A stretch of DNA of 64,000 bases, taken from NCBI RefSeq assembly GCF_034262375.1, contig NZ_CP139558.1, positions 6,572,001 through 6,636,000 on the forward strand, written 5' to 3'. Source of the stretch: Mucilaginibacter sabulilitoris (GTDB taxonomy: Bacteria > Bacteroidota > Bacteroidia > Sphingobacteriales > Sphingobacteriaceae). The notes below the pieces were generated by a model. That model made no database searches. It saw only the letters and a list, made by a program, of their open reading frames with translations, and was not told the DNA's origin. A program made the translations under genes and the position numbers. This document shows, piece by piece, positions 1-64,000 of this stretch (the stretch's first letter is position 1; every line of letters begins with the position of its first letter).

Positions 1-1706
1 TCAACCCGGGCATGCACTTCAATACTAAAATTGTTGAGTTTGCTGCGCAAAAAATTGTGCATTTCAGGGCGTTCCTCCTTAAACAGATTTTCCTGTACCT
101 TATTCCCAACCACAACCTCAAATTCATAAGGCTTTAACATACGGGGCGCATTGGAGGTAAAAATGGTAACCAGGTTCTTTTTACCCTCAGCCTTTACTTT
201 TGCGGCAAAATCGCTCCAGTATTTTAAAAAGCTGTCCATGGTAAAATCCTCGCGGGCGTCACCCTTTAAATAAGGGTCTTCCTCTTCCGCAATTTCTTCT
301 TCGGTTTTCCCGGTATCGTTAAGTGAGGGTATTTTTATAGATAACGAGCCCAGGCTTGGGTTCGGGATAAATATTTTCGGCTTTTCGGCAGGTACTACCG
401 GAGCCGTTTCCATTGCCCTCTGTGCTGCCTGGTTATTTTGTGGCTGCGGTGCCGATTTATTATAGGCAAGCGGTGTATCGCTCAATACAGGCGCATCATT
501 ACTGATCTTATTTTCCGGCGTTGGGGCGGTTACTGCTGAGGTATCAGGTTTTTTTTTTAATGACCCGTCTGTGGCGGATGTTGCGGCAATTGGTGAAGTT
601 GCCATATTAAATACCGACGGCAGGTGGCACATTTTAAGCAAGGCCAACTCTACCTGCAATCGCTGGTTCTTACTGAGTTTATAACTAATATCGCACTGGT
701 TGGCAATATTCATGGCCGACAGTAAAAACGACACCGAGCCGGTTTGCGATTGCTGCAGATACTTATTTCTGATACCCTCGCTTACTTCCAGCAATTTTAC
801 GGTAGCCTGATCTTTACTTACCAACAGGTTACGGAAGTGTTCGCTCAGGCCGGCAATAAAATGGGCGCCGTCAAAACCACGCGAAAGTATCTCGTCAAAA
901 AACAACAATACTTTAGCAGTATCTTCCTGCAGCAGGCTATCAGTTATGTTAAAATAGTAATCGTAATCAAGTATGTTCAGGTTATCAATTACCGACCGGT
1001 AGGTAACCTTACCACCCGAAAAGCTAACGATCTGATCAAACATGGACAAGGCATCGCGCAAGCCGCCATCAGCTTTCTGGGCTATGATGTGTAAACCGTC
1101 GGGCTCATAGCTAATGTTTTCTTTAACCGCTATAGAAGCCAGGTGGCCTGCCATATCATCAACCTTAATACGGTTAAAATCAAATATCTGGCAGCGCGAA
1201 AGTATGGTGGGCAGTATTTTATGCTTCTCCGTAGTAGCTAATATAAATATGGCGTAATGAGGCGGCTCTTCCAGTGTTTTCAGAAAAGCGTTAAACGCCG
1301 CCTGCGACAACATGTGTACCTCATCAATAATATATACTTTATAACGCGCGGCCTGTGGTGGTATCCGCACCTGGTCAATCAGGCTCCTGATATCATCAAC
1401 AGAATTGTTTGATGCTGCATCAAGCTCGTGTACGTTAAATGAGTTACCGTTTTCAAAGGCTTTGCACGAAGGGCATTCGCCGCAGGCTTCGCCATTGGGT
1501 TGTAAATTGGTGCAATTGATGGTTTTTGCCAGGATACGCGCGCAGGTAGTTTTGCCCACACCACGCGGACCACAGAACAAAAATGCCTGAGCCAGCTGAT
1601 TATTTTTAATAGCGTTTTTAAGCGTGTTGGTTATATGTTGCTGACCAACAACGGTTTCAAAAGTAGCCGGACGATACTTGCGAGCCGAAACAATAAAATT
1701 ATCCAC
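1..1706 (-). CDS. dnaX: DNA polymerase III subunit gamma/tau, 5' part only
   Basis: Clamp-loader ATPase that assembles the sliding clamp during replication. The reading frame stays open on the minus strand from 1706 to the window edge, so the C-terminus is missing. Reading from a GTG at 1706 gives MDNFIVSARKYRPATFETVV, the usual start of DnaX, followed by a Walker A segment (CGPRGVGKTTCARILA) near residue 45 and cysteines of the zinc-binding module just after it. The distal part is proline- and alanine-rich, as in tau linkers. No ATG lies in a better position; GTG is favoured because the family start MDNF/VSARKYRP is right there. Family assignment is firm; full length is unknown. Confidence 0.93.
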   Translation of the reverse strand, partial: MDNFIVSARKYRPATFETVVGQQHITNTLKNAIKNNQLAQAFLFCGPRGVGKTTCARILAKTINCTNLQPNGEACGECPSCKAFENGNSFNVHELDAASNNSVDDIRSLIDQVRIPPQAARYKVYIIDEVHMLSQAAFNAFLKTLEEPPHYAIFILATTEKHKILPTILSRCQIFDFNRIKVDDMAGHLASIAVKENISYEPDGLHIIAQKADGGLRDALSMFDQIVSFSGGKVTYRSVIDNLNILDYDYYFNITDSLLQEDTAKVLLFFDEILSRGFDGAHFIAGLSEHFRNLLVSKDQATVKLLEVSEGIRNKYLQQSQTGSVSFLLSAMNIANQCDISYKLSKNQRLQVELALLKMCHLPSVFNMATSPIAATSATDGSLKKKPDTSAVTAPTPENKISNDAPVLSDTPLAYNKSAPQPQNNQAAQRAMETAPVVPAEKPKIFIPNPSLGSLSIKIPSLNDTGKTEEEIAEEEDPYLKGDAREDFTMDSFLKYWSDFAAKVKAEGKKNLVTIFTSNAPRMLKPYEFEVVVGNKVQENLFKEERPEMHNFLRSKLNNFSIEVHARV

Positions 1707-1781
1707 AGGTACGAAGTTAACAAGAAAATGTTTTAAGTTAAAGTAGCATTAACACGATTGTTGAAAGATATTAATCCGCGC

Positions 1782-1997
1782 TTACTGCAGATCATCGTCG
1801 GGCAAATGATCATCATCTTCAGGATCAGACACATCTGGTATAACATAGGCATCCAGGCGGTCGTCAAAGTCTTCATCGTCCTCATCGCCCCAGTCGCCCT
1901 CAATAGGCCTGTTATCGCGCGGCGCGGCAAGCCTAACAGGGTTCGGTGTAAAAAACTGAGCATTAGCATGTTTCATTTGGCGGGGCGCAATCAGCAT
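1782..1997 (-). CDS. Acidic small hypothetical protein
   Basis: About 71 residues from the chosen ATG at 1997; an upstream ATG at 2036 and a downstream one at 1976 are also in frame. The first half is basic/neutral (MKHANAQFFTPNPVRLAAPR), the second half is extremely acidic with runs of Asp and Glu (EGDWGDEDDEDFDDRLD, then a DPEDDDHLPDDDL tail). It sits between dnaX and the ribosomal protein operon on the dnaX strand. No domain is recognised. The strong acidic composition and the ordered design argue for a real protein, perhaps an abundant small partner of a basic surface, but that is inference. Function unknown. Confidence 0.55.
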   Translation of the reverse strand: MLIAPRQMKHANAQFFTPNPVRLAAPRDNRPIEGDWGDEDDEDFDDRLDAYVIPDVSDPEDDDHLPDDDLQ

Positions 1998-2077
1998 AAA
2001 TGTATCTATTAAAATCCGAAGACTTTGCAAATGCAAGCAAATTAAGCGAAAATACTATTTTTCATTGCAATAATTGA

Positions 2078-2108
2078 TTTGATTAATTCAAATTTCTTCG
2101 TACATTTG
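2078..2108 (+). promoter_or_regulatory. Promoter of rpsF operon
   Basis: TTTG at 2078-2081, a 19-base spacer, then TACATTTG at 2101-2108. This matches the Bacteroidota primary sigma consensus TTTG / TAnnTTTG and lies 45 bases upstream of the rpsF start. Confidence 0.85.
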
Positions 2109-2152
2109 CAGCCCCGTATTAGCGGGTAATTAATTAAAAATCAAGTATAATA

Positions 2153-2518
2153 ATGCAACAGTACGAAATCGTGATCGTTCTAACCCCGTTGTTATCAGAA
2201 GAGGTTGCTAAAGAAGCTAACGCTAAATATAGCAAAATTTTAACTGATGGCGGAGCCGAAATTGTCCAGGAGGATAATTGGGGTTTGAGAAAATTAGCGT
2301 ACCCTATTCAAAAGAAAACTACAGGGTACTATCACTTAACTGAATTTAAGGCTCCAGGTGATTTAATTAACAAATTGGAGGTTGAGTTAAGGCGCGATGA
2401 GCGTGTTTTGCGTTTCCTGACCATTGCTTTGGATAAACATGCCATTGCTTACAATGATAAAAAACGCAGCGGTGCTTTTAACAAAAAACCAGCAGCTAAA
2501 GTGGAGGAAACAAACTAA
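2153..2518 (+). CDS. rpsF: 30S ribosomal protein S6
   Basis: Component of the small ribosomal subunit that binds 16S rRNA together with S18. 121 residues, the normal length plus a short basic C-terminal tail ([14 protein letters not shown]). The start [17 protein letters not shown] and the [12 protein letters not shown] segment are characteristic of S6. The stop codon overlaps the start of rpsR by one base (TAATG), which indicates translational coupling. The order S6-S18-L9 is the standard bacterial arrangement, which makes the assignment secure. Confidence 0.97.
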
Positions 2519-2781
2519 TGGCTAACGAACAAATTAAATACGTTACCGCTCCAAAAGTGGAGGATAACCGTAAAAAATACTGCCGTTTTAAAAAGAATGG
2601 TATTAAGTATATTGATTACAAAGACGCTAACTTTTTATTAAAGTTCATTAACGATCAGGGTAAAGTATTACCACGCCGTTTAACAGGTACTTCATTAAAA
2701 TTTCAGCGTAAAGTGGCTCAGGCTGTTAAACGTGCACGCCATATTGGTTTATTACCTTACGTTACAGATTCATTAAAATAA
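2518..2781 (+). CDS. rpsR: 30S ribosomal protein S18
   Basis: Small-subunit protein that forms a heterodimer with S6. 87 residues; the central [19 protein letters not shown] segment and the basic C-terminal half with [20 protein letters not shown] are typical of S18. It starts one base inside the rpsF stop and is followed 15 bases later by rplI with an AGGAG ribosome-binding site between them. The gene is complete and unremarkable. Confidence 0.97.
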
Positions 2782-2796
2782 TAGGAGATTTAAGAA

Positions 2797-3240
2797 ATGG
2801 AAGTTATTTTAAAACAAGATGTAAAAAACCTGGGTGATAAAGACGATGTAGTAAACGTTAAACCAGGTTATGGCCGTAACTATCTTTTACCAAAAGGCTA
2901 CGCCATATTAGCTACTCCAAGCGCACGTAAAGTTTTAGCTGAAAACTTGAAACAAGCTCAGTTTAAACAAGAAAAAATCCGTAAGGATGCCGATGCGATA
3001 GCTGCCCGTTTAGAAGGTGTTAAACTTACCATTGGCGCTAAAGCCGGTGAAAGCGGTAAAATTTTCGGTGCCATCAACACTATTCAAGTTGCTGATGCAT
3101 TGAAAAAAGAAGGCTTTGAGGTTGACCGTCGTCGTATTACTTTTGATCAGGATCCTAAGTTTGTTGGTGATTACATCGCAAACATAAACCTGCATAAAGA
3201 AGTAAAAGTACAGGTTCCTTTCTCAGTAGTAGCTGAGTAA
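2797..3240 (+). CDS. rplI: 50S ribosomal protein L9
   Basis: Large-subunit protein. 147 residues, the usual length. The N-terminal signature VILKQDVKNLGDKDDVVNVK followed by GYGRNYLLPKGYA is the L9 RNA-binding domain; the C-terminal domain begins after the long connecting helix near residue 75. It is preceded by an AGGAG site 10 bases upstream of the ATG and is the last gene of the operon, followed by a hairpin terminator at 3300-3334. Confidence 0.97.
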   Translation: MEVILKQDVKNLGDKDDVVNVKPGYGRNYLLPKGYAILATPSARKVLAENLKQAQFKQEKIRKDADAIAARLEGVKLTIGAKAGESGKIFGAINTIQVADALKKEGFEVDRRRITFDQDPKFVGDYIANINLHKEVKVQVPFSVVAE

Positions 3241-3299
3241 TTTATATTTCAGGATTCGGATTTTCGATTTCGGATTTTGAACTTAATTTTAGAATTTTA

Positions 3300-3334
3300 G
3301 AGGGTGTTTTGCTAAAGCAAAGCACCCTTTGTTA
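3300..3334 (+). terminator. Rho-independent terminator after rplI
   Basis: The arms AGGGTGTTTTGC and GCAAAGCACCCT (one G-T pair) enclose a TAAA loop and are followed by TTTGTTATTT. It closes the rpsF-rpsR-rplI operon. Confidence 0.85.
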
Positions 3335-3357
3335 TTTATAGATAATTATTAGTTTTC

Positions 3358-4110
3358 GTGAAACGAACACCCCCTTCTAAGAAAAATCCTAAATCGAAAG
3401 CCCGAAATTCAAAATCAAAGTTTGGTGGGATACCGCGGCTTATATTCAGGATATTTAAGCTGGCGTTTTTACTTTTTGTAGGCTTAAGCCTGCTTGGGGT
3501 ATTATTTTACCGTTTTGTACGCCCGCCGTTTACCTGGCTCATGATTGAACGCGGCTTTCAGCAAAAGGCCCGCGGCAAGGAGTGGAAGATAGATAAACAA
3601 TGGGTAAGTTTTGATGACATATCTGACAACATGAAACGTGCCGCTGTTGCCGCCGAAGACCAGACCTTTTTGGAGCACCATGGTTTTGATTTCCATGCTA
3701 TTGAAAAAGCCATTGAAAAAAACGCACACAGCAAAAAATTGATTGGCGGCAGCACCATATCGCAGCAGGTAGCCAAAAACGTTTTCCTTTGGGACGGGCG
3801 CTCCCTGTTAAGAAAAGGTTTTGAAGCTTACTTTACAGTACTTATTGAGGTTTTCTGGAGCAAGAAACGTATCATGGAGATTTATCTCAACGAAATTGAA
3901 ATGGGCGATGGCATTTATGGTATTGAAGCTGCCTCACAAGCTTATTTTCATAAACCGGCATCAAAACTAACCAAACATGAAGCGGCTGCCATAGCGGTAA
4001 TTTTCCCGAGCCCGCTCAAATGGTCGGCCACCCACCCTACCCGTTACTTACGGCACAGGCAATACCTTATCATGAAAAATATGCGCCGACTGGGACCGCT
4101 GGATTTTTAA
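3358..4110 (+). CDS. mtgA: Monofunctional peptidoglycan glycosyltransferase
   Basis: Membrane-anchored GT51 enzyme that polymerises lipid II into glycan strands. 250 residues from a GTG start at 3358; no earlier in-frame start is plausible. A basic N-terminus (KRTPPSKKNPKSKARNSK) is followed by one transmembrane helix at about residues 26-50. The GT51 motifs are all present in order: EDQTFLEHHGFD with the catalytic Glu, GGSTISQQVAKN, and the RIMEIYLNEIEMGDGIYGIE block. There is no transpeptidase domain, so it is the monofunctional type. The gene stands alone after the rplI terminator. Confidence 0.93.
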   Translation: MKRTPPSKKNPKSKARNSKSKFGGIPRLIFRIFKLAFLLFVGLSLLGVLFYRFVRPPFTWLMIERGFQQKARGKEWKIDKQWVSFDDISDNMKRAAVAAEDQTFLEHHGFDFHAIEKAIEKNAHSKKLIGGSTISQQVAKNVFLWDGRSLLRKGFEAYFTVLIEVFWSKKRIMEIYLNEIEMGDGIYGIEAASQAYFHKPASKLTKHEAAAIAVIFPSPLKWSATHPTRYLRHRQYLIMKNMRRLGPLDF

Positions 4111-4138
4111 ACCGCTTACAATACCAGTGCTGACATAA

Positions 4139-4470
4139 AGAAAGTGTCGTCTTGTGCGCCACCCTCCCCACGGGAGAGTGCAGGGAGGAGTTTCACCAGT
4201 AAGCCAGTATATCAAAATACGCATAAACCTCTCTCTGCCACTACGCATTCCTAACACACCCTCCCCATGGGGAGGGAATAAAAAAGGCATTTAAGTCAAG
4301 TAAAAAATATAGCTTGTCATTCTGAGCGCAGCGAAGAATCTATATTTCCTTTCACGCGTAATTACGAGGCAGGAGGCAAACCACGTGGGCTTGTCATCCT
4401 GAGCTTGTCGAAGGATCGTGCGGAGGGACCTGCCCACCATGCTTCGACGGGGCTCAGCATGACCGCTCTC
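4139..4470. repeat. Cluster of dispersed palindromic intergenic repeats
   Basis: The 439-base gap between mtgA and the YdeI-like gene holds no gene. It contains an 18-base perfect palindrome built on CCCTCCCCATGGGGAGGG at 4259-4276, a related CTCCC/GGGAG unit near 4150-4186, a TTGTCATTCTGAGCG-type unit at 4314-4340, a second unit at 4391-4416 and an inverted third at 4440-4462. The last two can pair across their spacer. The GTCAT(T/C)CTGAGC...GAAG motif is recognisable as a widely dispersed bacterial repetitive-extragenic-palindrome type; the family name is not asserted. Confidence 0.75.
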
Positions 4471-4549
4471 TTTAGTATGAAATTTGATTAAGTACCGGCA
4501 TGGCCCTTCAGTGTTCGTGGCGTTCTCACTTCAAAAAAACGAACACCTT

Positions 4550-5158
4550 TTATTTATACTTCCACATCCTTGTTTTGCCCTCGGTAAGCCATTCAATGGC
4601 TGTATCCAAACGTTTTTGACGGGTAGCATCAGTTTTGGCCTCAGTAAACCATTCCACATATTCTTTCTTATTAGAATAGCTGAATCCGTCAAACACTTCT
4701 TTAGCGCGGGTGTGATTTGCCAGTAATTCCGTAAAGTAATCAGGGACAACTAACTCTGCCCTTTCTGTTGCAGGCTTTTTAGGGTGGGCTTTAACGCCTA
4801 ATTCATTCAGGGATATGGCCTGCTGTATATAGTCAATTAATATCTGTTTAGATGGAAGGTTATCAATGCTTACAAGGCGGCCAAAGCTTCCCATAGCCGC
4901 TTCTTCGCTGGGGTTCAATATGCCGTAAGTATCTTTAATAAGCGACGATCGCCAAAAACCAAACGCGCAATGCTGTTTAAAGGCGGCTATGTTGCATACC
5001 GAACCTTTGTAATCAAAAAAAGGCATACCCCATTTCATGGTTTCGCCAATCAGCGGCGATGCTTCATGCACAACGTCTCTGATGTATTCAAGTATTGGTT
5101 TGGCAAACTCGGCAGATTTGGCGATATATGCATCTACCCGGCTATCGTATTGTTCCAT
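4550..5158 (-). CDS. YdeI/DUF1801-type protein
   Basis: About 202 residues from the ATG at 5158 (MEQYDSRVDAYIAKS); a further upstream ATG at 5176 adds six residues and is less likely. The N-terminal half, with FAKPILEYIRDVVHEASPLIGETMKWGMPFFDYKG, is the DUF1801/YdhG-like fold that resembles frataxin-like and YjbR-like domains. The C-terminal half, ending in YSNKKEYVEWFTEAKTDATRQ and a basic tail, is the OmpD-associated YdeI module. Role in the cell is not established for the family. It is transcribed away from mtgA and ends in the repeat-rich gap. Confidence 0.8.
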   Translation of the reverse strand: MEQYDSRVDAYIAKSAEFAKPILEYIRDVVHEASPLIGETMKWGMPFFDYKGSVCNIAAFKQHCAFGFWRSSLIKDTYGILNPSEEAAMGSFGRLVSIDNLPSKQILIDYIQQAISLNELGVKAHPKKPATERAELVVPDYFTELLANHTRAKEVFDGFSYSNKKEYVEWFTEAKTDATRQKRLDTAIEWLTEGKTRMWKYK

Positions 5159-5220
5159 AAATAAATTTAAAAACAAATAGCCTAAAAATAAACTATAAAA
5201 TACCGACCGCCTAATTATCC

Positions 5221-5508
5221 TTAACCAAGCAACCCCTCTAAATCTGGACGGTGTTTAGAAACTAAGGATTCTGTTATGGTGATCTCGGCCAATCCGTGTA
5301 TGTGGAACGGATCTTCGGTAATGATTTTTTCTACGTCATCCTTAGTGGCGGCTAAAGCCAGGATAATACCACCAGTACGCGGTTGTTTGCGTCCCCATAC
5401 CACAAATATTCCTTTATCGTAATATTTTTCCAGGTATTGAACGTGAGGATCCATGTATTTATCTATCTCTTCAAGCGGCACAATATAATTAAGATCGATG
5501 ATGAACAT
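5221..5508 (-). CDS. YciI-family protein
   Basis: 95 residues with the ferredoxin-like dimeric alpha/beta-barrel pattern of YciI proteins: MFIIDLNYIVPLEEID at the start, a KYYDKGIFVVWGRKQPRTGGIILA core, and a VEKIITEDPFHIHGLAEITI segment containing the conserved Asp-Pro-Phe. Some family members act on small aromatic or lactone intermediates, but substrate cannot be inferred here. It lies 15 bases downstream of the 5524-6006 gene on the same strand and is probably cotranscribed with it. Confidence 0.85.
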   Translation of the reverse strand: MFIIDLNYIVPLEEIDKYMDPHVQYLEKYYDKGIFVVWGRKQPRTGGIILALAATKDDVEKIITEDPFHIHGLAEITITESLVSKHRPDLEGLLG

Positions 5509-5523
5509 AGTTTTAATGTTTGT

Positions 5524-6006
5524 TTAATTAACAAGGTCCCTGAACAATTGTATATGCCAGCTATTTTTAAACGGCACCTCCCACTTGCTTTCCAGTTCAG
5601 CCACGTTTTGTACCATGTTATTATACACGATGGTTTCGGTATTGATTTTACCTTGTTTTAAAAGATCTTCAAAAGCATGGCGGGGTAATGATTTCACCTC
5701 TTCGCCATCACGATAAGCGAGGTTAAACCTGTCGAACAGGTTAACGTTAAAACGCTGTTCCAACTGTTTCATAAAATGAACAGATTTATCGATAGAACAT
5801 CCGCTGGCACCTGCCTGGCTTTCATCAACTACCAATATAAAAAACCGGTTATACCGTACCTCGGCCCTGGCCTTTAACTGGTTGTTATGGGCTGTCCAGC
5901 TGATGGTAAAATTATCCAGTTGCTGCTGCACTTCCTGCACTTCCAGATCGGTCAATTTTTTATCGGCCTGGTATATCCAAACTCTTGAGTGTTGAGAAAA
6001 TTCCAT
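5524..6006 (-). CDS. Conserved hypothetical protein (often mislabelled ABC ATPase)
   Basis: 160 residues beginning MEFSQHSRVWIYQADKKLTD. The conserved core contains NNQLKARAEVRYNRFFIL, VDESQAGASGCSIDKSVHF and FDRFNLAYRDG. Relatives in this bacterial group are, from memory, often named 'ABC transporter ATPase', but no Walker A, signature or Walker B motif is present here, so that name has no support in the sequence. The conserved Gly-Cys-Ser-Ile-Asp segment could be a functional site. It forms a likely two-gene unit with the YciI-like gene. Confidence 0.8.
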   Translation of the reverse strand: MEFSQHSRVWIYQADKKLTDLEVQEVQQQLDNFTISWTAHNNQLKARAEVRYNRFFILVVDESQAGASGCSIDKSVHFMKQLEQRFNVNLFDRFNLAYRDGEEVKSLPRHAFEDLLKQGKINTETIVYNNMVQNVAELESKWEVPFKNSWHIQLFRDLVN

Positions 6007-6051
6007 TTACAAAAATATCAATTTATTAACTTCGGGTAACATTTTGTTGTC

Positions 6052-6537
6052 ATGAAAAACACACATCTGTCGCAAACAAAAAAAATGCTGTTAGCCGGCT
6101 GCATTTTGCTCGCAGGTTGGCTTAATTATAGCTTCAGGCCACAAACAGACGATCAGGAATGGCTTGATTGGAGCAATAAATGTCTTTCAGAATCGTACAA
6201 TCCACCGCCCGATGTTAAACTAAAAAAGTGGGAACTCACCCTCACAAACGATTATTTTTTACGTCTCCGAAAAACTTATCAACACGGTAAACAGGAGTAT
6301 TACTCTTTCAATTTGAACCGTTTAAACGACGTCGAATACGAGGGCGATGACAAGGCCGGAATCCTGCAATTAAGCACTAATGCCGATGATATCATTGTGC
6401 AAACTTATGAAGATCCAAAGGGCGATATCGACTCCATGTCGACCATGATTGACCTACCCGTCAGGAACATGAGCAGCGAACGTTTAGACAGTCTGAAAAA
6501 CGCGCTAAATTATTTTAAAACAAAAGGCGGTTTATAA
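6052..6537 (+). CDS. Secreted or membrane-anchored hypothetical protein
   Basis: 161 residues with a hydrophobic N-terminal segment at about residues 12-25 (MLLAGCILLAGWLNYSF), which reads as a signal peptide or membrane anchor; the Cys in LAGC may be a lipidation site. The rest is polar, with YYSFNLNRLNDVEYEGDDK and no recognisable domain. It is transcribed divergently from the 5524-6006 gene with only 45 bases between the starts, and its stop overlaps the convergent Fe-S protein stop by six bases. Function unknown. Confidence 0.7.
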   Translation: MKNTHLSQTKKMLLAGCILLAGWLNYSFRPQTDDQEWLDWSNKCLSESYNPPPDVKLKKWELTLTNDYFLRLRKTYQHGKQEYYSFNLNRLNDVEYEGDDKAGILQLSTNADDIIVQTYEDPKGDIDSMSTMIDLPVRNMSSERLDSLKNALNYFKTKGGL

Positions 6538-7374
6538 GCCATTTGCCTTAACGGTAATTTCGGCTATATCCAATACGCGTATCTCCTGCTCCTTGTCCTG
6601 ATGTTTTACGCCATCGGTAAGCATGGTCATACAAAACGGACAGGCAGCCGCTACTACCTGGGCCTTTGCTTCCAGCACATCCTGCATGCGCTCCATATTG
6701 ATATCTTTTTTACCGGGTTCTGGTTCTTTAAACATCTGTGCCCCTCCGGCCCCGCAGCACAGGCCATTTGATTTGCAGCGTTTCATTTCTACCAGTTCGG
6801 CATCCAGAATTTCAAGGGCCGCACGCGGGGCCTCATAAACACCGTTTCCACGCCCAAGATAGCATGGGTCATGAAACGTGATCTTTTTACCTTTAAAGCT
6901 TTCGCCGCCCTCTGCTTTGAGTTTTCCCTCGTTTATCAGCTGCTGAATAAGCTGTGAGTGATGGATAACCTCGTAATTGCCACCTAAACCCGGATACTCG
7001 TTTTTAATGGTATTAAAACAGTGCGGGCAACCCGTTACTATCTTTTTTATATTATAGCCATCAAGCACCTGTATATTGGTCATGGCCAGCATCTGAAACA
7101 AAAATTCGTTACCCGCGCGTTTGGCCGGATCGCCGGTGCAGCTTTCCTCAGTGCCCAAAACAGCATAATTGATGCCCACATGCTGTAATATCTTGCAAAT
7201 GTCGCGAGTGATTTTTTGCGCCCTCTCATCAAAACTACCGGCACAGCCAACCCAGAACAATATCTCCGGCTCCTGCCCCCGCGCGGCCATGTCGGCCATG
7301 GTAGGTATAACCTCATCCCGACCCTCTCCTCCAGAGAGGGAGCTTAATTCATTATTAATTAGATCTTCGCTCAT
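6532..7374 (-). CDS. Cysteine-rich (Fe-S)-binding oxidoreductase subunit, HdrB/GlpC-like CCG domains
   Basis: Electron-transfer subunit of the heterodisulfide-reductase type. About 280 residues from the ATG at 7374. Two CCG-type cysteine clusters are visible: CGxxxxC-like FWVGCAGS and TGCPHCFNT in the first half with HDPCYLGRG, and SNGLCCGAGGAQMF with AACPFC in the second. Conserved sequence begins only at PTMADMAARGQEPEILF (about residue 24). The residues before it (SSLSGGEGRDEV) are encoded by a palindromic repeat, so the N-terminus has been rewritten; an in-frame ATG at 7494 would overlap the upstream gene by 77 bases and is rejected. It is cotranscribed with the 7418-8719 gene and converges on the hypothetical gene with a six-base overlap. 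Confidence 0.85.
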   Translation of the reverse strand: MSEDLINNELSSLSGGEGRDEVIPTMADMAARGQEPEILFWVGCAGSFDERAQKITRDICKILQHVGINYAVLGTEESCTGDPAKRAGNEFLFQMLAMTNIQVLDGYNIKKIVTGCPHCFNTIKNEYPGLGGNYEVIHHSQLIQQLINEGKLKAEGGESFKGKKITFHDPCYLGRGNGVYEAPRAALEILDAELVEMKRCKSNGLCCGAGGAQMFKEPEPGKKDINMERMQDVLEAKAQVVAAACPFCMTMLTDGVKHQDKEQEIRVLDIAEITVKANGL

Positions 7375-7433
7375 CTCTTTTTTCAATTGTTTTAAAGTCC
7401 TCCACTCCGGGAAGGATTTAGGAGGGGTTACTC
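7317..7433 (-). repeat. Palindromic repeat units inserted at an operon junction
   Basis: Two GC-rich palindromic units sit between the two Fe-S genes. Unit 1 (about 7395-7433) has AGTCCTCC pairing with GGAGGGG around TTCCCGG-like sequence and supplies the last codons and TAA stop of the upstream gene. Unit 2 (about 7317-7341) has CCCTCTC / GAGAGGG arms and is translated inside the downstream gene. Both resemble the intergenic units at 4.1-4.3 kb. Confidence 0.65.
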
Positions 7434-8719
7434 CAATTAAACCTGTCGGCCTGACTGTATTTCCAGGGAGCTCCATTATTCTCCACATTACCAAACATAT
7501 TATTCAAACTTGCAGGGGCCTGAGATTCTTCCATCACAATGTAGCGACGCATTTCGGTAATAATCTCCAGCGGATTGATATTTACCGGGCAGGCCTCAAC
7601 ACAAGCGTTACAGGTGGTACAGGCCCATAACTCCTCGCGGGTAATGTAATTATCCAGCAAAGTTTTACCATCGTCATAGTCCTTACCATGTTTATCCAGG
7701 TTGTTACCCACTTCGGTAATGCGGTCGCGGGTATCCATCATGATTTTACGTGGCGATAACAGCTTACCCGTAATATTTGCAGGACAAACCGACGTGCACC
7801 TTCCGCATTCTGTACAGGTATAAGCTTCCATCAGGTTTTTCCAGGTGAGGTCGGTAACATCCTTAACACCGAAACGTGCTGGTTCGCCAGTATTTTCGGG
7901 CACAAAAGATGGATCAAGCATGGCCTTTACCTCATTGGTAACCGATGCCATATTGGTGAACTTTCCTTTTTTATTCAGATTTGAATAATAAGTATTTGGA
8001 AAAGCCAGCAGAATATGGAAATGCTTGGAGTAAGGTAAATAGTTCAGAAAAATCAAAATACCTACAATGTGAAACCACCAGCAAACACGTTCAAGAATTA
8101 CCAGAGCTCCCGACCTGTTAGGCAGCAAAGGCGCAATCAGCGAACTTATGGGGAAACTGCCTGCCTTAACATAATGTTCAAAGTGCAATAGCTGTAGCTT
8201 ATAGTCGGCCGCGTTCATGGTCAAAAAAGCGGTCATCAATAGAATTTCAGTAATGAGGATATAGTTGGCATCAGATTTAGGCCAGGCCGTCATTTCGGTA
8301 CCTGTAAAGCGTTTTAAATGTACAATGTTACGCCGGCACAGGAAAACTACACAAGCAATTAGCACCAGCACTGCCAAACCCTCAAAGCCTCCTATCAGCA
8401 ACCCATACAAACCACCCAGCGGATGAGCAAATATCCGGTGCGACCCAAAGATACCATCAATCATGATTTCCAACACCTCCAGGTTAATAATAATAAACCC
8501 GATGTAGATAAAAAAGTGCATAACGGCGGCTACCGGGCGTTTTACCATTTTGGTTTGCCCAAGGGCTATCTTAGCCATCACCTTCCATCGTACAGCAGGT
8601 TGATCTGAGCGGTCAGTATCTTTCCCCAACAATATGTTACGCCTTATTTTACCCGCGTTTTTGGCAAACAGATAAATGGCGGCCCCTAAAATGATAATAA
8701 ATATAGCCTGTGCAATCAT
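7418..8719 (-). CDS. Membrane Fe-S oxidoreductase (4Fe-4S dicluster, NarI/HdrE-like membrane part)
   Basis: 433 residues. The first about 260 residues carry several transmembrane helices with histidines placed as in b-type cytochrome membrane subunits (RPVAAVMHFFIYIGFI, FEHYVKAGSF, WWFHIVGILIFLNYLPYSKH). A cytoplasmic dicluster ferredoxin domain follows, with CTECGRCTSVCPANITGK and CTTCNACVEACPVNINP. With the downstream CCG subunit it forms a split HdrDE-like complex that could move electrons between the quinone pool and a soluble partner; the partner is not in this window. The C-terminus NWSNPS and the stop are encoded by an inserted palindromic repeat. Confidence 0.9.
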   Translation of the reverse strand: MIAQAIFIIILGAAIYLFAKNAGKIRRNILLGKDTDRSDQPAVRWKVMAKIALGQTKMVKRPVAAVMHFFIYIGFIIINLEVLEIMIDGIFGSHRIFAHPLGGLYGLLIGGFEGLAVLVLIACVVFLCRRNIVHLKRFTGTEMTAWPKSDANYILITEILLMTAFLTMNAADYKLQLLHFEHYVKAGSFPISSLIAPLLPNRSGALVILERVCWWFHIVGILIFLNYLPYSKHFHILLAFPNTYYSNLNKKGKFTNMASVTNEVKAMLDPSFVPENTGEPARFGVKDVTDLTWKNLMEAYTCTECGRCTSVCPANITGKLLSPRKIMMDTRDRITEVGNNLDKHGKDYDDGKTLLDNYITREELWACTTCNACVEACPVNINPLEIITEMRRYIVMEESQAPASLNNMFGNVENNGAPWKYSQADRFNWSNPS

Positions 8720-8868
8720 TATGCGTGCATAGTAAGTTTTTCAAAGTTAATTGAAATGTTTAAAGAGAAAAATGTTTTAATTTCTGAAAAATATTATCGA
8801 AGCTAAGTGACTGATTAATTGGATAATTGTTTGATTTTTTTGTTAAATTGTTTGATTCTATTCAAAAA

Positions 8869-8922
8869 TTGGAAACTTTTTTCAAAAAAAACTTTCCAAA
8901 CATAAAAAAAAAGCTACATTTG
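8869..8922 (+). promoter_or_regulatory. Promoter region of tRNA-Phe
   Basis: TACATTTG at 8915-8922 matches the Bacteroidota -7 element, with a TTTC at 8893-8896 at -33 spacing (18 bases). The -33 region is also part of an inverted repeat, TTGGAAA (8869-8875) and TTTCCAA (8893-8899). Confidence 0.7.
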
Positions 8923-8937
8923 CACTCCCCAAACGGA

Positions 8938-9010
8938 GGTATCATAGCTCAGTCGGTAGAGCAAAGGACTGAAAATCCTTGTGTCGCTGGTTCGATCCCA
9001 GCTGATACCA
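8938..9010 (+). tRNA. tRNA-Phe (GAA)
   Basis: A complete 73-base cloverleaf: acceptor GGTATCA/TGATACC with discriminator A, D arm GCTC/GAGC, anticodon stem AAGGA/TCCTT with loop CTGAAAA (anticodon GAA), five-base variable loop GTGTC and T arm GCTGG-TTCGATC-CCAGC. CCA is not encoded (ACAAA follows). Confidence 0.97.
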
Positions 9011-9011
9011 C

Positions 9012-9055
9012 AAAAGTTCGCAAGTTGCTAAGCACTTGCGAACTTTTTTATTTTA
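9012..9055 (+). terminator. Terminator after tRNA-Phe
   Basis: A perfect 14-base stem AAAAGTTCGCAAGT / ACTTGCGAACTTTT around TGCTAAGC, followed by TTATTTTAT. Confidence 0.92.
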
Positions 9056-9138
9056 TATTTCTTATAAGCATGTTTCTGCAATTAATTGGGATCGGTCGGA
9101 AAAGTTATGGGGAGACAGTGCCCTTCGAATATCAACGG

Positions 9139-10269
9139 TCAACCTTTTTTCATTAGAACTTTTCTTTTTAGCCATTTGCGGACAGGAGCGTCATAGAGTT
9201 TCAGGCAGGCATAGGCCAGCAATAAGCTCAGTATGGTTACCACTAAACCAACCAGTAAAGTCTGTTGCCCCATCGCCAGTTTATTGCTTACAACCCAGGC
9301 TGTGAAAACGTAAATCAACGGGTAATGCGTTATATAAAGAGGATAAGAAATATCGCCCAAAAACTTGCACAGTTTGGCCGATCGCGCGGTATGCAACTCA
9401 CCACCCGCGCCCAATGCCACAACAATCGGAAAGACAGCGATAACACAAAGCGCTTCATATAGGCCATTCATCCATGCGTGATGAATGTCGCCAATCCGGG
9501 GAATACAAAATACTGCTATCAAGAGGACACTGCACCACCAGAACGCGTTTTTTGTTTTCATCAGCTTTCCTGTCCTGCAAAGCAAAACACCAGCAAAAAA
9601 CGGATATAGTAGCCGGGTAAATCCAATAAATAATTGCATGGGATCAATTGACCAGCCACCGATAAGCGCCCCAAATTTGCTGGTCGCCAAATAACCGAGC
9701 AATAAGCAGCCAGAAAGTGCTACAAATATGGAAAGCCCCAGTTTGGAGAACCTGCGAATAACAACCGCGTAAAGTATGTTCGCGATATATTCAAAAAATA
9801 ACGACCAGGCCGGCCCGTTTAAGGGGTGCATTTCCTGCCACCCGCGGATATCCATCGAAATTGGTACAGGGATTAATGTGCAACCTATCACCATGAGGAG
9901 CAGCATTTTCCAGATCGGCGTACCTGCTATGAGTGGAAATGCCGGACTAACCTGGAAATAAAAAAGTGCGGCACCAACCACGGAACCCATAATTACCATT
10001 GGTTGCAGGCGCACGAGCCTTCGTTTGTAAAAATCCCACTGCGTCATTTTACCCCAACGATCATCATATGCATACGCAACCACAAAGCCCGAAAGCAGAA
10101 AAAAGAAATCGACTGCGAGATAGCCGTGATTGATGAGCTGGCCAAATGCATTGCCTCCGCTTAAAGTTTCAAAAATGTGATAAATTACGACCAGCACCGA
10201 GGCAACGCCACGCAATCCGTCTAATATAGGATAGTGTTGCTTGGATTCGAGGTAAGTACTCTTGCTCAT
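9139..10269 (-). CDS. Acyltransferase 3 family membrane protein
   Basis: Integral membrane O-acyltransferase of the OafA/YrhL type, which moves acyl groups onto surface sugars. 376 residues with about ten hydrophobic helices. The N-terminal motif LDGLRGVASVLVVIYHIFE contains the family Arg and His, and YLAVDFFFLLSGFVVAYAY follows. The C-terminus YDAPVRKWLKRK is the usual family end; the same tail is found, detached, in the pseudogene at 21.4 kb. The acceptor glycan is unknown. It is a single gene convergent with the tRNA-Phe terminator. Confidence 0.9.
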   Translation of the reverse strand: MSKSTYLESKQHYPILDGLRGVASVLVVIYHIFETLSGGNAFGQLINHGYLAVDFFFLLSGFVVAYAYDDRWGKMTQWDFYKRRLVRLQPMVIMGSVVGAALFYFQVSPAFPLIAGTPIWKMLLLMVIGCTLIPVPISMDIRGWQEMHPLNGPAWSLFFEYIANILYAVVIRRFSKLGLSIFVALSGCLLLGYLATSKFGALIGGWSIDPMQLFIGFTRLLYPFFAGVLLCRTGKLMKTKNAFWWCSVLLIAVFCIPRIGDIHHAWMNGLYEALCVIAVFPIVVALGAGGELHTARSAKLCKFLGDISYPLYITHYPLIYVFTAWVVSNKLAMGQQTLLVGLVVTILSLLLAYACLKLYDAPVRKWLKRKVLMKKG

Positions 10270-10324
10270 AAAAGATTTGATAGTTTTGACAGGGTTAAAA
10301 TTGGTTGATAAAACTTTTTGCGAT

Positions 10325-11047
10325 TTATAGTTCTCTTATTTTGATGTTTCTAAATGAGATGCCTGTAGCCCAGTCTTGTAATGCGATATGACCATTAATA
10401 TGCTTGCCGAATTCAGGAAATCCCTTAAAATGAGAATCTGCTACTTTTTTTGCCCATGCAGTAGATGCAAAATCTTCTTCTGCTGTCAATACACCGTTCA
10501 GATAAAATTGCACCTTGCCATTCTTTTGTTTAATCTCCGAGTGATTCCAGGTATCAGAAGGTTTACTTTTCACCGGGTTCTTTTGAGGAGCAAACCCGTA
10601 TAAACAACCCGAACGCGATTGTGGCTTTGCATAATCGGGGTGAGCGTCATCCAGCAATTGGTATTCCGGTCCTGACGCCCAGCCCGCCGGAATATCGTTC
10701 CTTTCTAAAACATTTATAAAGACTCCGCTATTCCCGCCTTTAGGCAGCTTCCAGTCAAATTTCAAATCGAAGTTTTTGTATTCTTTGTCCGTAATCATAT
10801 CGCCAGGTCCGGATTTGTCCTGCGGATCACAGAATAGTTCACCGTCCTTCGCCTTCCATGCTGTAAATGCCGCCTGGCTGTTATACAAATGCCACCCTGC
10901 TGTTGAATGTCCGTCAAACAAAAGCTTCCAGCCCGCGGCCTGTTCTTTGGCCGTCAGTTTGTTGTTTGGATCGGGAGTGTAGGCGCAGTTAAAAATGGCC
11001 GCTAATACGACCAGGGCAGAGACAAATTTGGTCATGTGCTTTTTCAT
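10325..11047 (-). CDS. Secreted DUF1080 (3-keto-disaccharide hydrolase type) protein
   Basis: 240 residues with a signal peptide (residues 5-20, KFVSALVVLAAIFNCAY) whose Cys at about 21 could be a lipidation site. The rest is one concanavalin-like DUF1080 domain: WKLLFDGHSTAGWHLYN, KDGELFCDP, FDLKFDWKLPKGGNSGVFI, WNHSEIKQKNGKVQFYLNG and a HIALQDWATGISFRNIKI end. Members include 3-keto-glucoside and 3-keto-disaccharide hydrolases, so a role in sugar turnover outside the cytoplasm is likely. It is divergent from an AraC regulator, which may control it. A start at MTKF (11035) is also possible. Confidence 0.88.
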   Translation of the reverse strand: MKKHMTKFVSALVVLAAIFNCAYTPDPNNKLTAKEQAAGWKLLFDGHSTAGWHLYNSQAAFTAWKAKDGELFCDPQDKSGPGDMITDKEYKNFDLKFDWKLPKGGNSGVFINVLERNDIPAGWASGPEYQLLDDAHPDYAKPQSRSGCLYGFAPQKNPVKSKPSDTWNHSEIKQKNGKVQFYLNGVLTAEEDFASTAWAKKVADSHFKGFPEFGKHINGHIALQDWATGISFRNIKIREL

Positions 11048-11212
11048 AATTTAGTTTTTTATTATTGGTGAATACTGCGGGATAAATTTTAAGGCTTATC
11101 CGCTTTAGCGCATTAATGAAAGTTGGAAAGCAAAAGTACAGGTAATGGGAAACCGGCATTTGTCTTATTATTGAAATTCATTGTCTTATATTTGGATAAA
11201 TGCCTGCATTTG

Positions 11213-12100
11213 ATGAAACAAACTGTTCAAAATATTAAATTTTGTCCGCCACCTACCGATAATGAACGGTCATTCTTTGTCGATCATGTTCGTATTCCGC
11301 CTAACGAGCAAATAACTTTCCATCAACACGAGGCCCTCGAAATTTCTTATATCATCGTTGGCTCAGGTAACAGGGTGATTGGTAATACCATGGAACCATT
11401 TTCTCACGGTGAAGTGGTTTTTATTCCTTCAAATGTTCCTCATTGCTGGTCTTTTGACGATTTCGACACTTGGCCCGACGGAACGATAGAAAATATTACC
11501 ATCTTTTTTTCACCGCAGTTACTCGAGAATGCCTATCTGAATTTTCCCGAATTAAGAAGCTGCATATTAAAAATTCAACAAATCCGGGACGCAGTGGTGA
11601 TTGCCGAAAGTACCATAACCAAAGTGCAGGTTTTGATGAAAGCAATGATGGCGGAAACTGAAATTGAGAAATTTTCGACGCTACTCAGGATATTCTCACT
11701 GATATCTTCAGAGCAGCAAAAAAATGTTGTTGGACGGCCTGTAGCCGAAGATCGGAACACCAAAAGAATACAACGAGCCTATAGCTTTGTAATCAACAAT
11801 TTTCAAAAAGAGATTACACTTAATGAAGTAGCGCAACATGTTGGAATGGACAAATCTTCTTTCTGTACATTTTTTAAAAAGATGACAGGCAAAACATTTT
11901 TCACATTTCTTACCGAGTATCGTGTTGAATCTTGCGGCCAAATGTTGAAGAAAACCAGTTTGTCCGTGTCTGAAATCTGTAACGCAACGGGATTTAACGA
12001 TGTGCCTTATTTCAACAGGGTATTTAGAAAAATAAAACAGGTGACCCCCACCCAATTCAGGGAAGGTAAATCAGTTAAAAGTACTGTTAATTTATTGTAA
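11213..12100 (+). CDS. AraC-family transcriptional regulator with cupin sensor domain
   Basis: About 295 residues from the ATG at 11213 (MKQTVQNIKFCPPPTDNE); a longer frame back to 11123 has no family-like sequence. The N-terminal part is a cupin: ITFHQHEALEISYIIVGSGN and HGEVVFIPSNVPHCWSF. The C-terminal about 100 residues carry two helix-turn-helix units, ITLNEVAQHVGMDKSSFCTFFK and LSVSEICNATGFNDVPYFNRVFRK, with the PTQFRE end. It is divergent from the DUF1080 gene and probably senses a sugar-related ligand that controls it; that pairing is inferred from position only. Confidence 0.9.
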   Translation: MKQTVQNIKFCPPPTDNERSFFVDHVRIPPNEQITFHQHEALEISYIIVGSGNRVIGNTMEPFSHGEVVFIPSNVPHCWSFDDFDTWPDGTIENITIFFSPQLLENAYLNFPELRSCILKIQQIRDAVVIAESTITKVQVLMKAMMAETEIEKFSTLLRIFSLISSEQQKNVVGRPVAEDRNTKRIQRAYSFVINNFQKEITLNEVAQHVGMDKSSFCTFFKKMTGKTFFTFLTEYRVESCGQMLKKTSLSVSEICNATGFNDVPYFNRVFRKIKQVTPTQFREGKSVKSTVNLL

Positions 12101-12114
12101 TCAGACGCAGTGTC

Positions 12115-12408
12115 GAATTACCGTAGATTTCTTCACAAGAAGACCATAATTTTCTTGCTTAGCAAGGAGTTCGCTAACGGACAAATGTTTGCTACCATTT
12201 TAATAAGCATCACAGGCGCCGTTCGCAAAATCACAGTCAAGCCAGTAGCCGTCCACCTGGTCTGCTGTTTTTAATAATCCTGTTCAACCTGTCTTTGCTT
12301 CAAACGATAGGCTTCCCAAAAGCCCTCTGTCCTGTTTTTCAGCAAACGGGATATGATTTCAACATCTGGATTTTCTTGAGGATCATCCTTAACGACCAAA
12401 TATCCTAA
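12115..12408 (-). pseudogene. Unrecognised decayed coding sequence
   Basis: The 533-base gap between the AraC and sigma genes has no intact gene, but minus-strand segments read as protein in shifting frames. The clearest is 12271-12408, about 45 codons ending in WEAYRLKQRQVEQDY and a TAA, opened by a stop and lacking a start codon. Nearby short stretches (DGYWLDCDFANGACDAY; SVSELLAKQENYGLL) also look coding. The family is not recognised; this may be the relic of one or two genes. Confidence 0.35.
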
Positions 12409-12460
12409 TCAAGGGGACCATATTGCACAATTTAGCCGCCAATAGCATAAATATTTTAAA

Positions 12461-12503
12461 AAGTTAAATTTTAATTGTTTTTTTTACAATTAAAATTTAA
12501 CTT
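12461..12503. repeat. Perfect 18-base inverted repeat with T7 loop
   Basis: AAGTTAAATTTTAATTGT at 12461-12478 and its exact complement at 12486-12503 around seven T. It lies 131 bases upstream of the ECF sigma gene. It could be an operator, a terminator, or fused ends of a lost mobile element. Confidence 0.8.
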
Positions 12504-12633
12504 CGTTATTAGTATAAGCAAAGTATAGACCAGGGCAGTTCACGCCTTTCAACAATTGCAATAAATTTCACGGATATGAATAATGTATATCGGGGACAGA
12601 TGTACTTGTTAACGACCGGCTAATCGAACGATC

Positions 12634-13275
12634 ATGGGCAATACAGATAATGAAGTACTGGAATGTTGGAATAAAATTATCCAGAACGATGATTTAAAGG
12701 CGCTTGAACGGTTGTTTTACCTTTTGCACGATAAATTTGTACGATTTTGCCTCCATTATGTTAAGAGTAAGGAAGTTGCCGAGGAAATCGTATCGGATGT
12801 ACTGACTGATTGCTGGATGGACAGAGCTCAGTTGAAAGCCATCCTAAAACCGGAGGTTTACCTGCTCGTCGCCATAAAGAACCGGGCCATCTGCCACTGG
12901 AGAAAAAGTGCCGGTATGCAGATCGTTGACCTTCATGATACCTGCGCCGATCTCACCAGTCAATACCGGCCCGATCTTCAGTTGGAGAAAAAAGAGCTTA
13001 TGCTCAATCTTGATAAAGCTATTGATTCCCTGCCCATACAATGCAAAACAATATTCAGGCTGGTTAAAGAAGAGGGAATGAAATGTGCTGATGTTGCAGA
13101 AGTACTTGACATCTCTGTAAGGACCGTACATACCCAGGTTTACAGGGCTATGAATAAACTCAGCAACTCCATGGATAAATATGTTAACGATGAACGGAAG
13201 GCAATTATCGTCAACATCTCCTCTTCATTTCTCTCCGTTTCGTCTATTCTTTTTTTTTATTTTCAATGCGTGTAA
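12634..13275 (+). CDS. ECF RNA polymerase sigma factor of PUL 1
   Basis: 213 residues. Region 2 (DKFVRFCLHYVKSKEVAEEIVSDV) and region 4 (LPIQCKTIFRLVKEEGMKCADVAEVLDISVRTVHTQVYRAM) are in place, with no region 3, as in ECF factors of the Bacteroidota SusC-linked group. A short hydrophobic stretch ends the protein (SSFLSVSSILFFYFQ), also common in this group. It is followed 51 bases later by a FecR anti-sigma gene and then SusC/SusD, so it is expected to be released by the FecR protein when the transporter binds its glycan and to switch on PUL 1. Confidence 0.92.
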   Translation: MGNTDNEVLECWNKIIQNDDLKALERLFYLLHDKFVRFCLHYVKSKEVAEEIVSDVLTDCWMDRAQLKAILKPEVYLLVAIKNRAICHWRKSAGMQIVDLHDTCADLTSQYRPDLQLEKKELMLNLDKAIDSLPIQCKTIFRLVKEEGMKCADVAEVLDISVRTVHTQVYRAMNKLSNSMDKYVNDERKAIIVNISSSFLSVSSILFFYFQCV

Positions 13276-13326
13276 GTAATTTCCTGAAAAATCTCGTCCT
13301 GTCATTCAAAGGCACCAATTATTCCA

Positions 13327-14364
13327 ATGGACCAGGACAATTTTATCAGGTTAGTTACAAAAAAATTTACGAAACAGCTCTCGGATGAAGAGCGTAAAGA
13401 ACTGGCGGGCTTACTCGAGGATAATCCTGTATATCAGGAGAAATATGAAATCTTCAAAGCGTATTTCTCCATTAATCATACCGGGCAGTCCGGAAAAGAA
13501 GAAGCCTTCCTGAGAATCAGGGAGAAGATCACTAACCGGGAACAGCAACTCGACCTTAAACCTCGGTATCCTTTCAAAAAGTTCTATTTGAGGGCCATGG
13601 CTGCGGCAATAGTTATCCTGTGCATCACCTTTACATATTTACATTTTAATATTCCTGATCAAAATACGGTTCCGCTGGAAGCCAGGACTTTACGGTCATC
13701 TAAAAAGAATATTATCCTGAGCGACGGCACAAGAGTGATGTTAAATGCAGACAGTAAACTAACATTTCCCAAAGAATTTAACAATTCGACCCGAGAGGTA
13801 TCTCTGACCGGAGAGGCATTTTTTGATGTGCATCATGATGCATCGCACCCCTTTATCATACATACCAGCAAAATGGACCTTAAAGTTTTGGGGACTGCAT
13901 TTAATCTCAAAGCTTATCCGGATGATAAGTTTAGCGAGACAACATTACTAAGAGGAAAAGTCCAGATCACTTTAAAAGACAGGCCGGCAGATGTCATTAC
14001 ACTTAAACCTTCCGAAAAGCTGATCATCAGGTTTACCGAAGCCATTAATCCGGACATCAGCCACAAGGGTAAGAAAATGACAACCTTACCGGAAATCACT
14101 TACCTTCAGCATCAGGACACAGCCGTAGTCGAAACCTCGTGGATGTATCACCGTGTCTGCTTTAAGCATAAAACATTTGGAGAAATCTCCAATGAATTAG
14201 AACGGGCCTATGATGTTGATTTCGTCTTTAAGAATGAAAAGATCAGGAATCAGGTCTTCTCAGGAGCATTTGACCAGGAAAATATCCGCGAGGTTTTAGA
14301 TGCGTTACGCCTTATTGAACCTTTCTCCTATAAAATTCAGAAAAACCAGATTATAATCAAGTAA
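13327..14364 (+). CDS. FecR-type anti-sigma factor of PUL 1
   Basis: 345 residues. A cytoplasmic N-terminal sigma-binding part (residues 1-90), one transmembrane helix near 93-110 (AAAIVILCITFTYLHF), a periplasmic FecR domain (LSDGTRVMLNADSKLTFPKE, GEAFFDVHHDASHPFIIH, LGTAFNLKAYPDD) and a C-terminal DUF4974 domain (FKHKTFGEISNELERAYDVD). It relays the state of the downstream SusC N-terminal domain to the ECF sigma factor. Located between the sigma and SusC genes on the same strand. Confidence 0.92.
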   Translation: MDQDNFIRLVTKKFTKQLSDEERKELAGLLEDNPVYQEKYEIFKAYFSINHTGQSGKEEAFLRIREKITNREQQLDLKPRYPFKKFYLRAMAAAIVILCITFTYLHFNIPDQNTVPLEARTLRSSKKNIILSDGTRVMLNADSKLTFPKEFNNSTREVSLTGEAFFDVHHDASHPFIIHTSKMDLKVLGTAFNLKAYPDDKFSETTLLRGKVQITLKDRPADVITLKPSEKLIIRFTEAINPDISHKGKKMTTLPEITYLQHQDTAVVETSWMYHRVCFKHKTFGEISNELERAYDVDFVFKNEKIRNQVFSGAFDQENIREVLDALRLIEPFSYKIQKNQIIIK

Positions 14365-14420
14365 CCAATTTAACAACCTAGTTCATTTTAATTATGACAG
14401 ACACTTTTACTTAGAAAAAA

Positions 14421-14494
14421 CACGGGGATTGGACATCCCCGTGCACAAAATGACGATTCTTTAATTAAACAGGCAGCTTTGACCGGGTGCCTGT
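14421..14494. promoter_or_regulatory. Two hairpins between FecR and SusC genes
   Basis: CACGGGGAT/ATCCCCGTG (14421-14443, perfect nine-base stem) and ACAGGCA/TGCCTGT (14469-14494). The first has a T-run only on the minus strand, so it is not a simple plus-strand terminator. They may separate regulator from transporter expression. Confidence 0.6.
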
Positions 14495-14522
14495 ATTTCA
14501 TCACCTTTAACAAACTAAAGTT

Positions 14523-17500
14523 ATGAGTTTTTTTACGCATAAAAAGCGTGGACGGCAATTTTTTTGCCCTAATAATCCCCTATTAATCATGAAGCTAACG
14601 GTTTTGCTGATTTTAGCATTCAACTTACAGATGCTGGCAAAAGGATATTCACAATCCAGGATAACGCTGAACCTGAAATCTGCCGATTTCAAAACGGTAG
14701 TTTCAGAGATAGAAAAGAAAACAAGCTATCGTATTTTATTTAGTGACAATAAGATTCCGACAACGAAATTCACCGACATCCATGCAGAAGACCGCGATGC
14801 ACTGGACCTGATCAGTGAGCTGTTGACCGGCAGTGATTTTACCTATCAAAAATTAAACAATGATTTGATCGCCATCGTCCCGAAAGGCCTACAGATTACG
14901 GAGTTGGTGGTATCCGGCTACGTAGTCGACGAAAAAGATCAGCCGCTGGCAGGGGTAACTGTAAAAATCAAAGGGGTGGCAACAAGTGGACTTGCCACGG
15001 ATAAAAACGGTGCATTTAAAATCAATGTTCCGGATAATGCCATCTTGACCTTTACTTTTCTGGGCTATGAAACAGCTGAGGTCCCGGTAAGCGAAGGTAA
15101 ACCATTAAAAGTAAAACTAACTCCGAATTCGCAGGGCCTGGGTGAGGTTGTTGTGGTTGGCTACGGCACGCAAAAAAAAGTGACTGTGACGGGTGCAGTA
15201 TCCAGCATCAAAGGAGATGATTTAAAAACAGCACCGGTACCAGCCATATCCAACTCATTAGTTGGCCGTACCCCAGGCATAATAAGCTCTCAGGGAAGCG
15301 GCGAACCGGGTTATGATGACGCATCTATTTTGATCCGGGGGCGCAGTACATTTCAGGATGCCAGCCCATTGGTTGTTATTGATGGCGTTGCAGACCGTGC
15401 TGGTGGTTTTTCACGCCTGGATGCCAACGACGTGGAGAGTATTTCTGTTTTAAAAGATGCATCGGCTGCTATATATGGGTCTCGTTCAGCAAACGGCGTT
15501 ATCCTGGTTACCACAAAACGCGGCAAAACGGGCAAACCCACTGTGAGCTATACCTTTAACTATGGTTTAAGGCAGCCTACACGTTTACCTAAAATGCTTG
15601 ACGCAGCTACCTATGCGGAGGCATACAATGAAATTGAACAAACCATTTATAACAGGGCACCCAAATATACGGAAGATGATATACGAAAATACAGGGACGG
15701 CTCAGACCCGATAGGTCATCCAAATACAAACTGGTATGATGTAACCCTTCGCAAAACATCGCCGCAATACCAGCATAATTTATCGGTACAGGGAGGTACA
15801 GATAATATTAAGTATTTCGTTTCAGGCGGGTACCAGTTTCAGGATGGCTACTATATAAACAGCGCCACTAAATATAAACAATACAATGTGCGATCTAATA
15901 TTGATGCGCAGATTACCAGTTCATTCAAACTTTCATTAAATCTTGCAGCCCGGCAGGAAAACCGCAGGTATCCTCACCACGGTTCCGAGCGTATTTTTAA
16001 CGACATCATCAACGGCGATCCCAAAGCAATTGCCTATTGGCCGGACAGTAAATTACCCGGCCTTCCGCTCGGAGACGACCGTAACCCGGTTGTAGCAGTT
16101 ACCGATGCCGCAGGTTATCAGCGCGATGACCGCACCTTCCTAAACGGCGACCTGGTTGCCACATGGAACCTGCCGGTTAAAGGACTAACACTGACCGGTG
16201 GTTTTTATGTGGATAAAAGCAATACATTCTACAAAAACTGGTTCAAATCTTTCACGCTTTATGACAGAGACCCTGTTACCGGAACGTCCATACCCCGCAT
16301 TTATGGCCCGGCAGATAATGCTAATTTAAGTGAAAATATGAATGTTGGCCTGGGTATTACCGCTAACATCCGGCTCAATTACGCACATAAGTTTGGCGAT
16401 CATAACCTCAGCGGTTTTGTAGCTTATGAACAATATAATTATTCGAGCGATTACCTGGCCGCAGCCCGTTCCAGTTTTATCAGTTCCCAGCTTGACCAAT
16501 TGTTTGCGGGCAACACGGATAAGCTAACATCTTACAGCAATGACGGATCCGGAACAGAAACAGCCCGTCAAAACTATTTCGGTCGTGTAGATTATGATTA
16601 TAAAGGTAAATACCTCTTTCAATTTAACTGGCGCTATGATGGCTCGCAGGCGTTTCCTCCGGGCTCCCGTTTCGGTTTCTTCCCCGGTTTCTCCGGTGGC
16701 TGGAGAATCTCCGAAGAGCCTTTCTTTAAAGAAGCCGCTCCCTTTGTCGATAATTTAAAGATAAGGGCGTCATGGGGGCAACGAGGTAATGACCGTGTTG
16801 CCGCTTTTCAGTACTTAGCCAGTTATGCCTACGGCTCGCCGGCTGTTTTCGGAGGGAACAATCCTGCCAATATACAGGGTGCCTACTCGGTGCGTACCCC
16901 TAATCCTAACATTAAATGGGAGGTTGACAATACCACTAACATAGGTTTGGAGTCACAGTTATTTAATAATAAAGTTAATTTCCAGGTAGACCTGTTTCAA
17001 AGTCTGCGCAGTAACATCCTCACACAGCGTAACGCTTCCATACCGCAGTATGCAGGCTTGACTTTACCCGATGAAAATATCGGTAAAGTTCGAAACAGAG
17101 GCGCGGAAGTTACCCTCGGTTACTCAAGGACTATAAATGATTTTTGGTTCAACGTCAGCGGCAATGTAACCTATACCAAAAGTAAAATATTGTTCATGGA
17201 TGAAGCGGCATCTGCCCAACCCTGGCAAATGCGGACCGGGAAGCCTGTTGGTGCCGATTTTGTGCTGTACAATGCTATCGGGATCTTCCGCAGCGAGGCA
17301 CAAGTTAACAGTACCCCGCACCTTGACGGTACTAAACCCGGTGACCTGATATTTGAGGATGTGAACAAGGATGGCATAATAGATGCCAAGGATAAGGTAA
17401 GGCAAACAAAATCTACTATACCCTCAACAATTTATGGTGTAACAGTGGCTGCCAGGTACAAAAATTGGGGTATTAATATGCTTTTACAGGGGCAGGGAGG

Positions 17501-17900
17501 CAATGTTGCTCAATACGTATACTTTGCTTCAGGCGAGATCGGGAATTTCCTGCAGGATTATTACAATAACCGTTGGACCCCCGCTAATCCCAATGCTTCA
17601 GGCCCGAGGCTTTATGATCGTGAAACGATCCCTTCAACCCGGGAAACCAATACTTACTTTTTGCGGAGTGCGGCGTTTTTACGCTTGAAAACAGTAGAGT
17701 TATCTTACACCTTGAATAAGCAAAGCGTTAAAAAGCTTCCGTTCAGCAACATTCGGCTTTATGTAAGCGGATTTAACCTGCTGACATTTGATAAGCTAAA
17801 ATATATCGATCCTGAAGGACAGGCAACCAGCCAGAATTATGCCGGCTGGCTGACGCCACAGGCCCGTATCTATAACTTCGGTGTAAACGCTAATTTTTAA
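14523..17900 (+). CDS. SusC/RagA TonB-dependent outer-membrane transporter with STN domain (PUL 1)
   Basis: Imports oligosaccharides across the outer membrane with its SusD partner. 1125 residues. A signal segment after the second Met (MKLTVLLILAFNLQMLAKGYSQ region), an N-terminal STN signalling domain at about 50-115 (KTVVSEIEKKTSYRILF), a carboxypeptidase-D-like domain at about 130-205 (SGYVVDEKDQPLAGVTVKIK), the TonB-dependent plug starting VVVVGYGTQKKVTVTGAVS, and a long beta-barrel ending in FGVNANF. The STN domain means it signals to the adjacent FecR/sigma pair. SusD follows four bases after the stop. Confidence 0.95.
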   Translation: MSFFTHKKRGRQFFCPNNPLLIMKLTVLLILAFNLQMLAKGYSQSRITLNLKSADFKTVVSEIEKKTSYRILFSDNKIPTTKFTDIHAEDRDALDLISELLTGSDFTYQKLNNDLIAIVPKGLQITELVVSGYVVDEKDQPLAGVTVKIKGVATSGLATDKNGAFKINVPDNAILTFTFLGYETAEVPVSEGKPLKVKLTPNSQGLGEVVVVGYGTQKKVTVTGAVSSIKGDDLKTAPVPAISNSLVGRTPGIISSQGSGEPGYDDASILIRGRSTFQDASPLVVIDGVADRAGGFSRLDANDVESISVLKDASAAIYGSRSANGVILVTTKRGKTGKPTVSYTFNYGLRQPTRLPKMLDAATYAEAYNEIEQTIYNRAPKYTEDDIRKYRDGSDPIGHPNTNWYDVTLRKTSPQYQHNLSVQGGTDNIKYFVSGGYQFQDGYYINSATKYKQYNVRSNIDAQITSSFKLSLNLAARQENRRYPHHGSERIFNDIINGDPKAIAYWPDSKLPGLPLGDDRNPVVAVTDAAGYQRDDRTFLNGDLVATWNLPVKGLTLTGGFYVDKSNTFYKNWFKSFTLYDRDPVTGTSIPRIYGPADNANLSENMNVGLGITANIRLNYAHKFGDHNLSGFVAYEQYNYSSDYLAAARSSFISSQLDQLFAGNTDKLTSYSNDGSGTETARQNYFGRVDYDYKGKYLFQFNWRYDGSQAFPPGSRFGFFPGFSGGWRISEEPFFKEAAPFVDNLKIRASWGQRGNDRVAAFQYLASYAYGSPAVFGGNNPANIQGAYSVRTPNPNIKWEVDNTTNIGLESQLFNNKVNFQVDLFQSLRSNILTQRNASIPQYAGLTLPDENIGKVRNRGAEVTLGYSRTINDFWFNVSGNVTYTKSKILFMDEAASAQPWQMRTGKPVGADFVLYNAIGIFRSEAQVNSTPHLDGTKPGDLIFEDVNKDGIIDAKDKVRQTKSTIPSTIYGVTVAARYKNWGINMLLQGQGGNVAQYVYFASGEIGNFLQDYYNNRWTPANPNASGPRLYDRETIPSTRETNTYFLRSAAFLRLKTVELSYTLNKQSVKKLPFSNIRLYVSGFNLLTFDKLKYIDPEGQATSQNYAGWLTPQARIYNFGVNANF

Positions 17901-17904
17901 TATC

Positions 17905-19650
17905 ATGAACCTGACAAAGAAATATATATTGTTGCTGCTGGTACTGTCTCTGGCCGGTACAGCCTGTAAGAAAGACTTCCTGGACAAAAAACCGCTCACC
18001 GAAATTTCGGCGGATGTTTTCTGGAAGGATCAAAACCTGGCTAAAGCTTATGTAAACACCATTTACAGTCAAATCGGGCAAGGTTTCACCGAGTCCTGGA
18101 TGAGTTCTGTTGTTGACGAAACTTATTTGACCTGGAGCCGTGGCTGCGAGCCTATAACGCAGGCCTATATCACCCCGTCCAATCTGGGGCGTATGAATGG
18201 TGCATGGTATGGTAATGACTACCGGAACTGGGGGACCATTTGGGCGAATATCAAAAACTGCAACGTCTTTTTTGAGAATGTAGATAAAACAACCTTTACT
18301 GACGCCAGCTTGAAAAACCGCTTATTGGGCGAAGTTACCTTCATCCGTGCCCTTGAATATTTCGACCTGGTATCCCGATGGGGTGGTATGCCTGTTATTA
18401 CCAAGTCGTTCAACCTGGATAATGTAGACGAAGCGTCGAAGATGGTAAGAAATACCTACAAAGAAAATGTAGATTTCATCGTTGCCGAATGTGATAAAGC
18501 AGCTGCGTTGTTACCGGTAAGTTACAGCGGGCAGGATATCGGCCGCGCTACTAAAATTGCAGCGCTGGCATTAAAATCGCGTATGCTATTGTATGCCGCC
18601 AGTCCGCTGATGAATAAATCAGGAGTAGATCCCCTGGTTGGTTACGCAACTCCTGATGCGGCGCGGTGGCAAAAGGCTGCAGATGCGGCCAAAGCGGTCA
18701 TAGACCAAGCCACGGCCAATGGCTACAGCCTGTATAATAAGTACAGCGATGTTAAGGCTAACTATACCCAGCTTTTTTTGGATAAAAACAACTCGGAGAT
18801 CATATTTGACCGTCAAAACTTTGGAAGCATGCATTACCTTGACCAGTCGAACGGGCCTAATGGCTATGGCGAATGGGGCGGTAACACCCCTATACAAGAG
18901 TTTGTAGACGATTTTGAAATGGCAGACGGCACCAAGTTTGACTGGAACAACCCGGCAGAAAAAAAGGCTCCTTTCGCCAATCGTGATGCCCGTTTATATG
19001 CCACTGTGCTATCTGACGGCGACCCCTGGAAAGGAAGAGCTGTGGAGGACCATTTTAATGAGGTTAATGAAGGCGGCAAAGTCGTCTTAAGAGGAGGCAA
19101 AGACACCAAGGACGGCCCCAGCAGTTGGAATACCAGCAAAACAGGCTATAACGTACGCAAGTTTCTAAATGAGGCTTATGTCGTTGACAGCTGGACTTTT
19201 ACCGGTGCATCGGCACAAAACTGGATCTGGTTCAGATTGGCTGAATTTTATTTGAATTATGCCGAAGCCGAATATAATTTAGGTAATGAAGGCGAAGCAA
19301 AACTTGCGCTGAACAAAATAAGGCAAAGGGCCCAAATGCCGCTGGCTACAGAAAGCGGTACGGCACTTTGGGATAAAATCGCTCATGAAAGGCGAATAGA
19401 GTTGGCTTTTGAAGAACATCGTTATTTTGATACCCGGCGCTGGATGATAGCTGCTACCGTATTGAATAGACCTGCAACCGGTATCGTTATTACTAAAAAG
19501 CTGGATGGAACTACAGAATATCTGGCACATACGGGGACCTCAGCCACGTTGGTCGAAGATCGTAAGTTTAAGGAGGCCAATTACTGGCTTCCTATTCCGC
19601 AGTCTGAAATAGAGCGCAATGCAGCCTTAAAACAAAACCCGGGTTATTAG
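17905..19650 (+). CDS. SusD/RagB lipoprotein (PUL 1)
   Basis: Surface glycan-binding lid of the SusC transporter. 581 residues with a lipoprotein signal (LLVLSLAGTACKKDF; lipidated Cys near residue 21). SusD features: KDFLDKKPLTEISADVFWKD, an ALEYFDLVSRWGGMPVI TPR-like segment, and the C-terminal LYLNYAEAEYNLG-type and HERRIELAFEEHRYFDTRRW motifs, ending PIPQSEIERNAALKQNPGY. Directly downstream of SusC and cotranscribed. Confidence 0.95.
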   Translation: MNLTKKYILLLLVLSLAGTACKKDFLDKKPLTEISADVFWKDQNLAKAYVNTIYSQIGQGFTESWMSSVVDETYLTWSRGCEPITQAYITPSNLGRMNGAWYGNDYRNWGTIWANIKNCNVFFENVDKTTFTDASLKNRLLGEVTFIRALEYFDLVSRWGGMPVITKSFNLDNVDEASKMVRNTYKENVDFIVAECDKAAALLPVSYSGQDIGRATKIAALALKSRMLLYAASPLMNKSGVDPLVGYATPDAARWQKAADAAKAVIDQATANGYSLYNKYSDVKANYTQLFLDKNNSEIIFDRQNFGSMHYLDQSNGPNGYGEWGGNTPIQEFVDDFEMADGTKFDWNNPAEKKAPFANRDARLYATVLSDGDPWKGRAVEDHFNEVNEGGKVVLRGGKDTKDGPSSWNTSKTGYNVRKFLNEAYVVDSWTFTGASAQNWIWFRLAEFYLNYAEAEYNLGNEGEAKLALNKIRQRAQMPLATESGTALWDKIAHERRIELAFEEHRYFDTRRWMIAATVLNRPATGIVITKKLDGTTEYLAHTGTSATLVEDRKFKEANYWLPIPQSEIERNAALKQNPGY

Positions 19651-19676
19651 CATAGCATAATCCTTTTCATATACAG

Positions 19677-19706
19677 ATCAGAACATGCCCTTTCGCATGT
19701 TCTGAT
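19677..19706 (+). terminator. Hairpin between susD-like and GH27 genes
   Basis: A perfect 12-base stem ATCAGAACATGC / GCATGTTCTGAT around CCTTTC, followed by TTAC. The U-run is short, so it may attenuate rather than end transcription into the enzyme gene 29 bases downstream. Confidence 0.65.
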
Positions 19707-19734
19707 TTACAAAAACTTCAATAAAAAAACAGTT

Positions 19735-21087
19735 ATGAATTTCAGAAAAAGCTGCTTACTCTTCATTTATACTTGCTTTATTTATTCATCCGCAGCGTTT
19801 GCTCAACAAAACTTCAGCACCTGGGCCCCTACCCCACCCATGGGCTGGAACAGCTGGGATTGTTATGGGCCAACAGTTACTGAACCAGAAGTAAAAGCCA
19901 ATGCTGATTATATGGCCAAAAACCTGAAAGGTGCTGGCTGGGAATATATTATAGTCGACATCCGCTGGTATGTGGGTAACGATAAGGCACATGGCTATAA
20001 TGAAAACAACCCCGACTATGTGTTGGACGGATACGGCAGGTTCCAACCCGCTGCCAATCGTTTTCCATCTGCCGCAAACGGTAAAGGCTTTAAACCACTG
20101 GCCGACTACATACATAGTAAAGGTTTAAAATTTGGGATCCATATTATGCGGGGCATCCCTGTTGAGGCTGTAAAACGCAATACGCCTATTATGGGCAGTA
20201 CCGCCAAAGCTGCCGACATTTACAGCACAGAAGGGCAATGCAAATGGCTTAAAGATATGTACACCGTTGTTGCCGGTAAACCAGGTGCTCAGGAGTACTA
20301 TAATTCGCTTTTTGAGCTTTATGCCTCATGGGGAATAGATTTTGTAAAAGTTGATGACCTTTCCAGGCCCTACCATGGCCCTGAAGTGGAAATGATCAGG
20401 AAAGCTATTGACAAAACAGGTAGAAAGATACTACTGAGTACATCACCCGGCGAAACCCCTATAGAAAGTGCCGCTGATGTACAGCAACATGCCAATATGT
20501 GGCGTACAGTTGATGATTTTTGGGACAACTGGTCTATGCTCAAAGATCATTTTGATGTTTTTAAAAGATGGAACGCCTACCGCATACCCGGAGGCTGGCC
20601 CGATGGCGACATGTTGCCGCTTGGCCGGATCGGTATTCGTGCGGAAAGGGGCGACAACCGTATGAGCAAATTTAGCAAGGATGAGCAATATACCTTGATG
20701 AGCTTATGGTGCATTTTTCGCTCGCCGCTTATGTTTGGAGGTGATTTACCCAGCAACGATCCCTTTACACTTGCTTTAATAACCAATAAAGAAGTGCTGT
20801 ACATATTGCAAAAGAGTACAAACAACCAAGAACTTTTCAGGGAAGGCAGTAATATTGCCTGGGTAGCAGATGACCCCGAAACCGGCGATAAATTTGTAGC
20901 CCTATTCAATACAGGGGATGGAGATAGCGCAGTAAAGGTATCTGTTGACTTAAAACAACTTGGGTTTAGCAGAAGCTGCAAAGTACGTGATCTTTGGCTC
21001 AAAACCGATATTGGGACAGTGCAAGATAAGTTTGCTCCGATTATTAATAAACACGGAGCAGGTTTGTATCGATTTTCCAAAAACTGA
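19735..21087 (+). CDS. GH27 alpha-galactosidase, secreted (PUL 1)
   Basis: Hydrolyses terminal alpha-galactosides (or alpha-N-acetylgalactosaminides, which the same family also covers). 450 residues with a cleavable signal peptide ending AAFAQQ near residue 24. GH27 motifs: TPPMGWNSWDCYG at about 35, GWEYIIVDIRWY, KGLKFGIHIMRG, the nucleophile region GIDFVKVDDLSRPYHGPE near residue 205, and the acid/base region MWRTVDDFWDNW near 260, then a C-terminal beta-sandwich. As the enzyme of the operon it points to galactose-containing glycans as the PUL 1 substrate, which agrees with the GH59 remnant just downstream. Confidence 0.92.
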   Translation: MNFRKSCLLFIYTCFIYSSAAFAQQNFSTWAPTPPMGWNSWDCYGPTVTEPEVKANADYMAKNLKGAGWEYIIVDIRWYVGNDKAHGYNENNPDYVLDGYGRFQPAANRFPSAANGKGFKPLADYIHSKGLKFGIHIMRGIPVEAVKRNTPIMGSTAKAADIYSTEGQCKWLKDMYTVVAGKPGAQEYYNSLFELYASWGIDFVKVDDLSRPYHGPEVEMIRKAIDKTGRKILLSTSPGETPIESAADVQQHANMWRTVDDFWDNWSMLKDHFDVFKRWNAYRIPGGWPDGDMLPLGRIGIRAERGDNRMSKFSKDEQYTLMSLWCIFRSPLMFGGDLPSNDPFTLALITNKEVLYILQKSTNNQELFREGSNIAWVADDPETGDKFVALFNTGDGDSAVKVSVDLKQLGFSRSCKVRDLWLKTDIGTVQDKFAPIINKHGAGLYRFSKN

Positions 21088-21101
21088 GCGAAAAATTTCT
21101 T

Positions 21102-21452
21102 ATGTCACGGTTTAATGCGAATCTAATCTTTTATAAATCAAATGAAAGTACAGTCGGAAAAAAATCACGATCAAAATCTTTAAAGTTGCTTTACTGTTCA
21201 GCTTCTTTACTATTTCATATGTCCCCCGTACAAATGTTAAGTGACCAGACAATAGTTATTGACGGCGAGGCTGGAGGCCGGCGGCTTGACGGCATTGGAG
21301 CAGTAAATGGCGGCGGTGCTACTTCGGTGTAAATGAAAGATTATCTGGGTAAACAACGAAATCAGGTGCTTGACGTATTATTCAAACCTAAGTTCGGCGC
21401 TTCCATATATGACGAGCCGGTCCGAAAATGGTTGAAATCAAAATGGGCTTAA
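21102..21452 (+). pseudogene. GH59 galactosylceramidase remnant fused to acyltransferase C-terminal tail
   Basis: Segments of a GH59 protein survive in different frames: a signal-peptide-like IFKVALLFSFFTISYVP (frame of 21170), then DGEAGGRRLDGIGAVNGG (frame of 21102), a TAA stop at 21330-21332, and in the same frame RNQVLDVLFKPKFGAS. The last is the GH59 pattern after DGIG-xxGGGATS. At about 21402 the reading changes without a frame break to YDEPVRKWLKSK and stops at 21450-21452; that is the C-terminal end of an acyltransferase-3 protein, as in the gene at 9139. A deletion joining two former genes explains this. The GH59 body (hundreds of residues) is lost. Confidence 0.75.
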
Positions 21453-21702
21453 CAGTTAAATATATAATTTAATAAAGTGCGGTTGAATGTTTTATTTTCT
21501 TTAAGACCTAATAAAATAAGGTAATTAATTCACCTCAATTTGTTAATGACAATCCTTAGTCTTATCGAAGAGCAAATGCTTGTAAAGCTTAAAAATGATC
21601 TTTAACATAACTATAGGCTCTTAGGATTAGCTGTGAACTGGTCAGAGACATGGTATACTACAGAAATAACGATATTTTTCTGATGTTATACTGAAAAATT
21701 CA

Positions 21703-21743
21703 AATAACAAGGCGTCCCGGTTCCAAGGGGACGCCTCGTTATT
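21703..21743 (+). terminator. Long terminator-like hairpin
   Basis: AATAACAAGGCGTCCC (21703-21718) pairs with GGGGACGCCTCGTTATT (21727-21743) around GGTTCCAA, followed by GTTAC. It sits between the two decayed genes and may be the old terminator of the PUL 1 enzyme genes. Confidence 0.7.
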
Positions 21744-21779
21744 GTTACAGCAAGTTAAATCCATAATCTTCAACTTGTT

Positions 21780-22315
21780 ATGTCATTCATTTTCTCAGAT
21801 CATCTTTTAATCCGGATGCACTTCAAAAAACCGGAAGATTTTTCCAGAGAGGATTAATATTTCCTTTCGGATCATGGGTTCAGATCCGAGATACTTCTTG
21901 CCAGTCCCGGGTTTTATGAAGTTCTCCGTAAACATGAATTCAGGCAGGGCGATTAGAGCCCAAAGAAGCATTAACGCTTAGGAAGTATATCAACCGTTAT
22001 TGTTACCGTTCAATTCCTTTCGGTTTTTTCGCATTTGTGTCAGTCACCCAATGGCACACGGAGACAAAATTGGAAAGGCTCTAAACCTTCACCACGATAC
22101 TTAGAACAAACCAGGGATAGCAGACCCAGGTATCTGGTCAATTACTGGACAAGTTAAACGGTCTGATTTGCAATTTGAAAGCATTCCCTCAATATACAAA
22201 TCCCTAAAGAATATCGCTTTTTCAGAAGCGGTTTGGATACTGCTATGAAGCGCAGAGAGTACCAGCTGCAATCCATCGCGCATTCAAAAATCCTAAAGGG
22301 GTTTACTCCGAGATC
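21780..22315 (+). pseudogene. Lantibiotic dehydratase (LanB N-terminal type) remnant
   Basis: LanB enzymes glutamylate and dehydrate Ser/Thr in class I lanthipeptides. From an ATG at 21780 the frames read, in family order, LLIRMHFKKPEDFSRED (stop), LLASPGFYEVLRKHEF (stop), then after a shift LRKYINRYCYRSIPFGFF-AFVSVTQW, then after a further shift EYRFFRSGLDTAMKRREY followed by QSIAHSKILKG. The R-x-x-PFG-F core and the EYRF segment are hallmarks. At least three frame changes and several stops show it is dead; only about 180 of the expected roughly 700-1000 residues remain. No LanC, precursor peptide or transporter is visible nearby. Confidence 0.75.
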
Positions 22316-22999
22316 GTCCGAGTCGGTATTGACATTTTACTTTGTAAAGCTCGCTACCAATTGCTCCATGCTGCACTATTATTATTCTTTTCATCCATAA
22401 ACAACGAAAAGGCGTTTTGTTTAAAGTGTGACCTGCTAATACCATGTTGGTGGATAAAAAAGTCTCGGGTTCTCGAATCAAGACTTTACTTTTAATGGGG
22501 TATACGGCAGAGAATAAAAGCCTAGCTTAGAGGTGACTTACAGTAAATTGAAAAAACAAAAGAATTATTCTATTCCAGATGATTCGAATTTGGACAAGCG
22601 AGATCTAAGCATTACCATATACTGATAGGTAAAACAGGACTATGACTATAGTTAAAACCGCATGAGCTGACATCCGTAAAAGAACTGACGGCTCATGCAG
22701 GTTTCACACATTAAATTTACCATAGCGGCTTCATTAATGCTACTAAAAGATAAATAATACGTCAATAAAACAGTGGTGATTGATATGAATGCTGCTTACT
22801 CCCATTAACGAATACAAGATTCACCTTAATGTACTTTTCACCTTAAAAACAGCCCCGATAATCCGAGCCCCAAACCGTACTTTAAAGTCCTGTATTTTGT
22901 TAATCAGTAAGTCGTCAGAAATTTCTTTGCCCCGTCGATACAGTAAAGGCAAGCAGAAAACAAATCAGCACTTTCGTAGGGCTATCCTTTTAAATTTCA
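22316..22999. other. Gap without recognisable gene
   Basis: Degenerate sequence with no supported gene. The one structure seen is a hairpin with arms GCATGAGC (22660-22667) and GCTCATGC (22691-22698), plus inner CCGT/ACGG. A 77-codon open frame at 22789-23022 has no coding character. Confidence 0.5.
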
Positions 23000-24181
23000 T
23001 CAAAAATGCGGATCGAAATTAAAATATATCGGGTTTGACAAAGCAACCATATTACCGGAAACCGCCGCAGAACGAGGTACCTGCGGATAATCGGTAGACG
23101 GTCCTTCAACTATAAGGCGGTAGTACATGCGCTCAACTAATTTGGGCGTATCAGTAAACTCAACGACAGGGTTGCTGCCTGCCATTTTATAGCTACCAAA
23201 CTTGCGGCCATCTTTAATTACATTCACAGTATAAGTACTATCCGCTTTTACGTTTCCTTTAAGCTCAACACGGAATTTAATAGGCTTACCGGTAGATTTT
23301 GCATTATCGCCCATCATCATATCCATTTTGCCGTCCTCGTTAATGTCAGCAAAAAACTCAACGCGTGGTGCATATGGGTTGGCGCTTATGGAAACGCGGC
23401 CGTTTACCAGTGCATCTACCACGGCTTGTGCAGTGTGTTTCGCTGCAAAAACCCAGGTGGTTGGGGTACCAATGTAATTTACATCACTTGGCCTGTGGAC
23501 GTCGCTACCGCCACGTGCAGTAATTCTACGGCCTGAGGCTAACATATCTTCCCAGATCAGGTTTGAGTTAGCGTTTCTGGTCCACTGGCAAGAGTTCCAA
23601 ACTTCCATGGCATCAACCAGGTCATAAGAAAAACCAAAGTGATCTTTAGGACCGGCCGGGTGGTTGGCCGACAGGTGGATGCCCAATTCTTTTTTCACTT
23701 TGGCTATATCCGCATCACGCTGATCACGAACATCATAGAATTTCTGGTGATCGTATGGTGTGGCGGAGAAAGTATTACCATGACCGCGGGTGGTTGTCCA
23801 TTCTGCACCGTAAAGCATCAACAAAGTATTATCCTTGAAAGCGGTATCGGCCCAGGTATTATGCGCTACATCACCCAAAACGTGATTATCATGATCGGTA
23901 ATACCAATAAAACCAAAGCCTACAGACTTGGCAAAAGCTTTAATTTTTGAAATAGGGTGACGTGCAGGGTCGTAGCCGCCCTCAGAACTGTAGCTGGAAT
24001 GAACGTGCAGGTCGCCCTTCATCCATTCACCTTCGGTCAGGCTGGCAATTGGAGGCAATGCGCCCAGCGGCTTGATCCAGGGGTTAACATGGTTTTTGGG
24101 TATTTGTTGTTGTGCAGATACCATGTTACTAATGCTGATCATGGCCAGCAGTGCAAATGCGATGCGAATACTATTGTACAT
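23000..24181 (-). CDS. Secreted PHP-domain phosphoesterase (CehA/McbA-like), PUL 2
   Basis: 393 residues with a signal peptide (IRIAFALLAMISISNMVSAQ). A polymerase-and-histidinol-phosphatase fold is clear from the metal-binding motifs GDLHVHSSYSSEGG near residue 56, GFIGITDHDNH near 95, GAEWTT near 125, HLSANHPAG near 172 and GGSDVHRPSD near 225. A C-terminal beta domain follows. The CehA/McbA subgroup contains hydrolases of phosphodiesters and carbamates, so the true substrate is open. It is 28 bases downstream of the PUL 2 SusD gene and is the only enzyme of that operon, which suggests the imported ligand carries a phosphodiester or similar group. Confidence 0.88.
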   Translation of the reverse strand: MYNSIRIAFALLAMISISNMVSAQQQIPKNHVNPWIKPLGALPPIASLTEGEWMKGDLHVHSSYSSEGGYDPARHPISKIKAFAKSVGFGFIGITDHDNHVLGDVAHNTWADTAFKDNTLLMLYGAEWTTTRGHGNTFSATPYDHQKFYDVRDQRDADIAKVKKELGIHLSANHPAGPKDHFGFSYDLVDAMEVWNSCQWTRNANSNLIWEDMLASGRRITARGGSDVHRPSDVNYIGTPTTWVFAAKHTAQAVVDALVNGRVSISANPYAPRVEFFADINEDGKMDMMMGDNAKSTGKPIKFRVELKGNVKADSTYTVNVIKDGRKFGSYKMAGSNPVVEFTDTPKLVERMYYRLIVEGPSTDYPQVPRSAAVSGNMVALSNPIYFNFDPHF

Positions 24182-24209
24182 ATTGATTATTGATTAAGTG
24201 ATTCTAAAA

Positions 24210-25850
24210 TTATTTACCAGGATAGCCAGGGTTCTGTGTCAAAGTTGGGCTGCGCACAATCTCCGTCACCGGGATGGGGCGTACCAAATACTTAGCATCA
24301 ATGGTGGCAGGGTGATTGTGAGCGGTGAAAGCATTGTATTGCGCTGCGCGGGTAAGCAATGTTCCGGTACGCTTCAAATCCATCCACCGGTTTGATTCGC
24401 CAAAAAGTTCGCGGGCCGATTCGTCGAGCACATCCGTTAATGTGGCACTCCCGGTTAGCAGGTCATTTCCGCTCAACTTGGCTCGTGTGCGCAAGTCGTT
24501 GATCAATCCGGTAGCTAACCCTCCTTGTCCTTGTTTAACATATGCTTCGGCCAGGAGCATCATGGTTTCGGCGCGACGGAAGATGTATGTGTCGCGGTGC
24601 CCCTGCGGATCTACACCCGAATTGGTATAAACTACTACCGTGGGGTCATAGAACTTCCAGATGATAGGATAAATAGTGTTTGATCCAAAGAACTGATGAT
24701 ACTGATCTGGATTCACCACATAATACGTTGGCTTGTTAGCTGCCTCATAGGCGGAAATATCGCTTGCGCTCATTGCCACGCGGGGCAGGTAGATCACGTT
24801 ATCGCCTGCCTTAATTGCGCCGTTAGGCCCTGTTGCATTGGCAGCAGCCACGATGTGTCTTTGTAAAAACCGCTCAGACGCCCGGTAATCAGTAGCGGCA
24901 TAGAGGTTGAAAAGGTAAGAAGAAGGCTGATAAGAGGCATCCTGCCGCCAGTACGGCGCTGCCAGCGCTCCACCCGGAAACCTGTCGGTCCAAAATTTGA
25001 ACTGCTGATAAAGGTTGTTGCCGGTTTTGTTGTTCGCATCGGTGCTGGAATAGCGGGCCGCAAAGATGACTTCTTTATTGCCACCAGCCGAGTATTGGTC
25101 GCCGAAGAGTGCATCCCATGTGCTGAGTGTCGATTTGTTCATAGCACCCTGCAAATTGCTAACGGCATTTGCCAAATCGGCCGATTGCGCATACGATTTA
25201 TAGCTGCGCGTAAGCAATACCTTGCCAAGTAGGTGCTGGGCCATGGCCTGGGCTACGCGTCCATAGTCGCTTGGGTCGGCAGGCAACTGGGCGAGGGCTT
25301 GATTAAGATCGGCCACAATTTGTTTATACACATCTTCTTCAGAAGAGCGGGTAAAATTGTAGGTAGCCTGGGTCACCTCGCTGGTAATCAGTGGCACGCC
25401 TCCAAAAGTCTCCACCAGGTTAAAATAGGCATAAGCCCGCAGGGCCAGCAGTTCGCCGGTGCGGGTGGCATATACTTTCGGGTCTATATTCCCTTTTATT
25501 GCAGCTCCGCGTGTTAGGGCTGTGTTAGCCTTGGTTACCAGGTTGTAGTTGTCGGTCCACCAGCCCTGGCTTTCGTCGCCCGTAAATGTAGTGTAATCGT
25601 TAAGTGGCAATTGAGTGTCATCTACCACCCCTGTACGATCATACATATCTGTACCGTACCACATATGCGAAGTGTTTTGCAGCAAGGGGCGCAGGTATCT
25701 GTATGTTTCGTTCACCAGCTCCTCATATGAGTCTTGAGTAACAAAATACTTGTCACTCGTCACCGACGAGGGGTTAACTTCTTCCAGGCTGCACGATTGA
25801 GCGAATACCAGCAACCAAATTGCTAATATATAATTGATTGTCTTTTTCAT
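24210..25850 (-). CDS. SusD/RagB lipoprotein (PUL 2)
   Basis: 546 residues with lipoprotein signal LAIWLLVFAQSCSLEE (Cys near 20). SusD features: SVTSDKYFVTQDSYEELVNE, ALRAYAYFNLVETFGGVPLI, ETMMLLAEAYVKQGQGG, and ESARELFGESNRWMDLKRTG, ending RSPTLTQNPGYPGK. It follows the PUL 2 SusC gene by 34 bases. Ligand specificity cannot be read from sequence. Confidence 0.95.
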   Translation of the reverse strand: MKKTINYILAIWLLVFAQSCSLEEVNPSSVTSDKYFVTQDSYEELVNETYRYLRPLLQNTSHMWYGTDMYDRTGVVDDTQLPLNDYTTFTGDESQGWWTDNYNLVTKANTALTRGAAIKGNIDPKVYATRTGELLALRAYAYFNLVETFGGVPLITSEVTQATYNFTRSSEEDVYKQIVADLNQALAQLPADPSDYGRVAQAMAQHLLGKVLLTRSYKSYAQSADLANAVSNLQGAMNKSTLSTWDALFGDQYSAGGNKEVIFAARYSSTDANNKTGNNLYQQFKFWTDRFPGGALAAPYWRQDASYQPSSYLFNLYAATDYRASERFLQRHIVAAANATGPNGAIKAGDNVIYLPRVAMSASDISAYEAANKPTYYVVNPDQYHQFFGSNTIYPIIWKFYDPTVVVYTNSGVDPQGHRDTYIFRRAETMMLLAEAYVKQGQGGLATGLINDLRTRAKLSGNDLLTGSATLTDVLDESARELFGESNRWMDLKRTGTLLTRAAQYNAFTAHNHPATIDAKYLVRPIPVTEIVRSPTLTQNPGYPGK

Positions 25851-25884
25851 GATTAATAATATGATGTGCGTGATCCTTAATGAA

Positions 25885-28800
25885 TTAAAACGCTAAATTG
25901 AGTCCGAACATAAACTTACGTGTCATCGTATAACCATAGGTTTGCGTGTCCTTGCCTGCATTTTCCGGGTCCCAGCCTACATAATCGGTAAAGATGAAGG
26001 GGTTTTGACACGAAGCGAATACGCGCAACTTGCTAAGCCCCATTTTGCCTGTCAGGCTCTTAGGCAAATTGTAGCCGGCATTGATATAACCCACCCTCAC
26101 GTACGAAGTCTTCTGATAATATAATACCTCCATCGGGCCGGAAGGTACGCCGGGGCGCACCCAGGTACCACCGGTATTTTGTGGGGTCCAGTAGTTGAGT
26201 TTCAGCACATTGAAATTCTCGTTGTCCTCCAGCGAGTATGATCCATGGAACTGCGAATATGAATATTGTCCCTGACGGGTGGTCACCGTAAATGCTAAGT
26301 CAACATTTTTATAAGTAAAAGTATTGGTGATGCCTCCTGTCCATTTAGGGAAAAGCGATCCTTTAAATACCTTGTCGGCATTGTTGATCGTGCCGCTGTT
26401 ATCAATATCGCGCACTTTGATACTGCCTGGTGCCAGTCCGTATTTTTTCGCTTCTGCAGCCTCGTTTTCACCCCAATAACCAATCTGGTCATAGGTCCAT
26501 ACAACACCCACGGGTTGCCCCACAAACCAACCGTTGGCCTCATCGCGGCTCGAACCATCCGAAAGGCTTACAATTTTATTACTATTGGACGCAAAGTTGA
26601 GTGATGTATTCCATGAGAAGTTATCGGTTTTAATGTTGACGGTGTTTAGGCCAATTTCAATACCCTTGTTGTTAACCGAGCCCACATTGTCTGTCAGACT
26701 GGTAAACCCATTAAGGACAGACATCACCCTGTTCATAATAACGCCGTTGGTGCGGCGGTTGTATAGGTCGATCGTTCCGCCGATCCTTCCTTTGAAGAGT
26801 TCAAAGTCTAAACCAAGGTTAAACTCGTTAGTTCGCTCCCACGTCAAGTTTTTATTTGCAAAGCGCGTTATGGACGATGTATTCACCACATTTGAGGTGC
26901 CAAAAAGGTACCTAGCATTGGCTACTGTTGGATAACTGCTATAAGGCGACACACCATTATTGCCCGATACACCATAGCTAAAGCGTAGTTTCAAATTAGA
27001 AAGCGGGGTTTTGTCTTTCAAAAACTCCTCTTCAGAGATTCTCCAGGCAGCTGCTGCTGAGGGGAAGAATGCCCATTTGTGCCCTTCCGCAAGTTTAGAG
27101 CTACCGTCTGTACGCCCTGTAGCGGTTAAGAGGTAACGTCCCTTATAGTCGTAGTTCAGACGTCCAAAATACGAATCCAGCTGTTCTTGTATATAACCAG
27201 TAGACATGGAAGACATCGTTCCGGCTCCCAGGTTATACCAATCATAAGCATCGGTAGGGAATGCTCTTGCCGCCTCGGCCGAATTCATGATGGATGATTT
27301 ATAATAGGACGAACCCAAAAGAAAATTTACGGTATGATCACCCCAGGTTTTATCAGCTTGCAACAAGTTGTCCCATGTATATTTTACCGTACGTCCTGCC
27401 TGGTATTGAGCACTGCTATTGGCCAGCGCTCCTGCACCGGTTTTTGTCATCGACCCGATGTACGATCCATATTCTAAATGCGTGATATCGGGAGCAAAGG
27501 TGGTGGTAAACTTCAGCCAGCTCAGTGGTTTCACTTCAAGGTATACGTTTCCAAAAGTATGCGTGTTGTTGGTTTGCGTATGCCTGTTCTTCTCCTCTAT
27601 AAAAGGGTTGGTAATGGTTGTTATTCCGTCCGGATAGAACTTAAGCGACCCGTCTGCATTAAACTTATCAGACAACGGATTGAGGCGATAGATGGTCCGG
27701 AAGGTTTCGGGGCTGGCTTGCTTAGTGATTTCGTAAGCTGTATAGATGGTAGTCCCAATTTTAAATGTTTTGTTAATCTGCTTATTTAGCGATGCATTCA
27801 GGTTGTAGCGGGTATAGCCGTCGCCCTTAATTTCGCCATTTTCCGAATTGATTGCTGCGCCCAGGCTGTAAGTAAGCTTTTCTGCACTGCCATTCACGCT
27901 CAATGCATGTGATTGCGAATAAGCCGTTTTTAAGATTTCATCCGGCCAGCTAATAGATTTGCCTGCCTTGTAGTTACTGTATGCCGCCTGGCCAAGCAAC
28001 TGTTGCAGGTCAGGTTGGTAGTTAGGGTTGGTATAGTTTTGTCCTTTGCTACGGTCTATTCGATATTGTACCCACTCATCGGCGTTGGTGAAGTGAGGTA
28101 GATTCATGGCGGAGCTCACCGTGCCTGAGCCTGTATATTCTACAGTATTTCTGCCTTGCTTTCCTTTTTTGGTAGTAACGATGATAACACCATTTGCCCC
28201 GCGCGAACCATAAATGGCCGTTGAAGAAGCATCCTTCAATACGTCGATCCGCTCAATATCGGTTGGCGAGATATCATTGATAGAATTGACATAGATACCG
28301 TCCAACACATAAAGGGGTGGATTAATGGCACTTAAGTCCGTGCCCGTTTTAATGGTGTTTTGTCCGCGGATGGAGATATCGAAGCCTCCACCAGGCTTAG
28401 TACTATTTGTTACGATGTCTACACCCGGTAGCTGACCGGCCAGTGCCTGGATGGCGTTGTTGAAGTGCGTAGCTACCAGCTTATCGTTGGATACAGAGCT
28501 CAGTGCGCCGGTAAGGTCGGCACGTTTCTGCGTACCATAACCTACTACAACCACTTCGTTTAGTGCAGAAACATCCTCCATGAGCGCTACGGTAATATCA
28601 TTACGATTAGCGGTTACCTCCTGGGTTTTGTAACCAACATAAGTAAATACCAATGTTTCATTTTCGTTTGGGACTATAATGCTGAACTTACCGTCTTTAT
28701 CTGTAATAACAGCCCGGCCGTTTGACTTGCATTTTACAGCCACACCAATCAATGTAACACCCTTTTCATCTACCACCTTTCCTGTTATTGTTTTTGGAGG

Positions 28801-29178
28801 TTCCGGCGCTGTTTTTTCTTTTACAACGATGGCTTTGTCTTCGGTAGTAATAGTGTAAGTAAGGGGCTGGTTGCTAAAGATTTCTGCGAGCGCATCCTTC
28901 AATTCCGCGTTTTTAATGTTCACAGTAACCGGCTTAGCTCTTTGAATAAGCCTCAGGTTATAAAAAAAATCATACCCGCTTTGATTACGGATATCATCAA
29001 ACACCTGCTCCAGCGAAGCTTTATTTTTATTGAGCGTAATTTTTTGCGCGTAAGTAGCTGCACTCACCTGAAGGATGGCCGTTGTTAGTATGATGATAGT
29101 CAGTTTCATAATTAACAGGCATTTTTTTAGGACATGGTAAAAAATACCAAGCCTAACTTTTGAGAAAGTTTTATACAT
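25885..29178 (-). CDS. SusC/RagA TonB-dependent transporter with STN domain (PUL 2)
   Basis: 1097 residues. A signal segment from the second Met (MKLTIIILTTAILQVSAATY), an STN domain (LEQVFDDIRNQSGYDFFYN) at about 50-120, a carboxypeptidase-D-like domain (TGKVVDEKGVTLIGVAVKCK), plug starting NEVVVVGYGTQKRADLTGAL, and beta-barrel ending KFMFGLNLAF. The STN domain couples it to the FecR and sigma genes upstream. Complete and typical. Confidence 0.95.
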   Translation of the reverse strand: MYKTFSKVRLGIFYHVLKKCLLIMKLTIIILTTAILQVSAATYAQKITLNKNKASLEQVFDDIRNQSGYDFFYNLRLIQRAKPVTVNIKNAELKDALAEIFSNQPLTYTITTEDKAIVVKEKTAPEPPKTITGKVVDEKGVTLIGVAVKCKSNGRAVITDKDGKFSIIVPNENETLVFTYVGYKTQEVTANRNDITVALMEDVSALNEVVVVGYGTQKRADLTGALSSVSNDKLVATHFNNAIQALAGQLPGVDIVTNSTKPGGGFDISIRGQNTIKTGTDLSAINPPLYVLDGIYVNSINDISPTDIERIDVLKDASSTAIYGSRGANGVIIVTTKKGKQGRNTVEYTGSGTVSSAMNLPHFTNADEWVQYRIDRSKGQNYTNPNYQPDLQQLLGQAAYSNYKAGKSISWPDEILKTAYSQSHALSVNGSAEKLTYSLGAAINSENGEIKGDGYTRYNLNASLNKQINKTFKIGTTIYTAYEITKQASPETFRTIYRLNPLSDKFNADGSLKFYPDGITTITNPFIEEKNRHTQTNNTHTFGNVYLEVKPLSWLKFTTTFAPDITHLEYGSYIGSMTKTGAGALANSSAQYQAGRTVKYTWDNLLQADKTWGDHTVNFLLGSSYYKSSIMNSAEAARAFPTDAYDWYNLGAGTMSSMSTGYIQEQLDSYFGRLNYDYKGRYLLTATGRTDGSSKLAEGHKWAFFPSAAAAWRISEEEFLKDKTPLSNLKLRFSYGVSGNNGVSPYSSYPTVANARYLFGTSNVVNTSSITRFANKNLTWERTNEFNLGLDFELFKGRIGGTIDLYNRRTNGVIMNRVMSVLNGFTSLTDNVGSVNNKGIEIGLNTVNIKTDNFSWNTSLNFASNSNKIVSLSDGSSRDEANGWFVGQPVGVVWTYDQIGYWGENEAAEAKKYGLAPGSIKVRDIDNSGTINNADKVFKGSLFPKWTGGITNTFTYKNVDLAFTVTTRQGQYSYSQFHGSYSLEDNENFNVLKLNYWTPQNTGGTWVRPGVPSGPMEVLYYQKTSYVRVGYINAGYNLPKSLTGKMGLSKLRVFASCQNPFIFTDYVGWDPENAGKDTQTYGYTMTRKFMFGLNLAF

Positions 29179-29313
29179 TTGTTACTAAGGGTTTAATCGA
29201 AAAAATCTTGTTCGCATAATATTTTTTCCGCTAACGCGGTAGGTAAGCCCAACATAGGCCAGTGGTGGTTCCAAGCACCTCTGGCTTTTTAGGTTACCGT
29301 TTGCTGTACTGGT

Positions 29314-30498
29314 TTATTGCATAACGGTTACCCTCCTTCCTTCAACTTTAAAGTGAACATTCCCGGTTAATTCCATGATCTTTAATGCAGATGATAGATT
29401 TTTGTAGCGTGATATTTTTCCGCCGAAGCGCAGAGAAGGATCGATATTGCCTGTGTAACTGACTTTTACATCATACCAGCGGGCTATCTTGCGCATAGTA
29501 CTTTCCAGGTTTTCATTAAACTTGAAATAGCCGTTTTTCCAGGACGTTACATCTTCCAGATCAGCAACTTCTGTCACATTCATCTCCACATTGCTAACCT
29601 GCGCCTGCTGACCGGGCACCAATATACGCGACCTTCCATTATCCGAAATCCTAACCGAACCTTGTAACAGGGTAGTTCTCATCATTTGCTCATCATCATA
29701 AGCCATGATATTGAAATGTGTACCCAAAACCTCAACAGTCTGGCTTTTACTCGCCACCTTAAAAGGCATTTTCTCATTATGGGTAATCTCAAAATAAGCT
29801 TCGCCTTTCAGTTGTACCTTACGTTCGTTTCCCACGAAGCTTATTGGGTAAGTAAGGCTCGATTTTGCATTCAACCAAACTTTCGAATTGTCAGGCAGTA
29901 CAACCTGCCATTGCCCGCCGGCCGGCGCTTCTATTGTATTATATTCAGGCAGTTCATCACCACCAGTCGATTGATCTGATATTTTATAAACGATTTGTCC
30001 ATTAGCGGTTTTCGTGATCTGTGCTTTACCCTGCACCGCAATTTGGCCATTGCCGGATTCAGACAGAATAATTTTTTTACCGTTGCCTAATGTCAAAACA
30101 GCTTTATCACCACCTGGCTTAATGTCAACCTTTTGTGCGATGATGTTATTTTTTTCAAGCTTTAAGGTACGGTGATAGATAAGCGCCACACTCGTTATGA
30201 TCAGAATTACGGCAGCGGCAGCTAATGACGGCTTCCATGAAGATTTTTTCTTTACTGGCGTTATAGGCAAACCGGCCATTTTTTGCTGAAGTTCTTCAAA
30301 ATGCCGATCGCGCAGCATTTTCTGAGATGTTTTGGCCATCATAATCACCGTTCGTCTCAGTTCTTCTATCTGTAGGGCATCTTCGGGATGGTCTTCCAGC
30401 CATTGATTCCAATGTCTCACATCATTATCGTTCCGTCCGAAACAATAGTTCAGAAAACTCTCCTGATGAAGTAATTGCATGAGGTCTTTTTCAAGCAT
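29314..30498 (-). CDS. FecR-type anti-sigma factor (PUL 2)
   Basis: 394 residues. N-terminal cytoplasmic part, one transmembrane helix at about residues 88-106 (AAAAVILIITSVALIYH), FecR domain (LPDNSKVWLNAKSSLTYPIS, LKGEAYFEITHNEKMPFKV, LGTHFNIMAYDDEQ) and C-terminal DUF4974 (NLESTMRKIARWYDVKVSYT). Located between the sigma and SusC genes. Confidence 0.93.
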   Translation of the reverse strand: MLEKDLMQLLHQESFLNYCFGRNDNDVRHWNQWLEDHPEDALQIEELRRTVIMMAKTSQKMLRDRHFEELQQKMAGLPITPVKKKSSWKPSLAAAAVILIITSVALIYHRTLKLEKNNIIAQKVDIKPGGDKAVLTLGNGKKIILSESGNGQIAVQGKAQITKTANGQIVYKISDQSTGGDELPEYNTIEAPAGGQWQVVLPDNSKVWLNAKSSLTYPISFVGNERKVQLKGEAYFEITHNEKMPFKVASKSQTVEVLGTHFNIMAYDDEQMMRTTLLQGSVRISDNGRSRILVPGQQAQVSNVEMNVTEVADLEDVTSWKNGYFKFNENLESTMRKIARWYDVKVSYTGNIDPSLRFGGKISRYKNLSSALKIMELTGNVHFKVEGRRVTVMQ

Positions 30499-30552
30499 TT
30501 GCTAAAGCTTTGCATAATAGAGCAAGACACTCACAATTTTTCCTATGCTTTT

Positions 30553-31176
30553 TTAAAAAAAATAAAAAAACAAGGCAATCAATGAAATAACCACAGAAAG
30601 CACGTCCACATATTCCTGCCCGATGCGTTTTCTAAGCTTATTGACTGAATTATAAATGGTGTTATAGGCTGTTTTGACAGAGATATCATTGACATCTGCT
30701 ATTTGTTCGTAGCTGAGATCGAGATAGAATCTCTGATAAACAATTTTGGTTTGGCTTTCAGACAATTCGCCAATGTATGATTGCAGCACCTCGGCTACTT
30801 GTTTTTGGGTTGTTTGCTGAATATATTCAGCCTCTACCGATGGGTAAACGGGCATCCCAGGCAGATCCAGCAGTTCCAGACTTTCTTCTGCGCCAAAATG
30901 TGGTTTACGGAACAGATTACGGATAAAAGCAGTTACCAAATAGTTATGATGATTACGGATGTGCAACAGCCTGCTTCGATTCTCAAACACGAACAGGAAA
31001 AGATCATTAATGCAATCTTTCGACTTATCCAGCGTGGCACCTCTCAAATTGCCTATATAGATCAGGTAATCATGATAGTGAGAGTAAAGCACATAAAAAA
31101 CATCCTGATCACCTTCCAAAAGGAAAGTATCCCAATGCGCTTTTAACGCTAAACCGGATTTACCAAAACTGGGCAT
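30553..31176 (-). CDS. ECF RNA polymerase sigma factor (PUL 2)
   Basis: 207 residues. Region 2 (DVFYVLYSHYHDYLIYIGNL, KDCINDLFLFVFENRSRLL) and region 4 (ELSESQTKIVYQRFYLDLSYEQIADVNDISVKTAYNTIYN) are recognisable, with the hydrophobic C-terminal tail (VVISLIALFFYFF) typical of the group. First gene of PUL 2; 54 bases before the FecR gene. A later start at MPSF is the one used; nothing upstream suggests another. Confidence 0.92.
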   Translation of the reverse strand: MPSFGKSGLALKAHWDTFLLEGDQDVFYVLYSHYHDYLIYIGNLRGATLDKSKDCINDLFLFVFENRSRLLHIRNHHNYLVTAFIRNLFRKPHFGAEESLELLDLPGMPVYPSVEAEYIQQTTQKQVAEVLQSYIGELSESQTKIVYQRFYLDLSYEQIADVNDISVKTAYNTIYNSVNKLRKRIGQEYVDVLSVVISLIALFFYFF

Positions 31177-31839
31177 TTATTAAGAGCTAAAATGGGGTAG
31201 TAATTCGGGTTACAAATTTGGTTACTGCCCGTGCATTTCCGGTTTAGCCAATATTATTAATTTGTTAAAATTTATACCCGCCAGGTTTACTTTAAACACC
31301 CATTAAACGCTATGGTTGAAATATTTTAAATAAAAGCGGCCGGTAAACTTAAACTTGACAGTCAAATAGTAACTTTTATCAACAAGATTTCCTGAAGGTA
31401 ACTGCTCCAGTTTATTGATTATAGCTGTTTCCAAGTCTGATTCACGGCAAACTCCATCAGAAAGGTATTTTGTGTGAAAGTCAATGGCAAATACGAATAC
31501 TTTTGCCTTTCAGCGCTGGCTTTGAACAGCCGAACATCGAGCTGCTCTATTTCCCCTACAGCTGGCTGCCGGGCTTTATTACACCCGCACATGGCAGGTC
31601 CGTTCGACCTGACCGCACCCGTAACTAAAATGCTGGCCATCGGCCGTTGGACTGAAAAAGGCATGGATAAAGCCGCCCGCTTCAGTTTACCGCTGGCCGA
31701 CGCTTACAACATAAAAATGATGAAATGGCTGCCGTGATAATTAAGAACGTCTACGACGAATTATTGAAACAGAGTTTGACATTTCTGCTATTGTAATTGA
31801 TCTGATTTTATAAAAAAGTATCGCCATTAAATTTTATGC
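31177..31839. other. Gap between PUL 2 and PUL 3 with one coding-like scrap
   Basis: No intact gene is supported. Plus-strand 31474-31737 is open and its second half (DLTAPVTKMLAIGRWTEKG) reads like protein, while the first half does not; neighbouring frames also give short protein-like pieces. It may be a frameshifted relic, family not recognised. Confidence 0.3.
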
Positions 31840-31847
31840 AAATAAAA

Positions 31848-31870
31848 AACCCCAACTCGCCAGAGTTGGG
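31848..31870 (-). terminator. Terminator at end of PUL 3
   Basis: Arms CCCAACTC and GAGTTGGG around GCCA; on the minus strand they are followed by GTTTTTTATTT. It lies about 180 bases beyond the GH3 stop and is the natural end of the PUL 3 transcript. Confidence 0.85.
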
Positions 31871-32050
31871 TTAAATCATTTATTTTCAGGATACTTATAC
31901 TGGGTTATCTTCGAACCAATTCATTGAAAATTTACGAAGAATTGGAAATTTGGGGGAATCATTTTAAGACTTTTTTTATATATTGCTGTTCTTTTAAAAT
32001 ATTTCAACCCAAATCGATGTTCTTTCGAGGGGATATTTAAAATACCTACA

Positions 32051-34363
32051 TTAATTTTTATACTCCAATTGTTTCTTCAGCACCACATTATTTGCGGCTT
32101 TAGCAATCATTATATCAAACGTGCCCGACTCGGTAACCTGCTTCATTTGGCGGTTCCAGATCGCTATATCTTTAGCATTGATGGTAAAGTTCACTGTCTT
32201 AACCTCACCTGGCTCGATCTGTATTTTGCTGAAACGCCTTAATGACATCACCGGTGTACTTACAGAATTCACCTTGTTGCCCAGGTATAACTGCACTACT
32301 TCTTTACCTGCCATGTTACCTGTATTTTTCACATCTACAGAAACAGTTACCTGCTCATTTTTGCTGAACTCTGTTTTTGATACCTTAAGGTTACTATAAT
32401 CAAACGAAGTATAGCTCAGGCCAAAACCAAATGCAAACAATGGATCTGTTGATGAAAACACGTAATCACGTCCTGGTTTTTCAATGGTTCCTGGCTCTCG
32501 GTTATTACCCCGCGATGAGTTTACATAATTATAAAACACCGGGATATGTCCTGTAGACTGCGGCACGCTCATGTTAAGTCTGCCCGATGGGTTTACTTTA
32601 CCAAACAGGATATTGGCAATAGCCGTACCCCCTCTTTCGCCCGGGTACCAGGCTTCTAAAATAGCCGGGACATTTTCTTTTTCCCAGCTTATACTCCAGG
32701 GTCGGCCATTTTCCAATACCAGTATAACCGGTTTACCCGTTTTGTAAACAGCCTGCAGTAATTCGCGCTGAACACCCTGCGGGTTTATATCAGTAACATC
32801 ATATCCTTCACCGCAGGTAAACGGATCTTTAGGTTCGTTACCCGGTGCCTGCCCGTTCCAGCCAACACCAGAGAATACAACACTGGTTGTTCCTAACACA
32901 ACTATTACCGCGTCACTTTCCTGCGCGGTTTTTACTGCTTCGTCAAACCCGCTTTTATCAAGCCCGGTAAGTTCGCATCCTTTGGCGTAGTTTACTTTAA
33001 TGCTGTTTCCCGCAAATTGTTTTATACCTTCCAATACGTTTACGCCGGATAAGTTATCCCGGGTAAAGCTGTAATCGCCGTATTGAACTTTATTGGCATT
33101 GGGGCCTATAACTGCTATTGATTTTAGCTTGTTAATATTAAGCGGCAACAGGTTATTATTGTTTTTTAATAGAACGATAGACTCCTCTGCTATTTGCTGG
33201 GATAGTTTAATATGCTCAGGTGTGTGTACCCTGTCTTTTAAACGCGCGGTGTCGGCCAAGGGCTTTTCAAACAAACCAGCCTTAAATTTAAGGGTAAGAA
33301 TACGGGCCACCACGGTATCAATTTGCGATTCTTTGATTTTACCGGCTTTAACCAGTTCAACCAGATGAGGGTAAACGTCAGGACGTGCGGCTTCCAGGTC
33401 AACGCCGGCTTTCAGACCCAGCAAGGCTGCCTCCGATGCATTTTTAGCTATTTTATGAAAGTCGTACAGTTGACTAAGACCTCCGTAATCAGAAAATACA
33501 TACCCCTTAAATCCCCACTCTTCTCTTAACACCTGCTTCAATAAAAACTCATTGCTATGTGCCGGGATACCGTCTATTTCATTATATGATGGCATGATAG
33601 CCGCGATATTTGCACCCTGTACCGCGTCGCGGAAAGGCGCAAGGAACATAGAGCGCAGTTCTCGTTCGCCAATTTCGGCCGGCGCCAAATTAATACCCGC
33701 TATAGGTTTGCTGTAGGCCGCAAAGTGCTTGCCGGTACACATTGCTTTATCAAAGGCAAAATGGTTACGGGTTTGTACCGGATCGCCCTGCATACCTCTT
33801 ACAAAAGCTGAACCAAGCTGGCCAACCAGGTATGGATCTTCTGAAAAACACTCTTCTACCCTGCCGTAACGGGCATCTCTGATAAGGTCAAACAATGGAG
33901 ACAACGCTTCGTCAACTCCTGATGTGGATGCTTCGGAAGCAATGGCCTGCCCCATTTGCTCTATAAGTGCAGGGTTCCAGGTGCTGCCTTGTGCTATGGC
34001 TTGCGGAAAGGTAGTTGCCCCCGCTGCTAATTGCCCGTGCAAACACTCGCCAATTTGTATAGGCGGAATACCCAGACGCGTTTGTTCACGACTATATTTT
34101 TTTGCAGCGGCAGATTTTATGGCCACATCCTTAACGTTAGTAAAAGGACTTTCTAAAACGCCGTAAGCAATTTTACTATTCTTCGCGCCCGTGAGTGACG
34201 ACATGCTCATCTGGCCTACTTTTTCTTCCAGCGTCATTCGCTTTAAAAGGTCGGCCACCCGTTTTTGTACTGGTGCTTTTGGGTCTTTGTAAACTTGTGC
34301 TTGTGCCTTAAAAGCCGTTATCGCGGCACACATTAACAGAAAGATAGATTTGTTGTAGCGCAT
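32051..34363 (-). CDS. GH3 beta-glucosidase/beta-xylosidase-type enzyme, secreted (PUL 3)
   Basis: Exo-acting glycosidase releasing terminal beta-linked sugars. 770 residues with a signal peptide ending AFKAQAQ. N-terminal GH3 barrel: MTLEEKVGQMSM, HGQLAAGATTFPQAIA, GKHFAAYSKP, and the nucleophile region KGYVFSDYGGL near residue 290. Then the GH3 C-terminal domain (SIVLLKNNNNLLPL, AVIGPNANK, CGEGYDVTDI) and a fibronectin-III-like domain (LYLGNKVNSVSTPVMSLRRF). Full-length three-domain architecture. As the enzyme of PUL 3 it indicates a beta-glucan or xylan-like ligand; beta-glucosidase versus beta-xylosidase is not decided by the motifs. Confidence 0.93.
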   Translation of the reverse strand: MRYNKSIFLLMCAAITAFKAQAQVYKDPKAPVQKRVADLLKRMTLEEKVGQMSMSSLTGAKNSKIAYGVLESPFTNVKDVAIKSAAAKKYSREQTRLGIPPIQIGECLHGQLAAGATTFPQAIAQGSTWNPALIEQMGQAIASEASTSGVDEALSPLFDLIRDARYGRVEECFSEDPYLVGQLGSAFVRGMQGDPVQTRNHFAFDKAMCTGKHFAAYSKPIAGINLAPAEIGERELRSMFLAPFRDAVQGANIAAIMPSYNEIDGIPAHSNEFLLKQVLREEWGFKGYVFSDYGGLSQLYDFHKIAKNASEAALLGLKAGVDLEAARPDVYPHLVELVKAGKIKESQIDTVVARILTLKFKAGLFEKPLADTARLKDRVHTPEHIKLSQQIAEESIVLLKNNNNLLPLNINKLKSIAVIGPNANKVQYGDYSFTRDNLSGVNVLEGIKQFAGNSIKVNYAKGCELTGLDKSGFDEAVKTAQESDAVIVVLGTTSVVFSGVGWNGQAPGNEPKDPFTCGEGYDVTDINPQGVQRELLQAVYKTGKPVILVLENGRPWSISWEKENVPAILEAWYPGERGGTAIANILFGKVNPSGRLNMSVPQSTGHIPVFYNYVNSSRGNNREPGTIEKPGRDYVFSSTDPLFAFGFGLSYTSFDYSNLKVSKTEFSKNEQVTVSVDVKNTGNMAGKEVVQLYLGNKVNSVSTPVMSLRRFSKIQIEPGEVKTVNFTINAKDIAIWNRQMKQVTESGTFDIMIAKAANNVVLKKQLEYKN

Positions 34364-34542
34364 TTGATTTAATTAAAATTTATAATAACCGATGTTTTAT
34401 TATCCGGTCATGCTTAGCTGCAAATGACCGGTACAGGTTTCATCTGCACCGGTCGTTTCCATTTGGCGTAACTATACTTTTTATAACTATTACTCCCAAT
34501 AAGTAAAAATTAAAAGTAAAACCTCATGGGTATGATTCTCTC

Positions 34543-36351
34543 CTAATAGTTAGGGTTTTGTTTAATATTTGGATTTCTGTCAATTACTGGTTGTGGTATG
34601 GGATTCAAATACATTTTTGGTGTAAATACATGCGGATGGTTGAGCAAAACCGGCTCATATTTCCAAACACCTTTATTATCAGCAGGTGAGGTATTGGTGA
34701 TCTTCATACCATGCCGGTCAACATTCAGAACACTCTCGGCTATACGCCAGCGGATAATATCATAATACCTCTTATTTTCCCAGCAAAGCTCTACTCTGCG
34801 TTCATTACGGATAACGGCACGCATTTGCTCCTGACTTAAAGTCTGACCTCCGTAAGCAGCTTCAAGTGTAGGAAGCTGGCTTCTGACCCTGATCTTATCA
34901 AGAGCAGCGTAAACATCTGCACTGGGGCCACCTGCTTCATTTTGTGCCTCGGCGTAGTTCAAGAGCACTTCCGCATATCTGAAGTAAACATAATTTACAC
35001 CGTCGCTTGCACCGCCAGAGGGTCGGATATCAGGATTAAGCCGTTTTTTGAAATAATAGGCTGTATTGGATACATCCGACGAGCCAAAATCGATCTCGTT
35101 TAAGGACGGATGAACTTTATTAATCCGGGTAAAAATGGTATCTGTACCGGTCATCCAGTTTTGCTTGTAGGGAGCGCCATCATACACAATCCAGTCGTAA
35201 AAACGTTTTTCACGGTGCAGGTATGGGTGCTGAGGATCGTAACCCGATTTTGGATCAGTAATCGGTAAACCATTATCCATCCTGAACTGATCAACCAGCT
35301 CCTGGGTTGGATCATAATTACCCCAGGTAAAATACTGCCCTTGTATATAAACCGGCCCACCAAAAAGACAAAATGCACTGCCGGTTGTATTAGCAACGGC
35401 CTGTCTGTCAAATATCACTTCGGTGTTGTACTCGTTTGATTCCTTCCAGAAAGTGGTCATATCCGGGTATAATCCATAAGTTCCGCCAAGCTCATCCATA
35501 AATTTTTTGTTGGTTGCCGCGGCCTTGGTATAACGGGTTACGTCGGTATTGCCAAAACTGAAAAACTTATTAGGATCTGATCCCATAACGGCAGAGGCTG
35601 TATTAAAAGCCGGGCTTGCAGCATATAGCTCAATCCAGCCCTTTAAAGCCAGCGCCGCGCCAATGGTGGCACGTCCCGCATCCGCTTCGCCGGCGTTATA
35701 TTTTTTTGCGAGATAGTTGTTATTTACCACAGAATCTAACTGGGTATCAATAAAATTAAAGGTGTCGCCAAAGGTGCTCCTTGGTTTAAATAGTTCGTCA
35801 TGGGTATCTGTACTTCTGTCCTGAGGAACTGTTATAATCGGTAACCCGCCAACATGCATCCATAAGTAACTGTAAAAAAATGCCCTCAGGAAACGCACCT
35901 CATCTATTCGTTTGTTCCGATAAGCCTGCGATAAATTTGCCGAGTGTGCATTCACCTCCTGTATAAAAGTATTACACTTCCTGATTTTGGCGTAAACTGC
36001 ATTCCATTCTTCATAGTTAGATGCATTACCATCATTTTCCTGCGGGGTTCCGTCTTCAACACCGGGGCCAATAATGCCCTGTCTCCATCGCCATGATTTC
36101 CAATATGGCCCTCCGTCATTATCATCGGTATAGCTATCCAGTGGGTCTGGCGTATCGCCCTGGTTATTTATCTGATGGTAAATGTCGTTTAAAAACAAAT
36201 CGGCAGTGGTTTCGTTGCTCCATTGCACATCGCCGGCAATTGAATCTTTTGGTACATTATCAAGGTACTTTTTACAAGCCGCCATAGGCAGCACTACAAC
36301 AGCCAATAAAAGCCAGCTGTAGTAAATATTATATTTATTTAATTTTTTCAT
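34543..36351 (-). CDS. SusD/RagB lipoprotein (PUL 3)
   Basis: 602 residues, with lipoprotein signal WLLLAVVVLPMAACKKYLDN (Cys near 26). Characteristic segments: DVQWSNETTADLFLNDIYHQ, RFLRAFFYSYLWMHVGGLPI, YFRYAEVLLNYAEAQNEAGG and NERRVELCWENKRYYDIIRW, ending NPNIKQNPNY. It follows SusC by 21 bases and precedes the GH3 gene by about 180 bases. Confidence 0.95.
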   Translation of the reverse strand: MKKLNKYNIYYSWLLLAVVVLPMAACKKYLDNVPKDSIAGDVQWSNETTADLFLNDIYHQINNQGDTPDPLDSYTDDNDGGPYWKSWRWRQGIIGPGVEDGTPQENDGNASNYEEWNAVYAKIRKCNTFIQEVNAHSANLSQAYRNKRIDEVRFLRAFFYSYLWMHVGGLPIITVPQDRSTDTHDELFKPRSTFGDTFNFIDTQLDSVVNNNYLAKKYNAGEADAGRATIGAALALKGWIELYAASPAFNTASAVMGSDPNKFFSFGNTDVTRYTKAAATNKKFMDELGGTYGLYPDMTTFWKESNEYNTEVIFDRQAVANTTGSAFCLFGGPVYIQGQYFTWGNYDPTQELVDQFRMDNGLPITDPKSGYDPQHPYLHREKRFYDWIVYDGAPYKQNWMTGTDTIFTRINKVHPSLNEIDFGSSDVSNTAYYFKKRLNPDIRPSGGASDGVNYVYFRYAEVLLNYAEAQNEAGGPSADVYAALDKIRVRSQLPTLEAAYGGQTLSQEQMRAVIRNERRVELCWENKRYYDIIRWRIAESVLNVDRHGMKITNTSPADNKGVWKYEPVLLNHPHVFTPKMYLNPIPQPVIDRNPNIKQNPNY

Positions 36352-36372
36352 GACTTTAATTACACTGGTTTG

Positions 36373-39300
36373 TTAAAAAGTTACGTTTAGCCCAAAAATG
36401 AAAGCTTTTTCAACTGGATATGATTCCTCACGCGAGGTATAACCTGTTTCAGGATCCATAAATTTCAGCTTGCTTGCCGTGAAGATATTTTGACCGGAAA
36501 CATAAAACCGAAGCGACTGGATGTTGAACTTTTTGGTAATTGCAGATGGGATGGTATAACCAATTACTCCGGTCTTCAGTCTTAAAAACCCTGTGTTCGC
36601 CATCCATATAGATGATGAAAAATCACCAAACCCATCACCATTTAAAGGATTGGTTGTGTTATTGGTGTTTTTTGAAGCATAGGCTCTTGGATATTTTGCA
36701 TCCTGGTGTTCAGGGGTCCAGCGGTTGTCAAAATATTCGTAAGATGTGTTGGTATTATTAATACGGAATGGTACGGTTTGATAACCCTGAATATTTAAAC
36801 TGGCATGCGCCGCACCCTGAAAAAACAGGGTAATGTCAAAGCCTTTCCATGAAGCGTTTAGGTTAAGGCCGTAGGTTATTTCAGGATAGGTAGGATAACC
36901 AACTACGGTTTCATCATTGTCATCAATTTTCCCATCGCCGTTTAAGTCGGCATATTTCACATCACCCGGATGCAGCGTACCAAATTGGGTTATGTTATAA
37001 CCGTCCTGACTGTCAATAATTCCGTCGCCATTTTTGTCGTCAGATGTTTTAAACAGGCCAAGTGCCTGGTAGCCAAATGGAGTGCCTAACGACCGGCCGG
37101 TACGGCTGCGCCTTGGATTATTCTTTGTAACGTCATTTTCAAAAACCTGCAGTAGTTTGTTTTTAGCAAAGCTAAAGTTACCCGCTACGCCCAACTGCAA
37201 ACCATTACTGAACTTGTTATTTGTACCAAGCACAAACTCAACACCATGATTGCTCATTACCCCAGCGTTTTCCTGCGCCAGATCTAAGCCATATTCAACC
37301 GGTACCGTAACAGTAGGTTGGGTTAACATGTCAGACCGTTTTTCATAAAAATAATCGGCTTCAACAGTTAACTTTCCCTGCCATAAAGAGGCATCGAAAC
37401 CAACATCAGATTTATTGGCTTTTTCCCAGGTAATTCGCGGATTGGCTTCCCGTGGTATATAAGATCCCTGTACAAGGCTTCCGGTACCAAAAGAGTAGGC
37501 GTTGCCATATAAATTATATTTAGTGAGATACTGATAGTCAGTAGCCGTAAGGTTTCCTGATTTACCCCACGACCCTCTGATTTTCAGGTTATCAATAAAT
37601 GACAAATTATTTTTTATGAAGGGCTCTTCAGACAAGCGCCATGCTCCCGAAAAAGCTGGAAAAAAAGCCCACCGGCTGCCGGGTGCAAAACTGTAATGCC
37701 CGTCATACCTGCCGGTAGCCTCAATTAAGTATTTGCCTTTGTATGCATAGTTTACACGGTAAACATATCCGAGCTGGCTGCTGGTTGATGACGAGCCGCC
37801 GTTATCAAAGTTAAGGCGGTCTGATGTACCTAGACTCAATTCATCAACGTCCACGCTAAACCCTTTTCTCGAAGCATAAAAACTACTTCCTTTACCATTG
37901 CGCGCTTCTGCTACTAACAAACCCGTTATCTCGCTGTTACCAAATGTGCGGTGATAGTTCAAATAGCCCTGGTAAGTAAAATTCTGGCTTTTGCCAAAAG
38001 TTTGCGTAAGTGTTGTAAAGCCATCGCCAAGCTGCGTTTTTGTATAGGTGGCCGGCGTTTTTGTGCCATCATATAGGTAATAGTAATTTGGACGCGCCCA
38101 GTTTTTATCCGTTTCTGTACTTGGGTCGTAACCAAACACGCCTTTTATGCTTAAACCTTTTACAAATGGCAACTGCTGCTCTACTGATATGGAATTTAAT
38201 GCCGTGTTTCTGCTGATTCTGGCATAACTTCCGCTTTCCAGATCTCCTGCTGGTGAATAACCGCCCGATTCACCCCAAAGACCGTTATGATAATAAATAG
38301 CTGCCGTAGGTATATAAGAAATGCCCTGCGGATTTGGCCCGGTTTGATTTTGCTCAATGGAATTGTTTAAAGCTACAGTTACTTTAGTGGTAGATGTGGC
38401 ATTGATATCCAGCATAGCATTATAATTATAGCGGTTATATGATAGCGGATCATAAACACCATTCTGCCGTAAAAAATTAAATCCTACGTAATACTGTACC
38501 CTATCAGTACCACCTGATATTTGTAAACTATAGTTTTGCTGTGGTTTATTTAATTTAATCAGTTCGCGTTCGGCATTGCTATTAGGATATTTGTCGGGGT
38601 TTTGGGTATGCAAGTTATCATAGTTGCTTATAAGGTCTGCAGGAAATTCCGCTTGCCCCCCTGAGTTTACATCACCTTCGTTTTTGAGCGTCATGTAATC
38701 TTTTGCATTCAACATATTTGGCGGGAATGTTGGGCGCTGAAAGCCATAATAGCCACCCAATGAGATGGTAGGTGCACCGCTCTTTCCATGCTTGGTTGTT
38801 ATCAGTATTACACCGTTGGCGCCTGCTAAACCATACGGGGCTACAGCTGCCGCATCTTTCAAAATAGATACTGATTCTATCTGATTTTGATCTATCTGGC
38901 CTATGTTGGGCCTAATAATACCGTCAATTACAATTAGTGCACCGCTGCTTCCATTTGTTCCTATTCCCCGCACGTGAATATCCGGATCATCCTGTCCGGG
39001 TACTCCTCCATTGGGTCTGGCAGATATACCGGCAACCCGGCCCGCCAAAGACGAAGTAATGTTAGGAACAGGAGCTTTAGCCAGCTCACTGCCTTTAACA
39101 GCCGAAACTGCAGATGTTAATGATGTTTTGCGCTGTGTACCATATCCTACTACCAAAACTTCATTTAAGTTTTGATTACCCTCTTTAAGCCGAACGTTGA
39201 TAACAGTGTTTGCCCCAGGTACAATTTCAGCGCTTTCAAAGCCAACAAAACTAAAAATGAGGGTTCCTTTATTATCGGGTACAGTAATTTTATAATTGCC

Positions 39301-39786
39301 ATCCCCATCGGTAACGGTACTGGTGCTGGTTCCCTTCAATATAATATTAACACCGGGTAGCGCCACGTTTTTATCATCGGTTACTTTACCGGTAATTGTA
39401 ACAGGCAGCAGCTTTTCAACAACCGGAGCAGGTTTATATTTAATAACAATTACATTATTGGTAATTGTATAGGTCAGCGGTTTATCCTTAAAACAGGCCT
39501 TCAGTGCATCGTCTATAGTGGCATTTTTAAGGTTCAGGTCGGTATTGCCTAAACCATTTACCATTTCTTCGGCATACAGTACTTTGAAAAATGTTTGCGT
39601 TTGTATAACCTGAAAAAGCTTTTCTACAGGAACATTGGTGCCCTTATAGGTGATGCGCTGACCATAACTGGCCTGCGAAACCTGTAAAAAAACGGTGATC
39701 AATAAAACAACGGTAAGTTTCATTACCAGCAAAATTTTAGGAATACAGGCAGGGCGCATGCATCCCGTTTGAAAATAAAATTTCAT
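36373..39786 (-). CDS. SusC/RagA TonB-dependent transporter with STN domain (PUL 3)
   Basis: 1137 residues. Signal segment from an internal Met (MKLTVVLLITVFLQVSQASY), STN domain (PVEKLFQVIQTQTFFKVLYA), carboxypeptidase-D-like domain (TGKVTDDKNVALPGVNIILK), plug from NEVLVVGYGTQRKTSLTSAV and beta-barrel with EF-hand-like acidic loops (DLNGDGKIDDND), ending FIFGLNVTF. STN couples it to the upstream FecR/sigma pair. Complete. Confidence 0.95.
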   Translation of the reverse strand: MKFYFQTGCMRPACIPKILLVMKLTVVLLITVFLQVSQASYGQRITYKGTNVPVEKLFQVIQTQTFFKVLYAEEMVNGLGNTDLNLKNATIDDALKACFKDKPLTYTITNNVIVIKYKPAPVVEKLLPVTITGKVTDDKNVALPGVNIILKGTSTSTVTDGDGNYKITVPDNKGTLIFSFVGFESAEIVPGANTVINVRLKEGNQNLNEVLVVGYGTQRKTSLTSAVSAVKGSELAKAPVPNITSSLAGRVAGISARPNGGVPGQDDPDIHVRGIGTNGSSGALIVIDGIIRPNIGQIDQNQIESVSILKDAAAVAPYGLAGANGVILITTKHGKSGAPTISLGGYYGFQRPTFPPNMLNAKDYMTLKNEGDVNSGGQAEFPADLISNYDNLHTQNPDKYPNSNAERELIKLNKPQQNYSLQISGGTDRVQYYVGFNFLRQNGVYDPLSYNRYNYNAMLDINATSTTKVTVALNNSIEQNQTGPNPQGISYIPTAAIYYHNGLWGESGGYSPAGDLESGSYARISRNTALNSISVEQQLPFVKGLSIKGVFGYDPSTETDKNWARPNYYYLYDGTKTPATYTKTQLGDGFTTLTQTFGKSQNFTYQGYLNYHRTFGNSEITGLLVAEARNGKGSSFYASRKGFSVDVDELSLGTSDRLNFDNGGSSSTSSQLGYVYRVNYAYKGKYLIEATGRYDGHYSFAPGSRWAFFPAFSGAWRLSEEPFIKNNLSFIDNLKIRGSWGKSGNLTATDYQYLTKYNLYGNAYSFGTGSLVQGSYIPREANPRITWEKANKSDVGFDASLWQGKLTVEADYFYEKRSDMLTQPTVTVPVEYGLDLAQENAGVMSNHGVEFVLGTNNKFSNGLQLGVAGNFSFAKNKLLQVFENDVTKNNPRRSRTGRSLGTPFGYQALGLFKTSDDKNGDGIIDSQDGYNITQFGTLHPGDVKYADLNGDGKIDDNDETVVGYPTYPEITYGLNLNASWKGFDITLFFQGAAHASLNIQGYQTVPFRINNTNTSYEYFDNRWTPEHQDAKYPRAYASKNTNNTTNPLNGDGFGDFSSSIWMANTGFLRLKTGVIGYTIPSAITKKFNIQSLRFYVSGQNIFTASKLKFMDPETGYTSREESYPVEKAFIFGLNVTF

Positions 39787-39919
39787 ACATTTGAGTGTTT
39801 GGGTTAAATTTTGGTTAAAGATTGGTCGTACAATTGTTAGCGGTTTATCCCAGGCTTAGCCAGGAGAGCGTTCGTAGCGCTTCCTGGTTTCTATTAGAAA
39901 AACCGCAATGAAGTAAATA

Positions 39920-41116
39920 TTAAGGCATGGCGGTAATTCTCCTTTCTGTAATTTTAAAGTGTACTAATCCGGTTAATTCAAGGTATTTTAAAACTTCGGT
40001 GATGTTTTGCGAACGGGGTATGGTACCCACAAAGGTTGCCGATGTAGTTTTGCCCTCATAATCAACATCCACATCATACCACCGGGCTATTTTGCGCATA
40101 ATGCTTTGCAGCTTTTCATGAGCAAAATTGAAGTTGCCGTTCTTCCATTCAACAGCCTCATTTACATTCACATTTTTCACTGTGATATCTTGTTTTACCA
40201 TAGCCTGCTGGCCAGGCACAATCATCTGTTGTGTATTGCCTTTTATAATTTTAACAGATCCCTCAAGCAGCGTGGTTGTAGTCGCATCCTCGTCGTTGTA
40301 TCCCATAATGTTAAAATGGGTGCCAAGTACCACTACCTCCGTGTTATTTACGCTTACCTTAAATGGGTGCATTTTGTCCTTAGCTACTTCAAAATATGCT
40401 TCCCCTTCCAGCGTCACACTCCGTTGTTTATCGGTAAAACGGGCCGGAAATTTCAGTGAAGATTGCGCGTTAAGCCATACCTTACTACCATCAGGCAGCA
40501 CAACCTGATATTGGCCACCACGCGGCGTGCTTATGGTGTTATAAGTCAGTTCATCGGTTGGCTGAGCATTGTATTTTGAAACATCATAAACAAGCCGGCC
40601 ATTTTTTGATTTATAAACATGTACGCCGCCCTGGCTGGCCAGCATACCATTGTGAGCTGAATCAAGAACAATCACCTTTCCATTGCCCAGCGTAAGCATG
40701 GCTTTATTGCCACCCGGAACTATTTTTGCCGCGTGAGTAACGTGAGCCGAAAACTCAGGCGTTTTTTTGTCTTTAAAAAAATAATAAAACAGGCCCAAAG
40801 CACACAACATAGCTGCCATAGCGGCTATTTTTTTTATAAAAGGCCACGAGTTTTTTTGTTTTGGAAGTTTTTTGTTTGATTCCGACGAGCCTTCAGCTTC
40901 ATTGAGCTTACTCTCAATCAGGTTAGCCAGATATCCGTTTTCGGGATAGCGTTCATCCGGTTCGTTTTGAAAATACCAGCTATATTTGTTCAAAACCTCC
41001 TCAATTTCAGCTTCCGAAGCGGTTCTAAACCATTCTGTAAGCTGCAGATGATCGCTTTCGCTTTGTTGCTGATTTTTAAGTTTCTCGAAAAATTGATCAG
41101 GTATTGATTGGCTCAT
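39920..41116 (-). CDS. FecR-type anti-sigma factor (PUL 3)
   Basis: About 398 residues from the ATG at 41116 (MSQSIPDQFFEKL); a frame extension to 41137 is less likely. One transmembrane helix near residues 103-120 (AAMAAMLCALGLFYYFF), FecR domain (LPDGSKVWLNAQSSLKFPAR, LEGEAYFEVAKDKMHPFKV, LGTHFNIMGYNDED) and DUF4974 (KLQSIMRKIARWYDVDVDYE). It is about half-identical by eye to the PUL 2 FecR, so the two loci share ancestry. Confidence 0.93.
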   Translation of the reverse strand: MSQSIPDQFFEKLKNQQQSESDHLQLTEWFRTASEAEIEEVLNKYSWYFQNEPDERYPENGYLANLIESKLNEAEGSSESNKKLPKQKNSWPFIKKIAAMAAMLCALGLFYYFFKDKKTPEFSAHVTHAAKIVPGGNKAMLTLGNGKVIVLDSAHNGMLASQGGVHVYKSKNGRLVYDVSKYNAQPTDELTYNTISTPRGGQYQVVLPDGSKVWLNAQSSLKFPARFTDKQRSVTLEGEAYFEVAKDKMHPFKVSVNNTEVVVLGTHFNIMGYNDEDATTTTLLEGSVKIIKGNTQQMIVPGQQAMVKQDITVKNVNVNEAVEWKNGNFNFAHEKLQSIMRKIARWYDVDVDYEGKTTSATFVGTIPRSQNITEVLKYLELTGLVHFKITERRITAMP

Positions 41117-41174
41117 ATCTATTAAGACGAACGCCAATTGTTAAAGAACCCCTGAGTGTGAAAATATTTTTAAT

Positions 41175-41765
41175 TTACCGTGAAGAAATTGTAAGGTACA
41201 GTAATATTGCTACTATTTCGCCGTGTTTATAAAGGTATTTGCGCACAAAGCTAACACCGGCATATAATTGTTTTTTTACTACCGATTTGGAGATGTGGAG
41301 TTTTAAAGCAATCTCATCGAGCGTAAGTTCGTCATTTAAACGCAGTTTAAATATTTGTTTGCGTTTTTCGGGTAACAGATCTATGGCTTGCTGAGCCATT
41401 TGATAATATTCGCTATAGATAAAGTGATTGTCGGTATAATTTTCTCCCATCAAAGCATTTAATTCTATTATATCCAACGCTTTACTTTCCACCTGCAAAC
41501 GGCGGATATAATCAAACAAGAGATGCTTTGCCGATTGGTATAAATAAGCTTTTACAGATTTCACTTTAACCAGGTTTTCGCGATTTTCCCAAACTTTTAA
41601 AAAAAGTTCCTGTACAATTTCCTCGCTGGTTTCTTTTACATAGCAAATGCTATATATGTATTTATAAATGTTCTTAAGGTATGCCGTGTAAAATTGTGTA
41701 AATGCTTCTCTGTCGCCAATGGCGATGCGATTAATTAATTCGGGTTCATTAAAAAGCACTTTCAT
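41175..41765 (-). CDS. ECF RNA polymerase sigma factor (PUL 3)
   Basis: About 196 residues from the ATG at 41765 (MKVLFNEPELINRIAIGD). Region 2 (FTQFYTAYLKNIYKYIYSI, TSEEIVQELFLKVWENRENL) and region 4 (LLPEKRKQIFKLRLNDELTLDEIALKLHISKSVVKKQLY) are clear. A longer frame to 41798 gives no family sequence. First gene of PUL 3, 58 bases ahead of FecR. Confidence 0.93.
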   Translation of the reverse strand: MKVLFNEPELINRIAIGDREAFTQFYTAYLKNIYKYIYSICYVKETSEEIVQELFLKVWENRENLVKVKSVKAYLYQSAKHLLFDYIRRLQVESKALDIIELNALMGENYTDNHFIYSEYYQMAQQAIDLLPEKRKQIFKLRLNDELTLDEIALKLHISKSVVKKQLYAGVSFVRKYLYKHGEIVAILLYLTISSR

Positions 41766-42028
41766 TAAATTAAAATAGGGGTACTTATTATAACACAATG
41801 CTTCGCAATCGATTGCAATTTAATTTCAACTTTGCTCGCTGCTTAAATTTTTTTTTAATATAATAAACTATTTAATGGTTTGATTGGCACAAAGCAATTA
41901 TACAAACATAGAAAATTCCCTGCAATACTTAAAATAATGCATTTTTCGATTTCTGTGGAGACTCAAAACTTAAGATTACAAATGCTATTAATGGATGATA
42001 TTCATGTGATTTAAAAATACAAAAAAGA

Positions 42029-42083
42029 TTTGCAAGTATTAAAATTATTAGTAAGTTTGTACTTACCGTAAGTTATTACTTAC
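42029..42083 (+). promoter_or_regulatory. ArsR-gene promoter with two tandem operators
   Basis: TTTG at 42029-42032, 19-base spacer, TAAGTTTG at 42052-42059 form a consensus promoter. Two identical inverted repeats GTAAGT-N4-ACTTAC lie at 42051-42066 and 42068-42083, the first covering the -7 element. A dimeric ArsR repressor bound there would block its own promoter. Confidence 0.85.
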
Positions 42084-42093
42084 TAAATAAACA

Positions 42094-42420
42094 ATGAACA
42101 GTAACCTGGCATTTAACGCATTAGGCGACCCGACCCGCCGCTCCATCTTTGAGAAATTACAGCATGGCCCTTTATCCGTAGTGCACATCGCCGAAGGGAT
42201 GAGCGTCAGCCGCCCGGCCGTATCGCAACATTTAAAAGTGCTCAAGGAAGCGAAGCTGATCAGTCTGAAAACCGTCGGCAACAATAACATTTATGAATTG
42301 AACCGTGAAGGAATCATTGCGATGAGAAACTACTTAGACAAATTTTGGGACGATGCTTTGGCGAACTTCAAAGCACTGGCTGAACAAACCGAAAAAGCAA
42401 AAAATAATGGAAACCATTGA
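42094..42420 (+). CDS. ArsR-family transcriptional regulator
   Basis: 108 residues, a winged helix-turn-helix of the ArsR type without metal-binding cysteines: NLAFNALGDPTRRSIFEKLQ, then GPLSVVHIAEGMSVSRPAVSQHLKVLKEAKLIS as the recognition region. This DPTRR subgroup commonly pairs with AHSA1/SRPBCC proteins, and here the next gene is one, overlapping by 14 bases, so the two are translationally coupled. Probably represses its own operon through the tandem GTAAGT/ACTTAC sites. Confidence 0.93.
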   Translation: MNSNLAFNALGDPTRRSIFEKLQHGPLSVVHIAEGMSVSRPAVSQHLKVLKEAKLISLKTVGNNNIYELNREGIIAMRNYLDKFWDDALANFKALAEQTEKAKNNGNH

Positions 42421-43282
42421 ATTAAACACCATCAGAAAAGAAATTAGGGTAACGGCCTCGCAGCAGACCGCCTTTGAAGTATTTGTCAACCAGATGGGCC
42501 TCTGGTGGCCCGCTTCCGGGCACAATGATGACTGCCCGATGGTCAAAGTCGGCCTGGAAGCTAAAGCCGGCGGCCGCTGGATCGGCTACAACAGTGACGG
42601 TAAAGAACGCGATCTCGGTAAAGTGCTGATCTATGAACCTTACACGCTGTTTGCACTCGACTGGCAGACAGATGCCAACTTCCAATATAACCCGGAACTG
42701 CATAGCGAGGTAAGGGTGGAGTTTATCCCCGAAGGTCCGAAAAGCACCCGCGTCACCTTAACGCATAAAGACCTCAATGTATTAGGTGATCTGCAAAACG
42801 CGGCCGACATCAACGAAGGCTGGAGCGATGTACTGGCAGTCTATCAGCAATTTGCTACCAATTACACCACCCGTATTCAGGTAAACGCCAACCCGCAGGA
42901 AGCCGAAAAAGCGATCAGTCAGGTAGCCGGCTGGTGGGCGAAAAACTTTGAGGGAAGCGCCGCAAAGCTGCGCGACCAGTTTACTGTTCGTTTCGGCGAA
43001 ACTTTTGTGGATTTTGAGATCGCTGATCTGATCCCGGGCGATACCATCGTTTGGGAAGTGAAAGATTGCTTCTTGCACTGGCAGGCAGACAAAACTGAAT
43101 GGAACGGTACCCGTGTCGTCTGGGAACTCATCCCCGAAAATAACGGCACAAAAATCATTATGACCCATATCGGCCTGACGCCGGAAGTAGAATGTTATGA
43201 AAACTGCCGCACCGGTTGGACGGAACACATTAACCAAAGCATGCATAATTTCATCAACACGGGTAAGGGTGAACCACAATAA
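42407..43282 (+). CDS. Double SRPBCC (AHSA1-like) protein
   Basis: About 291 residues from the ATG at 42407, inside the end of the ArsR gene. It holds two tandem SRPBCC/START-like domains: residues 1-150 (VTASQQTAFEVFVNQMGLWWPASG, EAKAGGRWIGYNSDG, STRVTLTHKDLNVLGD) and 155-290 (QVNANPQEAEKAISQVAGWW, WEVKDCFLHWQADKTEWNGT, GTKIIMTHIGLTPEVECYEN). Members of the fold bind hydrophobic ligands in a deep cavity. Two different domains in one chain are less usual than the single-domain partner. Ligand unknown. Confidence 0.88.
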   Translation: METIELNTIRKEIRVTASQQTAFEVFVNQMGLWWPASGHNDDCPMVKVGLEAKAGGRWIGYNSDGKERDLGKVLIYEPYTLFALDWQTDANFQYNPELHSEVRVEFIPEGPKSTRVTLTHKDLNVLGDLQNAADINEGWSDVLAVYQQFATNYTTRIQVNANPQEAEKAISQVAGWWAKNFEGSAAKLRDQFTVRFGETFVDFEIADLIPGDTIVWEVKDCFLHWQADKTEWNGTRVVWELIPENNGTKIIMTHIGLTPEVECYENCRTGWTEHINQSMHNFINTGKGEPQ

Positions 43283-43392
43283 TGACACTGGAAAATAATG
43301 TTTGAAATCGTCGCTCAAACCTCTTGGAATAAGATTTGTTAATTCATAAGAAATAACAAATTCATCGATCTATAAGTACTAGAGGAAGCAAA

Positions 43393-43533
43393 GTGGAACA
43401 CCTTTCCGTATCGGATCAGCCCCACGAAATCAAATACGAAGCGCATAAAGAAGGCGTTAGCAAGCAGGAAATCAAAGACGCAAAGAAGTCAACCGGCAAC
43501 CAGCGTAAGGATATCGAAAAGAAAGTCAAATAA
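43393..43533 (+). CDS. DUF3606-like small protein
   Basis: 46 residues from a GTG at 43393, with AGAGGA six bases upstream. The second half, VSKQEIKDAKKSTGNQRKDI, matches the DUF3606 pattern (a helix of the form V-S-K-x-x-L/I followed by a G-N turn); the first half (LSVSDQPHEIKYEAHKEG) fits the family start without its usual N-terminal extension. It is too short for many gene callers. Function unknown. It is followed directly by a terminator. Confidence 0.6.
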   Translation: MEHLSVSDQPHEIKYEAHKEGVSKQEIKDAKKSTGNQRKDIEKKVK

Positions 43534-43537
43534 GAAC

Positions 43538-43556
43538 AGCCCCGTAAGGGGCTTTG
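43538..43556 (+). terminator. Terminator after DUF3606-like gene
   Basis: AGCCCC-GTAA-GGGGCT followed by TTG; six-base GC-rich stem immediately after the stop codon. Confidence 0.75.
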
Positions 43557-43700
43557 TATCGGAATAACTTACGTGGTGAAGGTTATCTGGCCTGGCGTTC
43601 CCGCTCAGATGCATGCCCGAACTCAGATAGATCAGTCGTTTGGTTTTTTGGATCAGGCAGGTCAGGATATAGGGAGCCAATATATTCACATTTAATAATT
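43555..43700 (-). pseudogene. Short-chain dehydrogenase fragment
   Basis: The minus strand reads NILAPYILTCLIQKTKRLIY followed by LSSGMHLSGNARPDNL, which is the central part of an SDR-family oxidoreductase (N-x-LAPY-x-LT, then the catalytic-region Ser in YLSSGMH). Neither the N-terminal NAD-binding part nor the catalytic YxxxK follows in frame. It is a remnant of about 45 codons wedged between the DUF3606 terminator and the concanavalin-like gene. Confidence 0.65.
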
Positions 43701-43748
43701 GTTCGCTTGGTGCCTTTCATGTTTCGAATTTGTCAAAGAAGATCAAAA

Positions 43749-44447
43749 CTATTTTTCTTTCACCACTTTGATATCCCGGAAAAAAGCATCCGTGCCGGCA
43801 TCCACCCAAAGGCCGATAGCGCCGCTGTTGGATGCACCCAACTTCAGGTCGTTAACGATCAGGACGGGCTGCGGTTGATCGTTCAGGTAAAGTTTAGCCT
43901 GGGCATCCCTGACCACGATCTTCATTTTGATCCACTCGTTAAGCCCCATGTCGGCATAGGATTCATATTGTCCCGCAGCTTCTTTTCGAAGCCTGTCGAA
44001 CTTATGATCAGGATAAGAGAAATATTGCGTGGAATGGTTCCTGCGAAGTTGGTCCTCCGCCCTTCCGTTGGTAGGCCTGATATAAATGGATTCAAACCGG
44101 CTGTTGTCCTGGCTGATCCGGAAGGCTAACCCGATAAAGCCCCTTGCATAACCCTCCGCGGCGGGCAGCAGCCGGCTCAACAGCTTGACCTCAATGGTCC
44201 CGTTGCGGAAATCACCGGTGTTGCTCAGCCGTACGAACGTGGGAATGTCAGCGCCTTTGATCGTGGTGTCCCTGCTTACGTTCACCGCTTTTCTGCCGCC
44301 GATGCTGGTGACCGACATCTTCACCGATACGGGTTTCAGGCCATAATTTTCAAAATTGGTATTCTGCGCGAATAAGCGGCAGCAAGAAGATAATAACCAT
44401 ATACTGATGATCGCGCCGCGTAAGAGGGGGAAATTTGATGAAAACAT
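43749..44447 (-). CDS. Secreted concanavalin-like (DUF1080-like) protein
   Basis: About 232 residues from the ATG at 44447 (MFSSNFPLLRGAIISIWLL), with a signal peptide ending RLFAQN. The frame opens further upstream into the preceding gene but that part is not protein-like. The mature part reads as a lectin/concanavalin beta-sandwich: NGTIEVKLLSRLLP, GFIGLAFRISQDNSRFESIY, NEWIKMKIVVRDAQAKLYLN, GAIGLWVDAGTDAFFRDIKV. No catalytic motif is obvious, so glycan binding or weak similarity to DUF1080 hydrolases are both possible. It starts 24 bases after the stop of the 1226-residue fusion gene and is probably cotranscribed with it. Confidence 0.8.
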   Translation of the reverse strand: MFSSNFPLLRGAIISIWLLSSCCRLFAQNTNFENYGLKPVSVKMSVTSIGGRKAVNVSRDTTIKGADIPTFVRLSNTGDFRNGTIEVKLLSRLLPAAEGYARGFIGLAFRISQDNSRFESIYIRPTNGRAEDQLRRNHSTQYFSYPDHKFDRLRKEAAGQYESYADMGLNEWIKMKIVVRDAQAKLYLNDQPQPVLIVNDLKLGASNSGAIGLWVDAGTDAFFRDIKVVKEK

Positions 44448-44470
44448 AATGATTTTTTTAAATGAAGTTT

Positions 44471-47400
44471 TTATTCGGTCCTGAGACTCTTTGCGGGATT
44501 GGCAACCGCCGTGCGCACCGTTTGGAAACCAATCACCAGCAATGCAATAATCAGTGATAGCAAACCTGCTGATGCAAATATCCACCAGCTGATATGGACA
44601 CGATAAGCAAAATCCTGCAGCCAGACATGCATGATATACCAGGCAACAGGTGAAGCGATAATGATCGCGAGCAGTACCAGCCTGATAAAATCTTTCGAAA
44701 GCAGCAACACGATACCTGGTACGGAAGCGCCCAGCACTTTTCGTATGCCGACCTCCTTGGTACGCTGCATCGCAGTGAGTAACGATAACCCGGATAAACC
44801 CAGGCAGGCGATCAATATAGCCAACGCCGCGAACAGGCCGAATACTTTGCCGAACAGGTAATCGTTACTGTATTGTCTGTTGAACTTTTCGTCAAGGAAA
44901 TAGTAATCAAAAACATTCTCCGGGAAATAGCGGTCATATAGTTTCCGGATGTCTTTAATAACCGTAGCCATATGTTGCGGGTCCACTTTTACAGAGAACT
45001 GGGTGAAGTGACCCGGCAGCGTCGGCAACAGCAACACCGGTTCGATCCCGGCCCTCAAGGATTGCTGATGAAAATCAGCCACCACGCCAATGATATACCA
45101 GGTGCGGCCCGATGCCATTACAGATTTACCGATGGCTTCCTGCGGCGATTGAAAATGCAGTTGTCGCAATGCGGTTACGTTGATGATAAAGTTGTGCACT
45201 TTGGTGAGGTCTTCATGGTAATCCAATGGAGAAAAGTTCCTGCCCGCCAGCAATTTCATTTGGTACAGGTTGATGAAATGCGTATCCACACCCATGGTCG
45301 CCATGGTCGATTTGCTTTTTATTGGAATATCCGTGCGGTCCACGTCGCTGATCTTGTCCAGTTCCTGCCCCGGTATCCGGCCCGAAGCCGCGGCGCCTTT
45401 TACGTAGGCCAACTGCTGTGCTGCCTGGATAAATTCATGCACGTTGTTCATGAATGCAGCGCCCGGATTACTCAGTACCGGCTTACGCAGCACCATCATC
45501 TGGTCCATATTGTAGCCCATGTATTGGCCGGTCATAAACCGGAGTTGCCTGTATATCACCAAAGAGCCGATGATCAGCAGTATGCTGATGGCGAATTGCG
45601 CAGTAACCAGGCTTTTCCTCAAGAACACACCGGTTACAGAATGTGCAAACGTTCCCCGCAGGACTTTCAGGGGATTGTAACCGGAGAGTATGAATGCCGG
45701 GTAGAAACCGGAAAAGAAAATGCCGGCGACCGTAAATAAGGCGAACAGGATGGTAATCGCTGCCTGCTTTGAGAACAGCATAGCCATCGAAAGGTTGCGA
45801 TTGACGAGTTGATTAAATTCACTTTGCAGTAACCATGCAAAGAAAACCGCTATGATGATGGCCACCAGGTTAACTAACAGCGCCTCGGTGAGAAACTGCT
45901 TGATCAGTTGCATCCTTGATGCGCCCGTAACTTTTCTGATGCCTACTTCTTTTGCCCTTTCCAGCGACCGGGCGGTGGCTAAATTGATATAGTTCACCCA
46001 GGCCAGGACCAGTATAAAAAAAGCGATCACCAGCAGGCTCCATACAATGCGGTAACTGCCCGTTCTACCGATCTCATATTCAAAGTCGGAATAGAGATAG
46101 GCTTTTCTTAAAGGCTGCAGGTAAAACACATCCCTTGTGCCGGCAGCCGCGGCTTTGGGAAAATATCTGGTGTTCAATGCGGCAAATTTCCGTTCGACCG
46201 TTTGTGGATCGGCGCCTTTCCTCAACTGGATATATTGCCAGAAAGAAGGTTGCGTAAAATCATAATCGGCCACTGTGTACCTGTTGTTGCCATTGTTGCT
46301 GTAGAGTGAATTGTAAGAGATCAGAAGATCGAAATGCAGCTGTGAACGATCTGGTACATCCTTACATATACCTGTTATTTTATAAGGGAGGGAATCCGTA
46401 TCGAATACCATTACCTGTCCAAGCAATGATCGCGGTTCTTTTACGCCCAATTGCTCCCTGGCCATTTTTTCCGAAATGATTATGCTGTTGGGTTCCAGTA
46501 AAGCGGTCTTTTGGTCACCTGCCAGCAGTGGGTAGGTAAACATGGAAAGAAAGGACGCATCCACCGCAATGGCGCGCTGATCGGCTATTTTTTTATCCGA
46601 CCAGGAAATAACCTCTACCCGGTAAGGGGTCACGCGGCAATAAGCTTCCACTTCGGGTAGGTCCTGTTTCATGGCCCTCCCAATTCCGGAATAAGTCATG
46701 GCGCTGTGCTGTACCAGTGAACCCTGCTGGTAACGGTCGTCCACCACCCGGTACAGGTTATCCAGATTTTTGTGAAAACGGTCAACATTGAGCTCCGTGC
46801 TCACATATTGAATGATCAGGATACAGGCGCATAGCCCGATAGCAAGCCCGGTAATAGAAATAAATGAAAAGAACCGGTGTTTGACCAGGTTGCGCCAGGC
46901 GGTTTTTAAATAATTCCGAAACATATAATTGCGGTTTGATTGCTCTTCCAACCACTTATGCGTGGTTTCCTGGTTCGAAATTACCGCTGCAAACCGGGGA
47001 TGACGCCCCAAATTAGAAAATGGTCGCTCTTTTTTTAGCCCCCTTTTATATTCTGCTGGATTTTTCCCTGTCATTTGCCGGAAAGTACGGTTAAAGGTCG
47101 TTTTCGAATTGAAGCCCGATTCGTAGGCGATGCCCAGGAGCGTGATATGATCATAAGCCGGGTCCTGTATCTTTAAGATGACCTCCCTAATGCGGTATTC
47201 ATTGATAAAGTCATTGAAATTTTTTTTGAGCGCTGTGTTAATGATCCTGGATAATTCGTGGGGCGGGATATCCAGTTCATCAGCCAATGAGCTAACGCTG
47301 AGTTCCGGGTCTCGGTAATACCGGTTGGCCTGCATTGCTTTTTTGAGCCAGCTACCTTTTTCCCTCTGTTCCGTCGTGAGCGGTGGTTTAGGCGCAGCAG

Positions 47401-48151
47401 GCGGTTGGACCATCCATCCGGCATGCGGCCGTAAAAAGGCTGCCGCTGCAGTCCATATAATGATCACAGCGAAAAAGATATAAAAGGGATAATAAACATG
47501 TACACCCAATTGACTGCGATAACCAAGATAATCAACCACGGCAAAACTTATCCATAGTAGCCACAACAAAGCAGTAGCCGCCAGCAAGCGGCGCAGCCAC
47601 CTGAATTCAAGACGGGACCGGTCCATCAGCACAGGCTGCAACCGGCGGTAAAAGTGTTCGATGAGCTTATGAGATCGGTACAGGTAGGTGATGATCGAAA
47701 TGAATATGAGCAGTTGTAATACCGGGTTCAACTGCTGAAAGATCAGCGTAGTATAAGTTGCCACGCCTGTTCGGGTAACTTCTCTGGCCTCCAATGCCAG
47801 GGCGCCCTGTTCGAGCAGCAGCGGGATAAAATGCAGCAGGTCCTTCCACCTGAATTGATATGCCGGCCGCGTTATTTTCAGGACATAAAAATAGATCAGG
47901 GGCCCAAGTGCCAGCAAGAACTGCATTGGCAGCCGGTCCCAGCCGGGCAGGTAAGTTTCCAGCCGGATGTCAATGGCCAATACCTGCATCATCCATAAGA
48001 TCATGGTGAGCAGCGCCAACGCGAGAAACCGGTTTGCGGCACGATTGACACTTTTGACGAATGCTAATAACACGGCAAAATTAAGCCCGATGAATATCAT
48101 TCCGAAAAAGAACAGATCGTAAACGGTGATATGGAATGTATATGAATTCAA
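44471..48151 (-). CDS. Fusion: 7TM domain + AraC DNA-binding domain + MacB/FtsX permease
   Basis: 1226 residues in one frame. Residues 1-245: about seven hydrophobic helices (YDLFFFGMIFIGLNFAVLL onward), a membrane module found on some AraC regulators of this phylum. Residues about 280-372: AraC double helix-turn-helix (LSVSSLADELDIPPHELSRI; ITLLGIAYESGFNSKTTFN; FRQMTGKNPAEYKRG). After a roughly 37-residue linker, residue 410 begins MFRNYLKTAWRNLVKHRFFS, the exact usual start of stand-alone MacB/FtsX-type permeases, followed by two periplasmic MacB-PCD domains and two FtsX domains with EVGIRKVTGAS and EVGIRKVLGAS motifs. No ATPase gene is near. The Met at 46924 could be a second start, giving two proteins. 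Confidence 0.88.
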   Translation of the reverse strand: MNSYTFHITVYDLFFFGMIFIGLNFAVLLAFVKSVNRAANRFLALALLTMILWMMQVLAIDIRLETYLPGWDRLPMQFLLALGPLIYFYVLKITRPAYQFRWKDLLHFIPLLLEQGALALEAREVTRTGVATYTTLIFQQLNPVLQLLIFISIITYLYRSHKLIEHFYRRLQPVLMDRSRLEFRWLRRLLAATALLWLLWISFAVVDYLGYRSQLGVHVYYPFYIFFAVIIIWTAAAAFLRPHAGWMVQPPAAPKPPLTTEQREKGSWLKKAMQANRYYRDPELSVSSLADELDIPPHELSRIINTALKKNFNDFINEYRIREVILKIQDPAYDHITLLGIAYESGFNSKTTFNRTFRQMTGKNPAEYKRGLKKERPFSNLGRHPRFAAVISNQETTHKWLEEQSNRNYMFRNYLKTAWRNLVKHRFFSFISITGLAIGLCACILIIQYVSTELNVDRFHKNLDNLYRVVDDRYQQGSLVQHSAMTYSGIGRAMKQDLPEVEAYCRVTPYRVEVISWSDKKIADQRAIAVDASFLSMFTYPLLAGDQKTALLEPNSIIISEKMAREQLGVKEPRSLLGQVMVFDTDSLPYKITGICKDVPDRSQLHFDLLISYNSLYSNNGNNRYTVADYDFTQPSFWQYIQLRKGADPQTVERKFAALNTRYFPKAAAAGTRDVFYLQPLRKAYLYSDFEYEIGRTGSYRIVWSLLVIAFFILVLAWVNYINLATARSLERAKEVGIRKVTGASRMQLIKQFLTEALLVNLVAIIIAVFFAWLLQSEFNQLVNRNLSMAMLFSKQAAITILFALFTVAGIFFSGFYPAFILSGYNPLKVLRGTFAHSVTGVFLRKSLVTAQFAISILLIIGSLVIYRQLRFMTGQYMGYNMDQMMVLRKPVLSNPGAAFMNNVHEFIQAAQQLAYVKGAAASGRIPGQELDKISDVDRTDIPIKSKSTMATMGVDTHFINLYQMKLLAGRNFSPLDYHEDLTKVHNFIINVTALRQLHFQSPQEAIGKSVMASGRTWYIIGVVADFHQQSLRAGIEPVLLLPTLPGHFTQFSVKVDPQHMATVIKDIRKLYDRYFPENVFDYYFLDEKFNRQYSNDYLFGKVFGLFAALAILIACLGLSGLSLLTAMQRTKEVGIRKVLGASVPGIVLLLSKDFIRLVLLAIIIASPVAWYIMHVWLQDFAYRVHISWWIFASAGLLSLIIALLVIGFQTVRTAVANPAKSLRTE

Positions 48152-48178
48152 GTAAAATTAATAGCTCAATGGCTGTTC

Positions 48179-48278
48179 CAAATCTATAAAATGTTAATTT
48201 ATAAAACCTTAACTGAAAATGGAAATAAATGGTGTACCGGAACCGGACGAAGGAATGTCCGGTTTTGAAAACCGGACA
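48179..48278 (-). promoter_or_regulatory. Promoter and inverted repeat upstream of the fusion gene
   Basis: On the minus strand TAGATTTG (48186-48179) is a good -7 element 28 bases before the start codon, with TTTT at -33 spacing. Further upstream an 11-base perfect inverted repeat, TGTCCGGTTTT-G-AAAACCGGACA (48256-48278), and an extra GTCCGG/CCGGA copy at 48239-48247 are candidate sites for an activator such as the fused AraC domain. Confidence 0.55.
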
Positions 48279-48856
48279 ATTTTGGGAATACCTTACTTTC
48301 CCCTTTATGCTCATGGAAAAGGGAAATGTAAAAACTGGGTGTCACTATCGGGTTCGCTTTTTAACGAACGCCCTTATTTAGACCATGAGTGCTACCTGTT
48401 TTTAACCCTCTTACCACTAAGCCGCAAGCTTTCTTCATCGGCCTATTGCAATATCCTGCACAATTCAATAGCGCCTGTGGAATACAAAGACGAGTGTTAT
48501 TAATAATTGGGTCGTTGGCTTGGTTGACACTGCTGAAATACCAGTAGGCATTCCTGGCACAAAACGGATAAACGTTGTAGATTCTGTCATTTTCATTCAC
48601 AGTCAGAAAACACTTTTAGATGGTTAACCAGTTAAGGAATCTGGTTTGTTATTATTCCCAAGAAATTACTTTTCCTGAAGTTGGATTAGCTTATGCTATA
48701 ATTGACCTTGGGGTGGGTGTAGTAACTGGAAAAACAATTACCGATCGTATAGGCGACGGAGTAGACAATGTTGTGTACATTAACGAATACAAATGAGTAA
48801 TTTTTTGATTATATTTTTTATAGAACCACGGAGTTCTTCTATATTATTCCTATAAT
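48279..48856. other. Gap with weak coding relics
   Basis: No intact gene supported. The only protein-like stretch is plus-strand 48620-48796 (described separately). A 94-codon frame at 48219-48503 lacks any family-like sequence and covers the inverted repeat. Confidence 0.4.
48620..48796 (+). pseudogene. Possible C-terminal scrap of a polymorphic-toxin/RHS-like protein
   Basis: 58 codons from an ATG: VGLAYAIIDLGVGVVTGKTI then TDRIGDGVDNVVYINEYK. The glycine-rich, amphipathic stretch resembles tail regions of large secreted repeat proteins, but no domain is certain and there is no gene body upstream. It could also be a chance open frame. Confidence 0.3.
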
Positions 48857-48881
48857 GGGGAGGTCGCTGGTCGACCTCCCC
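48857..48881 (-). terminator. Hairpin after the oxidoreductase gene
   Basis: Perfect ten-base stem GGGGAGGTCG / CGACCTCCCC around CTGGT, seven bases past the stop codon at 48888. No long U-run, but position and stem strength fit a terminator. Confidence 0.7.
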
Positions 48882-48887
48882 GGGTTC

Positions 48888-49805
48888 TTATTGGCGAACG
48901 CGGACAATTATTTTGCCCTTAGCCCGGTCGGTTGAGTTATAGGTGGCGACCGCGTTGTCAAGCGTAACAATGTTACCGGTGTTCGTTTTCAAACGCCCGT
49001 CACGAAACCGCTGCACGATCTCATTCAGTTGAGCGCGATCCGCTTCTACGACGAAATCAATATTCAAAACCCCGTGGGCTTGTTCTTCATTCCAGCCGGT
49101 AATGGACACAAACCTTCCGCCGGGACGAATTACACCCAGGGAACGCTTCGCGATGTCGCCGCCGAGAACATCAAAAACCAGATCGACCTGGCCGATATTT
49201 TCTAAAGCATCGTCATCGAGATCAACGAACTCGTTTGCGCCGAAACCGAGCGCTGCGTCACGGTGAGCAGCCCGACCGGTGCCGATGACGTACGCACCCG
49301 CCTCACGCGCCAACTGGACAGCCATCGAACCGACGATACCCGCCGCCCCATGTACGAGGACTCTTTGCCCTGACTGAAGCTGTCCGTGATCGAAAAGTGC
49401 CTGCCACGCCGTTAAGCCAGGCATCACGAGCGCAGTTCCGTCATTGAAGTCAACATCGTCCGGCAGCGGCGCCAGGTTGCGCGCCTCGATGGCCACGTAC
49501 TCTGCCAGCGAGCCGTTGCGATACCAATCCTGAAGACCGAACACCCGTTGTCCCACCGACAATCCTGTCGTGCCATAGCCAAGTGATGTTACCACTCCGG
49601 CCAGTTCGTGGCCGGGGACCGATGGCGTCCGGCTAATGTCGGCACGGTCTGTCCAGGTGGATGGCCATGACAATTCGTCCCCGGTAATACTGGCCGCATA
49701 AACCTGAACGATGACATCATTTATCGCTGCCGGCGGCTCGGGCAACTCTACCAGTTTCATTCCGGCTAATCCCGCGTCCTGGTCTGTTACAACAATTGCT
49801 TTCAT
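48888..49805 (-). CDS. NADP-dependent quinone-oxidoreductase-like (MDR) protein
   Basis: 305 residues of the zinc-free medium-chain dehydrogenase family. N-terminal catalytic domain with VPGHELAGVVTSLGYGTTG and YVAIEARNLAPLPDDVDFND; Rossmann motif VLVHGAAGIVGSMAVQLARE near residue 150; NADP-adjacent VIGTGRAAHRDAALGFGANE. No zinc-binding cysteines. It has a consensus AGGAGG six bases before the ATG, unusually strong for this genome. Likely reduces quinones or enones. It is the last gene of a three-gene minus-strand redox group. Confidence 0.88.
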   Translation of the reverse strand: MKAIVVTDQDAGLAGMKLVELPEPPAAINDVIVQVYAASITGDELSWPSTWTDRADISRTPSVPGHELAGVVTSLGYGTTGLSVGQRVFGLQDWYRNGSLAEYVAIEARNLAPLPDDVDFNDGTALVMPGLTAWQALFDHGQLQSGQRVLVHGAAGIVGSMAVQLAREAGAYVIGTGRAAHRDAALGFGANEFVDLDDDALENIGQVDLVFDVLGGDIAKRSLGVIRPGGRFVSITGWNEEQAHGVLNIDFVVEADRAQLNEIVQRFRDGRLKTNTGNIVTLDNAVATYNSTDRAKGKIIVRVRQ

Positions 49806-49939
49806 AATATACCTCCTTTTTTTCCAGCAACCACTTACTTAAGGAAGTGATGTTGCTGCATATTAGTTTTTTTTATTTTTTTTATTTTTAGCGTTAATCC
49901 ATATCACAAACCATCCAGGCATTCCGGGAGATTACTATG

Positions 49940-50491
49940 CTATAGTGAGATCGAGCCAGCAGGCAATACCGGCGGAAAATCCTTTTCAGGATCAGACACG
50001 TTATTGATAAAATTCGTCAGGGAGTACATCGCCACAAGGCCAACGATCTCCATGATATTTGCATCTGTGTAGCCGGCATCCCGTACTGCGGCAAAATCGG
50101 CATCGCTAACCTTGCCTCGGGTCTCGATCACTTTTTTCGCAAACTGAACGGCTGCATCACGCTTAGGGTCAGTTGCGTTGCCCATACGGGCGAGAATGAT
50201 CTCATCGGCCTCAAGCTTAGCCATATGCTTAGCGGTATAGCTATGAACGGTCAGGCAGTAGTTGCAGCCATTCACTTCTGAGACGGCGAGGCCGATGCTA
50301 TCGCGTGTCTTCACATCGAGCGCTTTGGTCATGACGCTGAAAAGGGCAGTCCATGCGTTGAACGCGATTGGGCTCGCGGCGAAGGTTGCCATCATATTTG
50401 GAGTGAACCCGATGTTCTTGGTGAACGCATCAAGGGTCGGTTTTGAATCAGCCGGCACCTGCTCCGGCTTAAGGGCTTCAATTCTAGGCAT
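49940..50491 (-). CDS. Carboxymuconolactone decarboxylase/AhpD-like protein
   Basis: 183 residues with the CMD-fold redox motif EVNGCNYCLTVHSYTAKHMA (Cys-x-x-Cys with trailing His), preceded by FTPNMMATFAASPIAFNAW and followed by DADFAAVRDAGYTDANIMEIVGL. The CxxC-H arrangement is that of AhpD peroxidase-related enzymes, so alkyl-hydroperoxide or thiol redox activity is likely rather than lactone decarboxylation. It lies between an oxidoreductase and a nitroreductase gene on the same strand. Confidence 0.9.
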   Translation of the reverse strand: MPRIEALKPEQVPADSKPTLDAFTKNIGFTPNMMATFAASPIAFNAWTALFSVMTKALDVKTRDSIGLAVSEVNGCNYCLTVHSYTAKHMAKLEADEIILARMGNATDPKRDAAVQFAKKVIETRGKVSDADFAAVRDAGYTDANIMEIVGLVAMYSLTNFINNVSDPEKDFPPVLPAGSISL

Positions 50492-50520
50492 TGTAGGGTC
50501 TTTTAGTTTTATTTTAATAA

Positions 50521-51138
50521 TTATACAAAATCCAGTACTTCAGTAACCGGACGACGAGGCTTCTGCTTCCAGTTCCCAGAGCGTACTTTGCCTATAGATA
50601 AAAGCAAGACCGGTATTTCGTTTTCAGCCAGGCCGAACTCACGGGCAACATCTTCGGCATCAAAGCCGATCATCGGCGTCGAACCCAGGTCAAGTGAGCG
50701 GGCGGCGTACATCATCGCTGCGGCACCGAAGCTGGCGGTGCGTACAGCTTCATCGCGCTGACGCTGCGGGTAATCCATGTACAGATCGCGTGCAGGGATT
50801 TCCCAATCCGGCACCATCGCCGCCGGCATAACGCCAGCAGCTACCAAAGGAGCCAGACGCTCGGGTATAACGCTGGAATCGGCTAACTGGCCTACAACAA
50901 TGAAAGTAACAGATGCCTCGGTGATCGCAGGCTGATGCCAGGCGATCGGACTAAGTTTGGATTTCGCTTCATGCGAGCGTACGGCAATGAAGCGCCAGTT
51001 CTGTAGGTGGAAAGATGTGGGTGCGCTGGTGCCAATTCGCACCAGTTCACTGATTTCGTCATCGCTCAGGGTAGCGGCCGGATCGTAGTACTTGGCGGCG
51101 CTACGGCTAAGGATCGTGTCAATGACAGCGTTGGTCAT
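50521..51138 (-). CDS. Nitroreductase-family flavoprotein
   Basis: About 205 residues from the ATG at 51138 (MTNAVIDTILSRSAAKYYD); the frame extends upstream to 51162 but no better start appears. FMN-binding pattern RSAAKYYDPAATLSDDEI, SAPTSFHLQNWRFIAVRS, FGAAAMMYAARSLDLGSTPM and GFDAEDVAREFGL. NAD(P)H-dependent reduction of nitro, quinone or enal substrates is the family role. It is divergent from a MocR regulator with a TTGTACAA palindrome between them, and 29 bases upstream of the AhpD-like gene. Confidence 0.9.
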   Translation of the reverse strand: MTNAVIDTILSRSAAKYYDPAATLSDDEISELVRIGTSAPTSFHLQNWRFIAVRSHEAKSKLSPIAWHQPAITEASVTFIVVGQLADSSVIPERLAPLVAAGVMPAAMVPDWEIPARDLYMDYPQRQRDEAVRTASFGAAAMMYAARSLDLGSTPMIGFDAEDVAREFGLAENEIPVLLLSIGKVRSGNWKQKPRRPVTEVLDFV

Positions 51139-51154
51139 AATTTTAATATTAAAG

Positions 51155-51162
51155 TTGTACAA
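51155..51162. promoter_or_regulatory. TTGTACAA palindrome in nitroreductase/MocR intergenic region
   Basis: Eight-base perfect palindrome 16 bases before the nitroreductase start. The same TTGTAC core recurs between the second MocR gene and the azoreductase gene, so it is a candidate MocR-type operator. Confidence 0.5.
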
Positions 51163-51245
51163 TGATTTTTAAAATAATAGGATAAAATTATGTAGCTATT
51201 TGGATACCTTAGTGGACCAGATTTGAAAATTTCAGGGAACCAGTT

Positions 51246-52769
51246 ATGATTCAGAAATTTCTTGACATTTCATTAAAAAAGGGCGGAAAACATCGTCCAT
51301 TATATCAGCAGTTAGAAGCGGAAATTATTCAGTTGATCTGTCGTGGGACTTTGAAACCCGGGCAGCTTCTCCCATCTTCGAGAGAACTGGCACAAAGCCT
51401 GAAACTTAGTCGTAAAACAGTGGTGGCTACCTACGACGAGTTGAATGCGCAGGGCTGGGTGGAAACCTGGGACAGAAGTGGCGTTTATGTTTCCGATCAT
51501 CTACCAGACACTACAGATCGCGTGATCAAAGAGGATAGCGAAAAATTGACACAAAACAGCCAACCGGGTTATCTTTTGATCATCAAACAAGCTGATGAAC
51601 CAATCGCTACAAATCCAAATATAGATAACGATACGCCGGGAGCGACAGCACCACGCTACAGGATCGATGACGGTTTTCCTGATCCCAGGATAGCGCCTAT
51701 CGAGCAGATAATCCGGGAGTTTAGAAGATTCGGGAAGGGCCACTTAACAAATCGATTGCTCATGTATGGCCCGGAGCAGGGCTCCTATCGTCTCCGGGGC
51801 GAACTCGCTCAGTTTTTAAACCGGACCAGAGGGCTTAAGGTCACTGAAAGAGAAATACTCATCACTAAGGGGACGCAAATGGCCATCTATCTGACCGCGC
51901 AGGTTCTTATCCGCCCCGGAGACACCGTATTTGTACCCGAACCCGGCTATAGGGATGCGAATCAGGCCTTTAAATTGGCGGGAGCCAACCTGGTATTCAT
52001 TCCGGTGGATAAAGAAGGAATGGACGTAGACCGGATCGAACAATTATGTAAAAAGAAGACACCCAGAATGATCTATATTATCCCGCATCACCATCGGCCC
52101 ACTACAGTTACCCTGAGCGCAGAGCGGCGCATGCGATTGATGAATCTGGCCTCCAAATACAGATTTGCATTGCTTGAAGATGATTATGATTTTGATTATC
52201 ACTTTACAAGCGATCCGCTTTTTCCTTTAGCAAGTATGGATACGGGTAGACATGTTATTTATGCGGGTTCCTTTTGTAAAAGTATTGCGCCCGGTATCCG
52301 GATCGGTTTTATGGTCGCCCCGGAAGCGGTTATAAACGAAGCTGGCGCGATCCGCAAATTAATTGACCGGCAAGGTGAACGGTTATTGGAAGAGGCAACT
52401 GCTGAACTTTTGAGCACGGGTGAAATTTCCCGGCATCTTAAAAAGTCGCACAAGATCTATCAGGAGCGGTTAGAAAACACTTGCCGCTTGCTTCAGGAAC
52501 AATTGGGTGAATATTTAACGTTTGACAGGCCCAACGGTGGTTTAGCTATTTGGGCAGCCTACAGAAAGCATATCAATGCCGGAACAGTTGCCCTGAATGC
52601 GGGAAAGCTGGGACTAAATATCAGCGACGGCAGTAATTATTTTTTTCAGCCCGATATTGCTATGTCAAATGATTTCATACGCATAGGTTTTTGCTCTCTA
52701 AACGAAACAGAAATGGCCGGTGCTATTGGTATATGGAAACAGGCGCTATCTTCGTTTGCTAAAAAATAA
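51246..52769 (+). CDS. MocR-type GntR regulator with aminotransferase domain (copy 1)
   Basis: 507 residues. An N-terminal GntR winged helix-turn-helix (residues about 15-82: YQQLEAEIIQLICRGTLKPG, LLPSSRELAQSLKLSRKTVV) is joined by a linker to a fold-type I aminotransferase domain (ITKGTQMAIYLTAQVLIRPG, LEDDYDFDYHF, and the PLP Lys in GSFCKSIAPGIRIGF near residue 342). Such proteins use PLP as a sensor cofactor. Divergent from the nitroreductase group, which it probably controls. It ends facing its paralogue at 52807. Confidence 0.92.
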   Translation: MIQKFLDISLKKGGKHRPLYQQLEAEIIQLICRGTLKPGQLLPSSRELAQSLKLSRKTVVATYDELNAQGWVETWDRSGVYVSDHLPDTTDRVIKEDSEKLTQNSQPGYLLIIKQADEPIATNPNIDNDTPGATAPRYRIDDGFPDPRIAPIEQIIREFRRFGKGHLTNRLLMYGPEQGSYRLRGELAQFLNRTRGLKVTEREILITKGTQMAIYLTAQVLIRPGDTVFVPEPGYRDANQAFKLAGANLVFIPVDKEGMDVDRIEQLCKKKTPRMIYIIPHHHRPTTVTLSAERRMRLMNLASKYRFALLEDDYDFDYHFTSDPLFPLASMDTGRHVIYAGSFCKSIAPGIRIGFMVAPEAVINEAGAIRKLIDRQGERLLEEATAELLSTGEISRHLKKSHKIYQERLENTCRLLQEQLGEYLTFDRPNGGLAIWAAYRKHINAGTVALNAGKLGLNISDGSNYFFQPDIAMSNDFIRIGFCSLNETEMAGAIGIWKQALSSFAKK

Positions 52770-52806
52770 TAGATGATAAACTATGGCAACAATAGTTCGC
52801 GTAAGG

Positions 52807-54279
52807 TTATTTTGCAAATGTGATCTTTTTAAGAACATCGACAGCAAATTCTAACTCCTTTTCATTTAACGAAGCAAATCCAAAACGAATAGCATCATGT
52901 GTTAAATCGCTGCTTTTGAAATAAGGCATTCCGATGAGTTGTAATCCTAAAGAACTTGCTTTATTAACGATGTTGGCTACCTGGTAATTCTCCTTAAACT
53001 TTAACCATAACGCCATGCCTCCCTGCGGCTTTTTAAATTCTACCAGATGGTTAAGTTCACTATTAATCAAGTTTGAAGCAGAGTCGCATCTGTATTCATA
53101 CAGCTTGTTCGCTTTCATGATAAATCTTGAAAACTCGCCATTCTCCATAAGTGATGCTATTGTTCCTTCCATCAATGCATCGCCCCTTATATCAATTAAC
53201 ATTTTTAATTTAACAGCGCTGTGCAAAAAATTGGGTGTTGAAATCATGTAGCCAAGCCTAAAATTAGATCCAAGCACCTTTGTAAGCGAACCTATGTAAA
53301 TCACGTTGCCGTCATGAGCCCCGCTGGCTAGCGGTAAATACGGGCTGTACTGATATTGAAAATCGTAATCATAATCATCCTCAATTACAGCCAGCTGGTG
53401 TATTCTGATCAATTCCAGGAGCTTGGCCCTGCGCGTGGAGCTTAATGTAACCGTTGTCGGATGATGGTGATGCGGAATAATGTATAATAATTTTATGTTA
53501 TTTTTTTCCAAAGCATCTGCTATGGCGTCAACATCAGCACCTTCATCATCTACCGGCACAGTTATTAGTTGAGCGCCAAGCTGCATGAAAACAGCATCCG
53601 CTAAAAAAAAGTTCGGGCTGGTTACCAAAACCTTATCGCCAGCTTTTATGATTAGTGATGCTGCCAGGTAAATGGCCATTTGCGCCCCCCGTGTAATCAT
53701 CAGATTTCCCTGCTCAATGTTCAGTCCCCGTGTATCATTCAGAAATGATGACAATGCCTCTTTAATAACCGGGCTCCCATCAATGTTCCAGGTTGCTGTA
53801 GATTTTTTTAATGTTTGGTGAGTAAGTAGTCTCCTGTATTCTTGTGAAACCCTTTCAACCGGAAATATATTAACGTCAGGGAAACCATCATCTACAATAA
53901 CTTTAAATCCGGCAGCTATTTTGGGGAAGGATGGCAGATGCTCCAGTTTATCATAGATAATCGCTGATTCAGCCTTATAACTTGATTTGGATTTACTGGC
54001 ATAGGTCCGGGGCTTTATAATAGGTAAGAGCGTAGATACCCGATACTCTTTCCTTTCTTTACTAATGAGCCAATCTTCTGCGATAAGTGTGTTATATGCG
54101 GCCATGATGGTTTTACGGTGCAAACCCAGATCTGCCGCCAGCAGGCGTGTACTGGGTAATTGCATATCGGGCAGTAATATTCCTTTTTGAATTAACAACA
54201 CAAGCTGTGAGGCAATTTGCTTGAACACAGCTTCCGGACTGTTTTTATCGATATTTAATAGGGTTTTAAAAGGAAGCAT
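52807..54279 (-). CDS. MocR-type GntR regulator with aminotransferase domain (copy 2)
   Basis: 490 residues, same architecture as its convergent neighbour. GntR domain with FKQIASQLVLLIQKGILLPD and LPSTRLLAADLGLHRKTIMA; aminotransferase domain with ITRGAQMAIYLAASLIIKAG, IIPHHHHPTTVTLSSTRR, IEDDYDYDFQYQ and the PLP Lys in GSLTKVLGSNFRLGY near residue 333. The blocks are so alike that the two genes must be paralogues. Divergent from the azoreductase gene at 54485, with a palindrome in between. Confidence 0.92.
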   Translation of the reverse strand: MLPFKTLLNIDKNSPEAVFKQIASQLVLLIQKGILLPDMQLPSTRLLAADLGLHRKTIMAAYNTLIAEDWLISKERKEYRVSTLLPIIKPRTYASKSKSSYKAESAIIYDKLEHLPSFPKIAAGFKVIVDDGFPDVNIFPVERVSQEYRRLLTHQTLKKSTATWNIDGSPVIKEALSSFLNDTRGLNIEQGNLMITRGAQMAIYLAASLIIKAGDKVLVTSPNFFLADAVFMQLGAQLITVPVDDEGADVDAIADALEKNNIKLLYIIPHHHHPTTVTLSSTRRAKLLELIRIHQLAVIEDDYDYDFQYQYSPYLPLASGAHDGNVIYIGSLTKVLGSNFRLGYMISTPNFLHSAVKLKMLIDIRGDALMEGTIASLMENGEFSRFIMKANKLYEYRCDSASNLINSELNHLVEFKKPQGGMALWLKFKENYQVANIVNKASSLGLQLIGMPYFKSSDLTHDAIRFGFASLNEKELEFAVDVLKKITFAK

Positions 54280-54376
54280 AAATAGTCAAAGTAATTTTTA
54301 TCACCGAACATCAATTGGGCTGGTCACTCTGATTGGAAAAAGCTGGTACCCGAAGCTATGAACAGTCGTATTTAAG

Positions 54377-54391
54377 TTTGTACTGTACAAA
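54377..54391. promoter_or_regulatory. TTTGTAC-T-GTACAAA operator candidate
   Basis: A perfect seven-base inverted repeat around one T, in the 205-base region between the MocR copy 2 and azoreductase starts. It shares the TTGTAC core with the palindrome at 51155. Confidence 0.6.
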
Positions 54392-54484
54392 TATATTACA
54401 ATCGGCAGGATATGATAAACGCTTACGAGATACATTTATCGCGCAGGAAAGGCCGCCCCTTATTTGAATTAAACGATTAAAGAA

Positions 54485-55132
54485 ATGAAGAACTTATTGA
54501 TTATTAACGCGAGCCCAAGAGTTGAACGTTCGGTCACCAGAAATATGACCAAATTGTTTGTCGACAAATGGATAGAAGCCAATCCCGATCACATGATCTG
54601 CCACCGTGAAGTTGGCCAGGAACCTATACCGCACGTATCTGAGCTATGGATCTCAGCGGCGTTTAAATCAGCCGAGCTCAGAACTGAGGCCGAAATCAAT
54701 GTATTGAAAATAAGCGACAAATACATTGCCGAACTCAAAGCTGCTGACGTTATCGTACTGGGAACGCCGATGTTCAATTGGTCTATCCCAAGCGTGTTAA
54801 AAGCCTATTTAGACCAGGTGATCCGGGCTAACGAAACGGTTAAAATGAGGCCTGATGACCCCCAAAACCCGTACAGGGGATTATTGATGGATAAAAAGGT
54901 TTATCTGTTTTTTAGCCGGGGAAATGCAGGTTATGAGCAAGGCGAATATTATGCACACATGAATTTTCAAACCGAATACCTTAAAACAGTTTTTAAGATC
55001 ATGGGGCTTACTGATATCCAGGAAATCGCTTTAAACGGAAGCGCCTTTGATCCGGAAGTGTATGAGCAATCTAAGAAAGATGTTTATCATAAAATAGCCG
55101 AAATGGCAGCAAATACAGTGCGTAATTCCTAA
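54485..55132 (+). CDS. azoR: FMN-dependent NADH-azoreductase
   Basis: 215 residues, flavodoxin-like fold of the AzoR/quinone-reductase family: LLIINASPRVERSVTRNMTK (FMN phosphate loop), then VIVLGTPMFNWSIPSVLKAY with LDQVIRANETVK, and LLMDKKVYLFFSRGNAGYEQ. Transfers electrons from NADH to azo compounds or quinones, an electrophile-defence role. Divergent from the MocR copy 2 gene, its likely regulator. Symbol given for the family; orthology not tested. Confidence 0.88.
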   Translation: MKNLLIINASPRVERSVTRNMTKLFVDKWIEANPDHMICHREVGQEPIPHVSELWISAAFKSAELRTEAEINVLKISDKYIAELKAADVIVLGTPMFNWSIPSVLKAYLDQVIRANETVKMRPDDPQNPYRGLLMDKKVYLFFSRGNAGYEQGEYYAHMNFQTEYLKTVFKIMGLTDIQEIALNGSAFDPEVYEQSKKDVYHKIAEMAANTVRNS

Positions 55133-55194
55133 AAGATTTTCGCGATAAGCTAATAAGCGATATCAATACTTACGAGTATTGATATCGATAAAAA

Positions 55195-55626
55195 TCAATT
55201 GATTGATTTGGCAAAATGGTTGCACGCAAGGAAGTAACCTTTGTTAAGATATAATCTATGTGCCGTATGCAGCGCGTAGCCACTATCAAGATGAATGCTT
55301 TTTATACCTTCACTTGCAGCTTGTTCGGCAACATAATCTAATAAGGCACCGGCATAACCTAGTCCTCTGAATTCAGAAAATGTAAATAGGTCATCAACAT
55401 AGATTATAGGCCCGGTACGTAGTAAGTTCAACTTTCGGTAGCCTATAAATGCCCCAGCTTTTGTATAATCCGCATTGGGAATAAAAACTAATTCAAAGCC
55501 TTCATGGTTAATCATCTCAAAAACCTGGTCAACGACCGTTTTCGAATCTAAATTTCCGCGAAACTCAAGGATCGCTTCTTTACAAATTTCAATATCAGCT
55601 TTAGTGATAGCTCTTCTGCATTCCAT
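55195..55626 (-). CDS. GNAT-family N-acetyltransferase
   Basis: 143 residues starting MECRRAITKADIEICKEAIL. Acetyl-CoA-binding pattern YVDDLFTFSEFRGLGYAGAL (the R-x-x-G-x-G/A loop is RGLGYAG), followed by LLDYVAEQAASEGIKSIHLD and the C-terminal strand DSGYALHTAHRLYLNKGYF. Substrate unknown. It lies 29 bases downstream of the DoxX gene on the same strand. Confidence 0.9.
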   Translation of the reverse strand: MECRRAITKADIEICKEAILEFRGNLDSKTVVDQVFEMINHEGFELVFIPNADYTKAGAFIGYRKLNLLRTGPIIYVDDLFTFSEFRGLGYAGALLDYVAEQAASEGIKSIHLDSGYALHTAHRLYLNKGYFLACNHFAKSIN

Positions 55627-55655
55627 GATTTTTAAATACTTATAACAAAAGTTAA

Positions 55656-56102
55656 TTACAAAATCTTTTTCTTGATATAGTTATCAATACTCCATTTATA
55701 ATGATCAATGTCCGAAAGCACTAACGCACTACCCGTAAAAACAAAAACAGGGTAGTTAAACGGAGCGCCTATGCTTAAAAAAATTGCCATGCATAAGCCA
55801 AATACAAGGGTCAGGATACCCGCACCCAAAGCAACTTCTTTAATTCTGAAGCCTATGATGAGGCATATCCCAAATACAGCTTCTGCAATTGTTGCAAGAA
55901 AGCCCATAATATTAGATACTGGCCTGCTTGCAAATGGAATCAGCGTATTAGTATAATCAATAAAGTGTTTCCAGTCGCCCCATGTAGCTCCGCCAGAGCC
56001 TTGAGGACCCATGAAACCTAACCTGTCCATTACAGGCATTAAAAAACCAATTCCAAGGGCTAATCTTAAAAAAAGTTGGGCTATTCCCGAGGTGTTTTTC
56101 AT
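55656..56102 (-). CDS. DoxX-family membrane protein
   Basis: 148 residues with four predicted helices. SGIAQLFLRLALGIGFLMPV, a WGDWKHFIDYTNTLIPFASR loop, AEAVFGICLIIGFRIKEVAL and ALVLSDIDHYKWSIDNYIKK match the DoxX/DUF417-like pattern. Members are linked to thiol or quinone redox balance in some bacteria; no more can be said here. The gene precedes the GNAT gene and may share its transcript. Confidence 0.85.
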   Translation of the reverse strand: MKNTSGIAQLFLRLALGIGFLMPVMDRLGFMGPQGSGGATWGDWKHFIDYTNTLIPFASRPVSNIMGFLATIAEAVFGICLIIGFRIKEVALGAGILTLVFGLCMAIFLSIGAPFNYPVFVFTGSALVLSDIDHYKWSIDNYIKKKIL

Positions 56103-56582
56103 TTGTTTTTGATTTTAAATCAAAGATAAAACTGGTTTTGTAAAATATCAGGTACCAGTTATTACAATTCAGACGGGCCAGCATTAGAAGTCTCTTTTAC
56201 TTTTTGTTGCATATGAGTTTAGGGGCCCTGATTGGACATTCTGGAGCCATTGATCATTAAGTTCTGAAATTACGATCAATGAATTCTGCAACTTTAATCA
56301 TGTTAATTAGTTGATTATCAAGTTCGTTTTCTGCCAATTCAAACACGACCTGATGGTCTAAAGTCTACAGAATGGACTGGTCAAGGCTCCCGCAATCCCC
56401 ACTCTCAAAAGTAATGACAGGAAAAGTAAACGATATCGTAAAAGATTACTTCAATCGTTTGATAAAATACTAATCGATCATCGTTTTCGAAACAAAGCAG
56501 AAAATATTATAGAAATGCTTCAGAAGTGCTACACGATTTTAGTGTTTTTTAAACTCATTTAAATATTTGTACCATTTCTAAC
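56103..56582. other. Gap with one coding-like scrap
   Basis: No gene supported. Minus-strand 56257-56364 is a short open stretch ending QLINMIKVAEFIDRNFRT and a stop, without a start codon; family not recognised. The rest is AT-rich and featureless. Confidence 0.3.
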
Positions 56583-56695
56583 TCAAGTCCAAGTCTGCTA
56601 ATCGCTTCAAATCATAGAAAAAGCGGTTTGTTATATGTAAAGTCTGGACCACAGAAAGAAAAAACCTCGATTCTACGCTGAAATCGGTTTTTTTG
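56583..56695 (+). ncRNA. Repeat copy A with terminator: sRNA candidate or gene-end relic
   Basis: The 76 bases at 56583-56658 match copy B (57232-57307) without gaps at 61 positions by hand count. A hairpin (CGATT/AATCG region with flanking AAACC/GGTTT) and a T-run follow at 56661-56695. Inside, AATCGCTT (56600-56607) pairs with AAGCGGTT (56621-56628). Most differences between copies fall at one codon phase, which also allows an old coding origin, so the RNA call is tentative. Confidence 0.4.
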
Positions 56696-56758
56696 TTTTA
56701 GAAGTCGAAGGCATTACCCAGTGTCGGGCCACAATTTTATCTTTGTCAAAATTTTTAT

Positions 56759-57097
56759 ATGACAGAATTAGCCCCTTGCCCGTCGTGCAAATCAACTTTC
56801 ACCTATGAAATGGACAACCTGCTGGCTTGTCCTGAATGCGGCCATGAGTGGAGCATGGAAGAAAATATTACTGGTGACCATGAATTTATAGTAAAAGACA
56901 GCAACGGCAATATACTGCAAAATGGTGATGCGGTAGTAGTTATAAAAAATCTGCCCGTAAAAGGTTCTTCCCAAAGCATAAAGGCAGGTACGAAAGTCAG
57001 GAACATTCGTTTAGTAGATAGCGACCATAATATTGACTGCAAGATTGATGGTTTCGGCGCAATGGCGCTTAAATCCGAGTTTGTCAAAAAAGCATAG
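56759..57097 (+). CDS. YjdM/PhnA-like zinc-ribbon protein
   Basis: 112 residues. An N-terminal zinc ribbon with two CxxC pairs ([14 protein letters not shown] and [11 protein letters not shown]) is followed by the PhnA C-terminal SH3-like domain: [40 protein letters not shown] and [19 protein letters not shown]. Historically called alkylphosphonate utilisation protein, but no role in that pathway is shown by the sequence and no phn genes are near. It stands alone between the two 76-base repeats. Confidence 0.92.
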
Positions 57098-57231
57098 CGC
57101 AGATTCGGTTGCTTACTTCTACAAAATGCCGCCCTTTTTCTCACTTTTTTAAAGTAATCCATGTTTTAAAGATATCGCTTTTAGTAGTTGACGAATTCAG
57201 ATAGTATTAAAATAATTAAACCATTTTCAAT

Positions 57232-57337
57232 TCAGGTCTAAATCCGCCAACCGCTTTAAATCATAAAAGAAATGGTTTGTTATAATTAAAGTCTGCACCA
57301 CAAAAAGCCCTTAGATTAAGTTCTAAGGACTTTTTTA
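57232..57337 (+). ncRNA. Repeat copy B with terminator: sRNA candidate or gene-end relic
   Basis: The second copy of the 76-base repeat, followed by an independent strong terminator: AAAAAGCCCTTAGA pairs with TCTAAGGACTTTTT (one mismatch) around TTAAGT, then TTATG. The terminators of the two copies differ in sequence but both serve the plus strand. In the inner stem AACCGCTT pairs with AAATGGTT, one pair weaker than in copy A. Confidence 0.4.
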
Positions 57338-57633
57338 TGCCCTACAACCGTTTTCAAGAATAAGAACTATCGAATTTCGCTCTCTTGGGTTACCCAGATA
57401 TACACCTGGAGTTTAGGTACAAATCCATTTATCGTTCCAATTTATTCATTATTTTAATTAGTATAGAGAATGGAAAACTCACTTGTTTTAACAGCCTATC
57501 TGCAAAGAAAACGCCAAATCTTTTACAAGTATTCTATTTATTTAAGAGTTACATTGAATAAAAAGGAAGCTTATTTTCAGCTATTTTAATATAACAACAG
57601 ATTCTTTACGAATAGGGCAATCTGTTTTTATAC
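57338..57633. other. AT-rich gap
   Basis: No gene seen. At its end AACAGATT (57596-57603) and AATCTGTT (57619-57626) form an inverted repeat next to T-rich sequence, a plausible terminator for the minus-strand transporter gene. Confidence 0.4.
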
Positions 57634-58728
57634 TTAAGTTTTCGAAATATTTAAGATTTCTTTTCTGGATATAAAAAACCCGATGAGCTGCCTCATCATC
57701 CCGATAAAAACAATTACCCAGGCTATAGCTGAAAAACAAATAAAAATATTGGAAATGGGCAGAATAAACGGGAGATTAAGTGCTTTAGAAAAATTAAAGG
57801 TAGCAACGGTGTACATCCCAGCCGGAAAAACGAGTGACCAGTATTGAGGATCATATTTTACAGGAACCTTTTGTATGATATGCCGCCATATAGGCAGTAA
57901 AAACAAGATCGGGATCCACCAGGTTGCAAATGCCCAGAAAAAAACAGTAAGACCAGGCAAAAAATATTGAATACCACTTATCCATTCGTAATGATGCGAA
58001 TACATCAGTAAACGTGAACCCGCGAGCGTTGTAATGGCTACAGCACCCATGTTTATCCAGTAAGGAGGGGTAAGCAGTTCCGCTTTCATGCTTATAAAAA
58101 GCCACCGGTATATAATTAATGATATAAATACCATATAGTGCATGGCGCCAATGAGAAAAGCACAAAATGATATAAAAATAATAACGTCTTTATGAACCAT
58201 CTCACCTGCAATTATGGCCCCGAGCACTGCAACAGATTCGGTTGCCACTACAATAAGCAGCCAGGCTCCGCTTAAACTTGCTTCCACGCCCTGCTTGGGT
58301 TCCTTAGCGGTAAGGACAACAAAAAAAGTGTAAGTGATCAGTACCCAGAGCACGATGCCAAACTCCCATAAAAAAATGGCTACGTCTTTATAGGGTGTCA
58401 TTAAGGCAAACTGATTTCCTAAAACATTATTCGCGGCAACAATGGTTAAAAAAGTAACCCCCCGGGATGAACTGCTTATATCTTTCCATACATCTGCAGG
58501 GTATTTTATTACCCGGAGTACGAGCACTGCCCAAAGCAGAATATAAAAAATGACGTTAGCAACCAACATGATGTTGGCCACCTGTTTCATATTATATAAA
58601 AAAGCACCGACAGAAACTATTCCGGTTGCCATTACCAAAGCAAAATAACCCGGGAAAAAAGTTTGGAGAGAGTGGCCCGTAATTGGTTCGCCCGGTTTAG
58701 GTGGCAGTACTATATGCTGAGCTTCCAT
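57634..58728 (-). CDS. SLAC1/TehA-type anion channel (TDT family)
   Basis: 364 residues with about ten transmembrane helices. The family features are the N-terminal LQTFFPGYFALVMATGIVSV, LLWAVLVLRVIKYPADVW, FEFGIVLWVLITYTFF-like central helices and FAFPAGMYTVATFNF-type late helix (here SLVFPAGMYTVATFNF). Members conduct small anions (chloride, nitrate, tellurite, dicarboxylates). The divergent gene cluster looks like a nitrate-reductase-type complex, which makes nitrate or nitrite a reasonable but untested substrate. Confidence 0.88.
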   Translation of the reverse strand: MEAQHIVLPPKPGEPITGHSLQTFFPGYFALVMATGIVSVGAFLYNMKQVANIMLVANVIFYILLWAVLVLRVIKYPADVWKDISSSSRGVTFLTIVAANNVLGNQFALMTPYKDVAIFLWEFGIVLWVLITYTFFVVLTAKEPKQGVEASLSGAWLLIVVATESVAVLGAIIAGEMVHKDVIIFISFCAFLIGAMHYMVFISLIIYRWLFISMKAELLTPPYWINMGAVAITTLAGSRLLMYSHHYEWISGIQYFLPGLTVFFWAFATWWIPILFLLPIWRHIIQKVPVKYDPQYWSLVFPAGMYTVATFNFSKALNLPFILPISNIFICFSAIAWVIVFIGMMRQLIGFFISRKEILNISKT

Positions 58729-58928
58729 ATTTATAACGAGGTGGTTAAAAACAGGTATTAATAAAAGGTAATTATTGAAGAATATGCTGTAATGTAATTA
58801 AAATCGATACAAGAAACTATTTTTTTGTATTTTTAAATGATTTATTATAGCATAGCATATTATAATAAACAAAAACTAGGAAAAACCCACATCAGAAATA
58901 GCAGTATATTTTTTGATGAAAATCTAAT

Positions 58929-58947
58929 CCGGCTTTAGTGAAGCCGG
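58929..58947 (+). promoter_or_regulatory. Hairpin in the transporter/Mo-operon intergenic region
   Basis: CCGGCTT-TAGTG-AAGCCGG, perfect seven-base stem 57 bases before the cytochrome-like gene. No U-run follows, so a 5'-UTR structure or operator is more likely than a terminator. Confidence 0.5.
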
Positions 58948-59003
58948 TAATTGCTCAGTTTATAGGATACGATTTATATCATACCTTTTAATACAATTAA
59001 TAG

Positions 59004-60071
59004 ATGGATATTTCTCTCAATAAAAAGGCTTTATTTATAGCTACCGGAGTTTCCTTGTTGTTAATTTCATTAGTCTTTTATGGCTCCCGCAAGCTTCAAA
59101 ATTTTGACCCGGCGTTAATTATTTATTTATTCGGAACGGTATTCGCTTTTTTTGGGGTAGTTTACCGTTATACCGTGTGGCTGCAACGGCCGCCTACCTG
59201 GATGTATTTTAAACGTACCTGCCAGTTTTTTTTTACGGGGAAGGTATTTTTACATGTTATTTCATTTGCAAAAGAGTTTATACAAAATATAGGTTTCCAA
59301 AAGTTTATTTATCCCCGCGGGCGTAGCCGGTGGATAGGACATTTTTTAATGGCAACGGGTTGTACAATGGCCTTTTGCGTTACTTTTCCTTTAACCTTTG
59401 GCTGGATAAATTTTACCATGAACCCGGCAACCAGTATAAACCCAACGAGCGTGCACATGTATGAAGCTCATTTCTTCGGGTTCAAGATGTTTGAGTTTGC
59501 ACTGGGCTCATTTGTGGCATTTTTGATTTTCAAGGCGCTTTATTGGTGTTCCTGGTTAGTTATTGCCGGCGTATTGATATTTATGCGCCGCCGCCTCACC
59601 AACGCGGGTTTGGTAGCTACCCAAACATTTGAAGGCGATTTGCTGCCTTTAATATTGCTTTTAGCTATTGCAGTTACCGGTTTAGGCCTGAGTTATGGCT
59701 ATGAGTACATGAAAGGTATTGCGTATGATTACATGGCTGTAACCCATGCTATAACGGTTATTATGTTTCTGATCTGGATCCCTTTTGGCAAATTTTTTCA
59801 TATTATACAACGTCCAGCCCAGATAGGCGCTCATATTTACAAAAGAGAAGGTATAAAAAGAGGAATGGCAGTATGCCCTCATACCCACCAGGAATTTGCT
59901 ACCCAATTACATATAAACGATTTGAAAATTGTAACCAAAGAGTTGGGCTTTGACTTTACACTGGAAGATGGCACATCGCACCTTGATCTGAGTCCCGAAG
60001 GGAAGCGCTCAAGACTGGCCATGGCTCATCTTAAAGCCCGGCAACAAAATGGAGGTAACCTTTTCGGTTAA
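59004..60071 (+). CDS. NarI/HdrE-like cytochrome b membrane subunit of the Mo complex
   Basis: 355 residues with about seven hydrophobic helices and paired histidines in the pattern of di-heme quinone-linked subunits: [51 protein letters not shown], and [20 protein letters not shown] with [14 protein letters not shown]-terminal soluble stretch ([17 protein letters not shown] onward) may dock the catalytic subunit. Relatives are sometimes called MFS transporters, which the histidine pattern does not support. First gene of the operon; 41 bases before the Mo subunit. Confidence 0.8.
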
Positions 60072-60112
60072 TTGACGGAGGTAGCAATTTAACAAGGCAT
60101 TATACAAAATTT

Positions 60113-62329
60113 ATGGCCCATTTACCAGTTTCGCCCGAAAAGTTAATAGAACAGTTTGGTCCGCATTTAAACTATCCTCCCCGGGAAGGGTTTGCCGGCC
60201 GTGATGAGCCTGATAAAGTGGTGAAAACGCATTGTTGTTTCTGTGGAATGCAGTGTGGTATAAAACTATTGGTAAAAAATGATAAGGTTGTTGGTTTTGA
60301 CCCCTGGGAGGAGTTCCCTTTTAACGAAGGGCGCTTATGCCCGAAAGGGGTGCAACGATATATGCAGAACAATCATCCGGACAGGATTTTGCAGCCATTG
60401 CAACGCAAAGAGGGAGTGGGTTTTACTCCGGTTTCCTGGGATGAGGCGATGGAGAAAACGGTGGCCGAAATAAAACGGATACAGGAAAAATATGGAAATG
60501 ATGCTTTTTCCGTGCTATCAGGAGTTTCACTTACCAATGAAAAAAGTTACCTGATGGGCAAGTTTGCCCGGGTTGCATTAAAAACTGCCAATTTAGATTA
60601 TAATGGGCGTTTATGTATGGTTAGTGCTGGTGCAGGAAACAAAAAAGCTTTCGGACTTGACCGTACCTCAAATACATATGCCGACCTGGAGAAGGCAGAA
60701 GTGATCATTGTAGCCGGCGCCAACATCAGCGAAACCTTTCCGACCCTCACCCATTGGGTTTGGCGGGCGCGGGATCATGGGGCGAAACTGATCGTAGTTG
60801 ATCCGCGGGTAATTCCACTGGCCAGAACCGCTGATCTGCATTTACCTGTCAAACCAGGAACGGACTCCGCCTTATATGGCGCTATACTTAAATACCTGGC
60901 CGATCATGACATGCTTGATCATGATTTTATTGATAATCATACCACAGACTTTGATAAGGCATTGGCAGCTGTAAAGGATTATACGCTGGAATGGGCAGAA
61001 GAAATAACCGGCATTGAAAAGGCAAAAATTGAATTGGCGGCACAATGGTGGGGCAAAGCAAAAACAAGTTTCCTGTTGCATGCCCGCGGTATAGAACATC
61101 ATTCAAAAGGAGTAGACAACGTGCTTGGTTGTATTAATATTGTTCTTGCAACAGGTCGCATTGGGAAACCTTATTGTGGCTATGGTACTATTACAGGCCA
61201 GGGAAATGGACAAGGCGGAAGAGAGCATGGCCATAAATGCGATCAACTACCGGGGAACCGCGATATTACCAATCCTGAGCATCGCAAATATATAGCAGGG
61301 GTTTGGGGAATTGATGAAAAAGACATGCCTGGCAAAGGCTACACCGCCTATGAACTTATTGAGGCCATTCACCGGGGCGAAGTAAAAGGATTGCTGTCTA
61401 TTTGTTTTAATCCGTTGGTGTCCCTGCCTAATAATAATTATGTGCGCGAAGCGCTGGAGAAGCTGGAATTTTATGTCAGCATTGATTTCTTTATGAATGA
61501 AACCGCCCGTCATGCTGATATTATCCTGGCCGGATCATTACAGGAAGAAGAGGAAGGAACGGTTACTACTGCCGAAGGCAGGGTGGTTCGTATCCGCAAA
61601 GCGGTGAACCCGCCGGGGCATGCGCGCAGCGATACATCCATTATATTAGAATTGGCAAAAAGGCTTGGTGCCGAAGATAAATTTACCTATCAGAACAGTG
61701 AAGAGTTATTTAATGAACTAAGGGTTGCTTCAAAAGGCGGTACCGCGGATTATTATGGTATCACCTACCAAAAAATTGAAGACACGATGGGCGTTTTTTG
61801 GCCTTGCCCTACTTTAAACCATCCGGGGACACCGCGTTTATGGGAGGATAAGAAATTTGCTACCCCCGATGGCAAGGCGCACTTTAACCCGGTGACTTAC
61901 CGTGACCCCGGTGAAATTACAGATGAAGAATATCCAGTAATATTAACAACCGGCAGGGTTGTATCGCAATATTTAAGCGGAACGCAAACCCGCAGGATTG
62001 GCAAATTGGTTGATTTGTATCCTGAACCTAAACTGGAAATACACCCGGAACTTGCGCTGAAATATGGAATTAAACAAAATGAACTGGTGCAGGTAACCAC
62101 TCGCCGTGGTACAGATGAGTTTCCGGCTAACATTGTAGAAACTATCCGTACCGATACCGTATTTTTACCTTACCATTGGCCTGGCAAAAAGTCGGCAAAT
62201 CAGTTTACACCGGCAACGCTCGATCCGGTATCAAAAATTCCGGAGTTTAAAGTTTGCGCCTGTAATCTAAAGGCAACAGGTGTTATATCACCGCCATCAA
62301 CAGCGTCAGGTGCGTATGCAAGTATTTAA
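60113..62329 (+). CDS. Molybdopterin oxidoreductase, nitrate-reductase-like catalytic subunit
   Basis: 738 residues. An N-terminal [4Fe-4S] motif ([14 protein letters not shown] ... GRLCPKG) near residues 41-78, then molybdopterin domains. [20 protein letters not shown] near residue 168 puts a Cys at the molybdenum-ligand position, as in Nas/Nap-type nitrate reductases. Bis-MGD-binding stretches [39 protein letters not shown] and the C-terminal [18 protein letters not shown] are present. There is no Tat signal, so it is cytoplasmic. Assimilatory-type sequence is combined here with membrane partners, so physiological role (assimilation or respiration) and substrate are uncertain. Confidence 0.88.
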
Positions 62330-62354
62330 TAAATTGTAACCTAAAATTATAAAT

Positions 62355-62924
62355 ATGCCCGTAACCAATTATAGAACAGATCAGGAGTTCTTTGTAGACA
62401 TGCAAAGATGTATCGGATGTAAAGCCTGTGAAATGGCTTGTTCAGAATGCGAAACAAACGGACACGAGTCTATGATCCATGTCAATTATATTGACCGTGC
62501 GGTTACTGTGCAAACCACCGTTCAGGTTTGTATGCACTGTGACGATCCGGTTTGTGCCAATGTTTGTCCGGCAGATGCTATAACCAAAGATGAATTTGGT
62601 GTGGTGCATACGGCTAATACAGCACGGTGTATTGGGTGTTCAAACTGTGTGATGGCATGTCCTTTTGGAGTACCGCAAAAAAAAGAAACGTATGACCTGA
62701 TGATGAAATGTAATATGTGTTACGACAGAACCAGTGCCGGCAAAAAACCGATGTGCGCCACCGTTTGCCCAACACAAGCATTATATTATGGCACCAGAGA
62801 GGAGATCGCGAAAATGCGTCCTAACAGTACGCCTGTAAACAATTTTATTTTCGGGAAAGAGAGTGTGAGCACCAAGGTAAATATTATGATGCCTAAAGGA
62901 AGTACCTCATTAATTATAGATTGA
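62355..62924 (+). CDS. Four-cluster [4Fe-4S] ferredoxin subunit (NrfC/DmsB-like)
   Basis: 189 residues with four cysteine clusters: [48 protein letters not shown] and [20 protein letters not shown]. This is the standard electron-relay subunit of molybdoenzymes, taking electrons between the membrane subunit and the Mo protein. No Tat signal or membrane helix. It lies 25 bases after the Mo gene and eight before the Rieske gene. Confidence 0.93.
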
Positions 62925-62932
62925 TATAATTT

Positions 62933-63469
62933 ATGGCAACCGATAAAAAGGACAATCACTGGAAAGAAGATTTTCCGGTGTATCAGCTTGAATCTACCCA
63001 GGTAAGCCGGCGTGATTTTGCAAAATTTTTATGCCTCGTATCTGGTGGGTTGGCCGTTGGAAGCGGATATGTTGCTATAAAGGCTAATTTTTTTCCTCCT
63101 GAGAAAATTGCAGGCGAACATTTTGTCTGTAAAAAATATGAACTCCCGGTAGGCGGCACCCGCTCGTTTGTTATTGCCGGCAGTACCATTCCTTATATCC
63201 TTATTCGCATGGAAAATAATGAGTTCAGGGCATATGAACAAAAATGTACACATTTATCGTGCGCGGTTTTTTATAAACCCGGAAGCGGGAAAATCGAATG
63301 TCCCTGTCATAATGGTTTATTCGACGCTTTTACGGGCGAAGTGCTTGCCGGCCCGCCACCCCGGCCGTTACCCCGTTTAGAGGTAGTGATTAAAGGCGAA
63401 GAAATATTTGTTAAAGATTTTAAATCTGACAAGGAAAATTCAGAAAGAAGTAATCATTCGGCAACATAA
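62933..63469 (+). CDS. Rieske [2Fe-2S] protein with Tat signal
   Basis: 178 residues. The N-terminus carries a twin-arginine motif, SRRDFAKFLCLVSGGLAVGS, near residues 24-43, whose hydrophobic segment could stay as a membrane anchor. The Rieske cluster motifs are CTHLSCAVF and CPCHNGLFDAFTGEV (Cys-His and Cys-His ligands, with the extra Cys of the disulfide), followed by GPPPRPLPRLEV. The protein is therefore on the outer side of the membrane while the Mo subunit is inside, an arrangement discussed in the findings. Part of the operon. Confidence 0.92.
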   Translation: MATDKKDNHWKEDFPVYQLESTQVSRRDFAKFLCLVSGGLAVGSGYVAIKANFFPPEKIAGEHFVCKKYELPVGGTRSFVIAGSTIPYILIRMENNEFRAYEQKCTHLSCAVFYKPGSGKIECPCHNGLFDAFTGEVLAGPPPRPLPRLEVVIKGEEIFVKDFKSDKENSERSNHSAT

Positions 63470-63501
63470 GTCGTCTGCATTATAAAATTATAATTTAGGT
63501 T

Positions 63502-63747
63502 ATGAGTAATTTTCGCGAAGCCCAAAATCAGGCACATCCCAATAAAACCAGTACACTTATGCTGGCGCTGATCGTTATATTGATTTTAAATGTGAGTATC
63601 CAGATATGGTTATTATATACGGCTTTGAACAACGCGCTGGAAGAAAATGCAGATATCGCTTTTCCTTCCTTTATTGCGTCTTTTGTTCTTTTTTTAATCG
63701 GCTTTGGCTGGTTGTACTTTTTGCCGTTGGGTCCACGAAAAATATAG
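63502..63747 (+). CDS. Small two-helix membrane protein of the Mo operon
   Basis: 81 residues with two transmembrane helices: STLMLALIVILILNVSIQIW and FIASFVLFLIGFGWLYFLPL. Its N-terminus is polar and acidic patches lie between the helices. It is 32 bases after the Rieske gene on the same strand, so it is probably an accessory or anchoring subunit of the complex. No family is certain. Last gene of the cluster. Confidence 0.75.
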   Translation: MSNFREAQNQAHPNKTSTLMLALIVILILNVSIQIWLLYTALNNALEENADIAFPSFIASFVLFLIGFGWLYFLPLGPRKI

Positions 63748-63834
63748 CGATGTTACAATTAAATCGTTACCAAATATGCACCGGGCCTTTGGTTTGCCTG
63801 CGCGCCGGCGCACCTGTTAATTAGCCTGGTAGAA

Positions 63835-64000
63835 TTATTTTATGGTTAATAATATACCTGCCGATTTAAGGCTGCCCGAACTGAATTGCACCTGCACACT
63901 CCCCGGCTTACCAGAAGTTTGTACATAGGCTAATAAACGCCCGTGCAACAACTTTCTTTGACTTGCCTGGTAACTTTCATGGCTACTATTGCTACCGTTT
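63835..64000 (-). CDS. GH2 beta-galactosidase-like protein, C-terminal end only
   Basis: The minus-strand frame from the window edge to a TAA at 63835-63837 gives 54 residues: HESYQASQRKLLHGRLLAYV then QTSGKPGSVQVQFSSGSLKS. The pattern (S)HE-x-x-x-A-x-x-R-x-x-x-x-G-R/x-x-L-A-x-x-Q(S/T) followed by GKxGxxxV is the C-terminal end of family GH2 beta-galactosidases with DUF4982-type domains. The rest lies outside the window. It converges on the Mo operon and may belong to another PUL. Confidence 0.75.
   Translation of the reverse strand, partial: NGSNSSHESYQASQRKLLHGRLLAYVQTSGKPGSVQVQFSSGSLKSAGILLTIK

Follow-up and report, generated by a model that had tools for sequence, protein, structure and literature searches.

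A family of giant Mucilaginibacter proteins that combine a predicted membrane-held AraC-type regulator with apparently exchangeable type VII ABC permeases

Does a single gene of Mucilaginibacter sabulilitoris code for both a membrane-held transcription factor and a complete ABC permease, and how might two such halves have come together and function as one polypeptide? The question is raised by the window, a 64,000-nucleotide stretch of contig NZ_CP139558.1 (positions 6572001 to 6636000), in which a minus-strand frame extends from 48151 to 44471, with 1226 codons, a TTG start, and no internal stop in the window ORF reading. A sequence-only reading had reported this uninterrupted frame, although with no strand, and had proposed that it places a DNA-binding domain, held at the membrane, beside a permease; both are borne out, and the joint frame is open in 122 homologues. 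Each half resembles a complete stand-alone protein, as might be expected if a missed stop or frameshift had merged two genes, but there is next to no chance of such an artefact, which is already refuted by the 122 intact homologues, including several genes from G000 and G013, both of which are single-contig genomes.

These giant 7TM-AraC-permease proteins are a family in Mucilaginibacter, a genus of soil bacteria, and in some of its relatives. The M. sabulilitoris genome codes for eight intact genes with this domain order and one frame-broken copy. The proposed search for the same order in other genomes yielded 55 intact genes from 15 genomes of the genus, including the eight of M. sabulilitoris (set 1, which also has four frame-broken copies), and 67 further non-identical intact fusions, mostly from Mucilaginibacter, in a second collection of named genomes (set 2). 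Fusions are also present in Chitinophaga, Chitinophagales, and Spirosoma. No comparable fusion is described in the literature covered by our search, which excluded subscription journals and preprints.

The N-terminal helices of the earlier reading correspond to seven long helices predicted by AlphaFold2 (residues 10-31, 37-61, 78-94, 102-128, 136-170, 184-208, and 217-240; mean pLDDT 79.9 for residues 1-375), forming a membrane domain at residues 10-240 (47432..48124, minus strand). The seven-helix domain has weak GPCR-like matches in the PDB, none of them below an E value of 0.001. The AraC double helix-turn-helix is likewise recovered, as a Pfam HTH_18 match at residues 289-370 (47042..47287, minus strand) scoring 50.8 bits against a gathering cut-off of 33.6, and there are PDB fold matches to AraC-type DNA-binding domains (best E value 1.7e-3), consistent with a predicted DNA-binding function. 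Outside the clade, the N half is most similar to 7TM-AraC regulators of Bacteroidota that stand alone (two genomes of the class, 40-42% identity), which are ∼375 residues long and, unlike the fusion, have no attached permease. None of the 12 stand-alone loci read, of 34 listed, has a permease of the fusion-type family nearby, and the N half can therefore work permease-free. An ancestral operon of 7TM-AraC and permease genes was also considered and rejected, with none present in those 12 loci.

The second half, residues 410-1226 (44474..46924, minus strand), begins at the Met of MFRNYLKTAWRNL (codon 46924-46922) and is a type VII ABC permease. Pfam identifies two MacB_PCD and two FtsX stretches, in agreement with the MacB/FtsX assignment made previously, with scores of 107.9 bits (cut-off 27) and 66.5 bits (cut-off 25.5), respectively, and the structure model (pLDDT 82.5) has two MacB_PCD plus FtsX units with eight long membrane helices. 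There are 84 PDB matches at E values of 0.001 or lower, of which 9ge7 is the best, and the best matches are to YbbP, MacB, LolCDE, and BceB; TM-scores by query length to the type VII structures are moderate, up to 0.43. In MacB, an N-terminal ATPase domain is joined via an amphipathic helix (PMC5985334), and the permease model has a helix at its positions 2-15 (residues 411-424) in the matching place.

The permease half also retains two ATPase-coupling motifs. In the first, LERAKEVGIRKVTGASR (residues 730-746; 45914..45964, minus strand), conservation of the core R, E, G, R, K, G is 92-100% across 55 fusions, compared with 93-100% across 43 stand-alone permeases, and in the second, MQRTKEVGIRKVLGAS (residues 1128-1143; 44723..44770, minus strand), the core R, K, E, G, R, K, G is kept at 96-100% and 95-100%, respectively. 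At the motif level, coupling helices suited to ATPase contact thus appear to be present. The earlier statement that there is no ATPase holds for the window, which has none of the genome's 63 ABC_tran matches (E value of 1e-8 or lower), but it does not extend beyond it, and a search elsewhere in the genome, as had been suggested, yields these 63 as possible sources of an ATPase. Because the coupling motifs are kept and 63 ABC_tran matches are available, including two that stand at a permease array's ends, an ATPase is likely supplied in trans. This array, at 3.998-4.053 Mb, has 20 related permeases together with a sigma54 activator and the two ATPases, and there are about 50 permease places in the M. 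sabulilitoris genome. The array also holds a kinase, an adaptor, and a TolC-like protein, all named by eye.

The flanking genes offer few clues, and we found no conserved neighbor among the 122 fusions. The commonest kinase-like and regulator-like groups (named by eye) are beside 8 and 7 of the 122, respectively, and a co-encoded kinase and regulator of the BceABS type is thus not a feature of the family. The gene downstream of the fusion codes for a secreted protein, with a likely ATG at 44447, 23 nt past the fusion stop; its 3keto-disac_hyd score is 28.2 bits, where the cut-off is 26.8. The two genes may be co-transcribed. The idea that this secreted concanavalin-like (DUF1080-like) protein is a partner of the fusion is not supported, as a similar gene is beside only 1 of the 122 fusions and none was found among up to three genes either side of the other 121. 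Close to the Spirosoma fusion there is a DUF1080 gene, but it matches the secreted protein at just 22.7 bits.

Comparison of the sequences shows that the halves have apparently changed partners many times, with the break on or close to the permease start codon and the joint frame staying open. In a tree of M. sabulilitoris permeases, the eight fusion permease halves occupy eight places among 38 stand-alone permeases; the well-supported branches alone force six separate fusion places, and a single fusion clade is rejected (lnL difference 1480, p-AU 1e-6, in a quick tree). Pairwise divergences are correlated within the N half (0.78) and within the C half (0.97) but only weakly between them (0.25), and a sliding scan of co-divergence has its lowest values at residues 421 and 411 for set 2 and at 411 for set 1. 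Some fusion pairs are strikingly discordant, with 79% in the N half and 39% in the C half, 75% and 29%, or, conversely, 92% in the C half and 41% in the N half. There is a small residual association between the halves (Mantel p 0.0005), and both are kept together in some shallow fusion groups. A further statistic, whether the nearest fusion by C half is also the nearest by N half (10/55), was dropped, as its own control performed poorly (13/55).

The N module also carries its own start and predicted promoter. The TTG start codon (48149..48151, minus strand) is shared by 105 of 122 fusions (46/55 in set 1 and 59/67 in set 2), and the first base of a sigma54-like core, TGGAAC-N5-TTG (48167..48180, minus strand), lies 29 nt upstream of it. 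The general form, TGGMAY-N5-TTG about 29 nt before the start, is present in 76 of 119 fusion upstreams, compared with an average of 0.1 over 20 shuffles and 4 of 480 upstreams of neighboring ORFs; the strict motif is absent from the other 43. A promoter model (R2) finds eight of the nine M. sabulilitoris fusion genes at E values of 0.0052 or lower, the next match being at 0.05, and has no match before the Chitinophaga, Chitinophagales, and Spirosoma fusions. The genome has one RpoN gene and 11 strong sigma54-activator matches, and the window's predicted promoter fits the sigma54 −24/−12 class, although no AraC protein is known to activate a sigma54 promoter. Among 43 stand-alone permeases, TGGCAY-N5-TT occurs upstream of 6, clearly above the 0.45 expected by chance, and the other three of the four sigma54-like forms tried are not clearly above chance. 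The Bacteroidota housekeeping promoter motif, TAnnTTTG, is in 38 of 119 fusion upstreams against 5.2 expected, a weaker signal than the sigma54-like motif, and may be a second promoter.

One could therefore suppose that the N module mainly gives permeases a common sigma54 promoter and a hold on the membrane, with an AraC domain that regulates its own locus only and receives no permease signal. The promoter motif is indeed the same in those 76 members though their permeases differ, all four genomic occurrences of the promoter pattern, at up to three mismatches, precede fusion genes (the broken copy included), and none of 22 pairs of similar fusions shares a neighbor at >45% identity within three genes on each side. 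We nonetheless regard this reading as unlikely, as a promoter could be captured without an in-frame membrane regulator of 370 residues, the joint frame has stayed open, and the AraC domain is the best conserved of the segments compared in the fusions (0.79, versus 0.61 for the 7TM domain and 0.51 for the permease).

The linker between the halves, codons 373-409 (46925..47035, minus strand), has the strongest synonymous-site conservation of the gene in both sets, with excess synonymous identity that reaches 0.60 where the gene averages 0.12 in set 1, replicated at 0.635 against 0.153 in 65 further genes of set 2. A linker model (R1) matches the nine fusion genes of M. sabulilitoris and no other place at an E value below 0.1, and across 41 genomes it matches 63 places in 16, the same 16 that have the N module. 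Exceptions among 53 loci are one remnant before a stand-alone permease, one match behind a permease-less N half, and two antisense matches, both weak. All 55 genes aligned keep the linker frame open, with indels in multiples of three, from which we conclude that the linker is translated. Several explanations for its conservation were discarded: its consensus fold has no pairs, arguing against RNA structure; the restriction of R1 to the nine fusion genes in M. sabulilitoris does not fit a free-standing or mobile element; linker identity is 66.2% within and 67.4% between genomes, with no sign of homogenization by gene conversion; and the fixed codons mix rare (CCA, TCT) and common (AAA, CGC, GTA) ones, contrary to rare-codon pausing.

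The junction codon itself, Met410 (46922..46924, minus strand), is Met in all 120 genes examined (55/55 and 65/65), next to variable residues (F411 at 84%, position 412 mixed), and synonymous conservation peaks at codons 371-409 and falls just past it. These two features lend indirect support to the suggestion of a second start at 46924, by which the frame would yield two products, the full protein and the permease alone, with the linker as leader or internal promoter; the N module would regulate and the permease half would also work unfused. The linker sequence CTTATAAnTTGG also resembles the promoter sequence TTATAAgTTTGG, a short likeness that could be due to chance, and the L072 permease (8890+) is preceded by a linker remnant with no N module (E value 6e-4). 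We consider two products possible but doubtful: each captured stand-alone permease brings its own ATG, the residues at the junction probably act as an amphipathic helix, the linker is itself translated, and by eye neither a sigma54 −12 element nor a TAnnTTTG box is apparent in its consensus at the spacing required. Alternatively, the linker could be an operator that is bound by the protein's own AraC domain and loops with the promoter, or DNA that aids module exchange. The linker and promoter models do match fusion genes alone in this genome (to E values of 0.1 and 0.04, respectively), and the co-divergence break is at the linker's end. We doubt that either role applies, given that R1 finds no second linker copy, either at the 3′ end of the permease or at any other genomic site, that its identity is no higher within genomes than between them, and that the motif it shares with the promoter is so short.

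The reading that we prefer, and to which we give an even chance, is that of a two-module protein in which a shufflable membrane transcription factor and a type VII ABC permease are coupled in cis. By sequence comparison, the first module comprises the seven-helix domain, the AraC domain, and the nucleotide-conserved linker, preceded in most members by the sigma54-like promoter and the TTG start, and the second is one of many differing duplicated MacB/YbbP-type permeases. The AraC domain would take the position of MacB's ATPase domain, with the amphipathic helix ahead of the first permease helix, and a MacB-type ATPase acting in trans would power the permease half. When the permease, perhaps together with the 7TM domain, meets a substrate or is driven by its ATPase, the change would be relayed in cis to the AraC domain and alter transcription, with targets probably including its own gene, much as in the BceB-BceS sensing pair but within one polypeptide. 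Through re-pairing, one conserved DNA-reading module would gain many transport specificities. Signaling from permease to AraC domain is what we infer, and the kept coupling motifs could also reflect a plain transporter with the N module as a mere regulatory appendage. The missing conserved neighbor, the permease-free relatives of the N half, the upstreams without the strict sigma54-like motif, and the residual association of the two halves also weigh against the preferred reading. The nucleotide conservation of the linker lies outside what this signaling model explains.

Several known systems share parts of this arrangement. ADOP permeases (TIGR03434), whose genes are placed apart from ATPase genes, are also duplicated and occur in many copies per genome; the permease half matches nearly the whole profile (281.3 bits) but is below the curated cut-off of 622.3, and the fusion adds the 7TM-AraC module. 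DarB, the darobactin export permease (NF038008), is likewise duplicated, but the fusion scores 130.2 bits, far under the cut-off of 700, and its window has no ATPase gene. Membrane one-component regulators such as CadC and ToxR also have a DNA-binding domain and a membrane sensor in one chain, but with a single-helix anchor and no transporter. YbbP of E. coli (YbbAP) is the best solved fold match (E value 1e-16, with a TM-score of just 0.41-0.44) and, like the fusion, has a single chain that contains a pair of permease units and a pair of periplasmic domains. The fusion differs in having no adjacent ATPase gene and a fused regulator and, in its eight-helix model, in lacking the two inter-unit helices (PMC5985334). 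BceAB-BceS is a functional parallel, in which a type VII permease informs the transcriptional response of an outside compound (same source), but there the histidine kinase and response regulator are separate, whereas the fusion has its DNA-binding domain in the same chain, and BceB has one large outer domain where the fusion permease has two.

Duplicated MacB-like permeases are large unexplained gene families in Bacteroidota, and two Dyadobacter genomes are reported to have 28 and 33 copies 'of unknown function' (PMC11573002). That a DNA-binding domain is naturally fused to such permeases suggests a link from at least some of them to gene regulation, and it offers a handle, in that finding the DNA site could reveal the signal that the permease senses. 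The conserved linker is likewise an element amenable to experiment. Re-pairing at one codon provides a natural series of chimeras, in which the halves appear modular, and may be useful for engineering transporter-coupled sensors. More speculatively, and with rather low confidence, the family may represent combinatorial sensing, in which one DNA-reading membrane module and a large stock of type VII permeases are re-paired at a fixed, nucleotide-conserved junction as 'transceptors' and the junction also starts a permease-only product; if so, chimeras of new specificity would arise, and each gene would yield both a sensor and a transporter.

The fusion gene lies on the minus strand of the window (48151..44471), opening with TTG and running for 1226 codons without an internal stop. 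Pfam detects HTH_18 at residues 289-370 together with two MacB_PCD and two FtsX stretches. This confirms the arrangement proposed in the sequence-only reading: the fusion exists as a real and modular protein-coding frame. NCBIfam scores against ADOP, a family of duplicated permeases (281 bits), and against DarB (130 bits) fall below their respective cut-offs of 622 and 700. AlphaFold2 models residues 1-375 as seven long helices plus an AraC domain (pLDDT 79.9) and residues 410-1226 as a permease in which eight long membrane helices combine with two outer domains (pLDDT 82.5); the top solved-structure matches of this permease are YbbP, MacB, LolCDE, and BceB, with moderate TM-scores.

The same domain order, which that reading proposed seeking in other genomes, is present in 55 intact fusions from 15 genomes (set 1) and at least 67 new ones (set 2). 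The M. sabulilitoris genome (a single 7.55-Mb contig) carries eight intact fusions, one frame-broken copy (locus L044) and two short remnants of the N half (the 7TM, AraC, and linker portion); these 7TM remnants, at L048:4948-5355 (72% identity) and L049:4706-5095 (56%), are probably dead copies. Across 41 genomes (this one, 24 others of the genus and 16 of the class), the N half is found at E <= 1e-40 in 16, all Mucilaginibacter, and the fetched regions of 15 of these yield set 1; the 16th has an N half but no permease. In G007, an N half and the first part of the linker (L088:1217-2416) stand with no permease found behind. Set 1 also has four frame-broken copies (L044, L057, L069, and L087), with further copies cut by contig or locus ends. 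At the family level, the N half is detected at E <= 1e-45 in 26 of 251 genomes, which represent 5 of 25 genera. A named-genome scan returned at least 76 loci, most from Mucilaginibacter or Bacteroidetes metagenome-assembled genomes (MAGs), and Parapedobacter, Olivibacter, Chitinophaga rupis, and one Chitinophagales MAG are among the matches listed. These loci contain at least 81 intact fusions, including those of set 2, and at least seven N halves with an incomplete permease, none flagged as cut off. A Spirosoma sp. KNUC1025 plasmid carries an unannotated fusion split over two frames (L216:4501-7953) with a conserved linker (47 bits), and this copy in a different order suggests horizontal spread. 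Among the matches listed, the fusion is present in three orders: Sphingobacteriales, Chitinophagales, and, as the broken plasmid copy, Cytophagales.

The N half also has relatives without a permease. With up to four candidates scored per genome, it is found at E <= 1e-30 in 32 of 395 genomes of the phylum. Among the scored candidates, 34 places lie outside the genus, 33 with open frames of 371 to 514 residues and one of 937 with an internal stop, so these are mostly stand-alone 7TM-AraC proteins. The nearest are 40 to 42% identical to the N half, and no permease of the fusions' family lies nearby in the 12 of these 34 loci that were read.

By several sequence comparisons, the two halves were re-paired. 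A FastTree phylogeny combines 55 fusion permease halves with 44 rows labelled as stand-alone permeases (43 after a truncated fusion is excluded), and in it the last ancestor shared by the fusions is that of all 99 rows. Within the M. sabulilitoris genome, eight fusions occupy eight places among 38 stand-alone permeases. The tree implies eight changes, of which well-supported branches require at least six; shuffling gives 7.5 on average. Constraining these fusions to one group lowers the log-likelihood by 1480 units (p-AU 1e-6; quick tree, LG+G4). N-half and C-half identities are weakly related (Spearman 0.14; 1485 pairs, set 1), and distance matrices of set 1 correlate at 0.78 inside the N half, at 0.97 inside the C half and at 0.25 across the two (set 2: 0.57, 0.95, and 0.24); the association (Mantel p 0.0005, set 1) indicates that the halves still share a little history. 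Scanned in 60-residue windows, the correlation is minimal at residue 411 in set 1 (0.29) and at 421 and 411 in set 2 (0.24 and 0.25). Some shallow groups keep both halves alike (e.g., N 80/C 91 and N 82/C 88 identity), so pairings persist for a while, and in one pair (N 41/C 92) the switch is farther upstream, inside the AraC domain. Rows of five fusion genes with differing permease halves are seen on G015 contigs 11 and 29 (L058-L060), one of which starts inside a sixth.

The linker (codons 373-409) ends at the junction codon, Met410, which is Met in 55/55 fusions of set 1 and 65/65 of set 2, and it is conserved at the nucleotide level. In set 1, 15-codon windows show two maxima of excess synonymous identity, 0.60 at codons 373-387 and 0.53 at 390-404; the gene averages 0.12 (sd 0.09), and the next peak is 0.33 at codons 1-15. 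Set 2 peaks at 0.635 (373-387) and 0.575 (391-405; mean 0.153, sd 0.127), but its entire N half is elevated (mean 0.27), and codons 86-100 form the next peak, 0.46. Fixed codons in set 1 include Pro377 CCA (45/46), Ser378 TCT (27/27), Val390 GTA (36/36), and Ser392 TCG (32/33). Linker indels are all multiples of three, and no RNA structure is predicted within it. A sequence model of the linker finds nine fusion genes in the M. sabulilitoris genome and no other match there below E 0.1, 63 places in 16 of the 41 genomes, and the Chitinophaga, Chitinophagales, Parapedobacter, Olivibacter, and Spirosoma fusions; the linker is absent from the fetched stand-alone permeases of the M. sabulilitoris genome. 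In G022, a linker remnant (L072:8791-8878, E 6e-4) without an N module directly precedes an intact stand-alone permease (L072, from 8890). At L047:6144-9032 (minus strand), a permease frame stays open for about 149 codons ahead of the customary Met, and this extension has no Pfam match.

Most fusions start with TTG: 46/55 in set 1 (ATG 4, GTG 2, other 3) and 59/67 in set 2 (ATG 3, GTG 2, CTG 1, unreadable 2), and 31 of the 46 TTG genes have no alternative in-frame start between the upstream stop and the TTG. In all 43 stand-alone permeases an ATG lies no more than eight codons from where the start is expected, a weak control because the scan looked for Met only. The sigma54-like motif TGGMAY-N5-TTG is located 27 to 31 nt upstream of the start in 76/119 fusions, compared with a shuffle mean of 0.1 and with 4/480 among neighbouring ORFs. 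By the sigma54 convention, transcription would begin about 3 nt upstream of the TTG, leaving almost no leader. The genome codes for one RpoN and has 17 sigma54-activator matches, 11 of them strong. A promoter model matches the Parapedobacter and Olivibacter genes, with no match at the Chitinophaga, Chitinophagales MAG, or Spirosoma fusions. TGGCAY-N5-TT occurs in 6/43 stand-alone permeases (expected 0.45), and three other forms are near chance in these (TGGCA-N6-TTG 2, expected 0.25 and at most 2; TGG-N8-TTG 4, expected 2.75; TTGGCA 5, expected 3.45).

A further fusion or permease lies within three genes of 56 of the 122 fusions, the next commonest neighbour family is beside 14, and there is no constant companion among the 22 largest neighbour groups; groups named by eye include kinase-like (8), regulator-like (7), and ABC-F-like ATPase (5) genes. 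A same-strand downstream gene within 100 nt is found for 11 of the 117 fusions having a downstream gene. The secreted concanavalin-like neighbour had been put forward as a possible partner, an idea not borne out, as this DUF1080-like gene stands beside only the window's fusion among the 122, with up to three genes on each side compared. Elsewhere in the window, two GntR-aminotransferase regulators (MocR-like by eye; 51246-52769, plus strand, and 52807-54279, minus strand) converge 3' end to 3' end.

The full-text literature searched holds no description of the fusion, and no paper in which permeases are exchanged at one fixed codon after an unchanging regulator, together with a linker conserved as nucleotides and starts that are mostly TTG. 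In PMC11573002, two Dyadobacter genomes are reported to have 28 and 33 'acidobacterial duplicated orphan permease' genes, their function unknown, and PMC12646458 concerns YbbAP-TesA.

The motifs that contact the ATPase in this transporter class are retained in fusions about as well as in stand-alone permeases, so an ATPase supplied in trans probably powers the permease half. There are 63 ABC_tran matches in the genome, two of which flank, at both ends, a row of 20 permeases with a sigma54 activator. This row (3.994-4.055 Mb; L089:3643-19901 to L092:1-5129) has 20 consecutive duplicated permeases, the activator and one ATPase at one end and the second ATPase at the other, as well as a histidine kinase, adaptor, and TolC-like protein named by eye, and it amounts to a very large MacAB-TolC-like array. 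In MacB, according to a passage of PMC5985334, the ATPase domain is attached N-terminally via an amphipathic helix, whereas in the fusion the AraC domain would take that position. In function, the fusion most resembles the BceB-BceS pair, in which, in the same source's account, a regulator receives its information from a type VII permease. Any signal, substrate, and DNA target of the fusion are inferred, and the proposed route of signalling is an informed conjecture with about an even chance of being right. Mean conservation is higher in the AraC domain (0.79) than in the 7TM (0.61) or permease (0.51) segments, and different members of the family may thus read the same DNA site.
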